DNA from: Veillonellales bacterium
GTDB lineage: Bacteria > Bacillota > Negativicutes > Veillonellales > Dialisteraceae
Direction of reading: 5' to 3'
Length of the DNA stretch: 64,000 nt
Assembly: GCA_944390485.1 (NCBI GenBank)
Contig: CALXPQ010000001.1
Coordinates: forward strand, 310,001 to 374,000
The first letter of the stretch is position 1. Each line of letters starts with the position of its first letter. Shown here in pieces: positions 1 through 64,000 of this stretch. Made by a program: the position numbers and the translations under genes. Below the pieces are notes generated by a model. The model had not been told where the DNA came from and ran no database searches. It saw only the letters and a program-made list of their open reading frames with translations.

Positions 1-1149
1 CAGCACAGACGCCATGGCTGCGATGCCTTCCCTGCGTCCGACCGCTCCCAACGTTTCATTGGTTGTAGCTTTTATATTAATCTGTTCCGGCGAAATATGC
101 AACGCATCCGCCAGATTTCCCCGCATGGCCGCCGTATGGGGCGCCAGTTTCGGCGCTTCCGCAATGACCGTGCTGTCGATATTCCCAACCTGATACCCGC
201 GCTTGGTCACGATGTCCGCCACGTTCCGGAGCAGCGTCATGCTGGAGACGCCGAGATACCGGTCGTCCGTATCCGGGAAATAATGCCCGATGTCCGGGCA
301 GCCCGCCGCGCCGAGCAGAGCATCCATGACCGCATGGATGAGCACATCCGCGTCGGAGTGGCCCAGCAGACCGCCCCGCTCGGCGATGCGCACGCCGCCC
401 AGGATGAGCGGACGATCTTCTGCAAAGCGGTGGATATCGTAGCCCTGTCCGATGCGGAAGGGCGGTTCCTCCTGTCCGAGCGCCCGCAGCAGCCGCACCC
501 TGTCTTCCGGCACTGTCACTTTGAAATACGCTTCCTTCCCTTCCAGACATTTTACCGGCACGCCGCAGGCCTCGCACAGCGACGCGTCGTCCGTCACGGC
601 CAGATGCTCCGCCAGCGCCCTTTCCATGCAGGCCCGGAACAGACCGGTGTGCGCTCCCTGCGGCGTCTGCGCGCGAAGCAGTTTCGACCGGTCCGGCGTC
701 TGCACGACCAGGCCGTCTCCGTCCGTCACCTTGATGGTATCCACGCAGGGTACGCAATACAGCGCTGCCGGCGTCCCGCTCCGGAGATCGCGGATCAGCC
801 GGTCGATGGCCTCGCCGTCCACCAGCGGGCGGGCGCCGTCGTGAATCAGCACAATCTCCGACTCCGGCGACAGCGCCGCCAGCCCGTGCGCCACCGATTC
901 GGTCCGCGTCGCCCCGCCGCCGGCAAACCGCACGGGGATCTTCCCGTGCAGATCCCGGCAGACCGCCTCGAACGCAGGGCGTTCCGCCGGATCGGTCACA
1001 AGGATGATCTCATCAAGAAAAAGACTCTGCATCACATGGTACAGAGTATGCCAGATCAGCGGCCGTCCGCCGATCGTTTCCAGCAGTTTGTTGCCGGACG
1101 CACCGAAACGCTCGCCCCGCCCGGCCGCCGCGATGATCATGCTGTTCAT
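1..1149 (-). CDS. ispDF: Bifunctional IspD/IspF enzyme of the MEP isoprenoid pathway (C-terminus cut by window edge)
   Basis: The N-terminal half (about residues 1-225) is a CDP-ME synthase: it begins with the nucleotide-binding run MIIAAAGRGERFG and continues with LIHDGARP. It is followed without a stop by a complete-looking MECDP synthase starting at RIGQGYDIHRF, whose Asp and His are the metal ligands, with HSDADVLIHAVMDALLGAAG and DIGHYFPDTD downstream. The two enzymes catalyse the third and fifth steps of the MEP pathway to IPP and DMAPP. The ATG at 1149 overlaps the stop of the PIN/TRAM gene as ATGA, so the two are translationally coupled. The frame is open at base 1, and the reading already reaches the usual IspF end, so only a few codons should be missing. 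Such fusions are known in other bacteria. Confidence 0.93.
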   Translation of the reverse strand, partial: MNSMIIAAAGRGERFGASGNKLLETIGGRPLIWHTLYHVMQSLFLDEIILVTDPAERPAFEAVCRDLHGKIPVRFAGGGATRTESVAHGLAALSPESEIVLIHDGARPLVDGEAIDRLIRDLRSGTPAALYCVPCVDTIKVTDGDGLVVQTPDRSKLLRAQTPQGAHTGLFRACMERALAEHLAVTDDASLCEACGVPVKCLEGKEAYFKVTVPEDRVRLLRALGQEEPPFRIGQGYDIHRFAEDRPLILGGVRIAERGGLLGHSDADVLIHAVMDALLGAAGCPDIGHYFPDTDDRYLGVSSMTLLRNVADIVTKRGYQVGNIDSTVIAEAPKLAPHTAAMRGNLADALHISPEQINIKATTNETLGAVGRREGIAAMASVL

Positions 1150-2255
1150 CCGTTCACGTCTTCCAGTCTGGCAAAAATCATGCGTCCCACCGAATTCTGG
1201 AGCACAGACGTGATGACGACGGGCACTTCCCGGCCGATGGCCCGGCTGCCGTTTTCCACCACGATCATCGTGCCGTCTTCCAGATAGGCCACGCCCTGAT
1301 TTTCTTCACGGCCCTGCTTCACCAGCTGCACGAACAGCTCTTCGCCGGGGATGACCGTCGGCTTCACAGCGCTGGCCAGATCGTTCAGGTTCAGCACGGC
1401 CACGCCCTGCAGTTCCGCCACTTTATTCAGGTTGTAGTCATTGGTGACGATCTTCAGATTTTTCTCCCGCGCCAGCTTTACCAGCTTGGAGTCCACTTCG
1501 TTCACGTCTTCGAAATCATCGGTCACGATGCGGATCGCGTCTTTATTATTCTTCCGGAACTGGTTCAGGATGTCCAGCCCGCGGCGGCCGCGGTTCCGTT
1601 TCAGCACATCGGACGAATCGGCGATCTTCTGCAGTTCCTCCAGCACGAAGACAGGCACGATCAGCGGCCCTTCCAGAAAGCCGCTCCGATAGACGTCGAC
1701 AATGCGCCCGTCAATGATGATGTTCGTATCGAGCAGCTTTCCGTTTTCCGCCTCTTTGCCCTTTTCCCGGCCTTTTCCCCGGCTTTCCGTATGCAGATGG
1801 AGCCATCCCACCAGTTCGTTCCGCTTGCTGATGCAGAGATGGATGCCGAGGTAGCCCAGGATGATGCTGAGCACCACCGAGACATACGGCCCGATATAGG
1901 GCACCCGGTCAAAGGCGATGCCCACCAGATTGGCGATGATCAGGCCGAGGAAAAGGCCCGCCGTGCCGAGCACCAGGTCCTGTGTGGAGATGGACGACAG
2001 CGATTTTTCCGCCCAGGAAGTGAAAGCAAACAGGCAGCGGATCAGGTACGGCGACGCCAGATTGCCGAGCAGCGCGCCGGCCACCGCTCCGATCAGCATG
2101 AACCCGAGGGAGAGGAACGTCACGCCGAGGATGGTCTCCGACAGAAATGTATACGGGAGCACCGAAGCCAGCAGCGTGTCGGACTGACTGAACAGTACGA
2201 TCCCCAGGATGCTGAAGAGCAGAATAAATATGGGTCTTAATATTTTTTCCAGCAT
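1146..2255 (-). CDS. Membrane-anchored PIN and TRAM domain protein (YacL family)
   Basis: 369 aa. Four hydrophobic segments fill the first about 140 residues. A PIN nuclease-like domain follows, with its acidic start LLDTNIIIDGRIVDVY and a later TNDYNLNKVAEL segment. A C-terminal TRAM domain (about the last 65 residues, GVAYLEDGTMIVVENG) would bind RNA. YacL-type proteins sit just upstream of ispD in many Firmicutes, as here; their substrate is not established. I chose the ATG at 2255 (MLEKIL) because GAGGA lies 7 bases before it; the in-frame GTG at 2276 would place that site inside the gene. A well-spaced promoter is found at 2350-2378. Confidence 0.88.
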   Translation of the reverse strand: MLEKILRPIFILLFSILGIVLFSQSDTLLASVLPYTFLSETILGVTFLSLGFMLIGAVAGALLGNLASPYLIRCLFAFTSWAEKSLSSISTQDLVLGTAGLFLGLIIANLVGIAFDRVPYIGPYVSVVLSIILGYLGIHLCISKRNELVGWLHLHTESRGKGREKGKEAENGKLLDTNIIIDGRIVDVYRSGFLEGPLIVPVFVLEELQKIADSSDVLKRNRGRRGLDILNQFRKNNKDAIRIVTDDFEDVNEVDSKLVKLAREKNLKIVTNDYNLNKVAELQGVAVLNLNDLASAVKPTVIPGEELFVQLVKQGREENQGVAYLEDGTMIVVENGSRAIGREVPVVITSVLQNSVGRMIFARLEDVNG

Positions 2256-2349
2256 GAATGAGTCCTCATTTGACACATGCCGTATTCCAGCCGCTTTCGC
2301 TCAGAAAGCGCTCAATTTACGGATAACAATTCCCTAAAATGTAACATAT

Positions 2350-2378
2350 ATTTTAGCATATGAACGGGTTCTTTGCAA
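2350..2378 (-). promoter_or_regulatory. Sigma-A-type promoter for the PIN/TRAM-ispDF operon
   Basis: Reading the minus strand, TTGCAA (2378-2373) and TAAAAT (2355-2350) are separated by exactly 17 bases, about 95 bases before the chosen start codon. There is no clear intrinsic terminator between radA and this site, so read-through from radA is also possible. Confidence 0.5.
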
Positions 2379-2413
2379 AATCATGAACCGGAGGCTCAGA
2401 CAATTCTAATTCA

Positions 2414-3814
2414 TTATGCCTTTGCCGCTTTCAGCAGCGCCAGCGCTTCGCCGACCTTTCCGATGTAGGCGACCTGCCGGCCTGCATCGGGATGGGCGGC
2501 AAAAAAGGCGTCCGCATCCTTGCGGTTCCCTTCCGGTAGCAGGAACGAGGTCATGTGCATCCGGACGCATTCCCGGAGGCGCAGCCCGATATGAGATACC
2601 GGCAGGACTTCCCCGGTGAGACCGATCTCTCCGAGCGCCGTCAGCCCGGCCGGAACAGGCACATCCCACTTGACGGAGACGACGGCCAGCGCCGCCGCCA
2701 GATCCGCCGCCGTCTCCCGCACCTTGAATCCGCCGGCCACATTGACGTAGACATCTTCCTGAGAAAACGGAACGCGCGCCCGTTTTTCCAGCACGGCCAG
2801 CAGCACGATCAGTCGGTTGTAATCGAATCCCACCGCGATACGCCGGGGCACCGCCAGCACGGAATGAACGGACAGCGCCTGGATCTCTGCCAGAAGCGCC
2901 CGCTGCCCTTCCATACAGGCCGCGGCGATGCTGCCCGCCGTTCCCGCGCCGCGTCCGCGCAAAAGATAGGATGACGGATCTTCGATCCCTTTCAGCCCTT
3001 CGCCTCCCATCATAAAAAGACCGGACTCCGCCGTAGACCCGAAGCGGTTCTTTACCGTGCGGAGGATGCGGAACTGGTAGCTCCGGTCGCCCTCAAGGTA
3101 CAGCACCACGTCCACCATATGTTCCAGCATCCGCGGACCGGCCAGATTCCCTTCTTTCGTCACGTGGCCGATGATCAGCACCGCCACATTTTCTTCTTTC
3201 GCCAGACGCACCAGAAGCGCCGTGCAGTCCCGGATCTGGTTCGGACTGCCCATGGGCGACGCCGTCTCGCCGAGATACATGGTCTGGATGGAGTCGATCA
3301 CAAGGAGCGCCGGCTTCAGGCGCTTCGCCTCTGTGATGACGTCGTTCATATCCGCGCCGGACACGACAAAACACCGCTCCCCATCCATATGGAGACGGTC
3401 AGCCCGCATCTTGATCTGGATTTCCGATTCCTCGCCGCTGCAGTACAGCACGCGTTCGCCGAGCCCGCTGACCGCACGGCAGATCTGGAAGACCAGCGTG
3501 GATTTCCCGATGCCCGGCTCTCCGCCCAGCAGGATCACGGAGCCGCGCACCAGTCCTCCGCCGAGCGGCCGGTCCACTTCTGGCATCGCCAGCGGGAGCC
3601 GGTCATGCTTCCCCGTCTGGATGGCAGACAGTTTCATTGGATTTTTCGACGCGTGAAGAGCCGCCAGCGGCCGCACGGCCGGCGAAGCCGCTTTCTCCGT
3701 CCGCTCTTCCATGGTGTTCCACTCCCCGCACACGGGACAGCGCCCTAGCCAGCGCGGCGACTCTGCGCCGCAGTTCGAGCAGACAAATTTCACCTTATCC
3801 TTATTTCCTGCCAT
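2414..3814 (-). CDS. radA: DNA repair protein RadA (Sms), branch-migration ATPase
   Basis: 466 aa, normal for the family. The N-terminal zinc finger CSNCGAESPRWLGRCPVCGEW is intact. Next come the RecA-like ATPase with Walker A GGEPGIGKST, the Walker B strand LLVIDSIQTM, the RadA-specific KNRFGS motif, and a C-terminal Lon-protease-like domain. RadA helps process recombination intermediates. The ATG at 3814 starts the protein directly at the zinc finger; upstream in-frame codons encode unrelated residues across the promoter. GGAAAG lies 9 bases before the start. The gene has its own promoter at 3851-3859. Confidence 0.95.
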   Translation of the reverse strand: MAGNKDKVKFVCSNCGAESPRWLGRCPVCGEWNTMEERTEKAASPAVRPLAALHASKNPMKLSAIQTGKHDRLPLAMPEVDRPLGGGLVRGSVILLGGEPGIGKSTLVFQICRAVSGLGERVLYCSGEESEIQIKMRADRLHMDGERCFVVSGADMNDVITEAKRLKPALLVIDSIQTMYLGETASPMGSPNQIRDCTALLVRLAKEENVAVLIIGHVTKEGNLAGPRMLEHMVDVVLYLEGDRSYQFRILRTVKNRFGSTAESGLFMMGGEGLKGIEDPSSYLLRGRGAGTAGSIAAACMEGQRALLAEIQALSVHSVLAVPRRIAVGFDYNRLIVLLAVLEKRARVPFSQEDVYVNVAGGFKVRETAADLAAALAVVSVKWDVPVPAGLTALGEIGLTGEVLPVSHIGLRLRECVRMHMTSFLLPEGNRKDADAFFAAHPDAGRQVAYIGKVGEALALLKAAKA

Positions 3815-3850
3815 ATCGTACCGCTTTCCAAAATCCGAATCATTTTCTTC

Positions 3851-3859
3851 ATTATAACA
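3851..3859 (-). promoter_or_regulatory. Extended -10 promoter for radA
   Basis: The minus strand reads TGTTATAAT, a perfect -10 hexamer with the TGn extension, 37 bases before the radA start. The -35 region is weak (TTTCTT at 17-base spacing). Confidence 0.5.
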
Positions 3860-3974
3860 AGATTTCCTCCGGAAAGAAAAATTTCTGCTGCATTCTGCCG
3901 GCTCAGCATAGAACAGATTTTCGAGCAAGAGTCTATTCTCGCAAAAGAACGCCCGTTCTGTAAAAATGGACACA

Positions 3975-4009
3975 GAAAAAAGAGCGCCGCCATTTGTCTG
4001 GGACGCTCT
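3975..4009 (-). terminator. Rho-independent terminator after the zinc-finger gene
   Basis: On the minus strand AGAGCG and CGCTCT pair around a 17-base loop and are followed by six T residues. It lies 25 bases past the stop of the 4034-4504 gene and separates it from radA. Confidence 0.7.
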
Positions 4010-4033
4010 CTTTTTTCTTCGGCTGATGCCGGT

Positions 4034-4504
4034 TTATGCTTTTGCTTTCTTTTTATGGGTATGCCATTCAATGCTGCAGGCTTTGGAGCAGAATACGGAA
4101 CGCCGATCGTGTGAATCCGTAATGACCACTTCCTTGCCGCAGTTCCGGCAACGGAACGTGCGCGTCTCCTTTTTCCCGCGCTTCGCCCGCTTGGAATGTT
4201 TCCAGTACAGATTCTCGCAGCGCTGGGAGCAGAACTTCGTGCGCAGGTCGTTGTCTTCCGTGACGCGCACTTCCTCGCCGCAGTGCTTGCACAGGAAAAC
4301 GCGGATCGCCGGCTTATTCGGATCAGAAATGATCGGCGTCCCTCCGAACGCCCGTCCGCCGTGCCGGTTCGCATACCGGCAGCAGTCCTGACAGCAGTAT
4401 TTCTGCGCCACCTGATGCGGATAAAATGAAGCGCCGCATACAGGACATCTCCGCTTCTCCTGCCGCCACTTCGGAATGATTTTTTCTTTTCCTGCCATAT
4501 TCAT
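4034..4504 (-). CDS. Small protein with three tandem treble-clef/FCS-type zinc fingers, function unknown
   Basis: 156 aa, basic. Three cysteine modules of the form CxxC...CxxxC are visible: C20/C23 with C37/C38 and C41/C42; C72/C75 with C92/C96; C119/C122 with C139/C143. The second and third carry the phrase FCS before the last pair (FCSQRC, FCSKAC), as in small zinc-binding treble-clef domains. Basic linkers (KRAKRGKK, and the tail HKKKAKA) suggest nucleic acid or ribosome contact, but this is inference. I do not recognise a named family for the whole protein. The first ATG has GGGAGA 7 bases upstream; a second ATG two codons later is less well placed. The gene is monocistronic, with its own promoter (4555-4583) and terminator. 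Confidence 0.75.
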   Translation of the reverse strand: MNMAGKEKIIPKWRQEKRRCPVCGASFYPHQVAQKYCCQDCCRYANRHGGRAFGGTPIISDPNKPAIRVFLCKHCGEEVRVTEDNDLRTKFCSQRCENLYWKHSKRAKRGKKETRTFRCRNCGKEVVITDSHDRRSVFCSKACSIEWHTHKKKAKA

Positions 4505-4554
4505 GCCCGGATCTCCCGCCTTCGGGAAATGCTTCCTTTCACTGCAATGCCACT

Positions 4555-4583
4555 ATTGTCCATGATTCTGCATCATTTGTCAA
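4555..4583 (-). promoter_or_regulatory. Promoter of the zinc-finger gene
   Basis: TTGACA (4583-4578) is a perfect -35 hexamer; 17 bases on is GACAAT (4560-4555). The start codon is 51 bases past the -10. Confidence 0.55.
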
Positions 4584-4613
4584 TAAAGAGGACTCTTCTG
4601 TCTCCGCACAGCA

Positions 4614-4647
4614 GAAAAGGCAGCATCCCGCAAGGGAATGCCGCCTT
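4614..4647 (-). terminator. Terminator of the dapB-asd-dapA operon
   Basis: A long imperfect hairpin (minus-strand AGGCGGCATTCCC, loop TTGC, GGGATGCTGCCT) is followed by TTTTCT. It starts 16 bases past the dapA stop. Confidence 0.7.
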
Positions 4648-4662
4648 CTTTTCAAGTATGGA

Positions 4663-5565
4663 TCACATCAGGCCGTAGTCTTTCAGCATCTGCGTGATAT
4701 GCGCCGTTTCGCTTTCATTGGCGTCCACCATGGGCAGACGGAATTTGCCGCCGGGCAGGCCGAGCAGATTGAGCGCAGTCTTGACCGGGATCGGGCTGGC
4801 GATGAAGAACAGCCCTTTATTGATAGGATAGGTTTTCTTGTGCAGCTCGAAGGCCGTCTTCAGGTCGCCCTTCTGGCAGGCATCGACCATGGCGAGCATA
4901 TCGTCGCCGATGATGTGGCTGGATACGCTGATGACCCCCGCGCCGCCGGCCATCATGATCGGATAGGTGAAGCTGTCGTCGCCGCTGTAGATCAGGAAAT
5001 CATCCGGCAACAGCGTCTTTTCCAGCGTCACCTGATCCCAGCTGCCCGCGGCGTCCTTGATGCCGACGATATTCGGGCACACATCGACCAGCCGCTTGAT
5101 CGTAGCCGGCTGGATGCTGACGCTCGTCCGCCCCGGTACATTGTATAGGATAACCGGCGTATGGAGCGCGTCCGCGATGGCTTTGAAGTGCTGATACATC
5201 CCTTCCTGCGTCGGTTTGACATAGAACGGAACGATGGCCAGCACAGCGTCTACGCCGAGCGCTTCCACCTTTTTCCCGAACTCGATAGAGGCTTTGGTAT
5301 CAATGCCGCCCACGTTGCCGATGACCGGGACCTTTTTGCCTTCCGCTTTCTGTCCGACCGCACGGATGATGCAGTCGTACAGTTTCAGTTTTTCTTCTTC
5401 GGAAAGCACGGCGCCCTCGCCGGTGGTGCCGCCCACCAGGATACCTTCCGAGCCGTGATCGATCAGGTGTTTTGCCAGAGCCACAGCGCCTTCATAATCG
5501 ACAGCACCGTCTTCCGTAAAGGGAGTGATCATTGCCGTAATGACGCGTCCAAATGTTTTCATCAT
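4663..5565 (-). CDS. dapA: 4-hydroxy-tetrahydrodipicolinate synthase
   Basis: 300 aa, normal length. It condenses pyruvate with aspartate semialdehyde, the first committed step to DAP and lysine. Visible family marks are GGTTGEG (residues 45-51), catalytic Tyr141 in YNVPGRTS and the Schiff-base Lys170 in GIKDAAGSW. I chose the ATG at 5565 (MMKTFG): AAGGAG sits 6 bases before it, whereas the longer reading begins at a TTG. Last gene of dapB-asd-dapA, 29 bases after asd. Its product feeds the meso-DAP used by MurE, encoded 40 kb away in the window. Confidence 0.96.
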   Translation of the reverse strand: MMKTFGRVITAMITPFTEDGAVDYEGAVALAKHLIDHGSEGILVGGTTGEGAVLSEEEKLKLYDCIIRAVGQKAEGKKVPVIGNVGGIDTKASIEFGKKVEALGVDAVLAIVPFYVKPTQEGMYQHFKAIADALHTPVILYNVPGRTSVSIQPATIKRLVDVCPNIVGIKDAAGSWDQVTLEKTLLPDDFLIYSGDDSFTYPIMMAGGAGVISVSSHIIGDDMLAMVDACQKGDLKTAFELHKKTYPINKGLFFIASPIPVKTALNLLGLPGGKFRLPMVDANESETAHITQMLKDYGLM

Positions 5566-5594
5566 CAAACTCTCCTTTCTTCTGTCCAGAGAAA

Positions 5595-6629
5595 TCAGAT
5601 CAGTTCATTGTGAATCATGTACTCGGCGATCTGGAGCGCATTGAGCGCGGCGCCTTTCCGGATCTGATCACCGCAGACCCAGAGATTGAGCCCGTTGGGC
5701 ACCACCAGATCTTTACGGATGCGGCCGACGAGCACATCGTTCTTATTCGACGTATCCAGAGGCATGGGGTATTCCTGCTCCTGCGGATTGTCCTCCACCG
5801 CTGCGCCTGGGAAGGCTTCGATGGCTTTCTTCGCTTCTTCCACGGACACAGGGGCTTCCGTCTCGATGTAGATGGATTCCGCATGGCTTCTCACCACGGG
5901 CACGCGCACCGCCGTGGGCGTGATGCCGATGGAGTCGTCGTGGAAAATTTTATGCGTCTCATTGACCATCTTCATTTCTTCCTTGGTGTAGTCCGTATCC
6001 AGGAAGACGTCGATCTGCGGGATCAGATTGTACGCGATGGGATAATGCTTCGCCAGGCTGGCACTCGGGAGGATGCGGGGCTCGTAGGCCTCTCCTCTGG
6101 CTTCTGCCGCCGTCTCGCCGTAGAGCTCATCGATCCCCTCTTTCCCGGCGCCGGATACCGCCTGATACGTGCTGACGACGATGCGGCGGATCGGGGAAAT
6201 GTCATGGATCGGTTTCAGTGCCATGAGCATGATGATGGTCGAGCAGTTCGGATTGGCGATGATGCCGTGATGCATCCGGATGTCTTCCGGATTGATTTCC
6301 GGCACGACCAGCGGCACGTCCGGGTCCATGCGGAACGTGCTGGAATTGTCGATGACCACCGCGCCGCGCTTCACGGCTTCCGGAGCGAGCGTCTTGCTGA
6401 TGCTGCCGCCGGCAAAGAGTGCGATATCCACATGTTCAAAGGATTCCGGCTTCGCTTCTTCCACCGTGTATTCCTTCCCGCAGACCGTAATCTTTTTGCC
6501 TGCGGAACGGGAAGACGCCAGGAGCTTCAGTCCGGCAAAGGGAAATTTTCTTTCTTCGATCAGACGGATAAATTCCTGTCCCACAGCGCCGGTCGCGCCG
6601 AGGATCGCCACATTCGGGAGTCGGTTCAT
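5595..6629 (-). CDS. asd: Aspartate-semialdehyde dehydrogenase
   Basis: 344 aa. It reduces aspartyl phosphate to the semialdehyde, the branch point between lysine/DAP (dapA, next gene) and threonine (hom and thrB, 25 kb away). The NADP-binding start GATGAVGQEF, the nucleophile Cys129 in ANPNCSTI, GAGKEG, and catalytic His249 in VPVVRSHAE are all present. GAGG lies 6 bases before the ATG. The gene starts 18 bases after dapB ends. Confidence 0.96.
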   Translation of the reverse strand: MNRLPNVAILGATGAVGQEFIRLIEERKFPFAGLKLLASSRSAGKKITVCGKEYTVEEAKPESFEHVDIALFAGGSISKTLAPEAVKRGAVVIDNSSTFRMDPDVPLVVPEINPEDIRMHHGIIANPNCSTIIMLMALKPIHDISPIRRIVVSTYQAVSGAGKEGIDELYGETAAEARGEAYEPRILPSASLAKHYPIAYNLIPQIDVFLDTDYTKEEMKMVNETHKIFHDDSIGITPTAVRVPVVRSHAESIYIETEAPVSVEEAKKAIEAFPGAAVEDNPQEQEYPMPLDTSNKNDVLVGRIRKDLVVPNGLNLWVCGDQIRKGAALNALQIAEYMIHNELI

Positions 6630-6647
6630 ATTCTGCCTCGCTCTCTG

Positions 6648-7439
6648 TCAATCCAGATAATTTTCAAGTCCATAGGTGACGCCCGGCACGGAAACGACTT
6701 TCCGGCAGGCCAGCATGACGCCGGGCATGAACGATTTCCGGTCCAGCGAGTCATGGCGGACAGTCAGGATCTCCCCATATCCGCCGAAGAGCACTTCCTG
6801 ATGCGCCACATAGCCGGGCAGCCGCACGCTGTGGATGGTGATGCCGTCATATTTCGCGCCGCGCGCGCCGGGGATGCTTTCTCTCGTCTTGTCTTCCTCC
6901 GGCTCTTCCGTGCGGGCTCTGGCCATTTTCTCTGCGGTCAGCTTGGCCGTGCCGGACGGCGCGTCATATTTCTTGTTGTGATGCAGCTCGATGATTTCCG
7001 CATTGGGCAGATATTTCGAGACCTTTTCGCAGATCTCCATCATCAGGACCGCCCCGAGTGAGAAATTCGGCGCGATCAGCGCATTGGCTCCGCTCTTTTC
7101 CGCTACGGCCGCCAGCGTCTCCCGCTGCTCTGCCGTGAGACCGGTCGTGCCGATGACGATATGGACGCCCGCTTCCAGCACCTGTTTCGCATTCTCAAAG
7201 ATGACCGCCGGACTGGTGAAATCCACGACCACATCCGGCTTTCCCGCTGCAAATGCCTCTTCCAGCGTCGCCGCGATCTTCACGCCGTTCGGCGCGATGC
7301 CCGCCGCTTCTCCGGCATCCTCTCCGCAGTGCTTCGGATCGACCGCTCCCGTGAGCTGCAGATCCTTTTCTCCCGCCAGCGTCCGCACGACTTCGCTGCC
7401 CATGCGGCCTGCCGCGCCATTGACCAGAACACGAATCAT
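6648..7439 (-). CDS. dapB: 4-hydroxy-tetrahydrodipicolinate reductase
   Basis: 263 aa. It reduces the DapA product with NAD(P)H. Marks: Rossmann start VNGAAGRMGSEV, DFTSP, GTTGLT, and the catalytic segment IELHHNKKYDAPSGTA. The start at 7439 is set by a strong AAGGAGG 7 bases upstream; the longer frame adds 21 residues that do not fit the family. The 148 bases between recN and this gene hold a TTGACG (7548-7543) with no well-spaced -10, and no lysine riboswitch is recognisable there. Confidence 0.95.
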   Translation of the reverse strand: MIRVLVNGAAGRMGSEVVRTLAGEKDLQLTGAVDPKHCGEDAGEAAGIAPNGVKIAATLEEAFAAGKPDVVVDFTSPAVIFENAKQVLEAGVHIVIGTTGLTAEQRETLAAVAEKSGANALIAPNFSLGAVLMMEICEKVSKYLPNAEIIELHHNKKYDAPSGTAKLTAEKMARARTEEPEEDKTRESIPGARGAKYDGITIHSVRLPGYVAHQEVLFGGYGEILTVRHDSLDRKSFMPGVMLACRKVVSVPGVTYGLENYLD

Positions 7440-7587
7440 ACCATAGCCTCCTTCATGACCTGCTGTCCCTTTCCCCAGAAAAGAAACGGCCTGTCCTTTC
7501 AAATTCTGTATTAATTTCTAACTTACTATAAAAAACGGGGAACGTCAATGAAAAAAACTCATTCATCTTTTCTATCGCCACAATGCC

Positions 7588-9255
7588 TCACCGGCGCACC
7601 GCCTCCTGCAGCTCCCGCGCCGACTGCACGGCGCTCTCATTGGGCGGACGGTTCCCGGAGATCATCCATGCGATATCCTGGATATGCTCTTCCGGAGAAA
7701 GCAGCACGGCCCGGGTCAGCGTCCGCCCTTCCGCGACCAGCTTGCGGATGCTGTAATGCGCGTCCGCCATGCTCGCCGTCTGCGGCATGTGGGTGATGCA
7801 GAGCACCTGCACGGACTGCGACAGGTGCCGGATCTTCCGCGCCACGCGCAGCGCGGCGCCGCCGCTGATGCCCGTGTCGATCTCATCGAAGACCAGCGTC
7901 TGACAGGAAAAGAGATGGGCCATGATATCTTCAATGGCGAGCGCGATGCGGGAGATTTCCCCGCCGGACGCGGTCTGCCGCATGGGCCGCAGCGGCTCGC
8001 CCGGATTGGCCGAAAAATAGAAATCCATCCCGGCGGCACCGGCCGCGAGCGGCGTCTCCATTTCCTCCAGCCGGAGCTCCAGCACGGCGTGATCCATATT
8101 CATATCGCGAAGCGCTTCCGTGATGGACCGGCACAGCGCGCCGCCTTTTTCCCGGCGGAGTTCGTTCAGCCGGCGGCCCTGCGCCATTACCGTTTCCGTC
8201 AGATCCTGGAATTTCTGCTGCATCCGGCCGTTGTCATAGACCATATCGTGCAGTTCCTCATATTCGGCCTGCGCTTTTTCCAGATAGGCCAGCACCTCCG
8301 CCAGCGTCGGCCCGTACTTACTCTTCAGCTGGGACAGCACGCTGTCCCGTTCCTGCAGCTCCGCCAGCTCTTCTTCTGAAAATTCCGCGGATTCCGCGTA
8401 GTCTCCCAGCTCGGAAATGGCGTCTTCCACACCATACAGCGCGCTCTGGAGCGTACCGCCCGTCTGTCCCAGCGACGGATCGAATTTTTCCAGCCCGCTC
8501 ACGCGGCGGACGGTCTCCGCCAGACGGCTCTGCACGCCGTCGTCCCCGGAGAGCAGCGCCAGCGCCCGATGAAGCTCCACGTAAATTTTCTCATGGTTCT
8601 CCATCCGCGTGAGCCGGCTTTTGACTTCCTCGTCCTCGTCCGGACTCCGGATCTCTCCCCGGCGGATCTGATCAATCTCCCACTGCAGGATATCCAGCCG
8701 GCGCTCCCGCTCCTGTTTCCGCTTCTGGAACTGGTCCAGCGAATCCCGGAGCGTTTTCCACTGGCTGAACAGGCGGTCGTATGCCTCCCATGCGCTGTGC
8801 AGCTCCGCATCGGAATGGTCCACGAGGTACCGGCAGAACTCTGGCGAAAGCAGCTCTGAATTATCGTTCTGCTCATGGAGGCGGACCAGACGGCTCCCCA
8901 GCCGCTCGAGCTGCTTCACCGTGCAGAGCGAGCCGTTCACGGTGCAGATGCCGCGGCCGTTGCGGTTCATCCGGCGGGAAATGATGATTTCCCCCTCGCC
9001 CGCATCGGCGCCCATGTCTTCCAGCAGCGGCGTCAGAGAAGGATCTGAGGAAAATACGCCTTCCACGCGGAAAAAATCCTTCCCGCTGCGGATCAGCTCC
9101 ACCGACGCCCGCCGCCCGAGAAGGATCGCCAGCGCATCCATCAGGATGGACTTGCCCGAGCCGGTCTCCCCGGTGAACACGTTGGCGCCGGGGCTGAGCT
9201 CGATCCAGGTATCCTCGATGATGGCAAAATTCATGATATGGAGACTCTGGAGCAT
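7588..9255 (-). CDS. recN: DNA repair protein RecN
   Basis: 555 aa SMC-like ATPase for double-strand break repair. Walker A GETGSGKS is at about residues 28-35, a long coiled-coil region rich in E, R, L and Q occupies the middle, the signature TASGGEISRIALA follows, and Walker B is LVFDEIDTGISGG. It begins 18 bases after argR and ends the ispA-tlyA-nadK-argR-recN group typical of Firmicutes. Confidence 0.95.
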   Translation of the reverse strand: MLQSLHIMNFAIIEDTWIELSPGANVFTGETGSGKSILMDALAILLGRRASVELIRSGKDFFRVEGVFSSDPSLTPLLEDMGADAGEGEIIISRRMNRNGRGICTVNGSLCTVKQLERLGSRLVRLHEQNDNSELLSPEFCRYLVDHSDAELHSAWEAYDRLFSQWKTLRDSLDQFQKRKQERERRLDILQWEIDQIRRGEIRSPDEDEEVKSRLTRMENHEKIYVELHRALALLSGDDGVQSRLAETVRRVSGLEKFDPSLGQTGGTLQSALYGVEDAISELGDYAESAEFSEEELAELQERDSVLSQLKSKYGPTLAEVLAYLEKAQAEYEELHDMVYDNGRMQQKFQDLTETVMAQGRRLNELRREKGGALCRSITEALRDMNMDHAVLELRLEEMETPLAAGAAGMDFYFSANPGEPLRPMRQTASGGEISRIALAIEDIMAHLFSCQTLVFDEIDTGISGGAALRVARKIRHLSQSVQVLCITHMPQTASMADAHYSIRKLVAEGRTLTRAVLLSPEEHIQDIAWMISGNRPPNESAVQSARELQEAVRR

Positions 9256-9273
9256 GCCTGTCCCCCTTTCTCC

Positions 9274-9729
9274 TTACGATTTCAGGAACTGCTGGATCTG
9301 CTCGACAAAGGCCGGCACATCTTCCGGATTCCGCATGATGACGAGGACGGTATCGTCGCCGGCCAGCGTGCCAATGATGGCCTTATTATCCGAATGGTCG
9401 ATGGAAAACGCGATGGACTGCGCCGAGCCGGGCAGCGTATGGATCACGATCAGATTCATGCTGCTGTCGATCCGCGTCACCGCTTCCTGAAACAGCATGG
9501 CGATGTGGTTGTTGGACATCACGTTTTTCTTTTCCGTCGACAGGGCATAGCGGTACCGTCCGTTCTTATACGGCACTTTGACCAGCATCAGCTCCTTGAT
9601 GTCCCGGGAGACCGTCGCCTGCGTGACGACGATGCCTTCTTTCTGAAGGGCCGCCGCCAGCTCCTCCTGCGTCTCGATGACCTGGTTCTGAATGATTTCC
9701 TTGATTTTCATGATTCTGTAGCGCTTCAT
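9274..9729 (-). CDS. argR: Arginine repressor ArgR
   Basis: 151 aa, the usual size. An N-terminal winged helix carries the recognition helix TQATVSRDIKEL. The C-terminal arginine-binding and hexamerisation domain contains GTLAGDDTVLVIMR. The start at 9729 (MKRYRIMK) has GGAGG 9 bases upstream; MKIKEII at 9711 is a possible alternative. In the presence of arginine the family represses arginine synthesis and often activates catabolism. No arginine genes are in the window. Confidence 0.93.
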   Translation of the reverse strand: MKRYRIMKIKEIIQNQVIETQEELAAALQKEGIVVTQATVSRDIKELMLVKVPYKNGRYRYALSTEKKNVMSNNHIAMLFQEAVTRIDSSMNLIVIHTLPGSAQSIAFSIDHSDNKAIIGTLAGDDTVLVIMRNPEDVPAFVEQIQQFLKS

Positions 9730-9776
9730 GGTTGGGTCCCTCCCGTGCGGGCCGCGCCGCACTGTATGTAAATGAA

Positions 9777-10658
9777 TCAGGTGGCAATGATTTTGGGAAA
9801 CAGCCGGGAACTGATGGTGGAGAAAAAGTCCTGATCCGGGAAACGGATGAATCGGATCGGCTTATGGACGCACCGGATGCAGAGACATTCGTTCCGGCAG
9901 ATCTTGTATTCGCCATTGCCGTCCAGGGAAATATGGAGTTTCCTTTCCCGGTCAGGCAGCTGGATCATGATGGTGTCCTCCATGGGAAGTACCATGGAAA
10001 AATTCTGGATCATGTGCGGACAGATTGGCACGATGATCGTATTCTCCGCGCAGCTGTCCAGGATAGGGCCTCCGCAGGACAGCGCATAGCTCGTCGACCC
10101 GGTGGGCGTGGAGATGACGAGGCCGTCTGCCGGATACTGCTGGAAAAACTGCCCGTTGATCCAGAGACGCAGCCGAGCCATCCGTCCGATCCTGTTGTGT
10201 CCCACCACGATGTCGTTCAGCACATCCGGCAGCGCCGTCTCCGTCCCGTCCTCATGACGGATGAAGGAAGAAAGAAAGACACGCTTCTCTGTCTTATACC
10301 GGCCTTCCGCGATCTCCCGGAAGCGCTGAGTCATATTCGCCGGAGAAATCGTGTTCAGGAATCCCAGCTCTCCCATATGGATGCCGGCCAGCAGGATCGG
10401 ATATTCCGCCATTTCCCTGGCCGCCTGCAGGAACGAGCCGTCCCCGCCGATGGAAAACGCCGCTTCCGTATGCGTCCCCAGCCATTCCCGGCTGCGGTAA
10501 TACTCATTCTGCAGATAAATGTGCCGCTCCTCAAAAGCCGCTTTCACTTCTTCCGGCAGATAAAACCGGAACCCGGCCTCCTTCAGGGCCGGCACCAGTT
10601 CTTTAAAAAAAAGATAGACCTCTTCTTTTCCTGTATTCGGAAACACAGAGACATCCAT
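9777..10658 (-). CDS. nadK: NAD kinase
   Basis: 293 aa. It phosphorylates NAD to NADP. The GGDGSFLQAA nucleotide motif and TPTGSTSYALSCGGP are intact. I chose the ATG at 10658, 5 bases after the tlyA stop, with AAAGGG about 9 bases before it; an in-frame GTG three codons earlier is less likely. A run of eight T on the coding strand (10612-10605) lies about 15 codons in and could be slippage-prone. Confidence 0.93.
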   Translation of the reverse strand: MDVSVFPNTGKEEVYLFFKELVPALKEAGFRFYLPEEVKAAFEERHIYLQNEYYRSREWLGTHTEAAFSIGGDGSFLQAAREMAEYPILLAGIHMGELGFLNTISPANMTQRFREIAEGRYKTEKRVFLSSFIRHEDGTETALPDVLNDIVVGHNRIGRMARLRLWINGQFFQQYPADGLVISTPTGSTSYALSCGGPILDSCAENTIIVPICPHMIQNFSMVLPMEDTIMIQLPDRERKLHISLDGNGEYKICRNECLCIRCVHKPIRFIRFPDQDFFSTISSRLFPKIIAT

Positions 10659-10663
10659 GCCAT

Positions 10664-11491
10664 TCACCCTTTCAGCGCTTCATGCGCATCTGCTACGAGC
10701 CGGCGGACTTCGTCCTCCGAAGGATACGGGACCTGCGGCGCCGGGTCCGGCATCCACCGGAGCAGCGCCAGAAATTCTATGTTGCCGGAACCGCCCTTGA
10801 TGGGGGAATAGGTCAGCCGCTCCGTCATGAATCCTTCCTCCGCCGCCCGATGCATCACGTCGAGGATCACGTCCCGGTGTGTCGACTCCTCCCGGACGAT
10901 GCCGCCTTTTCCGACTTTGTCCCGTCCCGCTTCGAACTGCGGTTTGATGAGGATCACCATCCGACCGTCCTTTTTCAGGATAGACCGTGCGGCAGGCATG
11001 ATTTTCAGGACAGAGATGAAGGAAATATCCGTGGCGATCATGTCCACCGGCTCTCCCAGTGTCTCCACGGTGACGTCTTTGATATTTGTCTTTTCCAGAT
11101 TCACCACGCGGGAATCCTGCCGCAGCTTCCAGTCCAGCTGGTTATAGCCCACGTCGATCGCATAGACCTTCGCCGCGCCGTTCTGCAGGGCGCAGTCCGT
11201 AAACCCGCCGGTGGACGCGCCGATATCCGCCATGACGATGCCTTTCATGGGCAGTTCAAATTCACGGATGGCCTTTTCCAGCTTGTATCCGCCCCGCCCC
11301 ACATACGGCATGACATGCCCTTTGATGCGGAGCCTGGCGTCCGCGGGGACCCGGGTCCCCGGTTTATCGACCGGCACATCATTCACGAGGATGATGCCGG
11401 CCATGATATGTCGTTTCGCATTTTCACGGCTCTCAAAAAAGCCCTGTTCTACAAGCAGGACATCCAGCCGTTCTTTCTGTACTTTCTGCAT
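10664..11491 (-). CDS. tlyA: TlyA family rRNA (cytidine-2'-O)-methyltransferase
   Basis: 275 aa. An N-terminal S4 RNA-binding domain (residues about 5-65, RLDVLLVEQGFFESRENAKR) precedes a Rossmann methyltransferase with the SAM motif DIGASTGGFTDCALQNGA. TlyA enzymes 2'-O-methylate 16S and 23S rRNA; the old hemolysin label is doubtful. The start at 11491 (MQKVQKER) has AAGGG 7 bases upstream. It lies between ispA (11-base gap) and nadK, the common Firmicutes arrangement. Confidence 0.92.
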   Translation of the reverse strand: MQKVQKERLDVLLVEQGFFESRENAKRHIMAGIILVNDVPVDKPGTRVPADARLRIKGHVMPYVGRGGYKLEKAIREFELPMKGIVMADIGASTGGFTDCALQNGAAKVYAIDVGYNQLDWKLRQDSRVVNLEKTNIKDVTVETLGEPVDMIATDISFISVLKIMPAARSILKKDGRMVILIKPQFEAGRDKVGKGGIVREESTHRDVILDVMHRAAEEGFMTERLTYSPIKGGSGNIEFLALLRWMPDPAPQVPYPSEDEVRRLVADAHEALKG

Positions 11492-11502
11492 ATGAAAACC
11501 CT

Positions 11503-12381
11503 TTATTTCGTCCGATGGAGCAGCCACGCCGCCAGTTCCCGCAGATCCTCCGCTTCCGGCCCCATGCCCGCCAGCGCCTGCACCGCCCGCGCGGCCTCCT
11601 GCTCTGCCAGCGCCCGCGCGCCGGCCTCTCCGGCCAGCGTCACATAGGTCGCCTTGTGCATCACCGCATCCTGTCCCGGCTCCTTGCCCATTTCTTCCAG
11701 ACTGCCGGACACATCGAGCAGATCATCCGTGATCTGGAACAGCTGGCCCAGATGGATGCCGTACGCATGGAGCGCCTCCGCGGCCGGGGCATCCGCTTCC
11801 GCCAGGACGGCCGCCATGTCCAGCGGCGCGCAGAGGAGGCATCCCGTCTTGCACCGGTCGAGGGTGCGCAGTTCTTCCAGCGTCAACCGGCGGCGTTCCG
11901 CTTCGATATCCTGCGCCTGCCCGCCGACCATGCCGTCCGGCCCGGCTGCCTGCGCCAGGATGCGGATGAGCCGGCACCGCACCGCCGCCGGCACCTGTTC
12001 CATGCCCGCCAGCAATTCGAAAGCGAACGTCAAAAGTCCGTCTCCCGCCATGGTGGCCATGCCGGCCCCATAGACCTTGTGATTGGTCAGCCGGCCCCTC
12101 CGGTAGTCGTCATCGTCCATCTGCGGCAGATCGTCATGGATCAGAGAATAGGTATGAACGCATTCCAGCGCGCACGCTGCGTCCAGATAGTCTCCGGACG
12201 GCTGCCCGAGCAGATCCAGCGCCATCAGGAACAGCGCCGGGCGGATCCGTTTGCCTCCCGCGAGAAGGCTGTAATTCATGGATGCATACAGCGTGCGGTG
12301 CGCCGGCTCCTCTGTCCGGAGAAGATGCCGGAGCCGGAGCTCCACCTGCTGTTTCTTTTCGTTCAGAATCTGCTGGATCAT
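11503..12381 (-). CDS. ispA: Polyprenyl (farnesyl/geranylgeranyl) diphosphate synthase
   Basis: 292 aa. Short-chain trans-prenyltransferase that extends DMAPP with IPP. The first aspartate-rich motif is HDDLPQMDDDDYRRG and the second is QITDDLLDVSG; GGKRIRPAL is also present. It uses the end products of the pathway to which IspDF belongs. The start at 12381 (MIQQILNEK) follows GGAGG; the longer frame runs back over the promoter. xseA and xseB, often upstream in this cluster, are not present. Confidence 0.93.
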   Translation of the reverse strand: MIQQILNEKKQQVELRLRHLLRTEEPAHRTLYASMNYSLLAGGKRIRPALFLMALDLLGQPSGDYLDAACALECVHTYSLIHDDLPQMDDDDYRRGRLTNHKVYGAGMATMAGDGLLTFAFELLAGMEQVPAAVRCRLIRILAQAAGPDGMVGGQAQDIEAERRRLTLEELRTLDRCKTGCLLCAPLDMAAVLAEADAPAAEALHAYGIHLGQLFQITDDLLDVSGSLEEMGKEPGQDAVMHKATYVTLAGEAGARALAEQEAARAVQALAGMGPEAEDLRELAAWLLHRTK

Positions 12382-12409
12382 GATCCCTCCTGTACTTGCT
12401 GTCTGTTTA

Positions 12410-12435
12410 ATTATACACAACAGCGCCGGATTATA
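12410..12435 (-). promoter_or_regulatory. Probable promoter region of ispA-tlyA-nadK-argR-recN
   Basis: Two perfect TATAAT hexamers read toward ispA at 12415-12410 and 12435-12430. Neither has a good -35 at normal spacing. The region follows the nusB terminator, so a promoter is needed here. Confidence 0.4.
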
Positions 12436-12493
12436 CATAAAGAAAATTTTCAGCCGCCGGGAACCGGACGGGCGGCCTCTTTTTCCGGGCACG

Positions 12494-12524
12494 AGAAAAG
12501 CGGGCCGCCTGCGCCGCCCGCTTT
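12494..12524 (-). terminator. Terminator of the pepP-efp-asp23-nusB operon
   Basis: AAAGCGGG and CCCGCTTT pair perfectly around a 12-base loop, followed on the minus strand by TTTTCTC. It lies 23 bases past the nusB stop. Confidence 0.7.
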
Positions 12525-12546
12525 CCAGGAAGTTTCAGCCGGGAGA

Positions 12547-12948
12547 TTACAGCTGATGTTCTTCCGCTACTGCATTCAAGATCCCGTTGATGAAGCGGTA
12601 AGAATTCTCGCCGCCAAATTCTCTGGCCATGAGGACCGCTTCATTGATGATAACGCCCTTATCCGTTTTTTCCGCCGGAGGAAACAGCATCTCTGCCGTG
12701 CCGATGCGGAGGATGCATTTATCCACCACGTTCAGCTGGCCGAGCGACCATTTCCTGAGATGCGCCGAAATCACGGCGTCGATATCGGACAGATGATCCC
12801 GCACGGTCTGAATCAGCGATTCCGCAAAAGCCAGATCATCCCCCTGCACTTTTTCCGTGACCGTCGAGCCAAGCGCTGCATCCGGCTCCGGATTCAGATC
12901 CAGAGAGTACAGGACCTGCAGAGCGTATTTTCTCGCTGTTCTTCTCAT
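12547..12948 (-). CDS. nusB: Transcription antitermination factor NusB
   Basis: 133 aa, all-helical family. The start MRRTARKYALQVLYSLDLN and the C-terminal EAVLMAREFGGENSYRFINGIL are characteristic. With NusE (S10) it binds boxA RNA for rRNA antitermination. AGAGGT precedes the ATG by 5 bases. Last gene of the operon, 11 bases after the Asp23-like gene. Confidence 0.95.
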   Translation of the reverse strand: MRRTARKYALQVLYSLDLNPEPDAALGSTVTEKVQGDDLAFAESLIQTVRDHLSDIDAVISAHLRKWSLGQLNVVDKCILRIGTAEMLFPPAEKTDKGVIINEAVLMAREFGGENSYRFINGILNAVAEEHQL

Positions 12949-12959
12949 GGGATACCTCT

Positions 12960-13304
12960 TTATTTCTCAATCTTCAGAATATCAATGTTGACGGCACTGA
13001 CAGCTTCGCCGAACGGGCTCAGCGCCTCCCAGAGCACGGACTGAATCTTTTTCCCGGCTTCTGCCAGATGCCCGCTTTCCGCCGCGGAGACGGATACCTC
13101 GACGACCAGCCCGTCTTTTCCCGAACGGATCATGACGCCCGGCACGCCTTTCCGGCCCCAGGACTGGGAAATCCCGTTCACAAGGGACTGGAAGCCTTCT
13201 GGCGGAACGATCCGCACCTCCGGACAGCCGTCCGCCGCCGCGGTGACCGCATCCAGAATCCGGCCGTACAGGGCCTCTTTCTCCTCGCGTTCTTCCTCAG
13301 TCAT
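12960..13304 (-). CDS. Divergent Asp23/Gls24-like protein, second copy
   Basis: 114 aa. The C-terminal half (VVEVSVSAAESGHLAEAGKK, then VLWEALSPFGEAVSAVNIDIL) follows the strand-helix-strand pattern of the Asp23 domain encoded by the preceding gene, in which an alternating strand leads into a helix and a final VxVxIxxI strand. This similarity is by eye and should be tested. The N-terminus is acidic and helical. I chose the ATG at 13304; the frame extends to a TTG two codons earlier. It overlaps the asp23 end by 8 bases, so the two are probably made together. Confidence 0.7.
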   Translation of the reverse strand: MTEEEREEKEALYGRILDAVTAAADGCPEVRIVPPEGFQSLVNGISQSWGRKGVPGVMIRSGKDGLVVEVSVSAAESGHLAEAGKKIQSVLWEALSPFGEAVSAVNIDILKIEK

Positions 13305-13671
13305 GGGCAAATCGTCCTTCCTCGCCGAATACGATTCCCTGCACGAAGACGTCCACCGTCTCGATGCCGAGCCCGGCAGACGAGGCCAGCGCCTCCTTTA
13401 CCCGCTCCTGCACGTGAAGCGCCACTTCCGGCGCCCGCGGACCGTGATAGACGAGCAGGTACAGCGCCGCACTGACTTTATTGTCATGGATCGAGATATG
13501 GACGCCCTCCGCATCTTCTCCGGCAATGCGGGAAGACAGGGCGTGGCCGAAACGGCTGTCCATGGCCGCCACGCCGGGAACTTCCAGACAGGCCTCACGG
13601 ACCACGGCGGCCAGCGCTTTATCCGCGATGCGGATGAGCCCGTGCTCCGCCGCGATCTCTGCTACATCCAT
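13297..13671 (-). CDS. Asp23/Gls24 family envelope stress protein
   Basis: 124 aa. Core phrases: GLIRIADKALAAVVREACLE, PGVAAMD, ISIHDNKVSAALYLLVYHG, and HVQERVKEALASSAGLGIETVDVFVQGI. The family is abundant and membrane-associated in Firmicutes; deletion causes cell wall stress in Staphylococcus. It follows efp by 17 bases and precedes a divergent second copy and nusB, a standard Firmicutes neighbourhood. No membrane segment is present. Confidence 0.9.
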   Translation of the reverse strand: MDVAEIAAEHGLIRIADKALAAVVREACLEVPGVAAMDSRFGHALSSRIAGEDAEGVHISIHDNKVSAALYLLVYHGPRAPEVALHVQERVKEALASSAGLGIETVDVFVQGIVFGEEGRFAHD

Positions 13672-13688
13672 ACAGGATCAGCCTTCTT

Positions 13689-14246
13689 TTATGCGCGTTC
13701 CAGATAAGCGCCGCTGCGGGTATCGATGCGGAGCACGTCCCCTTCATTGATGAAGAGCGGCACCTTGACGACATAGCCGGTTTCCAGTTTGGCCGGCTTC
13801 ACGCCGCCGGTCGCGGTATCGCCGCGGATGCCGGGTTCCGTTTCCACGACTTTCAGCTCAACGGAGTTCGGGATATCCACGCCGATGACCGTGCCGTTGA
13901 AGAACAGGACCGTGATCTCCATTTCTTCCTTGATGAAGTTCAGCGCGCTGCCGAGCTGTTCTTTCGTCAGCATGATCTGGTCATACGTTTCCACGTCCAT
14001 GAAATAGTAAGAGCCGTCTTCCCCGTAGAGGTACTGCATCGGTTTGCGTTCCACCTGCGCGTTCGGCACTTTTTCACCGGCATTGAAGGTGCGTTCCACG
14101 ACGGACCCGGTCTGCAGGTTCTTCAGCTTGGCACGGACGAAAGCGGCACCCTTCCCCGGCTTTACATGCTGGAATTCCACGACCTGCCATACCATGCCGT
14201 CAATTTCAATCGTGACACCCGGACGGAAATCATTACTGGAAATCAT
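13689..14246 (-). CDS. efp: Elongation factor P
   Basis: 185 aa, the standard length. Relieves ribosome stalling at polyproline. The first domain has the tip Lys32 in [14 protein letters not shown], the residue that is modified in many bacteria. The start at 14246 ([10 protein letters not shown]) is chosen because AGGAGG lies 9 bases upstream; the ATG at 14255 would touch the ribosome site directly. It follows the M24 peptidase gene by 16 bases. Confidence 0.96.
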
Positions 14247-14262
14247 TCTCTTCATCCTCCTG

Positions 14263-15318
14263 TTATACGCATAAAAAATCTTTCGGGAATTTTGTCAGAA
14301 TCAAAATTCCGTCATCCTGTATTGCTGCCGTATCTTCGATACGGACTCCGCCGATTCCCGGAATATAGACGCCCGGCTCGATGGTCTCGATCATGCCGGC
14401 CCGGAGGATCGTCTTGTCCCTCGGCGCCAGCACCGGCGTCTCATGGATTTCCAGTCCTACGCTGTGGCCCAGCGCATGGGTGAAATAACGGTCCAGTCCT
14501 TTCCCTTTCAGGAAGTCCCGGGCCTTCCGATCGACGTCGCATGCCCGCTCGCCCGCTTTCAGCAGGCTTTCGATGTGAAGCACGCAGTCCAGAACGGAAT
14601 CATAAAGGAAACGCTGCTGTTCAGTGATCTGTCCCACGGCCACAGTGCGCGTGATGTCGGAATGATAGCCTTCATAAATCGCGCCGAAATCAAACGTGAC
14701 CAGGTCGCCTTCTTCGATGACTTTCTTCGTAGCGGTGCCGTGCGGATACGCGGACCGCCATCCGGAAGCGACGATCGTGTCGAAGGATTTCCCCTCCGAC
14801 CCGGCTTCCATCATGGCGCACTCCAGCGCCGTGCGGAGTTCTGCCTCCGTCCGGCCTTTCCGGATCAGCGGCACGATGCGCCGGAACCCTTCATCGGAGA
14901 TCCGGCAGGCTTCCGCGATCTTCGCGATCTCTTCTTCCGACTTGATCTGCCTCAGCCGGTCCGCGTCGCAGAAAGAGAACACCGCCTCCGGCATTTTTTC
15001 ATGAAATGCCAAGTACATGCGGTAGCTCAGCACGGACTCCACGCCGAGCCGGACTGCATGATGCTTTTTCATGAGCAACGCCACAGTATCCGCCAGTTTC
15101 CCCGCGCAGTCCACGACCGCAAACCCGGCCGCTTCCTCGCGCGCCTGCTCCGTGTACCGGCTGTCCGTGAGGAGATAGGCCTCCTCCGCCGTCAGGAACA
15201 GGTAGCTGTCGGACCCGGTAAATCCGCTGATATACCGGCAGTTCTCATCTTTCTGAATGAACGCAGCCTCGACGGCATTCTCTTTCAGGAATTCCGTGAT
15301 CATTTCCCTGCTCAGCAA
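14263..15318 (-). CDS. Xaa-Pro aminopeptidase-type M24 metallopeptidase
   Basis: 351 aa. The creatinase-type N-domain contains [16 protein letters not shown]. The pita-bread catalytic domain has all five metal ligands visible: [18 protein letters not shown] (two Asp), [16 protein letters not shown] (His), IETIEPGVY (Glu) and GGVRIEDTA (Glu). It removes N-terminal residues ahead of proline. The start is probably the TTG at 15318, with AAGGGG 10 bases upstream; the ATG at 15303 is the alternative but has a poor site. First gene of an operon with efp, as in many Firmicutes. Confidence 0.9.
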
Positions 15319-15350
15319 AGTCAGATCGCCCCTTTTCCATTCATTCTATA

Positions 15351-15379
15351 ATTTTACAGTATCTCGCACAAATGTACAA
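15351..15379 (-). promoter_or_regulatory. Promoter of the pepP-efp-asp23-nusB operon
   Basis: TTGTAC (15379-15374), 17 bases, TAAAAT (15356-15351) on the minus strand, 32 bases before the TTG start codon. Confidence 0.55.
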
Positions 15380-15414
15380 TAGCCGCGGAACCGCACCCTG
15401 CGGGCTTTCCCGGC

Positions 15415-16041
15415 TCAGGTCCCGCTTTCCAGCGGGCGCAGGTGCTCCTGAGAGTTCAGAAGATACAGCCAGCTCTGATGCTCGCCATAATAATGGATGC
15501 ACGAAATATTGGCATTCCCCTGGCAGAAGTGCCATGCCAGATGGAGCGGCAGCTCCAGCATGCCGCAGAGGATTGTGCGGATCGCCGCGCCATGGCTCAC
15601 GATGACATAAGTCTTTCCGTCGCCCTGTGCGATGAGCCGGCGCATGCCCCGCATCGTGCGTTCCTGCACCTCCTGAAAAGTCTCGCCGCCTTCGATGCGG
15701 AGCGTATCCGGAGTGCGGTACAGCGACTCTACCGCTCCGGGCCAGCGGGCCTCGATCTCATCATATGTCAGCCCTTCCCATTCGCCGAAGCAGATCTCCT
15801 GAAACTCCGGCATTACGATGGGCGTCATGGCATGCCGCACCGCCAGCGCTTCCGCGGTCTTTCTCGCTCGATCGAGAGGGCTCGTGTAAATGGCATCGAA
15901 CGTTTTTCCGTCGAACCAGCGGGCCGCCAGCTCCGCCTGTCGGACGCCGGTCTCGCTGAGCGGCACGTCTGTCGAGCCCTGGTATTTGCCATTGAGATTC
16001 CACACGGTCTGTCCATGGCGGACAAAATAAAAACAGATCAT
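15415..16041 (-). CDS. cobC: Histidine phosphatase, probable alpha-ribazole-5'-phosphate phosphatase
   Basis: 208 aa phosphoglycerate-mutase fold. The active-site phrase FVRHGQTVWN carries the phospho-accepting His; later FGEWEGLTYDEIEARWPG and IVSHGAAIRT give the Glu and second His. The family is broad, but its place as last gene of the cobalamin operon, coupled to cobD by an ATGA overlap, points to removal of the 5' phosphate from alpha-ribazole phosphate or adenosylcobalamin 5'-phosphate. Without that context it could only be called a histidine phosphatase. Confidence 0.82.
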   Translation of the reverse strand: MICFYFVRHGQTVWNLNGKYQGSTDVPLSETGVRQAELAARWFDGKTFDAIYTSPLDRARKTAEALAVRHAMTPIVMPEFQEICFGEWEGLTYDEIEARWPGAVESLYRTPDTLRIEGGETFQEVQERTMRGMRRLIAQGDGKTYVIVSHGAAIRTILCGMLELPLHLAWHFCQGNANISCIHYYGEHQSWLYLLNSQEHLRPLESGT

Positions 16042-17126
16042 TCGTTAAACACCTTTCCCAACGCAGACAACAGCTGTTCGTTTTCTTCCCGCTTCCGCAC
16101 GGCGACGCGGAAAAACGTATCGTCCAGCCCCTCATAATTGGCGCAACGGCGGATCTTCAGATGATACGGCCGCAGCCTCTCCGACAGATCGGCCCCGGTC
16201 ATCCCGCCTGTGAGCTGCAGGAGGAAAAAATTGACCGTCCCGTCATAGACGCGGAGCCCGGGCATCCGCCGGAACGCCGCCTCCATCCGCATCCGCTCGT
16301 CCCGCACATAGGCGCGGGATGCTTCGATGTACGGCGCGTCCTGCACCGCTTCCGAAATATAGAGCTGCACCGGCCCATTGACGTTCCAGGGGCAGAGCTG
16401 GCGGGCAATCGCCTCCGCCACAGCCGGCGAAGAAAAGGCTGCCCCGATGCGAAGTCCCGGCACGGCGTAGAATTTGGTCAGCGAAAAAAGAACGACCACC
16501 TGCGGACAAGCCTCAATCTCCCGGGCATAGCTGTATTCCGTCCCCAGAAAATCAATGAACGATTCGTCGATCACGAGCCAGCCTTCCTTCGACCCTGCGG
16601 CCTCCGCAAATCTCCGGAACTGTTCTCTGGACAGAATCTGCCCGTCCGGATTGTTCGGATGCCCCAGGTACAGCATCGGATGCACAGGAAGCGAAGCCAG
16701 GAAGGTCTCGTCCATCGGCGCGAAACGTTTTCTGCTGTCCAGCAGGAACGAATGCACCGGCACTCCGCCCGCCTCCGCGGCGAAGCGGTACTCGCTGAAT
16801 GAAGGCGCCGGCACATAGACCGCAGACGGACGCACCGCGCGGACCAGCGCATACATCAGCTCCGTCGCGCCGTTCCCGCAGGTCACCGCCGAGGCCGGTA
16901 CGCCGTAATGCCGGGCCAGCGCTTCCTTCATCTGCCGGCAGGAAGCATCGGGATACCGCCCTGCTTCCCGGTCAAAATGCGAAAGCACGGCTTTCCGGCC
17001 CCGCGGCGACATCCCCAGCGGATTGATATTGACGCTGAAATCGAGGATCTGCTCCCGTTCCGCTTCAGACAGTGCGAAGATCTCTCCGCCGTGTCCGTGG
17101 TCCAGCCCTTTCGTCTCCTGCTCCAT
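16038..17126 (-). CDS. cobD: L-threonine-O-3-phosphate decarboxylase
   Basis: 362 aa, fold-type I PLP enzyme. DFSVNINPLG near the N-terminus, NGATELMYALVRA, HPNNPDG, and the PLP-lysine segment LFSLTKFYAVPGLRIG are diagnostic. It makes (R)-1-aminopropan-2-ol phosphate, the linker attached by CbiB. The upstream gene supplies its substrate by phosphorylating threonine. It follows pduX with no spacing (stop at 17127, start at 17126). Confidence 0.93.
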   Translation of the reverse strand: MEQETKGLDHGHGGEIFALSEAEREQILDFSVNINPLGMSPRGRKAVLSHFDREAGRYPDASCRQMKEALARHYGVPASAVTCGNGATELMYALVRAVRPSAVYVPAPSFSEYRFAAEAGGVPVHSFLLDSRKRFAPMDETFLASLPVHPMLYLGHPNNPDGQILSREQFRRFAEAAGSKEGWLVIDESFIDFLGTEYSYAREIEACPQVVVLFSLTKFYAVPGLRIGAAFSSPAVAEAIARQLCPWNVNGPVQLYISEAVQDAPYIEASRAYVRDERMRMEAAFRRMPGLRVYDGTVNFFLLQLTGGMTGADLSERLRPYHLKIRRCANYEGLDDTFFRVAVRKREENEQLLSALGKVFNE

Positions 17127-17990
17127 TTACAGCTCCTTTACCATCATGCCGCTGTTGGTCATGTGCACGCAGTCGATGAACGATGCGCACCCGGCCAGCG
17201 CCGCATCCATGTCATGCCGTATCGCTTCCGCCTCAGCCTCCGGCGGAAGGAGAAGCCCCAGCACCGTCCCGCTGTGCGCCGCGATGACGCCCAGGCCGCC
17301 CGCTTTCATCCCCGCCTCATAAAAAGGCTCCAGCGCTTCTTTGTACAAAATATCCTGATTGGCAAACGCGCTCAGGGTCGCCGCTTTCCCGATGCAGTCC
17401 AGCGAACCGGTGCGCAGCCCTTCCAGACAGAGCGCGACCGCTTCCCGGATCTCGCTTTCATGCGCCTTCTGCAAGGCCACGAGGTCTTTCCGTGAATTGA
17501 ACAGCAGCGTATCCACTTCCCCGCCGCAGTCATAAACGAGAATTTTCGCCTCCGGGGCCGGTCCCAGCCGGCGGATCACCGTCCCGCCCCGGTAATCGAA
17601 CTGTACGACCCCCGGATAAAAGGTGGCGTCGCTCGGCTCGATGGAAATCGCGATCTCCGCGATCTCATCCGGGGACAGACAGCGGCCGCAGGCCAGCGCC
17701 GCCGCCTGGCACACCGCACTGATATCCGCCGTGCTGGACGCCATGCCTTTCCCCACGGGGATATCCGACGTCAGCCGGATCCGGACCGGACAGTCTTCCT
17801 TCCCCAGGTACCGCAGGGTCCGCCGGAGCGCCTTTTCTGATTTTTCAGGCAGCGTTCCCTGCGGGCCGTCGAGCCGGCTTTCCGCCCGGGAATAGCGGTC
17901 GATGGGACAGGTGATCATAAAAGAAGACCCCCATCCGTATCCCTGTACCAGTTCTCCGCACGAACCGGGAGAGGACGCTACATGAACCAT
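17127..17990 (-). CDS. pduX: GHMP-family L-threonine kinase (PduX type) for cobalamin synthesis
   Basis: 287 aa. It opens with SSPGSCGELVQGYG and has the GHMP ATP loop PVGKGMASSTAD. The start ATG at 17990 (MVHVASSPG) has a G-rich site 5 bases upstream, while the ATG at 18005 has none; the longer frame is the shadow of cobS. It overlaps cobS by 13 bases. Flanked by cobS and cobD, it most likely converts threonine to threonine phosphate for CobD, so the operon can build aminopropanol phosphate from threonine. Confidence 0.88.
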   Translation of the reverse strand: MVHVASSPGSCGELVQGYGWGSSFMITCPIDRYSRAESRLDGPQGTLPEKSEKALRRTLRYLGKEDCPVRIRLTSDIPVGKGMASSTADISAVCQAAALACGRCLSPDEIAEIAISIEPSDATFYPGVVQFDYRGGTVIRRLGPAPEAKILVYDCGGEVDTLLFNSRKDLVALQKAHESEIREAVALCLEGLRTGSLDCIGKAATLSAFANQDILYKEALEPFYEAGMKAGGLGVIAAHSGTVLGLLLPPEAEAEAIRHDMDAALAGCASFIDCVHMTNSGMMVKEL

Positions 17991-18727
17991 ACATTCCCCC
18001 GACATAAAACAACGAAACACAATGCCAGCACCAGTTCCGACACCTCCGTAACGAACCCGTAGGTATCGCCGGTCGTCCCGCCGATCTTTCCAACGATCCA
18101 GCGGTTGAGGCCAAGTCCCGTCAGGAGTCCTGCACCGGCCAGGATGAGGTACGCCGGTCCGAAATACAGCGCGGGAAGCAGGGCCGCCGCCAGCGCCCAC
18201 AGCACCGCATGCCGGCTCCGGTAAGCGGCAAAGGCCTTGCCGATTCCATAGGGCCGCGCATAGGGATATTCACAGATGCTGACCACCATATTCATTCGCC
18301 CGATGACCGGCATGGCGAAAAGCAGCAGGTACAGCGGCCCGCCCGCTTCCGCCAGCGCCATCGTCTTCATCAGCACGAGGAAGACGAATGCCAGAAGGCC
18401 GAAGGAGCCTACGCAGCTGTCTTTCATGATTTCCAGCATCCGCTCGCGGCTCCGCCCGGAAAACAGGCCGTCGCTCGTATCCATCAGCCCGTCCGCATGC
18501 ATGGCTCCTGTCACGAGGAACTCGCCGGCCACCAGCAGAAAGGCTGTCAGGTACGGCGCTTCCAGCGGCCGCATGAGAAAATAGATCCCGCACAGGATGA
18601 GCCCGATGACCATACCGATGACCGGGAACCAGGACACGCTCTTTCCGAAATCTTCTTCCGTCCATTCCGTCTGCCGGAAGAGATGGATCCGGGTCAGGAA
18701 CTGCAGTCCGATCCAAAATGCTCTCAT
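17978..18727 (-). CDS. cobS: Adenosylcobinamide-GDP ribazoletransferase (cobalamin synthase)
   Basis: 249 aa integral membrane protein. FRAF/FWIGLQFLTRIHL-type start, FPVIGMVIG, and the acidic motif HADGLMDTSDGLFSGRS are family hallmarks; about six hydrophobic segments follow. It joins alpha-ribazole phosphate to adenosylcobinamide-GDP. The start at 18727 (MRAFWIG) has GGAGG 4 bases upstream. Confidence 0.94.
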   Translation of the reverse strand: MRAFWIGLQFLTRIHLFRQTEWTEEDFGKSVSWFPVIGMVIGLILCGIYFLMRPLEAPYLTAFLLVAGEFLVTGAMHADGLMDTSDGLFSGRSRERMLEIMKDSCVGSFGLLAFVFLVLMKTMALAEAGGPLYLLLFAMPVIGRMNMVVSICEYPYARPYGIGKAFAAYRSRHAVLWALAAALLPALYFGPAYLILAGAGLLTGLGLNRWIVGKIGGTTGDTYGFVTEVSELVLALCFVVLCRGNVWFM

Positions 18728-18738
18728 CGTTCCTCCCC

Positions 18739-19719
18739 TCAGTTCCACCCGGCCGCCGACAGCATCCACAGCACGGCGGACTCCGCCGCAATAAACAGGA
18801 TCGTCGCCGTATACATGAGCTGTAATGTGCGCAGGATGTCCTTCCCGCAGAGCGGCCGGTCCGGATCGCCCATATATTCCCGGAATTCCGGCTTGCCTTC
18901 ATAGTAGTTCCAGCCGCCGAGCTGCACGTGAAGCGCGCCCGCCGCCGGCCCCTCCGCATAGCCGCCGTTCGGGCTCGGATGCTTCGGCGCATCCCGAAGG
19001 CCGATCTTCCACGCATTCTTCCCGTCCAGTCCCAGCAGGAAAGACGAAATGACGAACAGCACAAAGGTGATCCGCGCGGGGATATAATTCAGCACATCGT
19101 CCAGACGAGCCGCTGCCCGGCCGAAATACAGGTAACGCTCATTTTTATATCCCAGCATGGAGTCCATCGTATTGGCCGCGCGGTAACACGCCGCGCCCAC
19201 CGGTCCGAAAAGCAGAAAGAAAAACAGCGGGGACAGCACCCCGTCCGTGGTATTCTCCGCGATGGTCTCCGCTGCGCCCCGGGCGATGTCCGGCTCTTCC
19301 AGCCGGTCCGTATCGCGGCCCACGATCCAGGACAGGCGCTGCCGCGCCTTCGGAATATCTCCCGCTTTGAGCAGGCGGTAAATTTCAAGGCCGTCCCTTG
19401 CGAGCGCCCGCGGCGTGATGGTGAAATACAGGATGACCGCGCTCATCGCCGCTTCGCACAGCGGACCGCCCAGCGCCGCCGCCTGCATCAGCGCGTACGC
19501 GGCGCCCCCCGTCACGAAAATAACGAGGACGACCACCAATCCGCCCCGCAGGAGCAGACTCCCCTGTCCGGCTCCCCGCGCGGGATACAGGCAGCGCTCA
19601 AAAAAGGAAATCAGACGCCCGATAAGCACCACCGGATGGAGGGACGAGCGCGGGTCGCCGAATACCGTATCGATAAGAAACGCCGCGGCAGGCACCGTAT
19701 AGAGGAAAGACTCCGTCAT
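18739..19719 (-). CDS. cbiB: Adenosylcobinamide-phosphate synthase, membrane protein
   Basis: 326 aa with several membrane segments. Hallmarks are DTVFGDPRSSLHPVVLIGR at the N-terminus, LSWIVGRDTDRLEE, AAETIAENTTDGVLSPLFF, ANTMDSMLGYKNERY and SPNGGYAEGPAAGALHV. It attaches aminopropanol phosphate to adenosylcobyric acid. It overlaps cobQ by an ATGA junction and ends 11 bases before cobS. Confidence 0.95.
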   Translation of the reverse strand: MTESFLYTVPAAAFLIDTVFGDPRSSLHPVVLIGRLISFFERCLYPARGAGQGSLLLRGGLVVVLVIFVTGGAAYALMQAAALGGPLCEAAMSAVILYFTITPRALARDGLEIYRLLKAGDIPKARQRLSWIVGRDTDRLEEPDIARGAAETIAENTTDGVLSPLFFFLLFGPVGAACYRAANTMDSMLGYKNERYLYFGRAAARLDDVLNYIPARITFVLFVISSFLLGLDGKNAWKIGLRDAPKHPSPNGGYAEGPAAGALHVQLGGWNYYEGKPEFREYMGDPDRPLCGKDILRTLQLMYTATILFIAAESAVLWMLSAAGWN

Positions 19720-21242
19720 TCTTCCTCCAGAATGCGGTAAAATTCCTTCATGTCAAAATTTTTGCGCACCGCATCAGCCAGCCGGTCATATTCCGATTCC
19801 TTGTATGCGCGGTACCGGAACTGCACGGGCAGAGCCGCCAGCCCTTTCCGCTCACGCAGCGCATTGATCAGGCTCCGGCGCAGCTCGTCGTTGTCAAAGA
19901 TGCCGTGGCAGTATGTGCCGAAGACATTCTTCGCTTCCGTGATGTAGCCGTCCTGCACATCCACAGGCTTCCCGCTCCGGGATACGATATGGAAGAGACT
20001 CTGCGCCGGTTTCGTCAGCACTGTCTCGCCCATATGGATCTCATAGGCTTTCAGCCCTTTGCCGGCATAGGTCATGCCGAGGAACGGCAGGCTGCTGCAT
20101 TCGCATTCCACCTGGTAGGTATTTTTCTCTCCCTGCATGGTGGTGACTGTCGGCAGAAGACCGAGCCCCTCCACTTCGTCATTGCCGCTTTCCACGTGGA
20201 GCGGGTCGCATACCTTCTCCCCGATCATCTGATAGCCGCCGCAGATACCGATGACCGGCACGCCTTTCTCCGCCATCTCGCGGATTTCCTTCGCATAGCC
20301 GTTGCGGTGCAGGTACAGCAGATCTTCCGTGGTATTCTTGCTCCCCGGCAGGATGATCAGATCCGGATCGCCGATCAGGTCGCCTTTCTGCACGAAGCGC
20401 ACGTTCACGTCCGGCTCATGGGCCAGCGCGTCGAAATCCGTGAAATTGGAAATCTTCGGCGTCTGGATGACCGCGATATGGATATCGCGCATCACGTGAT
20501 CCGACGGAATGTCCTGCAGCGATACGGAATCTTCGTCATCGATCCCCAGCTTGTCCAGATAAGGAAGCACGCCCAGCACGGGGATGCCCGTCTTTTCTTT
20601 CAGGAAAGTCAGCGCCGGTTCCAGCAGCGTGATGTCGCCGCGGAACTTGTTGATGATGAGCCCCTTGACCAGCGCTCTCTCATCCGGCTCCAGCAGTTCC
20701 AGCGTTCCCACGATGGACGCCAGCGCGCCGCCGCGGTCGATGTCCGCGATGAGGAAGACCGGCGCGTTCATCGTCTTGGCGATGCGCATATTGACGATGT
20801 CGTTCGCCTTCAGGTTCACTTCCGCCGGACTGCCCGCCCCTTCGATGACGATCATATTGAAGTGGCTTTCCATATAATCGATGGCGTAGAGCACGGATTT
20901 CCACGCTTCCTGGCTGTAGTGGTCCTGATAGTCCCGCGCGCTGTAATTGCCTACGGAATGCCCCAGCAGAATCACCTGCGAGCAGGAATTGCCCGTGGGT
21001 TTGAGCAGGACAGGGTTCATCTCCACCACGGGATCGACGCCGGCGGCCTCCGCCTGCGCCACGGTGGACCGTCCCATCTCGCCGCCGTCTCTCGTGACAT
21101 ACGAATTGAGCGCCATGTTCTGCGCTTTAAACGGCGCCGCGTTCCAGCCGTCCTGCTTGAGGATGCGGCAGAACGCCGTCGTCAGTATGCTTTTCCCCAC
21201 ATGGGAACTGGTCCCCTGAAACATGATCCGTTTCGCCATCAT
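19716..21242 (-). CDS. cobQ: Cobyric acid synthase (glutamine-dependent)
   Basis: 508 aa. The N-terminal half is a P-loop amidoligase (GTSSHVGKSILTTAFCR, FKAQNMALNSYVT). The C-terminal half is a class I glutaminase with nucleophile Cys in IGICGGYQM and His in GTYCHGIFDND. It amidates corrin side chains b, d, e and g. The ATG at 21242 overlaps the cobU stop; an adjacent ATG one codon later is equally possible. Confidence 0.96.
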   Translation of the reverse strand: MMAKRIMFQGTSSHVGKSILTTAFCRILKQDGWNAAPFKAQNMALNSYVTRDGGEMGRSTVAQAEAAGVDPVVEMNPVLLKPTGNSCSQVILLGHSVGNYSARDYQDHYSQEAWKSVLYAIDYMESHFNMIVIEGAGSPAEVNLKANDIVNMRIAKTMNAPVFLIADIDRGGALASIVGTLELLEPDERALVKGLIINKFRGDITLLEPALTFLKEKTGIPVLGVLPYLDKLGIDDEDSVSLQDIPSDHVMRDIHIAVIQTPKISNFTDFDALAHEPDVNVRFVQKGDLIGDPDLIILPGSKNTTEDLLYLHRNGYAKEIREMAEKGVPVIGICGGYQMIGEKVCDPLHVESGNDEVEGLGLLPTVTTMQGEKNTYQVECECSSLPFLGMTYAGKGLKAYEIHMGETVLTKPAQSLFHIVSRSGKPVDVQDGYITEAKNVFGTYCHGIFDNDELRRSLINALRERKGLAALPVQFRYRAYKESEYDRLADAVRKNFDMKEFYRILEEE

Positions 21243-21829
21243 AGATGCACCTCACTCCTCTTGAGATCAATCGTAATCCCTGCGACAGACAGATAGACCT
21301 TTTCTGCGCGGGCGGCGATGTACTGATTCGCCAGGCCGACCAGATCCCGGTAGACGCGGCTCATCGCATTGCCGGGCACGATGCCCATGCCGAGCTCATC
21401 GGAGACGAAGATGATTTCCTTTCCCTGATGCGAGGAAATCACCGAAAACATCTGGTCCAGATCGTTCTGCAGCACGGATCGGAGCGTCTCCAGATCGGAC
21501 ACCCCCAGCGTCTCCACACGCCGGCAGTCCATATGATCCATGAGCAGATTGCTCACGTACATGGTGATGCAGTCGAAAAGGACCGCGTCCGCTCCGTCCA
21601 GGATCTCCGCCATCGCCGGCCCCGCTTCATGCATGACCTCAAACGTGCGCCACGCCGCAGGACGGCGCTGCTGATGCACCATCACGCGGTATTTCATTTC
21701 GTCGTCCAGCACCTGGCTCGTCGCGACGTATCCCTTGCGCGCGCCCCGGGTCCGGGCCATGAGCTTCTCCGCGAATTCGCTTTTCCCGCTGCGGGCACCG
21801 CCCATGACCATGAGTATCTGATTGTCCAT
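21239..21829 (-). CDS. cobU: Adenosylcobinamide kinase / adenosylcobinamide-phosphate guanylyltransferase
   Basis: 196 aa. P-loop GGARSGKSEFAE at the N-terminus, then YVATSQVLDDEM, HQQRRP with the guanylylated His region, DCITMYVSNLL, and FVSDELGMGIVPGN. First gene of the seven-gene late-cobalamin operon (promoter 21942-21971), translationally coupled to cobQ. The ribosome site is weak (GAGAAG about 7 bases upstream). Confidence 0.94.
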   Translation of the reverse strand: MDNQILMVMGGARSGKSEFAEKLMARTRGARKGYVATSQVLDDEMKYRVMVHQQRRPAAWRTFEVMHEAGPAMAEILDGADAVLFDCITMYVSNLLMDHMDCRRVETLGVSDLETLRSVLQNDLDQMFSVISSHQGKEIIFVSDELGMGIVPGNAMSRVYRDLVGLANQYIAARAEKVYLSVAGITIDLKRSEVHL

Positions 21830-21853
21830 TGCCGTCTTCTCTGTCTTTCATCC

Positions 21854-21925
21854 AAACAGGGTTCCCTGTTTCACTGCTGCTCCAATCCCGGCCCGCCGGG
21901 GACAGACTCCGCCCCTCCCGCGGGC
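21854..21925 (-). promoter_or_regulatory. Structured 5' leader of the cobalamin operon
   Basis: The roughly 105-base leader holds two inverted repeats: GCCCGC/GCGGGC (21891-21896 with 21920-21925) enclosing GAGTCTGTCCCC, and a perfect AAACAGGG/CCCTGTTT palindrome (21854-21871) that ends 24 bases before the cobU ATG. It is too short for a standard cobalamin riboswitch and I see no B12 box. The role is unknown. Confidence 0.4.
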
Positions 21926-21941
21926 TGAAATTTCATTTATA

Positions 21942-21971
21942 ACTATACCATACGGCGCCAGCGGACGCCAA
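21942..21971 (-). promoter_or_regulatory. Promoter of the cob operon
   Basis: TTGGCG (21971-21966), 18 bases, then TATAGT (21947-21942) preceded by TGG, an extended -10. It diverges from the promoter of the 22051 gene. Confidence 0.5.
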
Positions 21972-22006
21972 CAAAGCCCCTTCCGATACTCTTTCCTCCG
22001 ATTTCG

Positions 22007-22015
22007 TGCTACAAT
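22007..22015 (+). promoter_or_regulatory. Extended -10 promoter of the 22051-22425 gene
   Basis: TGCTACAAT, a TGn-extended -10, 35 bases before the ATG; the -35 region is weak. Confidence 0.45.
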
Positions 22016-22050
22016 AGGAAAATAAATCCACAGCAAAAGGAGAATCCATC

Positions 22051-22425
22051 ATGGCAGAAGAACAGCAGGAATTATATCACGTCAGTCTGATGCGCACGCT
22101 CTGGGAAAACATGTACAGCGGCACCGTCTTTGACTGCATGGACCATTATGTGGCGCGCATCCGCCTCATCCTCGGCATCCCCGTCGACCGGAGCGAGCTG
22201 CCGGACAACGCGCCGGAAGCGCAGCCTTTCATCACCGTGCTGGTGGAAGACACAGTTCTCACCCCGAAGGACGTCATCGACTTCGAGACGGTCCTTTCCC
22301 GGATCATCGCGCGGAAAGCGAGCAGCGAATCGTTCCGTCCCACCCGCTGCATGTTCTTCTACCCGAGCCCGGCCGACTGCTTCAACGAAGACAATAAAGA
22401 AGCTGCTTCCGCGCCGCTCAACTGA
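22051..22425 (+). CDS. Small conserved-looking protein of unknown function
   Basis: 124 aa, acidic, no membrane segment or signal peptide. AAAGGAG lies 9 bases before the ATG and an extended -10 promoter precedes it, so the gene is real. It has no recognisable motif; it contains MDHYVARIRLILG and a proline-rich segment MFFYPSPADCF near the end. It is the only plus-strand gene in the first 50 kb, diverges from the cob operon and converges on 22516-22887, sharing one terminator with it. Confidence 0.65.
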   Translation: MAEEQQELYHVSLMRTLWENMYSGTVFDCMDHYVARIRLILGIPVDRSELPDNAPEAQPFITVLVEDTVLTPKDVIDFETVLSRIIARKASSESFRPTRCMFFYPSPADCFNEDNKEAASAPLN

Positions 22426-22474
22426 ATTTTCTACAGAACATCGCTGCCGGCTTCCAGCCTGCAGAAAAGCACAC

Positions 22475-22510
22475 AAAAAATCCGCCTCCCTTACGGGAAG
22501 CGGATTTTTT
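22475..22510. terminator. Bidirectional terminator between two convergent small genes
   Basis: AAAAAATCCGC-CTCCC and GGGAAG-CGGATTTTTT pair around TTAC, giving a stem flanked by A6 and T6. It can stop transcription from both sides. Confidence 0.8.
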
Positions 22511-22515
22511 CATGC

Positions 22516-22887
22516 TCAGGCTTCGTCGGATTTCTTCTTCGACTCTTCGTATTCTGCGAGCAGCGCCTGATAGTCGTCTTCATCGTAGCCGTTCGCTGCG
22601 AGGATGTATTCCTTCAGCTTCTTCCGCTGGAACGCCACATTCATTGCGGACAGCTCAAATGGATCGAGAGAAATGCGCGCCAGCATTTCGCCGGAAGCAG
22701 AATAGCCGCAGATGCCGTCGCCCACCAGATCGAAGAGCGGCTGCTTTTTCACCGTCACGCAGAACGTGCGCAGGAATTTTTCTCCCTCCGCCGCCATTTT
22801 ATCTCTCATCCGCCGGTATTCCGCCGCTTTGTCAGAAGGAATGCGGAAGCCGTCCACCATGGTAAACAAGTGATCTCTGTTTTTCAT
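22516..22887 (-). CDS. Small hypothetical protein
   Basis: 123 aa from the ATG at 22887 (MKNRDHLFTMVDGFR), with CAGGGAG about 4 bases upstream; the longer frame crosses the promoter and the mutS2 terminator. It is charged, predicted mostly helical, with an acidic C-terminal tail (NGYDEDDYQALLAEYEESKK). No family is recognised. It has its own promoter at 22925-22933 and the shared terminator at 22475-22510. Confidence 0.65.
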   Translation of the reverse strand: MKNRDHLFTMVDGFRIPSDKAAEYRRMRDKMAAEGEKFLRTFCVTVKKQPLFDLVGDGICGYSASGEMLARISLDPFELSAMNVAFQRKKLKEYILAANGYDEDDYQALLAEYEESKKKSDEA

Positions 22888-22924
22888 ATGTCTCCCTGCC
22901 TGTTCTAAATAGGAAATTTCTCTC

Positions 22925-22933
22925 ATTATACCA
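22925..22933 (-). promoter_or_regulatory. Extended -10 promoter of the 22516-22887 gene
   Basis: Minus strand TGGTATAAT, a perfect TGn-extended -10, 37 bases before the ATG; no convincing -35. Confidence 0.5.
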
Positions 22934-22972
22934 GATTCCCGCGGGCAATACATCCGCTCTGTCCACGGCACA

Positions 22973-22996
22973 GAAAAAGGCGGACATCCGTCCGCC
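22973..22996 (-). terminator. Terminator of mutS2
   Basis: GGCGGAC, loop GGAT, GTCCGCC on the minus strand followed by TTTTTC, 11 bases past the mutS2 stop. Perfect 7-bp stem. Confidence 0.85.
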
Positions 22997-23007
22997 TCTC
23001 CCTCCAA

Positions 23008-25368
23008 TCAGAAATAGACTTCGGTCACGCCGTCGCCGCCGTTCCTCACATCAGCATTGTGGAATTCCGCTACAAAATTGAGCCTGCGCAGATAGTCCTG
23101 GATCCCCTTGCGGAGCGCACCGGTCCCTTTCCCATGAATGATCTCCACCGGAGAAATGCCCGCCATGACCGCGTCGTTCAGGAAGCGATCCACCTGCGGC
23201 AGCGCTTCGTCCACGGTCAGGCCGATCACATTGAGACTGGTCTTCACCGTCTGCACGGACCGCCCCGCGCTGTAGCCGCCCACTTTGACCGCGTCCTGTT
23301 TCTTCGGCTTCGGGATTTCTTTCTGCTCTGCCTCGAAGCAGTGATCCAGCCCGACGCTCAGCGTCAGGTTGCCGCAGCGCACGGACGCCTTTTTTCCGGA
23401 CACGCTCTGCACCACGCCTACGCTCTCCAGCGTATCCACATAGACGCAGACCCCTTTCCGGATTTCCGCCGGAGACAGACAGCGGCGGTCCTGCGCCGCG
23501 CCGGGCACACGAATACCGTCCACCGCGCTCCGCGTCCGGTCGATCTGCGCGCTGAGCCCTGCCCGGTCCGCCCGGACCGCGGTCTTTTTCAGCTCCTTGA
23601 TGATCGTCTCAGACTGCACGCGCAGCTCCCGCTTCATTCGTTCCGCCTCGTCCCGCGCTTTGTCGAGGATGGCTTTCTTCCGCTCCCGCATCTGTTCCGC
23701 CGCATGAGACAGTTCGTCCCGGAGCTGCTGCGCCTCGTCCACTTTCTGCCGAAGCGCGTCCCGCTCTTTTTCCACATCCTGCAGCTCGATATTGAGCTTC
23801 TCCATGATCGTCTCCATGTTGTTCAGCGGAGACTCGGCCTTCAGCGCTTCCGCCCGGCCGAGGATGCTTTCCTCCATGCCGAGCCGGCGGCAGATATTGA
23901 ACGCATTGCTATTCCCTGCCATGCCGATGATCAGCCGGTATGTCGGAGCCAGCGTTTTTTCATCAAACTCCACGAACGCATTCTCGATGCCCTCCGTCTC
24001 ATAGGCCAGCTTTTTCATCTCGCTGAAATGGGATGTGATCACCGCGGGGACGCCGCGCCGGTTGAGATACTCCGTCACCGCCTGCGCCAGCGCCGCGCCT
24101 TCGATGGGGTCCGTGCCGCTGCCCAGCTCGTCGAGGAGCACCAGGTCGCTCGGCCCGCACCGGCCGAGGAAATCCGTCATCTGCGTGACATAGCTCGAGA
24201 ATGTGGACAGATTGTACTGAATGCTCTGATCGTCCCCAATGACGGCATAGATATGCCGGTACACGGGCAGCCGGGAGCCTTCCCCCGCGGGGATGAAAAG
24301 TCCCGCCTGATTCATCAGGGCGAGCAGGCCCAGCGTCTTCATAGCGATCGTCTTGCCGCCCGCATTGGACCCGGTGATAATGAGGATGCGGAATTCCTTC
24401 CCCAGACGGATTGAGACCGGCACGGCCTTCTGCGGATCAAGCAGCGGATGCCGCGCGCCGATGAGCTCCGCGCAGCCCTTCGCATCGTGAACGGCCTTCA
24501 CGCCTTTCATGGCCAGCGCCAGTTCGCCCCGTGCGAAGATCAGCTCGACGCCGGTCGCCGCCCGACAGCTGGTCAGGATATGCCCGGCCGCTTTCCGCAC
24601 CTGGCCGGACAACTGGCGCAGGATCTCCTGAATCTCCTGCTTCTCCTGCACATGCAACTCCGCCAGATCGTTATTGAGCTGCACGGAAATCATGGGTTCC
24701 ATGAAGATCGTCTGCCCCGTAGACGACCGGTCGTGCACGATGCCTTCAAATTTATACCGGTACTCCGCTTTGACCGGGATCACATACCGACCGTTCCGCT
24801 GTGTGATGATGCTGTCCTGAAAATAGCCCGCCTGATCCTTGTCCTGCAGGATGTGCTGGAACGAACGGCGGATACGGTCTTTCAGCAGATTCTTGGCCGT
24901 ACGAATCCGGGCCAGCTTCGGCGACGCGCTGTCCAGGATATCCCCGTGATCCCCGAAGACCCGCCGGATCTGCGCGATCAGCCCGTCGGCGGGCAGGATA
25001 TTCCCCGTGAGCTCCCGGAGCCGGGGATACAGGGCCGCCCGCTCGCCGGTAAAATACTGACTCATCTTTTTATAAGTTTCCAGCGATGCGCAGATGTCCA
25101 GGAATTCCTGCGGCAGGAGAAGGATATCCTTTCTGGATTTATCCAGCGCTTCCCGGATATCGTGCGTCTCGCCCAGCGGCGACGTGATCTCCCGCTGCAG
25201 GCACACGGCCGCTTCCTCCGTCTCCTCCAGCATCTGCTCCACGATTTCCGGCACGACAGAGGGCTTCCACGACCGCGCCATTTCTTTCGACAGCGCGGAT
25301 ACCGCGTGCTCCGCCAACCGGTTCTGGATCTCGTGAAATTCCAGCGTCTGTAAAATGTCCGTATTCAT
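23008..25368 (-). CDS. mutS2: MutS2 family ATPase with C-terminal Smr domain
   Basis: 786 aa, usual length. Walker A GSNAGGKT at about residue 333, STFSSYVTQM, and Walker B LVLLDELGSGTDP are intact. A coiled-coil arm occupies about residues 510-600. The Smr domain ends the protein with IIHGKGTGALRKGI. MutS2 acts on branched DNA and on collided ribosomes. The LDLR-type nuclease motif at the Smr start reads LNVI here, with neither Asp nor Arg. AAGGAG lies 10 bases before the ATG. Confidence 0.94.
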   Translation of the reverse strand: MNTDILQTLEFHEIQNRLAEHAVSALSKEMARSWKPSVVPEIVEQMLEETEEAAVCLQREITSPLGETHDIREALDKSRKDILLLPQEFLDICASLETYKKMSQYFTGERAALYPRLRELTGNILPADGLIAQIRRVFGDHGDILDSASPKLARIRTAKNLLKDRIRRSFQHILQDKDQAGYFQDSIITQRNGRYVIPVKAEYRYKFEGIVHDRSSTGQTIFMEPMISVQLNNDLAELHVQEKQEIQEILRQLSGQVRKAAGHILTSCRAATGVELIFARGELALAMKGVKAVHDAKGCAELIGARHPLLDPQKAVPVSIRLGKEFRILIITGSNAGGKTIAMKTLGLLALMNQAGLFIPAGEGSRLPVYRHIYAVIGDDQSIQYNLSTFSSYVTQMTDFLGRCGPSDLVLLDELGSGTDPIEGAALAQAVTEYLNRRGVPAVITSHFSEMKKLAYETEGIENAFVEFDEKTLAPTYRLIIGMAGNSNAFNICRRLGMEESILGRAEALKAESPLNNMETIMEKLNIELQDVEKERDALRQKVDEAQQLRDELSHAAEQMRERKKAILDKARDEAERMKRELRVQSETIIKELKKTAVRADRAGLSAQIDRTRSAVDGIRVPGAAQDRRCLSPAEIRKGVCVYVDTLESVGVVQSVSGKKASVRCGNLTLSVGLDHCFEAEQKEIPKPKKQDAVKVGGYSAGRSVQTVKTSLNVIGLTVDEALPQVDRFLNDAVMAGISPVEIIHGKGTGALRKGIQDYLRRLNFVAEFHNADVRNGGDGVTEVYF

Positions 25369-25414
25369 TCCGATGATTCTCCTTATGTATGAAGGAAAGC
25401 GTACCGTCCCGTTT

Positions 25415-27835
25415 TTATTCTGCCTGCACGATGCCGCGGAAGAAATGGCCCCGCGTCACCGCCCGGTCCGTTTTCCCGGAAGAGGCCGCTGCCGGATGGC
25501 GCATAGCCTCCAGGAACGACCGGCAAAGCGCCCCCGCGTCTTCTTCCGTCCCGCGGATATCGATGGCAAACCGGTCGATCCCCGCACGGATCAGCCTGTC
25601 CATATACGGCCGCATATCGAGCACCGCGCTGTTCAGGATATGCATATGGCACCATTCGTCCGTACGGACGGGGAATTTCCGTCCGCCCTGATCCGTCAGG
25701 GCATACCGCCCGCGCAGACACGGCGCAGGGCAGTGCGCCTTATCCGTCCCGCCGAGCAGCGCATTGATGACGCAGTATTCGGAAATCATCATCTCCGCCC
25801 GTCCGTAAACATGGACGCCCACGGGAATCTCCGCCCCGGCCGCGATTGAGCGGATCTGCGGCAGCGTAAGCTCCTGCGACAGCCACGCCGCTGACAGGCC
25901 CCAGTCCGCCGCTTCTGCAGCGGCTTCCGCATTGAACAGGTTGAGCGAGGCTCCTCCTTCGACAGCAATCCCTTCGGGCAGCTCCTTCGCCCACAGCAGG
26001 GCCCCGGGGAACTGGATCTCCACGGCGTCGGGCCGGAGCTGTCCCAGCGACAGGAACTGCCGCCGGCAGGCTTCCCGACGTTCTTCCTTCACCACGCGGG
26101 GAGACGCGAAGACAACGAAAGTCCCCGTCTCCCGGCCTCTCCGGAGCACCTTTTCATAATCCGACGCCGGTATGGCGCGGTGCCGGAACGATTCTCCGCC
26201 GAAAATGACGCCCCGGGCGCCGTTCTCCATGGCCTCCATCGCCTGCGCCTTGTCGTCGGTCCGGACGAACAGCGCGGACCCCTTTTTTTCTTCCCGGACA
26301 GTGAACGGCTCCCACACTGCCGCAGCCGTCCCGCCGTCTTTCAGACAGAACTGCTCTGCCCGCTGATCGCCCAGCGCAGCGATGACTTCCTGCCGGAGAT
26401 GATTCAGCACGCTTTTAGGGATCAGACAGCCTTCATTCCGGATCTCGGCCTGCTCCATGCGGAAGCAGGTATTGCCCAGCCGGTCCAGCTGCTTCCGGAG
26501 TTCCGCCACATCGACCGGCCGCCGCGCCGCTTCCGCCACATACCCGGACACCGCCTCCGCGGCATAACCGTCCGGGTCCTCCGCCGCAAGGCGGATCGGC
26601 CGGCCGGACACGGCTTCCAGTCGGAAGCGCACAGGGATCTTCCGCGTCATGGATTTCATCAGGATATGCCGTGCCGGCTGCTGCACATGCCAGAAGACCG
26701 GCGCGCCCACCTCCGGCAGAGCGGATACTCCGGTGACTTCCACCTGTCCCTGCTTCCGGAATTTCAACTGCTCCGCAGGAGCGAATTCTATCTTCTTCTC
26801 CCGGGAGACGTAGGAAATGCCGGACAGCGTCTTCGGCTCCGGCAGGAAATCGGCACGGAACCGGAACGATCCGCCGCGGGCCGAAATGACTGTGCCCGCC
26901 GGCACGCCGTGATTGCCCGGCGCGCTGCCCGTAATCATCCGCCCGCTCACCCGGCCGTCATAATAACCATGCGTGTATCCGCGGTTGAACGAAGCCTTCA
27001 TTTCCCGGAACAGCGCCTCCAGATCCACATCGTCTCCGGTCTCCAGGGCATCCAGCGCCCTGCGGTAAGCCGACACCACAGCATACACGTAGTCCGGGCT
27101 CTTCATCCGCCCTTCGATCTTGAGCGACAGGACGCCCGCTTCTTTCAGGGCTTTCAACCGGTCGAGTCCCGTCATATCCCGGAGGCTCAGGATGTATTTC
27201 CCCTCCGGAGAGGGCACGGGCCGCCCGGCTTCATCGGTCAGCGTATAGGGCATCCGGCAGGGCTGCGCGCACGCGCCGCGGTTGCCGCTCCGCCCGCCGA
27301 TGAAGCTGCTCATCAGGCACTGACCGGAATAGCACACACAGAGAGCGCCATGTACGAAGACTTCGATTTCCATGTTCGTCCCCCGGTAGATGCGCCGCAT
27401 CTCCTCAAGGGAAAGCTCCCGCGACAGGACGGCCCGGCGGAAATGGAACGCCTTCAGAAATTCCACGCCGTCCAGATTGGAGACAGTCATCTGCGTGCTC
27501 GCATGGAGCGGCACATCGGGAATGAGCCGGCGGGCAGCGCGGGCCACGCCCAGATCCTGCACGAGAAGCCCGTCGATATGGATAGAGCCGAGGAACCGCA
27601 GGTAGGCTTCCAGTACGTCCCACTCTGTATCGGCCACCAGTGTGTTCAGCGTCACATAGACGCGCACGCCCAGGATATGGCAGGTGCGCACGGCGTCCGC
27701 CATTTCCTCTTCCGTGAAATTTCCCGCGTATTTCCGCGCGCTGAACGCCTTGCCCCCCATGTACACCGCGTCTGCGCCCGCTTCCAGCGCGGCATAAAGC
27801 TGTTCCGGCGATCCGGCCGGCGCCAAAAGTTCCAT
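25415..27835 (-). CDS. Peptidase U32 family protein with DUF3656-type C-terminal region (RlhA-like)
   Basis: 806 aa. The N-terminal U32 domain starts MELLAPAGSPEQLYAALEAG and has the cysteine cluster CYSGQC...GACAQPC expected of this family, whose members bind an iron-sulfur cluster and hydroxylate or modify RNA (for example RlhA and TrhP). A second half repeats U32-like phrases (VEGGASLNLFNAEAAAEAAD) and has another CPAPC motif near residue 750. The start at 27835 follows GGAGG. The long form with DUF3656 resembles RlhA, which makes 5-hydroxycytidine in 23S rRNA; assignment is by domain layout only. Confidence 0.85.
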   Translation of the reverse strand: MELLAPAGSPEQLYAALEAGADAVYMGGKAFSARKYAGNFTEEEMADAVRTCHILGVRVYVTLNTLVADTEWDVLEAYLRFLGSIHIDGLLVQDLGVARAARRLIPDVPLHASTQMTVSNLDGVEFLKAFHFRRAVLSRELSLEEMRRIYRGTNMEIEVFVHGALCVCYSGQCLMSSFIGGRSGNRGACAQPCRMPYTLTDEAGRPVPSPEGKYILSLRDMTGLDRLKALKEAGVLSLKIEGRMKSPDYVYAVVSAYRRALDALETGDDVDLEALFREMKASFNRGYTHGYYDGRVSGRMITGSAPGNHGVPAGTVISARGGSFRFRADFLPEPKTLSGISYVSREKKIEFAPAEQLKFRKQGQVEVTGVSALPEVGAPVFWHVQQPARHILMKSMTRKIPVRFRLEAVSGRPIRLAAEDPDGYAAEAVSGYVAEAARRPVDVAELRKQLDRLGNTCFRMEQAEIRNEGCLIPKSVLNHLRQEVIAALGDQRAEQFCLKDGGTAAAVWEPFTVREEKKGSALFVRTDDKAQAMEAMENGARGVIFGGESFRHRAIPASDYEKVLRRGRETGTFVVFASPRVVKEERREACRRQFLSLGQLRPDAVEIQFPGALLWAKELPEGIAVEGGASLNLFNAEAAAEAADWGLSAAWLSQELTLPQIRSIAAGAEIPVGVHVYGRAEMMISEYCVINALLGGTDKAHCPAPCLRGRYALTDQGGRKFPVRTDEWCHMHILNSAVLDMRPYMDRLIRAGIDRFAIDIRGTEEDAGALCRSFLEAMRHPAAASSGKTDRAVTRGHFFRGIVQAE

Positions 27836-27877
27836 GTGTCCTCCTTCTCCTGCTGCTGTCAAACCGCATTTGTACGT

Positions 27878-27906
27878 ATTATACAATAAAGCGCCGCCTG
27901 AAGCAG
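27878..27906 (-). promoter_or_regulatory. Probable promoter of the U32 gene
   Basis: A perfect TATAAT (27883-27878) lies 43 bases before the ATG; the hexamer 17 bases upstream (CTGCTT) is a poor -35. Confidence 0.35.
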
Positions 27907-27912
27907 AGCGCA

Positions 27913-27956
27913 CAAAAATACAGCCGCCGGGGACAGACCCCATCTCGGCTGTATTT
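27913..27956 (-). terminator. Terminator of the htpX-ndk-pduO operon, with a nested hairpin
   Basis: An 11-bp perfect stem (AAATACAGCCG with CGGCTGTATTT, 27946-27956 and 27916-27926) is followed on the minus strand by further T residues. Its loop contains GGGGTCTGTCCCC, itself an inverted repeat, and the sequence matches the leader of the cob operon. Confidence 0.75.
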
Positions 27957-27989
27957 CCTGTCAGAGAATCTCCTGCGGACGCCCTGCCG

Positions 27990-28493
27990 TCACTTCACTT
28001 CGCTTTCATAGCGGGAAAGGATGAAGCACAGATCGGAGAGCCGGTTCAGGTATTTCAGATCCGACTCGTGGATCTCTTCCGTCTCGCTGAGCTTCCACAT
28101 CAGCCTTTCCGCCCGGCGCACCACCGACCGCGCCATATCGAGCGGCGCGGAGCTTCTGGACGCTCCCGGCACGATGAAATGATTGAGCGGCGCCAGATCC
28201 GCGTCATACGAATCGATGATGTGTTCCAGTTCGGTCACATGATCATCCGTGATGGCCGCGTCCTTTCCAATGCTGGCCACATCCGCCATCAGCATCCACA
28301 GATCTTTCTGGATCTTGAAAATCGTTTCCTTCACATTGTCATGTTCTGCAAAAGCGCGGGCCATGCCGAGGACGGAATCCGCCTCGTCGATGGTGCCGTA
28401 AGTTTCAACGCGGACGCTTGCCTTGGACACCCGTTCCCCTGTATAGAGGCTGGTTTTCCCTTTATCGCCCGTACGGGTATAGACTTTTGCCAT
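27990..28493 (-). CDS. PduO-type ATP:cob(I)alamin adenosyltransferase
   Basis: 167 aa. Start KVYTRTGDKGKTSLYTGERV is the ATP-binding signature; YGTIDEADSVLG, SRSSAPLDMARSVVRRAERL and YLNRLSDLCFIL follow. It adenosylates reduced corrinoids to coenzyme B12 and complements the late-cobalamin operon 6 kb away. Adenosylation normally precedes the CobU and CobQ steps. It lies 10 bases after ndk. Confidence 0.95.
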   Translation of the reverse strand: MAKVYTRTGDKGKTSLYTGERVSKASVRVETYGTIDEADSVLGMARAFAEHDNVKETIFKIQKDLWMLMADVASIGKDAAITDDHVTELEHIIDSYDADLAPLNHFIVPGASRSSAPLDMARSVVRRAERLMWKLSETEEIHESDLKYLNRLSDLCFILSRYESEVK

Positions 28494-28503
28494 GACAATC
28501 CCC

Positions 28504-28923
28504 TCACTTCTTTAATTCAGGGAACCAGAGGCCGATTTCTCTTGCTGCCGTTTCCGGCGCATCGGAGGCATGCACTACGTTTTCATCGATGGACGTAGCG
28601 AAGTCGCCGCGGATGGAGCCCGGGACCGCTTTCAGCGGATCGGTCGCGCCGTTAATCTGACGAACGGCCGCGACGGCGTTTTCGCCTTCGATGACCATAG
28701 CCAGCACGGGGCCGGACGTGATGAAATCGATCAGGTCCTTGAAGAAGCCTTTGCCTTCATGTTCCGCATAATGCTGTTTGGCCAGTTCTACCGGCACCTG
28801 GATCATCTTGATTGCCTTGATGGAAAGGCCTTTGCGTTCAAAGCGGGCGATGATTTCGCCGCAGATGTGTTTCTTGACTCCGTCCGGTTTGACGAGAACC
28901 AGCGTTTCTTCGATGTTTGCCAT
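28504..28923 (-). CDS. ndk: Nucleoside diphosphate kinase
   Basis: 139 aa. It transfers the gamma-phosphate between nucleotides. [10 protein letters not shown], the catalytic His118 in [13 protein letters not shown] and the C-terminal EIGLWFPE are family standards. Located 18 bases after htpX. Confidence 0.97.
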
Positions 28924-28941
28924 CAGAAAACCTCCCTTAAA

Positions 28942-29802
28942 TTAATGCATTTTCGCTGCGATTTCACGCAGTCTTTTTATACGCTCCTCTGTGGGAGGAT
29001 GCGTAGAAAACAGATTGACCATGGTGCTCTTCACACCTGCCAGCGGATTGATGATGAAAAGCCCGCTCGAAGAGGGAGCGGCGTTGCTCATCACCCGGTG
29101 ATGGGCATAATCGTCCAGCTTCGCCAGCGCGCTCGCCAGTGCCAGCGGCTTGCCGCTGATGGCTGCGCCGGAAGCGTCGGCCATGAATTCTCTCGACCGG
29201 GACAGCGCCATCTGGATGACCGCCGCCGCGATCGGCGCGATGACCGCCATCACCATGAGCGCGACCGGATTGGCGCTGTTGCCGTCTTCATCGCGTCCGC
29301 CGCCGAAGATGGCCGCCCACTGGGCCATATTGGCGATCCAGCTGATCGCCCCGGCGATGGAAGCGGCCAGCGTCATGACGAGCGTATCCCTGTGCTTGAT
29401 GTGCGACAGCTCGTGGCTGATGACCCCGGCGATCTCGTCGCGGTCCAGCATGGAGATCAGGCCTTCCGTCACCGCCACCGCCGCATGATTTTCATCGCGG
29501 CCCGTGGCGAAGGCGTTCGGCACAGCTGTCGGGATGACATAAAGACGCGGCATGGGCATATGCGCACGCTGCGTCAGTTCTTCCACCAGTTCGTACAGTT
29601 CCGGCACTTCCTCTTTCGAGAGAGGCTGTGCGTTATAGCTCCTCAGTGCGATTTTATCACAGTTCCAGTAGCTGATGAAGTTGATGCCAAGGGAGATGAT
29701 AAACATGACCATGGCGCCGGAGCGGCCTCCGACCATACCACCAATGGCCATCAGAATCACACTGAGCAGAGTCAGAAGCATGACGGATTTGATTCTGTTC
29801 AT
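28942..29802 (-). CDS. htpX: Membrane zinc metalloprotease HtpX
   Basis: 286 aa. Two hydrophobic N-terminal segments, the M48 zinc motif VISHELSHIKHRD, two further membrane segments, then SRSREFMADASGA carrying the third zinc ligand Glu. It degrades damaged membrane proteins. The ATG at 29802 (MNRIKSV) has AGAGGT 8 bases upstream. It starts only 30 bases past the tRNA-Pro gene, so it may be transcribed from the tRNA promoter. Confidence 0.95.
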   Translation of the reverse strand: MNRIKSVMLLTLLSVILMAIGGMVGGRSGAMVMFIISLGINFISYWNCDKIALRSYNAQPLSKEEVPELYELVEELTQRAHMPMPRLYVIPTAVPNAFATGRDENHAAVAVTEGLISMLDRDEIAGVISHELSHIKHRDTLVMTLAASIAGAISWIANMAQWAAIFGGGRDEDGNSANPVALMVMAVIAPIAAAVIQMALSRSREFMADASGAAISGKPLALASALAKLDDYAHHRVMSNAAPSSSGLFIINPLAGVKSTMVNLFSTHPPTEERIKRLREIAAKMH

Positions 29803-29832
29803 CGTAGATGACCTCTTTTCTGTAAAAAAAAA

Positions 29833-29909
29833 TGGTCGGAACGACATGAGTTGAACATGCGACCTCTACCACCCCAAGGTAGCGCTCTACCAAACTGAGC
29901 TACGTCCCG
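29833..29909 (-). tRNA. tRNA-Pro (anticodon UGG)
   Basis: 77 bases including an encoded CCA. The acceptor stem CGGGACG pairs with CGTTCCG, the D arm is GCTC...GAGC, the anticodon stem CTACC/GGTAG holds loop TTGGGGT with TGG, and the T arm is GCATG TTCAACT CATGT. The T loop reads TTCAACT rather than the usual TTCGANT. Confidence 0.95.
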
Positions 29910-29927
29910 ACATTTGCTACATGACAT

Positions 29928-29956
29928 ATCATACCGGCTCTCCGCTCTTTTGTCAA
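29928..29956 (-). promoter_or_regulatory. Strong promoter of tRNA-Pro
   Basis: Perfect TTGACA (29956-29951), 17 bases, TATGAT (29933-29928), 19 bases before the tRNA 5' end. Confidence 0.75.
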
Positions 29957-29980
29957 GGGCGCCGCCGGAGACGGGCAGAC

Positions 29981-30003
29981 AAAAACGCTTCCCGAAGGAA
30001 GCG
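29981..30003 (-). terminator. Terminator of the hom-thrB operon
   Basis: CGCTTCC, tetraloop TTCG, GGAAGCG, then TTTTTG on the minus strand, 10 bases past the thrB stop. Confidence 0.85.
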
Positions 30004-30013
30004 CTTCTCTGAT

Positions 30014-30940
30014 TCAGATCTCATGGGCGCCCAGGTCGTCGAAATCCAGCACCTCGATGCGGGAGCCGGCCCCTGCTGCGGCAAATCCCTGCCGCATGGC
30101 CTCTCCCACCTCCTCCGCCCGGTCCCGCGCGGTGAAGGCGATCATGGTGGGCCCGGAGCCGCTGATGGTCGCGCCGTACGCGCCGGCGGACGCTGCCCGC
30201 GCCATCGCTTCCCTCCCACCGGGGATGAGTGGCAGACGGTACGGCACATGGAGCCGGTCGTCCAGCCCCAGTTTCAGGTAGGCCGGATTCTTCTGGAAGA
30301 AAGCCGCCAGGAGGAAGGACACGGCACTCACATTGTGCACCGCGTCCGCCCGGCTGTATCCGTCGGGAAGCGCCGCCCTTGCCTTCTCCGTCAGCAGTTC
30401 GAAATCCGGAATGGCCGCGACGGCCTGCCAGTCTGATGAGACAGAGATTTTCTCCCCATGCACATGGTCTCCGTCCATCATGGAAATGACAAATCCGCCC
30501 AGCACCGCCGGCGCCGCGTTGTCCGGATGTCCCTCCATCTGCGCCGCGAGGTCGAGCAGCTCCTCTTTCGTCAAGGGACTCCCGAGGTACAGATTGGCCA
30601 GCTCCGCTCCGCACACGATTGCCGCCGAGCTGCTGCCCAGTCCCCGTGCAAAGGGGATGCGGTTCACCAGATGGAGCCGTCCGCCGGGCAGCGTTTTTCC
30701 CGCTGCCGCCGCGGTGCGCGCCATCGCCTGGATGACGATGTTATCCGCGCCGCGTGACATTTCCGAAAGGCCTTCCCCTTCCGCCGTGATCTCGATATCC
30801 GGGAATGCGCGGCCTGTATCCGGCAGGAAGGCCGCTTCATTGTACAGGGCCAGAGACAGCCCCAGCACGTCAAATCCGCTTCCGATATTGGCCGTCGTCG
30901 CCGGCACTGCGACGCGGCAGGCTCTGTCATTCTCTCTCAT
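30014..30940 (-). CDS. thrB: Homoserine kinase
   Basis: 308 aa GHMP kinase. VPATTANIGSGFDVLG at the N-terminus, the ATP loop FARGLGSSSAAIVCG, HPDNAAPAVLGGF, and GATISGSGPTMIAF at the C-terminus. Makes O-phosphohomoserine for threonine. Overlaps hom by 14 bases. thrC is not in the window. Confidence 0.95.
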   Translation of the reverse strand: MRENDRACRVAVPATTANIGSGFDVLGLSLALYNEAAFLPDTGRAFPDIEITAEGEGLSEMSRGADNIVIQAMARTAAAAGKTLPGGRLHLVNRIPFARGLGSSSAAIVCGAELANLYLGSPLTKEELLDLAAQMEGHPDNAAPAVLGGFVISMMDGDHVHGEKISVSSDWQAVAAIPDFELLTEKARAALPDGYSRADAVHNVSAVSFLLAAFFQKNPAYLKLGLDDRLHVPYRLPLIPGGREAMARAASAGAYGATISGSGPTMIAFTARDRAEEVGEAMRQGFAAAGAGSRIEVLDFDDLGAHEI

Positions 30941-32228
30941 CGTGCATTACCCGTATCACATTGGCCACTTTCTTGACAGTGGGCAGCGTCTTCAGCGATT
31001 CCTCCACGCGCATGATGTTTTCCCGCGGGGAGGCGTCCACGATGAGCATCAGTTCCGCAAATTTTTCGAAGCGCCGCTTCTGCACCACTTCATTGATGCT
31101 GATGTCGTTGTCCGCAAAGATGCGGGCGATGCTGGACAGCACGCCGGTCACGTCGTCTACAATGAGCCGGAAATAATAGGAGTCTTTCAGCTTCAGGGAC
31201 GAATAGAACGGGATGCGCCGCGTATCCGTCATGATCATGCCGGTACCTGCCGATCCGTTGATGATGTGCTTCGCCGTGCTGATGACGTCACCCATGACCG
31301 CGCTGGCCGTCGGGAGAGATCCCGCGCCGCGGCCGTAGAACATCACGTCGTCCACCACGTTGCCCACCACATAGATAGCGTTATAGGATCCTTTGACCGA
31401 GGCCAGCGGGTGCGACTGCGGCACGAATGCCGGATATACATTGAGAGCGACGCCGCTGTCTTCGCGGAGCGCCACCGCCAGCAGCTTGATGACGTAGCCC
31501 ATGTCCCGAGCGTATTTCACGTCTTCCTGCTCGATTTTATCGATGCCTTCCACGATGACGTCGTCGAACGTCACGTTGGCCCGGAAGCCGATCGCCGTCA
31601 GGATGGCCAGCTTTCTTGCCGCATCGTAGCCGCAGACGTCGTTGGTCGGGTCCGCTTCGGCAAAGCCCTTGTCCTGCGCTTCTTTCAGGGCCGCCTCATA
31701 GGATTCCCCCGTATCCGTCATGCTGGTGAGGATGTAATTGGTCGTGCCGTTCACAATGCCGATGATCTTCTCGATGCGGTTGCCCGCCAGCGAATCGTGC
31801 AGCGGCTGCAGGATGGGAATGCCGCCGCCAACGCTGGCCTCGCAGCTGAAATTCACATGATTCATGAGCGCGATCTGGATGATCTCCGGCCCGTACAGCG
31901 CCACCAGATCCTTATTGGCGCTCACCACGCTGATGCCGCGCTGCAGCGCCGCGTAGATATATTCCTTCGCCGGATGGACGCCGCCCATCACTTCGATGAC
32001 GATCTGGATGGACGGATCTTTCAAAATCTCCTGAAAGTCCGATGTAACGCACACGCCCTGCAGCAGCTCCTGCTGCGCATAGTTCTCGGGGTGCCGCACC
32101 AGGACCGTCTTCAGATGGACGCTGCATCCGAGCTGGCTTTCGATGAAATCCCGGTTTCTCCGAAGGGCCTCCGCGGTGCCGCTCCCCACCGTGCCGAACC
32201 CCAGCAGCGCGATATTGATCTCCTTCAT
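30927..32228 (-). CDS. hom: Homoserine dehydrogenase with C-terminal ACT domain
   Basis: 433 aa. Nucleotide-binding GFGTVGSGTAE, the NKDLVALYGPEI segment, GIVNGTTNYIL, and the catalytic-domain phrases AEADPTNDVCGYDAARKLAIL are all present. The last about 80 residues (YYFRLIVDDVTGVLSSIARI) form an ACT domain that usually mediates threonine feedback. It reduces aspartate semialdehyde made by Asd. Only 3 bases separate it from the ACT-protein gene. Confidence 0.96.
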   Translation of the reverse strand: MKEINIALLGFGTVGSGTAEALRRNRDFIESQLGCSVHLKTVLVRHPENYAQQELLQGVCVTSDFQEILKDPSIQIVIEVMGGVHPAKEYIYAALQRGISVVSANKDLVALYGPEIIQIALMNHVNFSCEASVGGGIPILQPLHDSLAGNRIEKIIGIVNGTTNYILTSMTDTGESYEAALKEAQDKGFAEADPTNDVCGYDAARKLAILTAIGFRANVTFDDVIVEGIDKIEQEDVKYARDMGYVIKLLAVALREDSGVALNVYPAFVPQSHPLASVKGSYNAIYVVGNVVDDVMFYGRGAGSLPTASAVMGDVISTAKHIINGSAGTGMIMTDTRRIPFYSSLKLKDSYYFRLIVDDVTGVLSSIARIFADNDISINEVVQKRRFEKFAELMLIVDASPRENIMRVEESLKTLPTVKKVANVIRVMHDERE

Positions 32229-32231
32229 GTG

Positions 32232-32678
32232 TTACTCCTCTCCTGTGACGTAAATCTTCTTGACCCCTTTGATGGCCTGCAGCGCCTCCGTCAGCTCCGC
32301 CAGCGTCAGCTGCATTTCCGATGTCCGGATGGAAATGCTCATCGTCGTGAGCTTCTTGATGGGAATGCCTTTGTTCATCGTGAGGATCTCTGCCTTCTCC
32401 CGGCTGAGCCGGCGGAAGATCTTGTTCCCCAGCGCCGGATCGTTCTGCAGGACGAGAAAAAGCGTTGCCGTGCCGTGCATGGAATCCTCAAAGGCCGGCG
32501 CCACATGATCTTTATACTTATAATAGGCGCTCCGGCTGATGCCGGTCTTCTGCACCGCTTCATTGATGGTCTCCGCCGTCCCGTTTTTCAGCAGCTCTTT
32601 CGCGCGGATCGTGCTTTTCAGCGCCGACGGCAGCACCTGGAAATCCACGAGATAAAATTGTTTATTTTCTTTCCCCAT
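32232..32678 (-). CDS. UPF0735-type ACT domain regulator (PheB family)
   Basis: 148 aa. An N-terminal helical section (LPSALKSTIRAKELLKNG then a helix-turn-helix-like GISRSAYYKYKD) precedes a C-terminal ACT domain (REKAEILTMNKGIPIKKLTT, LTEALQAIKGVKKIYV). This family often sits just before hom in Firmicutes and is thought to be an amino acid-sensing regulator; direct function is not proven. The start at 32678 (MGKENKQF) has AGAGGA 6 bases upstream. Confidence 0.85.
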   Translation of the reverse strand: MGKENKQFYLVDFQVLPSALKSTIRAKELLKNGTAETINEAVQKTGISRSAYYKYKDHVAPAFEDSMHGTATLFLVLQNDPALGNKIFRRLSREKAEILTMNKGIPIKKLTTMSISIRTSEMQLTLAELTEALQAIKGVKKIYVTGEE

Positions 32679-32694
32679 TCTGATTCCTCTATCG

Positions 32695-33525
32695 TCAACT
32701 CCCGCCTGATGCGGGATCTTCCTTATCTTCCCTGAAATGAAACAGCAGGATCGCGGCGCTGGCCGCCACATTGAGCGATTCCACCCCGCCGTCCATGGGA
32801 ATGTACAGCTTCCGGTCGCACAGTGCGAGCAGTTCCGGCCGTATGCCGCTCCCTTCATTTCCGAACACGAAAATCGCGTCCGGCAGTGCCCCTGCCCTGC
32901 GGTAGGGCACGCCGCCTTCCAGCGCCGTCCCGATGAGCGGCAGCCCGCTGGCCGCCCGGATCTCCCGGACATCATCCAGCGTCAGTCCTCCATAGATCGG
33001 CATTCGCAGGATGCTCCCCATGGAGCTCCGCACCGCTTTTTCCCCATACGGATCGGTGCATCCCTCCGTGAGCAGCACGCCCCGGCATCCGGCGGCGGCC
33101 GCCGTGCGCAGGATGGTTCCCATATTGCCCGGGTCCTGCAGCCCGTCCAGCAGGACATAATGCCCGCGGAGCGGCCGGCGGAGAGCCGACGGGGCCGGCT
33201 GCGGCATGGGCAGGATCGCCAGCACGCCCTGGCTGTGCTCCGTGCCGGCCATCGTTTTCATCATGGACTCGCTGACCAGCAGGAAAAGCCAGCCTGCCTC
33301 CGCAGCCGCCACCATCAGCGCCTGCACGCGTGCTTCTCCGACCGCCTGCTCCGTCACGAAACAGACCGCATCCCGGTATTCCTGCCGGAACGCGTCCTCT
33401 GCGCTCCGCACGCCTTCCATCAGGAACTGTCTGTTTTTTTCTCTGTATTTTTTTGTCTTCAGCTGTCCCGCCAGCTTGACCCAGCGGTTGTTCCTGCTGC
33501 TGATCCGTTCCGCCTTTTTCCCCAT
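32695..33525 (-). CDS. SpoU-class TrmH/RlmB-like RNA 2'-O-methyltransferase
   Basis: 276 aa from MGKKAERISSRNN. The SPOUT motifs are intact: motif 1 DGLQDPGNMGTILRTA, motif 2 FVFGNEGSGI, motif 3 IPMDGGVESLNVAASAAI. The target nucleotide cannot be read from sequence. I chose the ATG at 33525 because family members begin a few residues before the ISSR phrase, and because ATG 33564 lies at the predicted transcription start. First gene of an operon with the ACT protein, hom and thrB (16-base gap). Confidence 0.88.
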   Translation of the reverse strand: MGKKAERISSRNNRWVKLAGQLKTKKYREKNRQFLMEGVRSAEDAFRQEYRDAVCFVTEQAVGEARVQALMVAAAEAGWLFLLVSESMMKTMAGTEHSQGVLAILPMPQPAPSALRRPLRGHYVLLDGLQDPGNMGTILRTAAAAGCRGVLLTEGCTDPYGEKAVRSSMGSILRMPIYGGLTLDDVREIRAASGLPLIGTALEGGVPYRRAGALPDAIFVFGNEGSGIRPELLALCDRKLYIPMDGGVESLNVAASAAILLFHFREDKEDPASGGS

Positions 33526-33570
33526 GGAATGCGCCGTGCCTTTCCCTATCGCCATTTCAGTCATAATCTG

Positions 33571-33576
33571 ATTATA
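33571..33576 (-). promoter_or_regulatory. -10 box of the methyltransferase-hom-thrB operon
   Basis: Perfect TATAAT on the minus strand (33576-33571); 17 bases upstream TTTCTA is a poor -35. The transcript would start near 33564. Confidence 0.4.
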
Positions 33577-33669
33577 CATGATTGATTTTGAAATAGAAAC
33601 GTAAAAATCCCGGGCGGCGGAAAATCAGCCCCGCACGTCCGGGTGCAATGGAACACAGGATGGCTCCTG

Positions 33670-34671
33670 TTATCCTTCTTTCTTTAATTTTCTGACAGCC
33701 AGATCGAATACGGCGTCCACGGAGATGGTCCCCATGTCGGTCGTTTCCTTCCCCGGGTCATCCGCGAGGAGCACATCGGCCTTCAGATTGCCGTAAGGAC
33801 CGCTGCGGCCGGGCAGCGTCGGTCCGAACAGGGCGATAAGCGGCGTCTGCATGGCATTGGCGATATGGAGCGGGCCCGTATCGCAGGAAATATGCAGAGC
33901 GGCCATCTCATCCAGCGCCGCCAGTTCCAGCAGGCTGGTCTTCCCGATGAGATCCACCGTATAGGGCGCCGGCGACAGCGCCCGGATCTGTTCTCCCATT
34001 TCTTTTTCCGACGGCGCGCCGGAAATGACCGTATGGATCTTCCGCTCCGCCAGCCGCCGGGCCAGTGCGCCCCAGGACTCGATGGGCCATTTCTTATGCT
34101 CGCCCCGCGTCCCCGGCACGATTACCACATAGTCGCCCGTTACGCCTTCTTTTTCGAGCATCGCCCGCACGGACCGTTTTTCTTCTCCATGATCGTGCAC
34201 CGGAAATTCAAAATGCTCCGTATCGCATCCCAGATACGCCATCACATCCAGCAGCTGTTCGATGATATGCCCGTGCTGGTGTGCGCCTTTGATCGGCCGG
34301 CTCACGAGGAAGCTTCCTTCTCTCGCATCCCAGTAGCCGATGCGCTTCCGCCCGCCGGACAGCGCCGCGATGAGCGCGCTTTTCGCGATCATCTGCAGAT
34401 CGATGACTAGATCGAAATGGCGGCTGTGCAGATCTTTTCTGACCGTCTTGAGATACGACCAGTCCCGGATACGCTTCCGGTCCACATAGTAAATTTCGTC
34501 GATCCAGGGCTTCCCGGGCAGCAGCGCGCTGAATGCCGGATGCACCGCCCAGGTGATCTGTGCGTCCGGATACGTCCGGCGCAGCACATACAGCGACGGC
34601 AGCGCGTGAATGACGTCGCCGAGCGAACTCATCTTGATGATCAGGATATTGCTGCAGGCTGTCTTATTCAT
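33670..34671 (-). CDS. Family 9 glycosyltransferase, LPS heptosyltransferase-like
   Basis: 333 aa GT-B protein. ILIIKMSSLGDVIHALPSL is the family N-terminal signature; GTRGEHKKWPIESWGALA and SCDTGPLHIANAMQTPLIALFGPT form the donor site. It probably adds heptose to the lipid A-core, fitting the adjacent gmhB and gmhA. The start at 34671 (MNKTACSN) overlaps the gmhB end by 8 bases and has GAGGG upstream. Which heptose position it serves cannot be told. Confidence 0.88.
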   Translation of the reverse strand: MNKTACSNILIIKMSSLGDVIHALPSLYVLRRTYPDAQITWAVHPAFSALLPGKPWIDEIYYVDRKRIRDWSYLKTVRKDLHSRHFDLVIDLQMIAKSALIAALSGGRKRIGYWDAREGSFLVSRPIKGAHQHGHIIEQLLDVMAYLGCDTEHFEFPVHDHGEEKRSVRAMLEKEGVTGDYVVIVPGTRGEHKKWPIESWGALARRLAERKIHTVISGAPSEKEMGEQIRALSPAPYTVDLIGKTSLLELAALDEMAALHISCDTGPLHIANAMQTPLIALFGPTLPGRSGPYGNLKADVLLADDPGKETTDMGTISVDAVFDLAVRKLKKEG

Positions 34672-35188
34672 TGACTTCCCTCTCCTGTGGGATCGTTTCC
34701 CAGAAGGCTTCCAGATTGCCGCCCGGGAAAAGGAATCCCCGAATCCCTGCACGGGCGGCCGCTTCCACATCGCGCGGGCTGTCGCCGATAAGAAGAGCTG
34801 CCGTTTTCTCTACATGATATGTTTCCAGTGCAGTGAGAATCATACCCGGTTTCGGTTTCCGGCACGGGCAGTCCACATCATACGCCGGCACGGCCGCTCC
34901 CTTGAGATGCGGACAGTAGAAAAATTCCGTGATCCGGCCGCCGTACCGCGCAAACTCCCGGTTCATCGCTTCGTGGAGCCGCTTCACATCCTCTTCCGTA
35001 TAATAGCCGCGCGCCACGCCGCTCTGGTTGGTCACCACGAAAAGGAGCCATCCTTCTTTCGTCAGCCGCCCGACCAGCTCCCGCGCGCCGGGAATCCACC
35101 GGACTTCCTCCATACGGTGCACATAGCCGGCGTCTTCGTTCAGCACGCCGTCTCTGTCGAAAAGAACGGCTTTTCTCCGGTCTCTCAT
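34664..35188 (-). CDS. gmhB: D-glycero-D-manno-heptose 1,7-bisphosphate 7-phosphatase
   Basis: 174 aa HAD phosphatase. Nucleophile motif [21 protein letters not shown], the zinc site CPHLKG...[12 protein letters not shown], and [10 protein letters not shown] with the metal Asp. It acts after GmhA and a heptose kinase in ADP-heptose synthesis. It overlaps gmhA by ATGA. The bifunctional kinase/adenylyltransferase gene (hldE) is not in the window. Confidence 0.94.
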
Positions 35189-35760
35189 TCGCGGCTCCAG
35201 TCCATTTCATCGATGGCTTCGCAGATGCTGTGCGCGCAGAGGATATGCATCTCCTGGATGCGCGCCGTGGAATCGCTGGGAATGATCAGCGCCACGTCGC
35301 AGAGCCCCGCCATTTTTCCTCCGTCTTTGCCCAGAGAAGCGATCACTGTGAGTCCTTTTTCACGGGCCAGTTCTGCCGCTTTCAGGACGTTGCCGCTGTT
35401 CCCGCTGGTCGTGATGCCCCAGAAGACATCGCCCGCCTGTCCGAGGCCCTCCACCTGCCGGGCAAAGACATCGTCATAACTGTAGTCATTGCCGACCGAC
35501 GTCAGGATGGACGTGTCCGTCGTCAGAGCGATAGCTGGCAGCGCGATCCGCTCGCGGTGGAACCGGCCTACGAATTCTGCCGCGATATGCTGCGCGTCCG
35601 CCGCGCTGCCGCCGTTGCCGCAGAGGAGTATCTTGTGCCCTCCGCGGAGCGCATCCGCGCAGACAGAGGCCATGCGGCCCACCACGGGAATGAGCGGCTT
35701 CGTGGCTTCCCAGACTTTCTGATGATCACTGAAGCATCTCTCGATCTGTTTCCAATCCAT
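35185..35760 (-). CDS. gmhA: Sedoheptulose-7-phosphate isomerase
   Basis: 191 aa single SIS domain. [39 protein letters not shown], and [14 protein letters not shown] are family hallmarks. First step of ADP-heptose synthesis. The ATG at 35760 is preferred: AAGGAG ends 11 bases upstream, while the alternative GTG at 35769 sits almost on it. Begins 5 bases after nrdR. Confidence 0.94.
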
Positions 35761-35765
35761 TCCGA

Positions 35766-36230
35766 TCACTTCTCCTTATTGGATTTCATCAGTTCTTCCA
35801 GCTCCTGCATGAAACTGCCGATGTCTTTGAATTCCCGATATACGGACGCGAACCGCACATAGGCCACCTGATCGAGCTTCCGCAGCTCTTCCATCACGAT
35901 ATTGCCGATGACCTCCGAAGACACTTCATGGGAAGGGCTGCTGCGGACCTGCCGCTCTACCGTATTCACAACGTTTTCGATCTGGTCCGAAGAAATGTTC
36001 CGCTTCTCGCACGCGCGGATGATGCCGCTCCGCACCTTGTTGCGGTTGAAGCTTTCCCGGACGCCGCTTTTCTTGATCACCCGGAGCGGGGACTGCTCGA
36101 CTGTCTCATACGTGGTGAACCGGCGTCCGCATTCGAGGCACTGCCGCCGGCGGCGGATCGAGGTGCCGTCGTCCGTATCTCTGGAATCCGTCACCTTGGT
36201 ATTCGGACTGCTGCAGAAAGGGCATTTCAT
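35766..36230 (-). CDS. nrdR: Transcriptional repressor NrdR
   Basis: 154 aa, standard length. The zinc ribbon [17 protein letters not shown] and [15 protein letters not shown] precedes the ATP-cone ([19 protein letters not shown]). It represses ribonucleotide reductase genes according to nucleotide state. The ATG at 36230 has AAAGGAG 7 bases upstream. A terminator (36257-36289) separates it from ftsZ, and I found no clear promoter for it. Confidence 0.96.
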
Positions 36231-36256
36231 GGCTGTACTCCTTTTGTCCCGACGAA

Positions 36257-36289
36257 AGAAAAAAGCCACACGGCATGCGCGGTGTGGCT
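36257..36289 (-). terminator. Terminator after ftsZ
   Basis: AGCCACAC, 10-base loop, GTGTGGCT, then T6 on the minus strand, 67 bases past the ftsZ stop and just before nrdR. Confidence 0.8.
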
Positions 36290-36356
36290 CAAATGACACA
36301 AACAGAAATTCCGGAAAGACAGACCGCCTGTCTCTGGCGATCCGGCTTGCGATCCA

Positions 36357-37391
36357 TTATTTTTTCAGAAGGAAATCCGGAATCGTCATGCCGCCGCCAT
36401 TGCCGGGACGCACAGTGCTTCTCGACAGGGATGCGCTGCCCGCGGTCGTTCTCTTCTTCGTTTCTTCGAACCCGGTGGCGATGACCGTGATCTTGACGGC
36501 GTCATCCAGATTCGGATCGACGGACGTGCCCCAGATGATGTTCGCATCCGGATCCGCCGCTTCCGTGATGACCTGAGACGCTTCGTTGATTTCGAACAGT
36601 CCCAGATCCTCGTTGCCGGTGATGCTGATGATGATTCCCTTCGCACCGTCGATGGACCGTTCGAGGAGCGGGCTGGAAATCGCCATCTTGGCCGCATCGC
36701 TCGCACGGTTTTCGCCCGTCCCGACGCCGATGCCCATGAGGGCCTCGCCCTGATCGCTCATGATGGTCTTCACGTCCGCAAAGTCAAGGTTGATGATCCC
36801 CGGCACTGTGATCAGGTCGGAGATGCCCTGAATGCCCTGACGAAGCACATCGTCGGCGATCTTGAAGGCTTCTTTCAGAGACGTCTTCTTGTCGACCGTC
36901 TGGAGCAGCCGGTCATTCGGGACGATGAGGAGCGTATCTACATTGGCTTTCAGTTTTTCAATGCCGGACATGGCGTTTCTCATGCGCACCTTGCCCTCGA
37001 AGCTGAACGGCTTCGTGACCACGCCGACCGTCAGCGCGCCCAGTTCCTTCGCGCACTGCGCTACCACGGGAGCTGCGCCGGTTCCCGTGCCGCCGCCCAT
37101 GCCGGCCGTAACGAAGACCATATCCGCGCCCTGCAGCGCTTTCAGGATATCATCCTTCGACTCTTCCGCCGCCTGCTCGCCCACTTCCGGCTTCGCGCCG
37201 GCGCCGAGGCCTTTCGTCAGCTTTTCGCCGATCTGGATTTTATTTTCTGCCGCAGATTTTTCCAGGATCTGCGCTTCCGTATTCACAGCAATGAAGTCAA
37301 CACCCTGCACCTGCGCATCAATCATGCGGCCTACCGCATTATTTCCGCCGCCGCCTACGCCGATGACCTTGATGCTTGCCAAATCTCCCAT
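36357..37391 (-). CDS. ftsZ: Cell division GTPase FtsZ
   Basis: 344 aa. GTP-binding [12 protein letters not shown], tubulin signature [13 protein letters not shown], and the T7 synergy loop [11 protein letters not shown]. The C-terminal binding peptide reads TIPDFLLKK. The linker between the globular domain and that peptide is only about 20 residues, much shorter than in most FtsZ proteins. A strong AAAGGAGG sits 7 bases before the ATG. There is no ftsA upstream; ftsQ ends 153 bases away and that gap contains TAAAAT and TATGAT boxes that could serve as a promoter. Confidence 0.97.
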
Positions 37392-37544
37392 GTCAAATCC
37401 TCCTTTGATGTGTCAGTTTTATCCAAACGCAGAGATTTTCCCTTATGTTCTTAAATCATACTACATATTTTACAATACTTTGGGAAAATGCGCCATATTC
37501 TGTGCGTATGGAAAGTCCCCGCAGGAAAGAAATTCTCCACAGCC

Positions 37545-38384
37545 TCACTTTTTCAGCCGGATATACGGGGATGTCAGGCTTGCGTCGATGTACGCCACCG
37601 AAAGGCCGCGCACCTTGACGTCGTTCACCATATTTTCCGCCAGCTCCGCCCGCGCCGTCATGGAACTGCCGTCCCCGAGCCGGACCGCGATGCCGTCTCT
37701 CGTATAGGCGACAATGTTTTCTGGATTGCCCACATTGATCTCGGAAAAGGTATGCATGCCCTGTGTCGACAGTCCGGCCAGAAATTCCAGCGCCGTCTTC
37801 ACACTGCTGTTGCCCGTCATATCCCCCAGCAGGACATTGTCCAGCTTAACCCCCGTGATCATGGGAAGGTCCCCGCCGCGGATCGAGCTCCCGGTGCGGA
37901 TCACCATCCCGCTTTTGTCCAGATAGGCGTAACCGAATTCTTCCTGTACCGCCGCAAGGGGCTTCCGCTCCGTGAGAGTCACATCGATATACGCCGGAAA
38001 CGTCCGCTTCACTTCTGCCTGATAGACCCTCACATCCTGACGCAGGCGGCTTTCCAGATCAGACGTGCTGATTTGAAACACATTGACCGGAGCCGTAATC
38101 CCCCCGTCGAAAAGCACGTCTTCCTTCGTCATGGATTCATTGCCGTAGACGCGCACATCTCCCACCGGGATCGGCAGGAGGAGCAGGCCGGCCGCACAGA
38201 GGATCAAGCCGCCTCCGGCAGTAATCAGGTATTTCCTGACCGGCTTCCGCTTTTTCCGGCGCACCGGCCGCCGCGGCGGCTCCTCTGGCTGCTCCTGCGG
38301 CACGGCCGGGCGTTCTTCTGCCGGCGGATCCGGATGGTGCAGCTCTTTCTGAAACTCGCCGAAGCTCTGAAATTCGTCCATCAT
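37545..38384 (-). CDS. ftsQ: Cell division protein FtsQ/DivIB
   Basis: 279 aa. A cytoplasmic tail rich in Pro, Glu and Arg (residues 1-50) leads into one membrane segment (KYLITAGGGLILCAAGLLLL, about 51-70), then a POTRA domain beginning VGDVRVYGNESMTKEDVLF and an FtsQ domain (DVTLTERKPLAAV, YAYLDKSGMVI). It is the scaffold partner of FtsL and FtsB. It overlaps ddl by 4 bases (ATGATG). Confidence 0.9.
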   Translation of the reverse strand: MMDEFQSFGEFQKELHHPDPPAEERPAVPQEQPEEPPRRPVRRKKRKPVRKYLITAGGGLILCAAGLLLLPIPVGDVRVYGNESMTKEDVLFDGGITAPVNVFQISTSDLESRLRQDVRVYQAEVKRTFPAYIDVTLTERKPLAAVQEEFGYAYLDKSGMVIRTGSSIRGGDLPMITGVKLDNVLLGDMTGNSSVKTALEFLAGLSTQGMHTFSEINVGNPENIVAYTRDGIAVRLGDGSSMTARAELAENMVNDVKVRGLSVAYIDASLTSPYIRLKK

Positions 38385-39319
38385 ACTTTCCCCGTCCCGG
38401 CTCCCTGGAGGATCGCCTCACAGAGGTGCGGAAAATCCATGCCGGCTGCCTGCGCCGCTCTGGGCACCAGACTGGTCGCGGTCATGCCGGGAATAGAATT
38501 GGCTTCCAGCAGGTACGGCACGCCCCGGCGGTCTGTCCGGAAATCGAACCGCACAGCACCCCGGCACTCCGCCGTCCGATATCCGTCCAGCGCCATTTGC
38601 TTCATTTCTTCCGTGAGCGCCTCCGGAACCGGCGCCGGCACGATATACTCCGTCGCCCCCCTGGTGTATTTGGAATAGTAATCGTAAGCGCCGGAATGCG
38701 GGCAGATCTGGATGACAGGCAGGACCTGCCCATTCAGGACCGATACGGTGAATTCCTCTCCGTCCAGATATGTTTCCGCCAGGACGCGCGCCTCGATCTG
38801 GAATACGCGGCGAAGCGCCTCCGGCAGCGTTTCCCGGCTCCGCACGATCTCGATCCCGATTGTAGAGCCCTCGCAGGCCGGCTTCAGCACGAATGGGAAG
38901 CGGAACCGGCGGAGGAGATCTTCTTCGATGGCTTCCAGACTGCTGTCCTCCCGGAAATACGGATGGGAATCCGCCATACGGATGCCGGCCGCCTGAAACA
39001 GCCGGCTGCTCATGATCTTATCCATCGTGATGGCGCTCGACATGACGCCGGACCCCGTATAGGGCATGCCCATAAGCTCCATGGCCCCCTGGATCGTTCC
39101 GTCTTCTCCGTATTTTCCATGGAGCGCCAGAAAAGCTACCTCCACGCCGGCTTTCTGGAGCTGCTCTGCCAGCCGGGGAGGATCGTATTCGACTTCCACG
39201 ACCGGATACCCCAGCGAACGCAGCGCTTCCGCCACCGCCTTCCCTGTCCGGCGGGAGACCTCCGCCTCGCGGGAGGGGCCGCCCATGATCACGCCGATTG
39301 TTTTATCCTTCGTGATCAT
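38381..39319 (-). CDS. ddl: D-alanine--D-alanine ligase
   Basis: 312 aa ATP-grasp enzyme. GVIMGGPSREAEVSRRTG, ALHGKYGEDGTIQGAMEL, the ATP-grasp core FPFVLKPACEGSTIGI, and LLEANSIPGMTATSLVP. Makes the D-Ala-D-Ala dipeptide that MurF adds. Overlaps murC by 17 bases. Confidence 0.95.
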   Translation of the reverse strand: MITKDKTIGVIMGGPSREAEVSRRTGKAVAEALRSLGYPVVEVEYDPPRLAEQLQKAGVEVAFLALHGKYGEDGTIQGAMELMGMPYTGSGVMSSAITMDKIMSSRLFQAAGIRMADSHPYFREDSSLEAIEEDLLRRFRFPFVLKPACEGSTIGIEIVRSRETLPEALRRVFQIEARVLAETYLDGEEFTVSVLNGQVLPVIQICPHSGAYDYYSKYTRGATEYIVPAPVPEALTEEMKQMALDGYRTAECRGAVRFDFRTDRRGVPYLLEANSIPGMTATSLVPRAAQAAGMDFPHLCEAILQGAGTGKV

Positions 39320-40709
39320 CTGCCAGTCCTTTTTCCTGAATCATGCGGATCAGCCGCTCCCCTGCCTGATAAATCGTGCCGGCCCCCATGGTGAAGATCA
39401 TATCGCCCGGCCGGGCTTCCCGGTACAGCGCTTCCGGCAGGTCTTCCAGCCGCTCGATGTACTGCACATCTTTCCGGGCGTCATGGGCCAGGACCTTTTC
39501 CGGGAGCAGGCGGCCCGTGATGCCCTCGATGGGCGCTTCTCCGGCAGAATAGATGTCCGTGAAATACAGTTTGTCCGCGCAGTCGAACGCCGCCGCGAAT
39601 TCATCCTGCAGCAGCTTCGTACGGGAATAGCGGTGCGGCTGGAAGGCGCAGATCACGCGGTGCCCGCCGATCTCTTTTGCCGCGCTGAGCGTCGCCGCGA
39701 TTTCCGTAGGATGATGCGCATAATCATCGAGGATCCATACGTCATTGATATACGCTTTCGTTTCAAAGCGGCGCTTCACGCCGGTAAAACCGGCCAGCGC
39801 CCTGGCTATCGTATTGAACGGCAGGCCGAAATACAGGCCGGTCACCGCAGCGGCCAGCGCATCCCGCACATTGTGCTCGCCGGGAATCTGCAGACGCAGG
39901 CTGCCGAGCATTTTTTCTCCGCGGCACACGTCGAACACCATATGATTCCGGTCATACCGTTTATTGACCGCGCGGTATTCCGCTTCGCTGCCGGTGCCAT
40001 ACGTGATGACTTTCCCGCTGATGCGCGGCAGGATGTCCCGCACGCCCTGGCTGTCCGTGCACACGATGGCCGCGCCGGCCGGATCGGTGATATGGCTGAT
40101 GAATTCGGCGAAGGCCTTTTTGATATTTTCCACCGTGCCGTAATGATCCAGATGATCGTCTTCGATATTCGTCACCACGGCGACGCTGCTCTCAAATTTA
40201 AGGAAAGAGCCGTCGCTCTCGTCCGCCTCGGCGATGACGTATTCCCCGCTGCCCAGGCAGGAATTGCCGTGCAGATAGTCCACCGCCCCGCCCAGGATGA
40301 TCGTGGGATCGGTCCCCGCGTCGCGGAAAATCTTCCCGATCATCGCCGACGTGGTGGACTTCCCATGAGCGCCCGCCACGGCGATGCCCCGCCCCCAGTG
40401 GAACATGGCCGCCAGCACATCCGAACGGTGATAGACCGGGATTCCCTTCTTCCGGGCCGCCGCCAGCTCCGGATTGGATTCCCCGATGGCGGAGGAAATG
40501 ACGACGCCGTCCGCGCCGTCCACATGGGCCGCTTCATGGCCGATGAAGATATCCGCCCCCTGCTTCCTCATGAACTGCAGATAGTCCGATTCCTTCATGT
40601 CCGAACCGGAGATCTTCATCCCTTTTTCAATCAGGATTTCCGCAAGCGCCCTCATGCCCATCCCGCCGATGCCGATGAAGTGCAGTCTGTGAAATTTCTG
40701 TAAATTCAT
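39303..40709 (-). CDS. murC: UDP-N-acetylmuramate--L-alanine ligase
   Basis: 468 aa. FIGIGGMGMRALAEIL at the N-terminus, ATP site GAHGKSTTSAMIG, and DDYAHHPTEIAATL near residue 345. First amino acid addition to UDP-MurNAc. Only 12 bases follow murG. murB, which makes its substrate, is not in the cluster. Confidence 0.96.
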   Translation of the reverse strand: MNLQKFHRLHFIGIGGMGMRALAEILIEKGMKISGSDMKESDYLQFMRKQGADIFIGHEAAHVDGADGVVISSAIGESNPELAAARKKGIPVYHRSDVLAAMFHWGRGIAVAGAHGKSTTSAMIGKIFRDAGTDPTIILGGAVDYLHGNSCLGSGEYVIAEADESDGSFLKFESSVAVVTNIEDDHLDHYGTVENIKKAFAEFISHITDPAGAAIVCTDSQGVRDILPRISGKVITYGTGSEAEYRAVNKRYDRNHMVFDVCRGEKMLGSLRLQIPGEHNVRDALAAAVTGLYFGLPFNTIARALAGFTGVKRRFETKAYINDVWILDDYAHHPTEIAATLSAAKEIGGHRVICAFQPHRYSRTKLLQDEFAAAFDCADKLYFTDIYSAGEAPIEGITGRLLPEKVLAHDARKDVQYIERLEDLPEALYREARPGDMIFTMGAGTIYQAGERLIRMIQEKGLADDHEG

Positions 40710-40721
40710 AGAGTATTCCTC

Positions 40722-41834
40722 TTATCTATCTGTCAATGCAAGCGCCATGCGCGCGATTTCTTCTCCCGCATGGATCCTGCCCAGTTTCCGGCTGGCTTCC
40801 GCCATTTCTGACAGCAGTTCCGGATCTTCCTTCAGTTCCGTGATGTCTTGGATCAGCTCGTCTGCCGTCAGATATTTGTCCACGATCATCTTCGCCGCGC
40901 CGCCTGCCACAAAGACGCGGGCATTATAGGTCTGATGATCTTCCGCTGCATAGGGATACGGCACGAGGATGGACGGCAGTCCGCGGGCCGCCAGCTCCGC
41001 CAGGCCGATGGCCCCGGCCCGGTAAATCACCAGATCCGCCGCCGCCAGCGCCGTAGGCATGTCTTTCTGATAATCTACGATGCGGCTCCCCCTGCCGAAC
41101 CGGCCTTTTTCATCGACCGTGCCGAGCGCCTCCTTCACGCGGGCGAACTCGCCGACACCGGTCACGTGATACAGGCAGATGCCGTCCGTCTCCGCAAAAT
41201 GCCGGTGGACGCCCACCATAGCCGTATTGATGGTCCGCGCGCCGCGGCTGCCCCCTGCGGCCAGCACCATGAAGGCATCCGGCGGGACACCCAGTTTCTT
41301 CCGGGATTCCGCCTTCTTCGTAAACAGGATCTCCCGACGGATGGGATTGCCCGTATAGATGCACTTCTCCGGGTGCGGGAATCTCGCTTTCGCTTCCTCA
41401 TAGCCCAGCGCCACCCGGTCCACCACGCGGTTCAGGATCTTGTTCGTGATCCCGGGGATCACGTTTTGCTCCTGGATCATGGTCGGGATGCGGCTGAGCG
41501 CCGCCGCCATGAGGATCGGGCCGCACACATAGCCGCCCGTGCCGATGACCACATCCGGCTGGAACCGTCTCAGGATGCGCCGCGCCTTCCACAGCCCGGC
41601 CGCCGCTTTCATCAGGATCTTTATATTTTCCGGCGTCAGCTTCCGCTTGAGTCCCGCCGCCGGGATCGACGCGAAAGAGTACCCTTCGCCGGGGACGATC
41701 TGCGACTCCATGCCATTTGGCGTCCCCACGAAAAGGATCTCCGCCTCCGTCAGCCGCTCAATCTCCCGGGCGATGGTGATGGCCGGATAGATATGTCCGC
41801 CGGTCCCGCCGCCGGACAGAATGATTTTTTTCAT
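40722..41834 (-). CDS. murG: Lipid II-forming GlcNAc transferase MurG
   Basis: 370 aa GT-B fold. Acceptor loop GGGTGGHIYPAI, TGGYVCGPIL, QEQNVIPGITNK, and the donor loop AAGGSRGARTIN, where most MurG proteins have GGSQGA. RAGAIGLAELAA and PYPYAAEDHQTYNA are present. It converts lipid I to lipid II at the inner membrane. Follows murD by 40 bases; ftsW, normally between them, is absent. Confidence 0.96.
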   Translation of the reverse strand: MKKIILSGGGTGGHIYPAITIAREIERLTEAEILFVGTPNGMESQIVPGEGYSFASIPAAGLKRKLTPENIKILMKAAAGLWKARRILRRFQPDVVIGTGGYVCGPILMAAALSRIPTMIQEQNVIPGITNKILNRVVDRVALGYEEAKARFPHPEKCIYTGNPIRREILFTKKAESRKKLGVPPDAFMVLAAGGSRGARTINTAMVGVHRHFAETDGICLYHVTGVGEFARVKEALGTVDEKGRFGRGSRIVDYQKDMPTALAAADLVIYRAGAIGLAELAARGLPSILVPYPYAAEDHQTYNARVFVAGGAAKMIVDKYLTADELIQDITELKEDPELLSEMAEASRKLGRIHAGEEIARMALALTDR

Positions 41835-41874
41835 AACAGCACCCGTTTCTTACCGATGCGCACCGCGCTTCCGC

Positions 41875-43215
41875 TTATTTTAATCCCTGAACGATCCGCT
41901 TGAAATCACGGCCCCGTTCTTCATAGGAGTGATACATATCGTAGCTGGAACAGGCCGGCGAGAGCAGGACCACATCGCCTGCCTCTGCAAGGGCCGCCGC
42001 TTTCTCCACCGCATCGTCCATGGAGGCCGCCATGGTCACCGCCGTGATGCCCGCCCGTTCGGCCGCCTCGCGGAACCGGGCCGCCGCTTCTCCCAGCAGC
42101 ACCAGATGCTTGACCCGATCTTTGGCGAACGCCATGAAATCTTCCAGCGGCGTTTCCTTGTCATGCCCGCCGGCAATGAGGATCACCGGCTCGGAAAACG
42201 CGCCCAGCGCTTTCACGGCCGCGTCCGTATTGGTCGCCTTGGAATCATTGTAATAGGCTGCACCCCGCACCGTCCGCACATATTCTACGCGATGCTCCAA
42301 CGCCCGATACGATTTCAATGCCCGGCGAATCGCTAGCAGCGGGACCCCGCCCTGATAGGCCAGGAATGCTGCCGCAAGGCAGTCTTGCACATTGTGGTGC
42401 CCGCGGATGCGGAGCTCTTCTTCCCTCACGAGCGGCAGAGTTTCCCCGCCGATTCGGAGCCAGAGCTGTCCATTATCCAGGAATGCCCCTTCGTCTACGG
42501 GATGTTCTGTGCTGAGCCGGTACACATGGGCATGGGCCATGTCCGCAAATTTCGGCGTGTATTTGTCTTCTGCATTCAGCAGGAGACTGTCTTCCGGCCC
42601 CATATTTTCAAAGATCCGCGCCTTGGCCGCCGCATAGGCTTCCATGGTATGATGGCGTTCCATATGATCCGGCGTGATATTCAGGATCACCGCCGCTTTA
42701 GGATGAAACGTGTCGATGAATTCCAGCTGGAAGCTGGACAGCTCGGCGGCGATCAGTCCGTCCGCCGGCACGCGCTCTGCTTCCCGGCTGAGCGATTTCC
42801 CGATATTGCCCGCTTCGGCAAAGGGGATGCCCGCCTCCCGGATCATGCTTCCCAGAAGCGAGGTCGTCGTCGTTTTCCCGTTCGTCCCCGTCACAGCCAG
42901 GATCGGCGCACGGGCTACCCGGTAGGCCAATTCGATCTCGCTCAGCACCGGGATTCCCCGTTTCAGCGCCGCCGCGACCAGCGGATTCTCCCGCGGGATG
43001 ACCGGCGACACGATCACCGTGTCCATGCCATCCAGCAGGGATTCCTCCTGCGGACCGATAGCGAACTCCGCCCCCGCCGCTGTCAGCGCCTGTTTCTCCG
43101 CTGCATCGCGAAGATCATGCACATCGGAAATGACGGTCCGGCAGCCGTGATCCAGAAGGACATGCGCGGCGCCGAGCCCGCTGATGCCTGCACCCACAAC
43201 CAGTACGTTCCGCAT
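41875..43215 (-). CDS. murD: UDP-N-acetylmuramoyl-L-alanine--D-glutamate ligase
   Basis: 446 aa. VLVVGAGISGLGAAHVLL, ATP site GTNGKTTTTSLLG, HMERH, and NDSKATNTDAAVKAL. The ATG at 43215 (MRNVLVV) has GGAG 6 bases upstream; the ATG at 43227 contains that very site, so it is unlikely. The 82 bases before it hold a GGACTG/CAGTCC hairpin without a T run. Confidence 0.96.
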   Translation of the reverse strand: MRNVLVVGAGISGLGAAHVLLDHGCRTVISDVHDLRDAAEKQALTAAGAEFAIGPQEESLLDGMDTVIVSPVIPRENPLVAAALKRGIPVLSEIELAYRVARAPILAVTGTNGKTTTTSLLGSMIREAGIPFAEAGNIGKSLSREAERVPADGLIAAELSSFQLEFIDTFHPKAAVILNITPDHMERHHTMEAYAAAKARIFENMGPEDSLLLNAEDKYTPKFADMAHAHVYRLSTEHPVDEGAFLDNGQLWLRIGGETLPLVREEELRIRGHHNVQDCLAAAFLAYQGGVPLLAIRRALKSYRALEHRVEYVRTVRGAAYYNDSKATNTDAAVKALGAFSEPVILIAGGHDKETPLEDFMAFAKDRVKHLVLLGEAAARFREAAERAGITAVTMAASMDDAVEKAAALAEAGDVVLLSPACSSYDMYHSYEERGRDFKRIVQGLK

Positions 43216-43297
43216 AAATATCTCCATTCTGCAGTGAGAGTCCCGCTCCCGCCGCCTGTATATAAATCCTCAGGACTGCCTGCGCAGTCCGGTTTCC

Positions 43298-44257
43298 TCA
43301 GCGGAAAACCAGAAAAAGAGTCACTCCCGCCGCGGCCAGTTCCACCAGCCAGAACGTCCAGACCACCTGCACTTCGCTCCATCCGCCAAGTTCGAAATGA
43401 TGATGGATCGGGCTCATGCGGAAGATCCGCCGTCCGGTGAGCTGGAAAGAAGCCACCTGCAGGATGACGGACAGCGCTTCGATGACGAAGATCAGTCCGA
43501 TGAAAATCAGGAGCAGCTCCGTGCGCGTCACGACGGAGATCCCTGCAATGGCTCCGCCCAGCGCGAGGGAGCCCGTGTCCCCCATGAAGATCTTCGCCGG
43601 ATGATAATTGTAAACGAGGAATCCGGCGCAGCAGCCTGTGATGACCAGAGCAAAAGCGCTCACATCATCCATGCCGGCCATGTGGCAGTACAGCGCATAC
43701 GCGCCGAAAGCCGCCACGCAGCAGCCCGCCGCCAACCCGTCCAGTCCGTCCGTCAGATTGACCGCATTGGACGCGCCGACGATGACCAGCACCACGAATG
43801 GATAATACAGCCACCCGATGGAAATATCCATGGCCGTGAACGGAATGGAAATGGACGTCGGAAGCCCCAGATATTCTACACAGCCGTAGCAGAAGACGAT
43901 GGACAGAAGGAGCTGCCCCGCCATTTTCTGCTTCGCGGTCAGTCCCAGATTCCGCTTCTTCTCCGCCTTGATGAAATCATCCAGGAATCCAAGGAGCGCA
44001 TGGCCGAACGTGATCAGCACCAGCAGAAGCACCGGCGGATCGAACAGGCGATTCCACCCGATGACGAGGACCGCCGCCAGCAGCATGAACAGGCCGCCCA
44101 TGGTGGGTGTTCCCGCCTTCACGCGGTGGGACTTCGGCCCTTCCTCCCGGATAGACTGGCGGGCCTTGTACCGGCGTGCCAGCGGGATCGCCCCCGCGCC
44201 CAGCACGACCGTCAGCACCGCGGCTTCCAGAATATACAGCAGAGCTGTCATTTCCAT
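43298..44257 (-). CDS. mraY: Phospho-N-acetylmuramoyl-pentapeptide transferase MraY
   Basis: 319 aa with about ten membrane segments. GTPTMGGLF, LLGFLDDFIKAEKKRN, NAVNLTDGLDGLAAG, FMGDTGSLALGG and the cytoplasmic SPIHHHFELGGWSE are all intact. Forms lipid I on undecaprenyl phosphate. It follows murF by 3 bases. Confidence 0.97.
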   Translation of the reverse strand: MEMTALLYILEAAVLTVVLGAGAIPLARRYKARQSIREEGPKSHRVKAGTPTMGGLFMLLAAVLVIGWNRLFDPPVLLLVLITFGHALLGFLDDFIKAEKKRNLGLTAKQKMAGQLLLSIVFCYGCVEYLGLPTSISIPFTAMDISIGWLYYPFVVLVIVGASNAVNLTDGLDGLAAGCCVAAFGAYALYCHMAGMDDVSAFALVITGCCAGFLVYNYHPAKIFMGDTGSLALGGAIAGISVVTRTELLLIFIGLIFVIEALSVILQVASFQLTGRRIFRMSPIHHHFELGGWSEVQVVWTFWLVELAAAGVTLFLVFR

Positions 44258-44260
44258 GCC

Positions 44261-45640
44261 TTATTCACCCTCTCCTCTCCAGAGTCCGGGAATCGTCTCC
44301 AGATGCATTGCATGAGATCCCTTAATCAGCACCGCATCCCCGGGGCGGACCTCCTGCTTCAGATATTCCGCGGCAGACCGGCAGTCCTCGAAACAGACGA
44401 TCTTCCGCAGGCCGGCGGCTTTTGCCGCCTCCGCCATCTGCCGGGCCAGCGGCCCTACGGTGATCATTTCATCGAATCCGTACGACGCCGCCTTTTCCCC
44501 GGTCTCCCGGTGCAGCGCTTCCGCATACGCGCCCAGCTCCAACATGTCGCCCAGCACCAGCAGGTGCCGGCGTCCCGGGAGCTGCCGCAGCGCGCGGAAC
44601 GCCATATCCATGGACAGCGGATTCGCATTGTATGCATCGTTCAGGACAGACGCCCCGCCGATGGATTCCATTTTCTGGCTGTCTCCCTGCGGACGGAACG
44701 ATTCCAGCGCCGTCCGGATCTGTTCCGGAGGCACGCCAAGAACGCGCCCCGCTGCGGCAGCGGCCAGCGCGTCATATACATTATGGATTCCGATGAGCGG
44801 CAGACGCACCGGGAAGGTTTCATCGAACGCCCGGCACAGGAAATCCACCGCGTCCGGTTCCTCCCGGATATCCTCAGCGGAGACGTCTTTCCCTTCCGCC
44901 GCACCGTAAGAGACGACCCGTCCGGCAAACCGCCCGCCCATGGCGCGGACCCGCGGATCATCCTCATTCAGGATCGCCGTCCCGTCTGCCGGCAGGGCCT
45001 CGATCAGCTCGGCCTTGGCGCGGGCGATGTTATCCTGGCTGCCGAGCAACCCGATATGAGATGTACCCACATTCGTCACGACGCCGATGGTCGGGCAGGC
45101 CGTGCGACACAGCTCTGCGATCTGTCCCAGTCCGCGCATGCCCATCTCCACGACGCACACTTCGTCCTCGTCCGTAAGAGACAGCAAAGTCTGCGACAGG
45201 CCGATCTCATTATTGAAATTCTTTTTTGTATGGCACACATGATAGACCGTCTTCAGCACGGACGCGATCATGTCTTTCGTCGTCGTCTTCCCGTTGGACC
45301 CCGTCACGGCCACCACGGGAATCGCAAAGCGGAGCCTGTGGAAGCGCGCCAGTCCTTCCAGCGCAGCCAGCGTGTCGTCCACCGCGATGGCGGTGAGCGC
45401 TTCCGGCAGGTCTTCCATCCATTCCCGTTCAGAGAGCAGCACTGCCGCGGCCCCCTGTTCCGCCGCCTTCCTGAGGAAGCGGTGTCCGTTGAAGCGCTCG
45501 CCGGAGAGAGGCAGAAACAGCTCACCCGGCGCCAGTGTCCGCGTGTCCGTGCTGACGCCGCTGCAGATTTTCGCTGTTCCCTGCCGCAGGAGCGTGCCGC
45601 CCGTCGCCTGCAGGATCTCCTCTATCGTAAAAGACGCCAT
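44261..45640 (-). CDS. murF: UDP-MurNAc-tripeptide--D-alanyl-D-alanine ligase
   Basis: 459 aa. GVSTDTRTLAPGELFLPLSG, ATP site GSNGKTTTKDMIA, MGMRGLGQIAEL, LNDAYNANPLSMDMA. Adds the Ddl product to complete the pentapeptide. One base separates it from murE. Confidence 0.96.
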   Translation of the reverse strand: MASFTIEEILQATGGTLLRQGTAKICSGVSTDTRTLAPGELFLPLSGERFNGHRFLRKAAEQGAAAVLLSEREWMEDLPEALTAIAVDDTLAALEGLARFHRLRFAIPVVAVTGSNGKTTTKDMIASVLKTVYHVCHTKKNFNNEIGLSQTLLSLTDEDEVCVVEMGMRGLGQIAELCRTACPTIGVVTNVGTSHIGLLGSQDNIARAKAELIEALPADGTAILNEDDPRVRAMGGRFAGRVVSYGAAEGKDVSAEDIREEPDAVDFLCRAFDETFPVRLPLIGIHNVYDALAAAAAGRVLGVPPEQIRTALESFRPQGDSQKMESIGGASVLNDAYNANPLSMDMAFRALRQLPGRRHLLVLGDMLELGAYAEALHRETGEKAASYGFDEMITVGPLARQMAEAAKAAGLRKIVCFEDCRSAAEYLKQEVRPGDAVLIKGSHAMHLETIPGLWRGEGE

Positions 45641-45641
45641 A

Positions 45642-47141
45642 TCAGCCTCCGAGCGCGGCGCGCGCTTCTTCCCTGTCGTCGAAATGAATGGTGCGGTCTT
45701 TCAGGATCTGGTACGTTTCATGGCCCTTCCCGGCGATGAGCACGATGTCTCCCGGCTCTGCCAGCGCGATGGCCCGGCGGATCGCGTCCCGCCGGCTCAC
45801 GACGATCTCATACCGGAGCGACGGCTTCCGGGCCGCCACTTCTTTCACGCCGGCCGCCACTTCCGCCACGATCGCATCCGGGTCTTCCGTGCGGGGATTG
45901 TCGCTCGTCACGATGACGATATCCGCATATTCTGCGCCGATCCGCCCCATGATGGGCCGTTTCATCCGGTCGCGGTCCCCGCCGCAGCCGAAGACGGCGA
46001 TGATGCGGTTCCGGCGGATCTCCTCCGCCGTCTTCAGGATATTTTCCAGCCCGTCCGGCGTATGCGCGTAGTCCACGACGACTGTGAAAGGCTGCCCTTC
46101 ATCGACCAGTTCGAACCGGCCGGGCACGGCGCGGAAATCCCCCAGCGCTTCAATGATGGTCTCCATGGGCACGCCTTCGCCGAGGCAGGCCGACATGGCC
46201 GTGAGCGCATTATAGACATTGAACCGCCCCACCAGCCGAGTATGGACGGCATAGTCACGTCCCTCATACCGCACGGTGAATTCCGAGGAATTGGCGTTGA
46301 AGCGGATCTGCGAAGCCTGCAGGTCCGACGGCGCGTCGATGCTGTACGTGCAGACCGGACACAGGCTGCGGTCAGTCACTGCCTGCATCATCACGTCCGC
46401 ATAGTCTGCATCCGCATTGATATGGGCCGACTTCCGGCCTTTCGTCTGCCCCGCCTCCGAAACCTTGCGGAAAAGAAGCGCTTTGGCAGCCGCGTAATTA
46501 TCCATGGTCTTATGGTAGTCCAGATGATCTTCCGTCAGGTTCGTGAAGGAGGCATTGTCGAACTCCACCCCTTCCACACGGCCCATGACGAGCGCATGGG
46601 AAGAGACTTCCATGCATACGTGCGTGACGCCTTCCTGCGCCATCCGGTACAGCATTTTCTCCAGATCCACCACATCCGGCGTCGTATTGTGCGTGGGATA
46701 TTCCTGATCGCCAATCAGCATGTGGATCGTGCCGATGACGCCCGTCTTGTACCCGGCGCGCTGCAGGATATGCGCGCAGATATGGGTGGTGGTCGTCTTC
46801 CCGTTGGTGCCGGTCACGGCGATCATGCGCATCTTCCGGGCCGGGTAGTCGAAGAAATACGGCGTGATGTCCTCCATGGCCCGCCGCGTGTCTTTCACAT
46901 AGACCACCGCCGTCCCCTCGGGAACAACGACCGGCTTCTCCGCCACGATGACCGCCGCGCCCTTTTCGGCGGCGGCCGCCGCGAAATCATGGCCATCCAC
47001 GTGCGCGCCGGAAAGGCAGATGAAAAGGCTGCCCTTCTTCACGTCCCGCGAATCGGCGGTGATGTCCTCCACCATGCATTCTGCCGGACCTTCCGTCCGG
47101 ATATATTCCGTCTGCTTCAGCAGATCCTGTAAAGCTTTCAT
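45642..47141 (-). CDS. murE: UDP-MurNAc-L-Ala-D-Glu--meso-diaminopimelate ligase
   Basis: 499 aa. DITADSRDVKKGSLFICLSG, ATP site GTNGKTTTTHICAHIL, and the substrate-choice motif DNPRTEDP. The DNPR form signals meso-diaminopimelate instead of lysine, in line with the dap genes in the window. GAGGTG lies 7 bases before the ATG. It has its own promoter (47186-47214), and the gene before it is ftsL with no ftsI between. Confidence 0.97.
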   Translation of the reverse strand: MKALQDLLKQTEYIRTEGPAECMVEDITADSRDVKKGSLFICLSGAHVDGHDFAAAAAEKGAAVIVAEKPVVVPEGTAVVYVKDTRRAMEDITPYFFDYPARKMRMIAVTGTNGKTTTTHICAHILQRAGYKTGVIGTIHMLIGDQEYPTHNTTPDVVDLEKMLYRMAQEGVTHVCMEVSSHALVMGRVEGVEFDNASFTNLTEDHLDYHKTMDNYAAAKALLFRKVSEAGQTKGRKSAHINADADYADVMMQAVTDRSLCPVCTYSIDAPSDLQASQIRFNANSSEFTVRYEGRDYAVHTRLVGRFNVYNALTAMSACLGEGVPMETIIEALGDFRAVPGRFELVDEGQPFTVVVDYAHTPDGLENILKTAEEIRRNRIIAVFGCGGDRDRMKRPIMGRIGAEYADIVIVTSDNPRTEDPDAIVAEVAAGVKEVAARKPSLRYEIVVSRRDAIRRAIALAEPGDIVLIAGKGHETYQILKDRTIHFDDREEARAALGG

Positions 47142-47185
47142 GCCATGTCACCTCGATAGGGTTCTGTTTTCAATAAGCCTCACTT

Positions 47186-47214
47186 ATCATAGCCTAAAAC
47201 CCCGAATGTTACAA
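47186..47214 (-). promoter_or_regulatory. Promoter for the murE-to-ftsQ gene block
   Basis: TTGTAA (47214-47209), exactly 17 bases, TATGAT (47191-47186) on the minus strand, 44 bases before murE. Upstream (47215-47290) are GC-rich inverted repeats including AGCGGCC/GGCCGCT and GGCGGCG/CGCCGC without a T run. Confidence 0.55.
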
Positions 47215-47291
47215 TAGCGGCCCGGAAGCGGCGGACGCCGCCTGCCGGCTGCGCCGCCTCTCCCGAGGCCGCTTTGTTTCAGCATCTTCTT

Positions 47292-47690
47292 TTATTCATG
47301 GATTCTCGAAGGATCGACATACGCGTCGCTCGATCCGTAGATCGCCCGCCGGGGCACCTGCATGCCGAGCTCCGTCTCTGCGATGGCCTGGATGCGCGCC
47401 GGCGACTCCATCCGCGCCACATCCAGACGGATCACCGCGTTCTGCTTCTCCAGCGCGATGATCTCCGTCCGCAGCTCCTGCATATCATAGCTTCTCTGCG
47501 CGGCATAGCCGCTGAGGAAATAAAAGAGCCCCAGCACCGCTGCCAGCAGGCCCGCCGCAATGAAGACTTCCAGATGCGAAGTGCTGACCGCCGGGCTCCG
47601 GGCCGCAGAGGCTTCCTCCTCGTAGGCGGGCGCATAGTGTTTCGGCAGCGCATGGGTATAATTCAGCATTTCTGCATCCTGAGACAACAT
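47292..47690 (-). CDS. ftsL: FtsL-like cell division protein
   Basis: 132 aa bitopic protein. A short cytoplasmic tail of about 40 residues is followed by one membrane segment (VFIAAGLLAAVLGLFYFLSG, about 42-61) and a heptad-like coiled coil (MQELRTEIIALEKQNAVIR). Placement right after rsmH fits FtsL; sequence conservation in this family is low. The ATG at 47690 has AGGAGG 10 bases upstream; an ATG at 47669 with AGGA 7 bases upstream is a real alternative. Confidence 0.8.
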   Translation of the reverse strand: MLSQDAEMLNYTHALPKHYAPAYEEEASAARSPAVSTSHLEVFIAAGLLAAVLGLFYFLSGYAAQRSYDMQELRTEIIALEKQNAVIRLDVARMESPARIQAIAETELGMQVPRRAIYGSSDAYVDPSRIHE

Positions 47691-47711
47691 CAGACTCTGA
47701 CCTCCTGCCTG

Positions 47712-48644
47712 TTACAGCTTTTCCGCGATGCGGAGCACAGCGCTCCGGGCGCGCGGATTGGCTTCTATCTCCTCCCGGCTGGGCTTCACGGGCTTTGCCG
47801 GCTTTTTGATTTCTCTGTGATGATGACACACGCACACCGGCAGCTCCGGCGGACAGATGCAGTCCTGCGCCATCTCGCGGAATGTATCCTTGATGATCCG
47901 ATCCTCCAGCGACTGGAACGTGATGACCCCGATCCGGCCACCCGGCGCCAGATGCGCCACGCAGGCGCGCATCGTATCTTCCAGGATGCGCAGCTCCCCG
48001 TTCACTTCGATGCGGATCGCCTGGAACGTCCGCTTGGCCGGGTGCGGCCCGTCTTTCCGAGCCCCTGCCGGGACCGCCGCCTTGATGATGCGGACAAGCT
48101 CCATCGTCGTCTCGACGGGCTTTTGCTTCCGCGCTTCCACGATGAACTGAGCGATGCGGCGGGACCACCGCTCCTCCCCATATTTCCGGATGACGGCTTC
48201 CAGCTCGTCTTCACTGTAGCGGTTCACTACATCATGCGCAGTGAGAGGATTCCTCTGGTCCATGCGCATGTCGAGCCGCCCGTCATGCATATAGGAAAAG
48301 CCCCGCTCCCCTTCGTCCAGCTGATGCGACGATACCCCCAGATCGAACAGGAATCCGTTCACCGGACCGATGCCCCGTTCATCGAGAATCTCTCCGATAT
48401 GGGAAAAATTGTCCCGCACCAGCAGGAGCCGGCAGCCGATGTCTTTCAGCCGTTCGCCCGCCGCCCGGATTGCCTCTTCGTCCTGATCCACCCCGATGAG
48501 GAGCGCCTCCGGCCCGACCTTCTGCGACAGGGCATAGGTATGGCCGCCGCCGCCGAGCGTGCAGTCCACATAGATCCCGTCCGGCACGGTATAGACGCCG
48601 TCCACCAGCTCATGCAGCAGGACGCTTACGTGATGAAATTCCAT
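47712..48644 (-). CDS. rsmH: 16S rRNA (cytosine-1402-N4)-methyltransferase
   Basis: 310 aa. [17 protein letters not shown] motif [33 protein letters not shown], and the cysteine/histidine-containing segment [15 protein letters not shown] near residue 265. Formerly MraW. Separated from mraZ by 9 bases. Confidence 0.96.
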
Positions 48645-48653
48645 AGCGGCCTC

Positions 48654-49085
48654 TTATAAATTGAAATCCATGGGAAGATCCAGCGATTCCGCCATATCGG
48701 CCGCCGCGCCGCATTCTTCCTCCGACGCTTTCAGCACCGACGGACTCCAGATCTCGATGGTGTCCCCCACGCCGATGATCTTGGCATCCTTTTCCAGCCG
48801 GGCATACATGCGGAGATGAGACGGGATCAGGATGCGCCCCTGCCGGTCGCACTCCATTTCCGTGCTCTTGCCGATAAGGAACCGGCGCAGAGCACGCACA
48901 TTTTTCCGCGTCTGCGGCAGTTTCTGCAGTTTTTCCTGCATCTGCTCCCAGCAGTCCCTCGGATAAATCGTCAGGCAGGTATCCAGACCGGGAGACAGCA
49001 CAAAGACATCCCCCAGTTCCTCTCGAAATTTGGCAGGAAGAATCATACGGCCTTTGCTGTCGATCGTATGCGAGTATTCATTCAT
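48654..49085 (-). CDS. mraZ: MraZ, transcriptional regulator of the dcw cluster
   Basis: 143 aa, the typical length. Two AbrB-like swapped-hairpin repeats: SHTIDSKGRMILPAKFREEL and, about 70 residues later, TEMECDRQGRILIPSHLRMYA, each with the DxxGR core. MraZ binds TGG-type repeats at its own promoter and represses the cluster. The start at 49085 (MNEYSHTIDS) is the family norm; the longer frame reads through the operator. Confidence 0.96.
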   Translation of the reverse strand: MNEYSHTIDSKGRMILPAKFREELGDVFVLSPGLDTCLTIYPRDCWEQMQEKLQKLPQTRKNVRALRRFLIGKSTEMECDRQGRILIPSHLRMYARLEKDAKIIGVGDTIEIWSPSVLKASEEECGAAADMAESLDLPMDFNL

Positions 49086-49110
49086 GAACAATTCTTCCTC
49101 ACCTCTTTTT

Positions 49111-49148
49111 CTACCACTTTTAACCACATTCTACCATAAATCCCCACC
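49111..49148 (-). promoter_or_regulatory. MraZ operator: four TGG boxes at 10-bp spacing
   Basis: On the minus strand TGG occurs at 49146-49144, 49136-49134, 49126-49124 and 49116-49114, exactly 10 bases apart, each near GTGGG, ATGG, GTGG and GTGG. The array overlaps the mraZ -10 box. This matches the direct-repeat operators known for MraZ. Confidence 0.75.
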
Positions 49149-49157
49149 TAATGACAG
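49128..49157 (-). promoter_or_regulatory. mraZ promoter
   Basis: TAGAAT (49133-49128) preceded by TGG makes an extended -10; the -35 is weak (CTGTCA or TGTCAT at 17-18 bases). It lies inside the MraZ box array. Confidence 0.5.
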
Positions 49158-49334
49158 CAAAATCTGCATTTTCCCCTCCGGATTTCCCGAAAATCTCTCA
49201 AAAGCCGTCTGCTGCAGGCGGTCTTCTTCAGCAGAAATGAACCGCTTTCCCCGCGCTGTATCGCCTGTTCCCCGTATCCCGTCTCGTCATACCCGCCGCG
49301 GTGGGGCGCCGTCCCAAAAATCCTCCGCCAATTG

Positions 49335-49356
49335 AAAAAAGCGCCCGGATGGGCGC
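49335..49356 (-). terminator. Second of two tandem terminators after the YbjN-like gene
   Basis: GCGCCC, ATCC, GGGCGC, T6 on the minus strand. Confidence 0.8.
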
Positions 49357-49357
49357 A

Positions 49358-49382
49358 CAAAAAAACGGCTCCGAAGAGCCGC
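49358..49382 (-). terminator. First of two tandem terminators after the YbjN-like gene
   Basis: CGGCTC, TTCG, GAGCCG, T7 on the minus strand, 17 bases past the stop at 49399. Two strong terminators in a row insulate the downstream dcw promoter and MraZ operator. Confidence 0.85.
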
Positions 49383-49398
49383 TCTGCAGGACCGGCGA

Positions 49399-49851
49399 TC
49401 AGTCCCACACTTTTTTCATGATGGTCTTATATTCCTGCTGCAGGTGATTGACGATCACATCCAGCACGACGCGCACCAGCTGCGGGTCGAACATCTCGTT
49501 GCTGCTCGGGATGCAGGAATCCAGATAAACCGTACCGTCGTCCGCCGCCACATATTTGAAGACCTTGTAGCCGCGGTTCAGTTCGTTCAGGAACGCGTTG
49601 CACCGCTCGCGGTTGCTGTCCTTGATGAGGCCCGTGCCGATCTGCACACGGATGATCGTATAGATCGTGTTGTCCGTGATGATGCCCACCGGCAGCTTCT
49701 GGCCTTCCGCTTCGATATTGGACTTGAAGACCACCGTGCCGTTCGGATCATTCGGCACGGGATCCTTAAAGAAGAAATTCAGATTGTTCGCCTTCAGATA
49801 GGCCTCAAATTTATCGGCTTTGACATTCGTCTTGACTGCTGCGTCTGCCAT
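49399..49851 (-). CDS. YbjN-like small cytosolic protein, function unknown
   Basis: 150 aa, no signal or membrane segment. The pattern of an N-terminal helix, a strand pair (TVVFKSNIEAEGQKLPVGIITDN), a helix with LNELNRGYKVFKYV, and a strand followed by a long C-terminal helix (LVRVVLDVIVNHLQQEY) resembles YbjN or type III chaperone-like folds. This is a fold impression, not a motif match. AGGAGG lies 7 bases before the ATG. It has its own promoter region and two terminators, so it is monocistronic. Confidence 0.65.
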   Translation of the reverse strand: MADAAVKTNVKADKFEAYLKANNLNFFFKDPVPNDPNGTVVFKSNIEAEGQKLPVGIITDNTIYTIIRVQIGTGLIKDSNRERCNAFLNELNRGYKVFKYVAADDGTVYLDSCIPSSNEMFDPQLVRVVLDVIVNHLQQEYKTIMKKVWD

Positions 49852-49900
49852 ACAAATACCTCCTCTGTGTTTTCCGATTAATTTTGAAAAATCTTTTTAT

Positions 49901-49906
49901 ATTATA
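49901..49906 (-). promoter_or_regulatory. -10 box of the YbjN-like gene
   Basis: Perfect TATAAT on the minus strand, 49 bases before the ATG; no clear -35. Confidence 0.4.
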
Positions 49907-49998
49907 CCTTTGCTATCAGCCCTGCGCCACTCATCCGGCCCATATTTTGAAAATAAAAATCCGCCCCTGTCAATTGCTGACAAAGGCGGACGTTTCTG

Positions 49999-50087
49999 TG
50001 GCGGAGACGGTGGGATTCGAACCCACGGTACCTCGCGGTACAACTGATTTCGAGTCAGCCTCGTTATGACCACTTCGATACGTCTCC
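49999..50087 (-). tRNA. tRNA-Ser (anticodon CGA)
   Basis: 89 bases with encoded CCA and the long variable arm of class II tRNAs (TACCGCGAGGTA). Acceptor GGAGACG pairs with CGTCTCC, anticodon loop CTCGAAA gives CGA, and the T loop is TTCGAAT. It starts 5 bases after the tadA stop and must be co-transcribed with it or rely on a promoter within tadA. Confidence 0.97.
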
Positions 50088-50092
50088 ACGAA

Positions 50093-50539
50093 TCAACGAT
50101 GCGTCAGGAAAAACTCATCCACCAGCCGGCTGCATTCTTCTGCAAGGATGCCGGAGCAGACGGCCAGACGATGATTCATCACCGCCCCTTCACAGATGTG
50201 AAAGAAAGAATCCACGCCCCCCGCGCGGACATCCGCCGCGCCGTACACGAGACGGCCGATCCGGGCATTCATGATGGCCCCTGCGCACATCGCACATGGT
50301 TCTATGGTAACATAAAGGGTACATTCCGTCAAACGCCAGCGGCCGAGGCGCTCCGCTCCGCGGCGAAGGGCGAGGATCTCCGCATGGGCGGTCGGATCGT
50401 GGTCGTTCTCCCTCCGGTTATGGGCAGCGGCAAGCACCGCGCCGCGGCACACGAGGACAGCGCCGATCGGGATCTCCCCTTCGGCGGCCGCCTGCTTCGC
50501 TTCAAGAAGAGCAAGCTTCATATAGTCTGTATCTGTCAT
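50093..50539 (-). CDS. tadA: tRNA-specific adenosine deaminase TadA
   Basis: 148 aa. The zinc site is His52-Ala-Glu54 in TAHAEILAL and Cys82, Cys85 in EPCAMCAGAI. It makes inosine at the wobble position of tRNA-Arg(ACG). AAAGGAA precedes the ATG by 7 bases. Followed directly by tRNA-Ser(CGA). Confidence 0.96.
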   Translation of the reverse strand: MTDTDYMKLALLEAKQAAAEGEIPIGAVLVCRGAVLAAAHNRRENDHDPTAHAEILALRRGAERLGRWRLTECTLYVTIEPCAMCAGAIMNARIGRLVYGAADVRAGGVDSFFHICEGAVMNHRLAVCSGILAEECSRLVDEFFLTHR

Positions 50540-50562
50540 GATTGGTTCCTTTCTATAAGGGT

Positions 50563-50591
50563 ATTATAAAAGAAATCAAAACCGCTGTCTT
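50563..50591 (-). promoter_or_regulatory. Promoter of tadA and tRNA-Ser
   Basis: AAGACA (50591-50586), 17 bases, TATAAT (50568-50563), 24 bases before the tadA ATG. Confidence 0.55.
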
Positions 50592-50842
50592 TCCCCCTAC
50601 GAAGGATTTCCCAGCAGCCGCCTGCTGCATTCTCACTTCCTCCCTTTCATCTGGACTGTTTTTGTCCTGATTTTAAAGATTTGTCTCCTTACTCATTTTC
50701 CGCCCCTTTGATTTTACAGGTCGGGCTTGCGGTCTCTTTGCCTTCTTTCCTCTGCATTACACATTCATATGCCTCTTTATTTTCCGGGCCTGAGAAAATG
50801 GCCGGGCTTTCCGGCGCGCCGTCTTTACCCTGCGCTTACTCA
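50592..50842. other. Non-coding gap between divergent tadA and TRIC genes
   Basis: About 250 bases, strongly rich in C and T on the plus strand. A short CAGCAG/CTGCTG inverted repeat lies near 50613-50628. I see no gene, known RNA family or terminator. Confidence 0.5.
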
Positions 50843-50851
50843 TGCTATAAT
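50843..50851 (+). promoter_or_regulatory. Extended -10 promoter of the TRIC-family gene
   Basis: TGCTATAAT, a perfect TGn-extended -10, 33 bases before the ATG; -35 weak. Confidence 0.55.
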
Positions 50852-50884
50852 AATACAGATTCAGACCTGTAAAGAGAGTAGAAT

Positions 50885-51550
50885 ATGTCGATTACCTGGT
50901 TTATTTTTGAAACGCTCGGCACCATCGCCTTCGCATTTTCCGGTGCGATGACCGGATTGTCCCGGCGGATGGATGTCTTCGGCGTCACGGTGCTGGCTGT
51001 CATGACCGGCATCGGCGGCGGCATGCTGCGCGACGTGCTCGCCGGCCTCACGCCGCCGTCCGCCCTGCGCAGCCCCGACGGGCTCATCCTTTCCATCGCG
51101 ACGGCGCTCGTCGTATCGCTGCTTTATGAATTCGTACCGATTTCCCGGCGCAGCAAGAAATGGATTACCTTCCTCTACGCCGTCTCTGATACGTGCGGCC
51201 TCGCCGCTTTCACCGTCACCGGCGCGCTCACCAGTCTCTATGCCCATCCGGAAGAAGCCTATGTCATGCCCGTCATGCTCGGCCTCATCACCGCCATCGG
51301 CGGCGGCATCATCCGGGACATGATGGCTCAGCGCGTGCCCCTCGTGCTCCGCACCGACGTATACGCCCTCGCCTCCATCATCGGGGGCATCGCCGTATGC
51401 CTCGCCTGGCAGCACCTTTCCGCCGCGGCCGCATCGTGGATCGGCTTTTCCATCGTCCTCATCCTGCGCTGCGCCGCCATTCTTTTCCACTGGCAGCTCT
51501 ATCATCCTCACCCCGGATTCCACAGGAAACTGCGGTTCCCCCATGATTGA
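50885..51550 (+). CDS. TRIC/UPF0126 family membrane channel protein
   Basis: 221 aa, about seven membrane segments made of two repeats of the UPF0126 unit. Each repeat has its glycine-rich core: GTIAFAFSGAMTGLSRRMD with TGIGGGMLRDVL, and CGLAAFTVTGALTSL with TAIGGGIIRDMM. Bacterial members are related to trimeric intracellular cation channels. The stop overlaps the longest frame of the DUF4127 gene, but that gene starts later, at 51579. It has an extended -10 promoter. Confidence 0.9.
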   Translation: MSITWFIFETLGTIAFAFSGAMTGLSRRMDVFGVTVLAVMTGIGGGMLRDVLAGLTPPSALRSPDGLILSIATALVVSLLYEFVPISRRSKKWITFLYAVSDTCGLAAFTVTGALTSLYAHPEEAYVMPVMLGLITAIGGGIIRDMMAQRVPLVLRTDVYALASIIGGIAVCLAWQHLSAAAASWIGFSIVLILRCAAILFHWQLYHPHPGFHRKLRFPHD

Positions 51551-51578
51551 CGTCCCACAGAGGACAGGAGGTATTATC

Positions 51579-53327
51579 TTGAAATGGAATAAACTGCTGC
51601 TCACCGCTGCCGTCACCGGCGCGATTTCTCTCGCCGGCCTCACCGCCGCGGCGAAGACCATCCTGCTCGTGCCGCAGGACGACCGCCCCGTGAGCCTCGC
51701 CTATACCGCCGACACCGCGGAAAAAGCGGGCTACACCGTCATCACCCCGCCGGCCTACATGCTCTCCGGCCGGGACTATCAGGGCGCGCCGGACCGCGTG
51801 TGGTACTGGCTGCAGCAGAACATGGGCCGCGCCGACGCGGCGATCCTCTCCACGGACACCCTCATCTACGGCGGCCTCGTGGACTCGCGGAAACATAACG
51901 AATCGCTCGACGTCCTCACGAACCGGGAAAACCGCATCCGCACCCTGCACCGAGTCTATCCGGACGTGCCCATCTACGCCTTCGGCACCATCATGCGCAC
52001 GCCCTACGCCTCCAGCGGCGGCGTGGAGCCCTATTACTACGCCAGCTACGGCACCTCCATCTACCGCATCTCCGGACTGCAGGACAAGATGGATGCCGGC
52101 ACCATCACCCCGTCCGAATCGGCAGAACTCCTCTCGCTGAAGCTCTCCGTCCCTTCCGAATACCTTCAGGACTGGTTCAACCGGCGCACGAAAAACACCA
52201 TCATCAATAAGCGCCTCATCGAAGACGCGAAAGACGGCGTCTTCACCTATTTCTGCCTCGGCTTCGACGACAGCAGCAAAAATTCCCAGTCCGCCCTCGA
52301 AGCGCGCTATCTGAAAGGCGATGCAAAAGGCCTCTCCGACAAGATCTATGGCTCCTTCCCCGGCGCGGACCAGCTGGCGCTCCTCCTCATCGCGCGGTAT
52401 CACGTGGACTCGAACCACATGCAGCCCACCTTCTCCGCGCTGTACCCCCTTGGACGGGCAGAAGACACCGTCCCGAGCTATGAGAGCCAGGAAATCGGCC
52501 AGACCATCGCCCAGCACGTCGCGGCGGTGGGCGGCGTCATGACCAATAAACAGCCCGATATCCTCCTCGCCGTGAATACGCCCCTCGCCTCCACCGGCGA
52601 ATCCGGCCAGTTCAGCAACTTCGGCATGCTCAAGGAAAGCACCACCGACTTCATGGACAAAGTCGCCGCCGCTCACGACCGGGGCGTGCCCGTGGCCATC
52701 CTCGACGTCTACTTTGCCAACGGCGCGGACAATACCCTCATGAAACTCCTCAAAGAGAAAGACATATTGTACTCCGTCGCCGCCTACAACGGATGGAATA
52801 CCGCCAGCAACACCATCGGCTTCTCCATCGCGCAGGCCGTCCTCGCGCCGGAAATGACCGAGCAGGATCACAAAGACATGCTCTCTATCCAGTACCTCGA
52901 CAACTGGGCGTATCAGGCGAATATCCGCAAAGACCTCTACCGCCTCCAGGAAGTGCTGGGCGACGATCCCGTGAAGCCCGTATCCCCCGCAGTGAAAGAA
53001 GAAATGATCGCCGAGCTGCAGCAGTTTGCGAAGAAAAACATGGGCCTCGATCCGGCTACCATTACGGCGGACTTCCCGTGGAGCCGCCTCTTCGAGATCG
53101 ACGCCGTCGTGAGCCCCGTGCCGAAATATCCGGTGCTCCTCACCCGCGCGGAGAAAGCGCGCATCGCTGCGGAAAAAGCAAAGAAAGAAGCGGAAGAGAA
53201 AGCAAAGCTCGCCGCGCAGGGCAAGACGCCCGCCGGACAGACTGCCTCCCCCGCCGCTCCGCAGGCTCCCGCACAGCCTGCTTCCGGCGACCGCTCCGAG
53301 GTTGTCTGGCAGCCGGCGCAGCAGTGA
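51579..53327 (+). CDS. Secreted DUF4127 family protein
   Basis: 582 aa from a TTG at 51579, chosen because a perfect AGGAGG lies 7 bases upstream; it gives a clean signal peptide (KWNKLLLTAAVTGAISLAGL, then TAAAK cleavage region). The mature protein opens with LLVPQDDRPVSLAYTADTAEKAGY, the DDRPV phrase typical of DUF4127. YGGLVDSRKHNES and DVYFANGADNTLMKLL follow. The last about 60 residues are a lysine/alanine coiled stretch and a Pro/Ala/Gln tail, perhaps a wall-facing linker. Enzymatic function is unknown. It follows the TRIC gene by 28 bases and ends at a terminator. Confidence 0.85.
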   Translation: MKWNKLLLTAAVTGAISLAGLTAAAKTILLVPQDDRPVSLAYTADTAEKAGYTVITPPAYMLSGRDYQGAPDRVWYWLQQNMGRADAAILSTDTLIYGGLVDSRKHNESLDVLTNRENRIRTLHRVYPDVPIYAFGTIMRTPYASSGGVEPYYYASYGTSIYRISGLQDKMDAGTITPSESAELLSLKLSVPSEYLQDWFNRRTKNTIINKRLIEDAKDGVFTYFCLGFDDSSKNSQSALEARYLKGDAKGLSDKIYGSFPGADQLALLLIARYHVDSNHMQPTFSALYPLGRAEDTVPSYESQEIGQTIAQHVAAVGGVMTNKQPDILLAVNTPLASTGESGQFSNFGMLKESTTDFMDKVAAAHDRGVPVAILDVYFANGADNTLMKLLKEKDILYSVAAYNGWNTASNTIGFSIAQAVLAPEMTEQDHKDMLSIQYLDNWAYQANIRKDLYRLQEVLGDDPVKPVSPAVKEEMIAELQQFAKKNMGLDPATITADFPWSRLFEIDAVVSPVPKYPVLLTRAEKARIAAEKAKKEAEEKAKLAAQGKTPAGQTASPAAPQAPAQPASGDRSEVVWQPAQQ

Positions 53328-53342
53328 AATTTTCTCGCAGAA

Positions 53343-53384
53343 AAACCGGAAGAGATTACTCTATCTCCTCCGGTTTATTTATTT
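53343..53384 (+). terminator. Terminator after the DUF4127 gene
   Basis: AAACCGGA pairs with TCCGGTTT, extended inward by GAGAT/ATCTC, then ATTTATTT. It lies 15 bases past the stop. Confidence 0.65.
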
Positions 53385-53493
53385 GATCAAATTCTCAGTA
53401 CGATGAGACTCCTGACCGCCGCGAGGTCCTTTTTCCCCTGTCAGGTGCCCCATGCACACTGACGGAACAAAACGCCGCTATCAAAATTGACAA

Positions 53494-53520
53494 TAAAAAA
53501 AGACACCCCACGGGGTGCCT
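53494..53520 (-). terminator. Terminator of rplU-prp-rpmA
   Basis: AGGCACCCC and GGGGTGTCT pair around GT on the minus strand and are followed by T7, 12 bases past the rpmA stop. Confidence 0.85.
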
Positions 53521-53532
53521 TTTTCTTTGCTC

Positions 53533-53817
53533 TTATTCAGCGACAGGATATACGCTGACCTGTCTCTTGTCTCTGCCCAGACGTTCAAATGCCACACGGC
53601 CGTCTACCAGAGCGAAGAGCGTGTCATCCTTGCCGATGCCTACGTTCGTGCCCGGATGCAGGTGCGTGCCTCTCTGGCGGACCAGAATGTTGCCGCACTT
53701 GGCGAGCTGGCCGTCGTGCATCTTCGTGCCCAGACGCTGAGAATGCGAATCACGGCCGTTCTTCGTGCTGGATACGCCCTTCTTATGAGCGAATAACTGG
53801 AGATCAAACTGAAGCAT
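53533..53817 (-). CDS. rpmA: 50S ribosomal protein bL27 with cleavable N-terminal extension
   Basis: 94 aa from [14 protein letters not shown]. The residues before AHKKG form the Firmicutes-type extension that is cut after LF by the Prp protease, encoded just upstream. The rest ([31 protein letters not shown]) is standard bL27. GGAGGTG lies 6 bases before the ATG; the longer frame begins at a GTG inside that site. Confidence 0.97.
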
Positions 53818-53822
53818 GAAAT

Positions 53823-54149
53823 TCACCTCCCATGTTCTTTGATGAGAATCCTGTCCGGATATTGTTTCCGTATTTCTTCGAGTCCGCGGAACATCGTCGC
53901 GATGACCGCTTCCGTCCGCGCGTCCTCATGGCCATGGATATCCACCGTGAGAAGCCCGCTCTCCGACTCATACGAGCCGTCGATGCCGAGCGCATCCCGC
54001 AGCCCCAGCGCCGCCGTCAGCGTCACCGCCGACACCGCCGCGCATACGATATCATAGCCCAGCTCTGCCGTGTCCATCTCCCCGTGTCCGGAGATCCGGT
54101 ACCCCGTACAGAGCCCCGTCCGGCTTCGGACCGCCTCTGCGGTGATCAT
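53823..54149 (-). CDS. prp: Ribosomal-processing cysteine protease Prp
   Basis: 108 aa. Catalytic His22 in ISGHGEMD and Cys36 in [14 protein letters not shown] are at the family positions. It removes the bL27 extension, and its place between rplU and rpmA is the usual one. It overlaps the rplU stop by one base and ends 5 bases before rpmA. Confidence 0.95.
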
Positions 54150-54457
54150 CAGCCTTCGATCTTCGTCACTTCCACTTTCGTGAACGGCTGACGATGACCC
54201 TGACGGCGGCGATAGTTGGACTTCGCCTTATACTTGAAAATTCGGATCTTTCTGCCCTTGCCCTGTTCCAGGACCTTTGCAGTCACCTTCGCACCGGCCA
54301 CGGTGGGCTGTCCGACCTTGCATTCGTCGCCTGCGACCAGCAGGACTTCGTCGAACGTCACTTCAGCGCCGACTTCTGCGTCGAGCTTCTCTACGGAAAT
54401 CTTCTTGCCTTCTTCTACGCAGTACTGCTTTCCGCCCGTTTTGATGATTGCGTACAT
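54149..54457 (-). CDS. rplU: 50S ribosomal protein bL21
   Basis: 102 aa. [29 protein letters not shown], and the C-terminal [20 protein letters not shown] are diagnostic. GGGAGGTG precedes the ATG. Driven by a consensus promoter with a 100-base leader. Confidence 0.98.
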
Positions 54458-54557
54458 GTGTGCACCTCCCTCTCACTATACTCGCCGATGACAGGCAGCC
54501 TTCCGGCGTTTGCAGGCCCGTCCCGTGCGGTTGCGTCACAGCACCCAGTACAATGAC
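54458..54557 (-). promoter_or_regulatory. 5' leader of rplU, candidate L21 leader
   Basis: About 100 transcribed bases before rplU contain inverted repeats (for example GGGCCTGC...GCAGGC-like and GCCGG...CCGGC-like segments). Firmicutes rplU genes often carry an autoregulatory L21 leader here. I could not confirm a match to that structure by eye. Confidence 0.35.
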
Positions 54558-54563
54558 TTATGT

Positions 54564-54592
54564 ATTATACAGGCACGCGCCCGCCCTGTCAA
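54564..54592 (-). promoter_or_regulatory. Perfect consensus promoter of rplU-prp-rpmA
   Basis: TTGACA (54592-54587), 17 bases, TATAAT (54569-54564): an exact sigma-A consensus in both hexamers and spacing. Confidence 0.9.
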
Positions 54593-54642
54593 GAAATCCC
54601 GCCCGTCCGCCGCGGAAAAATCCGGCATTTCCCTGTAAAATC

Positions 54643-54651
54643 TGGTATACT
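54643..54651 (+). promoter_or_regulatory. Extended -10 promoter of the SpeD-like gene
   Basis: TGGTATACT, TGn-extended -10, 38 bases before the ATG; no clear -35. It diverges from the rplU promoter. Confidence 0.5.
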
Positions 54652-54689
54652 GTCTGTAAGAAAATCGTTTAGCAAATGGAGGGCTATCT

Positions 54690-55181
54690 ATGGAAAACTA
54701 CATCGGCCGGCATCTCCTCATCGACTGCTACCGCTGCCGCGAAGGCGTCATCGACTCCGCCGACCTGCTCATCCCGCTCATCAACTCCGCCGCCCAGAGC
54801 CTCGGCATCGAACTCTACGACACCTTCTACCACGAAGACGAAAAAGAGATCACCGTCTCCGGCTTCGGCGAGAACTGCCACCTCTGCATCCACACCTACC
54901 CCGAGCCGAACTACGCCGCCGTGGACATCTACCTCTTCGACACCGACGTGCAGCCCACGCTCGCCATGCCCATCCTGCGGCAGTACCTCCAGCCCGACAA
55001 GATCCGGGCCACTTCCGTCAAGCGCGGCAACATCGACACCGACCTCGACCTCAAGCCGAAAATCAAATCCAAATCCACCGCCATGCGCAAAGTGAAGCGC
55101 ACCGGCCACCAGCTGAACGCCGCGGGCAAGAAAGTGGTCCACTTCATCCAGAAAAGCCGCGGCGGCAAAGACAAAGAATAG
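54690..55181 (+). CDS. SpeD/AdoMetDC-related protein with altered processing site
   Basis: 163 aa. The fold of bacterial S-adenosylmethionine decarboxylase proenzyme is clear: IGRHLLIDCYRC, CHLCIHTYPEPNYAAVDIYLF, LRQYLQPDKIRATSVKRG. In the canonical enzyme the Glu62-Ser63 bond is cut and Ser63 becomes the pyruvoyl cofactor. Here the matching residues are Asn62-Cys63. His68 is kept, but the canonical Cys83 is Phe. A basic tail of about 45 residues (KPKIKSKSTAMRKVKRTG) extends past the usual end. No speE is nearby. It may have lost decarboxylase activity or gained another; codon use is very rich in third-position C. GGAGG lies 7 bases before the ATG. Confidence 0.75.
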   Translation: MENYIGRHLLIDCYRCREGVIDSADLLIPLINSAAQSLGIELYDTFYHEDEKEITVSGFGENCHLCIHTYPEPNYAAVDIYLFDTDVQPTLAMPILRQYLQPDKIRATSVKRGNIDTDLDLKPKIKSKSTAMRKVKRTGHQLNAAGKKVVHFIQKSRGGKDKE

Positions 55182-55192
55182 CAGGAACCTTC

Positions 55193-55226
55193 CAGAGTAC
55201 GGGCGCGCCCCGTGCTTTCTGATTTT
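55193..55226 (+). terminator. Terminator of the SpeD-like gene
   Basis: CAGA...ACGGG pairs with CCCGT...TCTG around a CGCG-containing centre, followed by ATTTTTT. The stem has mismatches. Confidence 0.5.
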
Positions 55227-55235
55227 TTCCACACG

Positions 55236-55265
55236 AAAAGGCAGAGCCATCGCCCTGCCTTTTTT
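55236..55265. terminator. Bidirectional terminator between the SpeD-like gene and tpsA
   Basis: AAAGGCAG and CTGCCTTT pair around a 10-base loop, with A and T runs on the two sides. On the minus strand it lies 7 bases past the tpsA stop. Confidence 0.7.
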
Positions 55266-55272
55266 GCGTGCG

Positions 55273-58200
55273 TCACAGCGTCATGCCGCCCGCGATGAAA
55301 TGGATATTCGCCTTCCGTTCCCGGAAATCGCGGTTCCGATCCCACGGATTATCGTCAAAGAGGAAATTCCAGTGTTCGTTCACCGGCGGTTCCACCGTGT
55401 CCGGCGGAAGACCGATGCCAAGTTCCAGGTCAATATCATAGCCCAAAAGGTTGGGGTTGAAAGTACCGCCCTCGCCGCTTGCCGCAATCTGCATGGAATA
55501 CAGCCAATCATCATACGTTCCCATGGCAGAATGACCGTTACTCTGAATCAGATTCTGATTCTGCCAAAATGCACCAAATTCAATCCCACCCGGAGCTGTC
55601 AAAGCCCCGCTCTGAATCAAATCCCCGACATTCAGCTTATGTTCGTTTCCATCCGCTGCGAAATCCGGCAACTTGTCCGGGTTCACCGTTACTTTTGTAA
55701 GGAAGACTTTCAAAAGCGGGTTGGTGCTGCCTTCATAGATTTTCCAGATGCTTTCCGTTCCATCTGCATTGGTGCGATCAAAATCGAAGCCCTCATAACT
55801 ACTGCTGTGTGTCCAGCTGCCTGTCTCCGATAGATTGTATCCATTGGAAACACTGCCATTTCCCACGAGGCTGCCAAAGCCGTAAACGTTGGAGATAGAG
55901 CCAGCATTGTTGCCTGCAATGGCACCAGTATCGGTGCTGCCGGTGACGCTCGTTGTGTTGTAGGCGTTGGAAATGGTGCCAGCATTATTACCAGCGATAC
56001 CGCCTACGTGGATGTAACCGGTGATAGCCTGATTCTTTCCATCTGCGGTAATAACCGTATTGAAGACCTGATCGAGGGTGCCCGCGTTGGTGCCGGCGAT
56101 GCCGCCCACATTGGAGCTGCCGCCTGCATTGATGACGCCCGTATTGTAGCCTGCGGTCACTTTGCCGCTATTCGTGCCGAAGAGGCCGGCAATGTTCTCG
56201 CTGTCTCCCGCCGCGGCGGTAAATTCCCTTTCATCCACAATGCCGTCCTTGTCGTCATCATTCCACGTACCAGCCTGGATGGTGCCATTGTTGTAGATCT
56301 GGTATTTGTAATACCCGTCATTTTCATCACGGCCACCGGTGATATCGCCGGAGTTCTGACCGATGAGGCCGCCTACGTTCTGGGTACCCATGACCTGCCC
56401 GCCGACTTCGTTTTTCAGGCTGGAATGAGTGACCGCTCCGGAATTTACGCCGAAGATACCACCGGTACCATTCATACCTGCATTTTCAGAATAAGTACCG
56501 GATACCGTCCCTTTATTGGTCATCTCCACATACTCAATCTTTCCGGTATTTTCCCCGAAGATGCCGCCTGCACCGCCGTTATGAGCAATGACGACGCCGG
56601 AATTTTCAATGCCGACCATATCATTTAGACTGCCGGTAATAGCCGCATTATTCAATCCGGCGACACCGCCTACGTGGCTTGCCCCTTCGACACGGCCTTC
56701 ATTGCTGTTACCCATGCCATTCAGCGTTGCACCTTCCGGATTCCATCCGACAATGCCTCCCACATAATCTGCTTCCGGAGCAATGATGTCATTGGTATTG
56801 GTAGCGCTGGTAATAATACCCGGATTACTTACCGTACCATCTTCATTAAGATGACCATTGATACCGGCTACACCGCCAAAATATTTTGCCGGTGTAGTCT
56901 CTGTCACGTCATACCTGACATGTAATTCTACATCGTTATGCGTATTGGCAATCGTCCCGGTATTTTCACCTGCTACACCGCCAACGTACATCTGACCCGT
57001 GATGGTGCCGCGGTTGATAAGTTCCTGTTCATTTGCAGAAATGGTGCCTTCGTTGGAGCCGGCGATACCGCCTACGTAGTTGTCGCCGGTGATGGCGGCG
57101 GCGCTGTCATTCACGAGATTGGTAAGCTCAGGCGCTTTATCATCAGCACCGACACGGTTTGCACCGACAAGGCCGCCTACGTAGTTGTTGCCGGTAATCT
57201 CGCCGTTGTTACGGCCGTTGGTGATGCTGCCTTCGTTGTTGCCCACGAGGCCGCCTACATAGTCACTGGTATCGTTTGTATCGGAAGACGAATCGGCTTC
57301 GCCGGTGACGCTGGAAGCGTTCGCCACGTTGGAAACAAGGCTGTCTTTTCCTTCTTCTACAGCGGCATGATTCACACCGAGGATGCCGCCTACGTTGTCG
57401 CGGCCGCTGACGATGCTTTCATTGTAAACATTTTCCACCGTGCCGCCCGTCTGATTGATGCCGGCGATACCGCCTACGTTATCGGAATACTGCGTCGTAT
57501 CGCCCTTGTAGACGCCGGTGGTGACGCCGAGGCTGTCCACATTGGTAAGCGTGCCCGCATTCACGCCGGCCACGCCGCCGATGGCGGTCGCATTGCCTGC
57601 ACTGGCGTTGACAGCGCTGTTGCTGTTGCTGTTGGAAATAGTGCCGCTATTCGTGCCCGCAATCCCGCCGGCCACGGTGCCAGCTCCTTCTGCGGTAACC
57701 GTCGATGTGCCTACGGCATTCGCACCGGAAATGGTACCACTATTCGTACCGGCGATGCCGCCTGCACGGTTTGCCGACTGCACCACGTTGCCGAAGGTCG
57801 TCACGTTGGAAATGTTCCCGTTGTTCACGCCAGCCACAGCCCCGGCGTTTTCCGTGCCGGTGAAGGTGCTGGAGTAAACACGCAGATCTTCTACGGTGCC
57901 TGTATGAATTTTTCCTTCACCATCCTTGCGAGTTCCGATGGTGCCAAAGATGCCTGCATTGTTACCCGTTACTTTCAATCCGACGATGCGGTTGTCCCGG
58001 CCATCGAAGATACCCGTATAGGCTTCGCCTTCTCCACTTGCGATAGCTTTGTAGTCGTTCACACCGCTCGCGTTGATGTCGTTTTTCAGCGCAAAGTTGT
58101 AGCCGAGAATGTTGGTTGTTCTTCCTGCATTGGTCTCCTGTTCATAGTACTGCTGGATGCCCGCAAGCTGCTCGCCCGTGCTGACCCAGATGTAGGTATA

Positions 58201-61200
58201 ATCCCGCGGCGAAGCACTATCTGCAACGCCTTCATTTCCGGCAACCGAGAGATTCAGTGCGCTGATTTTATCTACAAATTTACCATTCTGCGCATCGCTA
58301 TCGAATTGCCCCAGATCAAACCGGTTATTTTCATAGTCCCACATATCGACGGTGATCTTGCTGCTGTCCGCCGCGCTGCCGTCTCCATTTTTGAACGCAA
58401 TCGTGCCGCTCCCTGTCTCTGTGGAAAAATGGTCGAGGAATTCGTGAAGCCGGTTCACATTGACGCGCTCCGCGAGCCCATCAACGCCTTCTGTCGTCAG
58501 GGTGTTTACGATGTCCTGCGGCATTTGCCCGATGGAGTCACCCTCCATTCCATATTTTTGGTGAAGCATCTCTTTAATGGCGGAAATAGCTTTCGCTTTC
58601 CCGTCATCATCCATTTCTTCCAAATTGGAAATCACAATGCCTGCCTGCTGAAGCGCCGCGGTGATATCCTCCATGAAGGATTCACCCCGCACTTTGCCGA
58701 TGTTCGTGAGGTCGAGCACTTTCTCGCCGGGCGCATCAAACGTGATATTTCCGCCCACATCGAGATCGCTGTCCATGTAGATGTCGCCAGAGGCGGTGAC
58801 TTTGAGATCGCCGCCGGTGGTGACGAGGCCTTCGCCTTTGTTGCCGTAGTAGACGTTTACGTGGCCGTCCGCCGCATCGTTTGCGGTGATGGAGATATTC
58901 CCATTCACGGCAGAGGCTTTGGTGGTGTAGCCGAAGCGGTCTCCAATGTCGCTCATAGAGACATGAGGATCACTCACCGTCCCCGGCGTCCAGTCCTCCG
59001 CTATGCCATGGATGCCAGGTACAAATACTTTCTTGTTTTCTTCTGCCGAAGTGAGCTGGCCGTAAATGTCCACGCTGCCGCCGGCAATGGAAATACTTCC
59101 GGAATTATCTTTCGCAGGGTCATTTCCTTCTGTTGTTCCATTCCCCGTGGCGGTGACGCTGCCGTAGATGGTGACCTGCCCGTCCGCATCAATTGTGACG
59201 GAGGAGCCGTAGAGCTGCGACGCGCTGCCGAGCGCCACATCACCGGTCACATTGGTATTCGCTGAATCATGCGTATCCCCATTCAAATGGGCATTCAGGG
59301 TAAGCGCGCCGTCGCTGTAGATGAGGCCGCCGAAGTAGCCGCTGCCGCCGGTAGCCATGAAATCATTCAACGTGAGGCCCGCGCCGTACACGGCAAGGCC
59401 CGCGTCGTTATTGATGCCGAGGTCCTGCCAGTCGAAAGTCAGATTGGCTGTTCCGTCAGCCGCATTAATGATGGTGAGAAGCGGATCGTAGGCCGTGCCG
59501 TACTGGATGGAACTGATGCCGTTTTTACTTGTATTTGGATTATCAAAGTAATCTTTTGCATTTGGCAAAAACGCATTCAGGATAGGTGTGGAACCATAAT
59601 AAATACGCCACACATCATTTTCATTGACTTCATTTTGTTTAGTACCATTAGAAAATAAAGAATCTCCAGTATTCGTCTTGTATTGATTGATGTCATCTTT
59701 TTCATTAAAAGCAATCGCCTTATTGGAGTTGTCCAAGTCGGTATCAGGATTATCCTCAACATACAAATTGGTAAAAGTATCCTTCAGCTGAGGGTCCGGC
59801 TGGATGTAGTAGGTGTTTTCCACCTTAAAACTAGCCCCATTGGCATTGGTATAAATACTGCCAATTTGTCCACTTGAATCATCGATATACAAATTTCCCG
59901 TAGTATAGGCATTAAAAATATATACTGTATCCCCCTTATATTGACCATTTTCAGGAAAATATCTATATACGCCTCCGATGATTCCTCCGAGAGAGCTGTG
60001 GGAATCCTCATCAGTATTTCCCCAAAAACTCCGAAGTGTTCCCAGATTATATATATTACTCAGCGTAATATTGCCAATCGACACGTCCGCTGCACCGACG
60101 ATGCCGCCAACCTGACTCATTGAACTATGATTTTTATTAACGACTGTGATATTGCCCGTATTGAACGCATTGTTGATGCTGCCCGCATACATCCATCCGG
60201 CGATGCCGCCAACGACGTTGTAGCCATTGTAGATGGCGCCGGTGTTGTAGGCTTTCTCTACGGTGCCTGAGAGACGGCCCACGATGCCGCCCACATGACG
60301 GCCGAAATAGTCGTAGTTTTTATCGCCAATCAGGCCTTTGTTGTACACATCGTACAACAGGACTCGCGCCGAAGACTCTTCCGTGGTATCTCCTACGATA
60401 CCGCCCATGTTAATGGGATCAATCTTACCAGAATCCACAGTATTGGACTGTCGTGTCGTACGAAGATGTCCGAGATTGTAGGAACCGGCGATCTCGCCCT
60501 TGTACATCATGCCGGCGATGCCACCGATCCCGGTGTACCCCATGACGTCGCCTGTGTTGTAGCTGTTCGACACAGCGGCATTATCATATTTTGTATTGCT
60601 TCCCCCACTCGTTAACGCAGCTTCCCAAGATTGACCGTCTCCCCTTTCCAAAGTTTTATTGCGGTCAATCTTCCCGACGATGCCGCCTGCATTGGCCGCT
60701 TTGCTTGCGCTCCCTACATATCGCGCGTCCTCCGGCTCCAAAGTATGGACCGTACCGCGGTTCGCACTGGCTGCGATGTATACGTTGTCTCCGTCCATAT
60801 AGCCGACGATGCCGCCCATATTGCCGATAGTAAATTTCTCGCTACCGCTGCTTCTGATGGTTTCAGAGACAAATCCAGTTTCATTTCTTGCGCCGGTGGC
60901 CATGATGTCGCCGCCGTCATTCACGCCGTTGGTCACTATATATTTAATTGTATATTTATCAGTTTCTTGCGCATTTTCGCTGTTGGCAAAATAGCCTGCA
61001 ATGCCGCCCACGTTGTGCGCGCCGCGAACCTCGTTCTCCCGGTTCGTGGCGTCCGTGATGTTCGTATCGACGGCGCTCCCCACGATACCGCCTACATTGC
61101 CCGCGGTGTAATAAGTAGACGTCATCCATTCCGGAACACCACCATTAACATTGGTAACGTATTCCCCGAACGTACCAGACGCGGAACTGACGTCGCCCGT

Positions 61201-62976
61201 ATTCAGTACATCTGTAATCGTGCTGTTCCCAAACGCACTGCCTGCAATGCCGCCTGCATTGGCGATATAAACCTCAACTTCCGCCAGTCCATCACCATTC
61301 GTATCCGTACTGGAATGATCTGTGTGATAAATATATGTACCCGTCACCTGTCCATTGGCCAATACATTGCCGCTGTTTTCCGCATTCTGCACAGTGGTGC
61401 CTTCCATCGCACCCACGATGCCGCCCACGTTGTACGCGCCAGTGACGTTCAGGCGATTGTAGATCAGGTTCGTTCCATCGCCCAATGTCGCATTCACTGC
61501 CTGTCCTACGAGCCCGCCTACGTTATAGCTATAGCCTACGGTCATGGTTCCGTCAGCTTCCGTCCGCCCCGTCACTGCGCCGAGGTTATAGCTCGTACCG
61601 CCAAGGTCGCCTTTTTCCAGATAACCGATGAGGCCGCCGGCGTTACTGATCCGCCCACCCTCGCCATCTTCCGTGCCGGAACTGGTAATGGTGCCCGTAT
61701 TAATGAGGCCATTGTAAACGGTACGATTCTCCTCTGTCCCGACACTTTCACCCCCGACACTCTTACCGACAATGCCGCCCACATTGGACGCACCGGTGAC
61801 GGAGGCGCTGTTTGTGATGTTGGAAATCTGTACTTTGCCCTGCACGGAACCGGCAAGCGCGCCTACGTTATTTTTACCGGTGATGCTGCCGCCGACGAGG
61901 GTGACGTTATTGATGACCGCACCCTCTCCGACCACGCCGAAAAGACCGACGTTCTCCTCGGTTCCGCGATTGATATTCAGATTGAAAATATTGTAATCGA
62001 GACCGTCGAACGTACCGGTGAAAGCTGCTGTCGAGCCAATGGAAGCAAAGCCTGCTCCACCATTCCACTCTTTCGTAGCAGTGGCGTCGATGCTGTTGCG
62101 GAGAGCGTAGCTGCCGCTAGGGTTCGTATTGATGGCCTGGAGCTGCTCCACATTTTCCACCCACATATAGCCGTTCACGGATACATTGCCGTTAAGGATG
62201 TTTCCTTGTTTATCAATTTCCGTAACGGTATAGTTCTTATCCTGCCCCGAATAATCATATGTCGTCTTGCCATTTTCAGTTTTTTTCTGTACCGCATTAT
62301 AACCGATGACAACATTTCCTGTATTAGTGGTGCGAATATTCGGCGTCACGGATTGCCCTTCGTCTGTCTTGATACGGTCAGCATCAATGACAATCCGATT
62401 GCCTTCAAAGGTAACATCAGTGGCATTGATATTGCCGAGGCTCATGAGAACGGCGTCCTGTGTCGTTCCCTGTACGACAAAATTAGTATTTCCCGCTTTA
62501 TTTATAAAATCCGTGAATGCTGCATCATTCATCTTTTTATTAGACACGTAGAGGCTGCCTACGTTGATCTGGGCGGAGTTGCCGATTTCCACGCCGGATG
62601 GATTGACGATGTAGATGTTACCGCCCTGCGCGTTGATGGTCCCATAAATCTGGGACATGCTGTTGCTCTTGTCATAATTGAGCGTATTAAAATTATTTTT
62701 GTCCGAAGTAAAATTTACCGTGGCGTTGGCTCCCACATTAAAGCCTTTATCCCATACGATGACCGCATTCTGATTATTTTGATGAATGTCCATCTGTGTG
62801 CCGTTGGGAGTAATAGTTCCCGCAGCGTCTCCGCCTATAAAATGGCCGCCATCAGGAAGCGTGCCATTGGGTATGGGACTATTCGCCGCCAGCGCGGCGG
62901 GCGCGGCGAGGCAGAGCGCGGCCCCGGCGAAGAGGCCCGCGAGGACGCGGCGTTTCAGATCATTTCTGTATTTCAT
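55273..62976 (-). CDS. Giant TpsA-type exoprotein (filamentous haemagglutinin N-domain, GLUG repeats)
   Basis: 2,567 aa. A Sec signal peptide (RRVLAGLFAGAALCLAAPAALA) leads into a TPS secretion domain with DIHQNNQNAVIVWDKGFNVG, IYGTINAQGGNIYIVNPSGVEIG and LYVSN. Two large GLUG-repeat modules follow (about residues 270-1137 and 1590-2425), each opening with a WV..EQL..I phrase and closing with a WxIYxGST phrase. They flank a beta-helix-like section with repeated GDLKVTASGDIYM-type strands. The last residues run NIHFIAGGMTL. The protein should pass the outer membrane through the upstream TpsB and act as an adhesin or surface fibre. No toxin domain is seen. GGAGG lies 7 bases before the ATG, and the gene follows tpsB by 25 bases. 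Confidence 0.88.
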   Translation of the reverse strand: MKYRNDLKRRVLAGLFAGAALCLAAPAALAANSPIPNGTLPDGGHFIGGDAAGTITPNGTQMDIHQNNQNAVIVWDKGFNVGANATVNFTSDKNNFNTLNYDKSNSMSQIYGTINAQGGNIYIVNPSGVEIGNSAQINVGSLYVSNKKMNDAAFTDFINKAGNTNFVVQGTTQDAVLMSLGNINATDVTFEGNRIVIDADRIKTDEGQSVTPNIRTTNTGNVVIGYNAVQKKTENGKTTYDYSGQDKNYTVTEIDKQGNILNGNVSVNGYMWVENVEQLQAINTNPSGSYALRNSIDATATKEWNGGAGFASIGSTAAFTGTFDGLDYNIFNLNINRGTEENVGLFGVVGEGAVINNVTLVGGSITGKNNVGALAGSVQGKVQISNITNSASVTGASNVGGIVGKSVGGESVGTEENRTVYNGLINTGTITSSGTEDGEGGRISNAGGLIGYLEKGDLGGTSYNLGAVTGRTEADGTMTVGYSYNVGGLVGQAVNATLGDGTNLIYNRLNVTGAYNVGGIVGAMEGTTVQNAENSGNVLANGQVTGTYIYHTDHSSTDTNGDGLAEVEVYIANAGGIAGSAFGNSTITDVLNTGDVSSASGTFGEYVTNVNGGVPEWMTSTYYTAGNVGGIVGSAVDTNITDATNRENEVRGAHNVGGIAGYFANSENAQETDKYTIKYIVTNGVNDGGDIMATGARNETGFVSETIRSSGSEKFTIGNMGGIVGYMDGDNVYIAASANRGTVHTLEPEDARYVGSASKAANAGGIVGKIDRNKTLERGDGQSWEAALTSGGSNTKYDNAAVSNSYNTGDVMGYTGIGGIAGMMYKGEIAGSYNLGHLRTTRQSNTVDSGKIDPINMGGIVGDTTEESSARVLLYDVYNKGLIGDKNYDYFGRHVGGIVGRLSGTVEKAYNTGAIYNGYNVVGGIAGWMYAGSINNAFNTGNITVVNKNHSSMSQVGGIVGAADVSIGNITLSNIYNLGTLRSFWGNTDEDSHSSLGGIIGGVYRYFPENGQYKGDTVYIFNAYTTGNLYIDDSSGQIGSIYTNANGASFKVENTYYIQPDPQLKDTFTNLYVEDNPDTDLDNSNKAIAFNEKDDINQYKTNTGDSLFSNGTKQNEVNENDVWRIYYGSTPILNAFLPNAKDYFDNPNTSKNGISSIQYGTAYDPLLTIINAADGTANLTFDWQDLGINNDAGLAVYGAGLTLNDFMATGGSGYFGGLIYSDGALTLNAHLNGDTHDSANTNVTGDVALGSASQLYGSSVTIDADGQVTIYGSVTATGNGTTEGNDPAKDNSGSISIAGGSVDIYGQLTSAEENKKVFVPGIHGIAEDWTPGTVSDPHVSMSDIGDRFGYTTKASAVNGNISITANDAADGHVNVYYGNKGEGLVTTGGDLKVTASGDIYMDSDLDVGGNITFDAPGEKVLDLTNIGKVRGESFMEDITAALQQAGIVISNLEEMDDDGKAKAISAIKEMLHQKYGMEGDSIGQMPQDIVNTLTTEGVDGLAERVNVNRLHEFLDHFSTETGSGTIAFKNGDGSAADSSKITVDMWDYENNRFDLGQFDSDAQNGKFVDKISALNLSVAGNEGVADSASPRDYTYIWVSTGEQLAGIQQYYEQETNAGRTTNILGYNFALKNDINASGVNDYKAIASGEGEAYTGIFDGRDNRIVGLKVTGNNAGIFGTIGTRKDGEGKIHTGTVEDLRVYSSTFTGTENAGAVAGVNNGNISNVTTFGNVVQSANRAGGIAGTNSGTISGANAVGTSTVTAEGAGTVAGGIAGTNSGTISNSNSNSAVNASAGNATAIGGVAGVNAGTLTNVDSLGVTTGVYKGDTTQYSDNVGGIAGINQTGGTVENVYNESIVSGRDNVGGILGVNHAAVEEGKDSLVSNVANASSVTGEADSSSDTNDTSDYVGGLVGNNEGSITNGRNNGEITGNNYVGGLVGANRVGADDKAPELTNLVNDSAAAITGDNYVGGIAGSNEGTISANEQELINRGTITGQMYVGGVAGENTGTIANTHNDVELHVRYDVTETTPAKYFGGVAGINGHLNEDGTVSNPGIITSATNTNDIIAPEADYVGGIVGWNPEGATLNGMGNSNEGRVEGASHVGGVAGLNNAAITGSLNDMVGIENSGVVIAHNGGAGGIFGENTGKIEYVEMTNKGTVSGTYSENAGMNGTGGIFGVNSGAVTHSSLKNEVGGQVMGTQNVGGLIGQNSGDITGGRDENDGYYKYQIYNNGTIQAGTWNDDDKDGIVDEREFTAAAGDSENIAGLFGTNSGKVTAGYNTGVINAGGSSNVGGIAGTNAGTLDQVFNTVITADGKNQAITGYIHVGGIAGNNAGTISNAYNTTSVTGSTDTGAIAGNNAGSISNVYGFGSLVGNGSVSNGYNLSETGSWTHSSSYEGFDFDRTNADGTESIWKIYEGSTNPLLKVFLTKVTVNPDKLPDFAADGNEHKLNVGDLIQSGALTAPGGIEFGAFWQNQNLIQSNGHSAMGTYDDWLYSMQIAASGEGGTFNPNLLGYDIDLELGIGLPPDTVEPPVNEHWNFLFDDNPWDRNRDFRERKANIHFIAGGMTL
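55700..58206 (-). repeat. tpsA module B (GLUG repeats)
   Basis: Residues about 1590-2425. Opens with YIWVSTGEQLAGI and a FALKNDINASG phrase, runs through many units of the type GGIAGTNSGTISN, and ends with SIWKIYEGSTNPLLKVFL. It matches the plan of module A. Confidence 0.75.
59566..62170 (-). repeat. tpsA module A (GLUG repeats)
   Basis: Residues about 270-1137. Opens with YMWVENVEQLQAI and YALRNSIDATA, runs through units such as NVGGIVGAMEGTTVQNAEN, and ends with VWRIYYGSTPILNAFL. Its last part (about 59510-60150) is richer in A and T than the surrounding DNA. Confidence 0.75.
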
Positions 62977-63001
62977 CGGTTTTCCTCCGTTTTCTCATCG
63001 A

Positions 63002-64000
63002 TCAGAACATTTTATAAATCTGGAACCAGACGCGGCCGTCGTGGTCTTCCGGTTCGGACCGGTCGGGACGGGCGTCGATCTTCCGGGCGAAGTCGAGCTG
63101 GGCGTACCAGTCGTTCGGCATGGCGTAGCGCAGGCCCACGCCCCAGCCGTAGAGGTGCTCGGAGCGCTGGAAGGCGCGGTCGTTCGCATAGCCCGCGTCG
63201 AGGAAGACAGCCGCCTCGAGGCCTTCCACCCCCGTGGCGCGGCGCACTTCGAAAGTACCGAGCCAGCCGGCATCGCCGTAGCCGTCGCCGTTCCCGTAGG
63301 CGCGGACGCCGTTCATGCCGCCGAGATAGAACTGCTCGCTCCCGTCGAGAGGCCGGTTCGCGAACTGCCAGGAGCCGCGGAAGCGGTAGTTCCACGGGCC
63401 GTCGTACCAGATCTTGAAGAGGTCGCCGGTGAGCTTGTGATAGCTGCCGTCAAGGTAGGAGCCACCATCGGTGGACATGTCGCCGTACCAGTAAATGACG
63501 TCGTACTGGAGAAATTCGTTCGGCGCGTACTGGCTGCCGGAAATGCCCACGTGCCACACGTCGGCGTCTTTCTCCATACGCAGGGTGCCGATGCCCTCTA
63601 CACGGAAACGGTATTTATTGGTGATCTTCCGGTGGTCGTAGCCGTAGATGAGGGTGACCCGGTCGGAGCGGTCGCGGTAGAGAGGCGTCAGGCCATAGAA
63701 GCTGATGCCTTCGGACTCGCCGAGGGAGTCGTAGAAGCCGTTCGTATGAAGCTCGTATTCGCTCTTGCTGTAGGCCACGCCGAGGCGGGTGCCGTCCCAT
63801 CCGACGGGCGTCTCATAGCGGGCGCTCCAGTTCTTCACGTCGTGGCTGGACATCATGCCGGAGAGGCCGATCTTGTCGCCCTGGTGGCCGGGGTTGTTGA
63901 TCTCGAGGTTGAATCCGTAGCGGTAGCGGCCGGAATAGTAGCCGCCCCCATTGTCGACGAATACGTAGTTGTTCCACACGGGGCGGCGCACGGCTTCCAC
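63002..64000 (-). CDS. TpsB-type outer-membrane transporter (ShlB/FhaC family), N-terminus beyond the window
   Basis: The last 332 residues of a beta-barrel protein. Alternating strands (GRYRYGFNLEINNPG, RVTLIYGYDHRKI, LQYDVIYWYGDM) and the conserved LGGMNGVRAYGNGDGYGDAGWLGTFEVR region (the VRGY-type motif of the family) identify it, and it ends in Phe as outer-membrane barrels do. About 220-250 residues including the POTRA domains should lie past base 64000. It precedes tpsA by 25 bases, the standard two-partner secretion order. Confidence 0.9.
   Translation of the reverse strand: MEAVRRPVWNNYVFVDNGGGYYSGRYRYGFNLEINNPGHQGDKIGLSGMMSSHDVKNWSARYETPVGWDGTRLGVAYSKSEYELHTNGFYDSLGESEGISFYGLTPLYRDRSDRVTLIYGYDHRKITNKYRFRVEGIGTLRMEKDADVWHVGISGSQYAPNEFLQYDVIYWYGDMSTDGGSYLDGSYHKLTGDLFKIWYDGPWNYRFRGSWQFANRPLDGSEQFYLGGMNGVRAYGNGDGYGDAGWLGTFEVRRATGVEGLEAAVFLDAGYANDRAFQRSEHLYGWGVGLRYAMPNDWYAQLDFARKIDARPDRSEPEDHDGRVWFQIYKMF

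Follow-up and report, generated by a model that had tools for sequence, protein, structure and literature searches.

The gene at positions 54,690–55,181 of the window (the whole stretch of DNA analyzed, 64,000 nucleotides) encodes a SpeD paralogue that carries a basic C-terminal tail and lacks the pyruvoyl-forming serine. It belongs to a clade of tailed SpeD proteins present nearly throughout one bacterial class, very probably Negativicutes. The clade is rather likely to be a class-wide pseudoenzyme that lacks catalysis, docks on an anionic surface (a membrane or RNA) by means of the tail, and acts in a regulatory or structural manner independent of spermidine.

Identification of the gene and protein

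The open reading frame was genuine, with an ATG start and a Shine-Dalgarno-like GGAGGG a few bases 5' of it. A profile, A1, was built from 51 orthologues of the tailed SpeD. The features of the gene are as follows:

54,690–55,181, + strand: gene of the tailed, Ser63-less SpeD paralogue, 163 aa (PF02675, E 3.7e-24; class-wide profile A1, E 7e-56)
54,690–55,034, + strand: SpeD-fold core, residues 1–115 (AlphaFold2 pLDDT mostly 92–97)
54,873–54,881, + strand: degenerate cleavage site N62-C63-H64, canonically E-S-H (alignment to T. maritima SpeD, 1tlu and 1tmi)
54,891–54,893, + strand: His68, the processing histidine, kept (His in 93/99 orthologues)
54,936–54,938, + strand: Phe83, replacing the processing/catalytic Cys83 (alignment to T. 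maritima AdoMetDC; Phe in 33/99 orthologues)
55,011–55,058, + strand: junction motif T108-x3-R112-G-[D/N]-[F/I]-G/D ... D120-[M/L]-K-P123, conserved across the class, residues 108–123 (no variation at T108, R112, or P123 in 51 sequences)
55,047–55,178, + strand: cationic amphipathic C-terminal tail, residues 120–163 (pI, helical moment, absence outside the class)
55,194–55,218, + strand: terminator-like stem-loop closing the monocistronic unit (pattern scan; neighbours on the opposite strand)

The protein scored 85.6 bits against PF02675 (curated cut-off 25), which places it in the AdoMetDC/SpeD fold family; with its homology to class-1b SpeD, this bore out the earlier note, in which a SpeD-like protein had been proposed here. 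The score against TIGR03330 (NCBIfam) was 73.3 bits, slightly below the equivalog cut-off of 75.65, and thus fell short of the functional class-1b assignment. In the AlphaFold2 model (37 sequences), the core was confident, with blocks spanning residues 11–110 at pLDDT 92–97. The best Foldseek matches of the core were to T. maritima AdoMetDC (TMt 0.85–0.87, rmsd about 2.2), and the nearest solved structures included the S63A non-processing mutant of that enzyme.

Loss of the processing residues

Ser63, His68, and Cys83 are reported to be essential for SpeD self-processing, and T. maritima SpeD likewise needs Cys83 (PMC10407285). The window protein has Cys at position 63 and Phe at position 83, with His68 present. 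The residues and numbering given for this site in the earlier note (Asn62-Cys63-His64, His68 kept, Phe at 83) were right by alignment to T. maritima 1tlu and 1tmi, and the alignment placed no other serine at or adjoining the cleavage site of the window protein. A sequencing error or a mutation of one genome was ruled out, because two other assemblies of the genus (93–98% identity) carry the same N-C-H...H...F residues.

Among 99 aligned orthologues, position 63 was occupied by Gly (40), Ser (36), Cys (8), Ala (8), Phe (3), Thr (2), Val (1), and His (1), and position 83 by Cys (51), Phe (33), or other residues (15). Both Ser63 and Cys83 were retained in only 20 of them. Every aligned member of the window's order had Phe83, never Cys83. 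A tree was built with columns 62, 63, and 83 left out, and in it the tailed clade was split from the canonical class-1b SpeD outgroup at 100% SH-aLRT. Parsimony on the tree gave at least 11 Ser/non-Ser changes at position 63 and at least 12 Cys/non-Cys changes at position 83, counts that are approximate because many forks of the tree were unresolved and that do not on their own tell loss of Ser from its regain. Ser63 was presumed ancestral, since canonical SpeD has Ser there. Cys63 required at least three changes and had three separate origins, so that it most likely represents an end state reached by drift and not the mark of a cysteine-processing clade; such a clade was ruled out by the scatter of Cys63 on the tree. 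The Asn-Cys type raised in the earlier note exists as the window's own genus only, and the real unit is the class-wide tailed clade.

Junction motif and C-terminal tail

The window protein carries the features that define the clade: T108, R112, G113, D120, L121-K122-P123, and a cationic amphipathic tail. The tail has a pI of 10.9, against 4.6 for the core, in agreement with the basic tail noticed earlier. Across the orthologues, the net charge of the tail, C-terminal of the D[M/L]KP motif, was +6 to +20 (median +9). The best 18-residue tail helix had a moment of 0.53 versus 0.33 for shuffles (mean z 2.05), and the moment was maximal at 100 degrees, the helical period. A HeliQuest-type lipid-binding score was passed by 99% of the tails, although amphipathicity counts here as one inherited property and not as 99 independent ones, because the sequences are related. 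AlphaFold2 (37 sequences) predicted a disordered linker (residues 119–142) and, at low confidence, a tail helix (residues 144–157).

Distribution and selection

Of 381 class genomes, 358 gave a match to profile A1, as did 229 of the 235 that are of good quality, and the tailed gene nearly always occurred once per genome. The gene is not universal in the class, as a few good genomes lack it (G075, G151). For comparison, 60 other genomes were drawn across the phylum, 59 of them from outside the class. SpeD matches were found in 40 of these 59, and none bears the tail, since all end at profile position 122 or earlier. All 51 members tested matched canonical AdoMetDC models only, and none of the NCBIfam models is specific to the clade. 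No description of the clade was found in the literature searched, a search missing most subscription journals, and the paralogue is apparently undescribed so far.

The tailed gene is under purifying selection: dN/dS was 0.016–0.139 for close orthologue pairs with measurable dS, and 0.027–0.139 within the window's genus. In the alignment of 99 orthologues, members without Ser63 or Cys83 retained D12, Y14, C16, H64, H68, P71, D79, T108, R112, G113, D120, and P123 at 90% or more, whereas F49, E62, T69, E72, and C83 had decayed. By parsimony, D12, D79, R112, and P123 took no steps, T108 one, and D120 three. The median number of steps per column was 27 in the core and 18 in the tail, so the tail is the less variable part. 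Conservation has moved off the catalytic site to the D12/Y14/C16-D79-T108-RGDFG-DMKP region and the tail helix.

Genomic context

In the window, the gene and rplU-prp-rpmA point away from each other, and on the other side of the gene a large filamentous-haemagglutinin-like reading frame runs towards it. The rplU-prp-rpmA neighbourhood is confined to part of the window's family; in other families, the neighbours are pheST, clpC, recD2, or rubrerythrin. The commonest layout elsewhere is divergent from a nitronate monooxygenase/flavodiiron block leading to ctsR-mcsAB-clpC, with rubrerythrin 44–180 bp downstream. No conserved operon partner was found among these neighbours, which vary by family. 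In several families, tailed orthologues lie divergent from or near the CtsR/McsAB/ClpC protease-control operon (L045, L047, L050, L052, L060, L065), and the layouts suggest an old position near stress genes. A phage or plasmid origin was considered and rejected; the searches matched distant canonical SpeDs only.

Several other elements were observed in the window. A perfect sigma-70 consensus promoter (TTGACA-17-TATAAT, 12/12; 54,564–54,592, − strand) points into rplU-prp-rpmA and away from the SpeD-like gene. The reading frame at 55,273–62,976 (− strand) encodes a secreted protein of 2567 aa that resembles filamentous haemagglutinin and repeats the motif GGI(A/V)G, and upstream of it lies an outer-membrane transporter-like reading frame (63,002–64,000), both recognized by eye. 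The two are probably a two-partner secretion pair.

Canonical SpeD and spermidine synthesis

The assembly that holds the window (1.83 Mb, 10 contigs) carries another PF02675 gene, on contig C3, which encodes an intact SpeD of the E. coli type (257 aa, Lys-Ser-His...His...Cys; TIGR03331, E 7e-131); spermidine synthase is encoded on contig C4. Given these genes, the cell does not need the window copy as its AdoMet decarboxylase. Canonical TIGR03331 SpeD was found separately in 123 of 151 genomes, so most hold both proteins. In the class genomes of this set that lack it and whose tailed copy was aligned, all copies were without Ser63 except those of two genomes (f6), whose canonical SpeD is of the B. 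subtilis type and missed by TIGR03331. Eight genomes, at least 98% complete and from four family groups, kept the tailed gene without PF01564 spermidine synthase (SpeE) or TIGR03331 SpeD (G005, G106, G114, G122, G130, G142, G147, G148). A search for a eukaryote-type AdoMetDC as a hidden partner gave no match, but its control was silent as well. An 18-fold expression change has been reported for a V. parvula SpeD (PMC6529473), which by its locus number is probably the canonical copy.

In four genomes (G023, G126, G117, G100; loci L127–L130), a cluster of genes for an arginine/lysine-type PLP decarboxylase, SpeE, an agmatinase-like SpeB, and a carboxy(nor)spermidine dehydrogenase-like protein was observed, to which L129 adds a carboxynorspermidine-decarboxylase-like gene. 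Canonical SpeD was not found in these four genomes, and their SpeE therefore seems to be without a source of decarboxylated AdoMet. In G110, SpeE directly adjoins canonical SpeD. An unverified fecal phage record (MT839461.1, L248; 307–1974, + strand) contains a single reading frame that appears to fuse an aminopropyltransferase to a canonical SpeD; its first half, identified by eye only, is branched-polyamine synthase-like.

Proposed function and alternatives

Tailed SpeD probably has a new job without catalysis. In the proposed sequence of events, a class-1b SpeD would have been duplicated anciently, in the ancestor of Negativicutes, and the duplicate would have gained a basic amphipathic C-terminal helix and turned into a core gene of the class. 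Most lineages would later have lost formation of the pyruvoyl group, and with it self-processing and decarboxylation, Cys63/Phe83 of the window protein being one of the outcomes. The fold may persist as a scaffold for binding or dimer formation, the TxxxRGDFG...DMKP junction would position the tail, and the tail most likely serves to dock SpeD on an anionic surface, either the inner membrane or RNA/ribosome. The role would then be regulatory or structural, with no dependence on spermidine synthesis. Homology, residue losses, selection, distribution, and amphipathicity are what the analysis shows directly. Non-catalysis of most lineages is strongly suggested by their residues; docking to membrane or RNA through the tail is suggested less firmly by the sequences, and the regulatory role is the weakest step. 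As a counter-point, H64 and H68 are conserved in more than 90% of members and could retain some part in an active site. Those 20 members that have both Ser63 and Cys83 may be working decarboxylases, in which case the shared function could be an add-on to an enzyme.

The options raised earlier were an inactive paralogue, processing through Cys, and a new role; the first and the last fit together, and the second fared poorly. An enzyme active through Cys63, by self-cleavage or another carbonyl, that decarboxylates some substrate would draw on Cys as the chemically nearest substitute for Ser and on the retained H64 and H68. Against it stand the three origins of Cys63 beside sister lineages with the same tail that have Gly, Ala, Val, or Phe there, the replacement of Cys83 by Phe in all aligned members of the window's order, and the decay of substrate-site positions 49 and 72, which together make such an enzyme very improbable. 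A decaying, non-functional remnant would account for the loss of catalytic residues in many lineages, but it is refuted by purifying selection and deserves hardly any credence: dN/dS is 0.02–0.14, a range that likewise ruled out a pseudogene, the frame is open almost everywhere, and the gene is near-universal in the class with invariant residues.

The tail features alone fit membrane and nucleic acid binding alike. A protein that binds RNA or the ribosome through its basic tail would agree with the net charge of +6 to +20 and with the L21/Prp/L27 genes adjoining the window gene, but those neighbours are limited to part of one family and the hydrophobic helix face suits a membrane or protein surface no less well; we regard this alternative as unlikely. 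A bolder reading, which we consider quite doubtful, is a class-defining SpeD pseudoenzyme docked on the inner membrane of diderm Firmicutes and sensing or handling AdoMet or polyamines there; it might serve the modification of peptidoglycan with diamines by which the outer membrane of these bacteria is tethered. Equally doubtful is a prozyme-like activator, a dead paralogue that heterodimerizes with class-1a canonical SpeD and turns it on. The candidate partner would be the E. coli-type SpeD, which is not known to require a prozyme-like partner in E. coli. Activation of its partner by a dead AdoMetDC paralogue is known in Trypanosoma brucei (PMC5201418), and both proteins occur together in most genomes. 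However, the tailed and canonical genes lie on separate contigs of the window's genome (C1 and C3), and retention of the tailed gene in the eight genomes without canonical SpeD and SpeE makes a prozyme-like role unlikely as the general function. The spermidine-independent pseudoenzyme remains the preferred reading.

A core gene found almost throughout the class appears to be misnamed: it matches AdoMetDC, yet most members, on the residues they carry, probably cannot form the pyruvoyl cofactor. If it were counted as SpeD, genomes such as G005 and G114 would be wrongly credited with an AdoMet decarboxylase. All stages of bacterial AdoMetDC pseudoenzyme evolution, from intact to fully degenerate, are extant in the clade. 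The cell wall of these organisms carries polyamines (PMC10628300), and tailed SpeD poses a class-specific, testable question in them.

Comparison with known systems

The window protein shares fold and homology with class-1b AdoMetDC (SpeD/SpeH; T. maritima 1tlu, TIGR03330, PF02675) and retains His64, His68, and Asp79. It differs in lacking Glu62, Ser63, and Cys83 and in having a tail of about 45 aa, which is absent from class-1b matches outside the class. The trypanosomatid AdoMetDC prozyme is likewise a dead paralogue beside an active one, although here the protein is dead by residues only (S63 and C83 lost). Unlike the prozyme, tailed SpeD is of bacterial class-1b origin, bears a tail, and has no obligate active AdoMetDC partner, being kept in genomes that have neither the active enzyme nor spermidine synthase. 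The pyruvoyl arginine or ornithine decarboxylases SpeDA/SpeDC are also SpeD duplicates with a changed role, and either accompany a second SpeD or occur where SpeE is missing (Li et al. 2023, PMC10407285); in contrast to the Cys63 protein of the window, they need the pyruvoyl-forming serine (PMC10407285). The SpeD-SpeD fusion of Victivallis vadensis, with its dead C-terminal SpeD domain (PMC10407285), is another bacterial case of a SpeD domain without critical active-site residues, but that domain is fused and known from one lineage, whereas tailed SpeD is free-standing, class-wide, and tailed.
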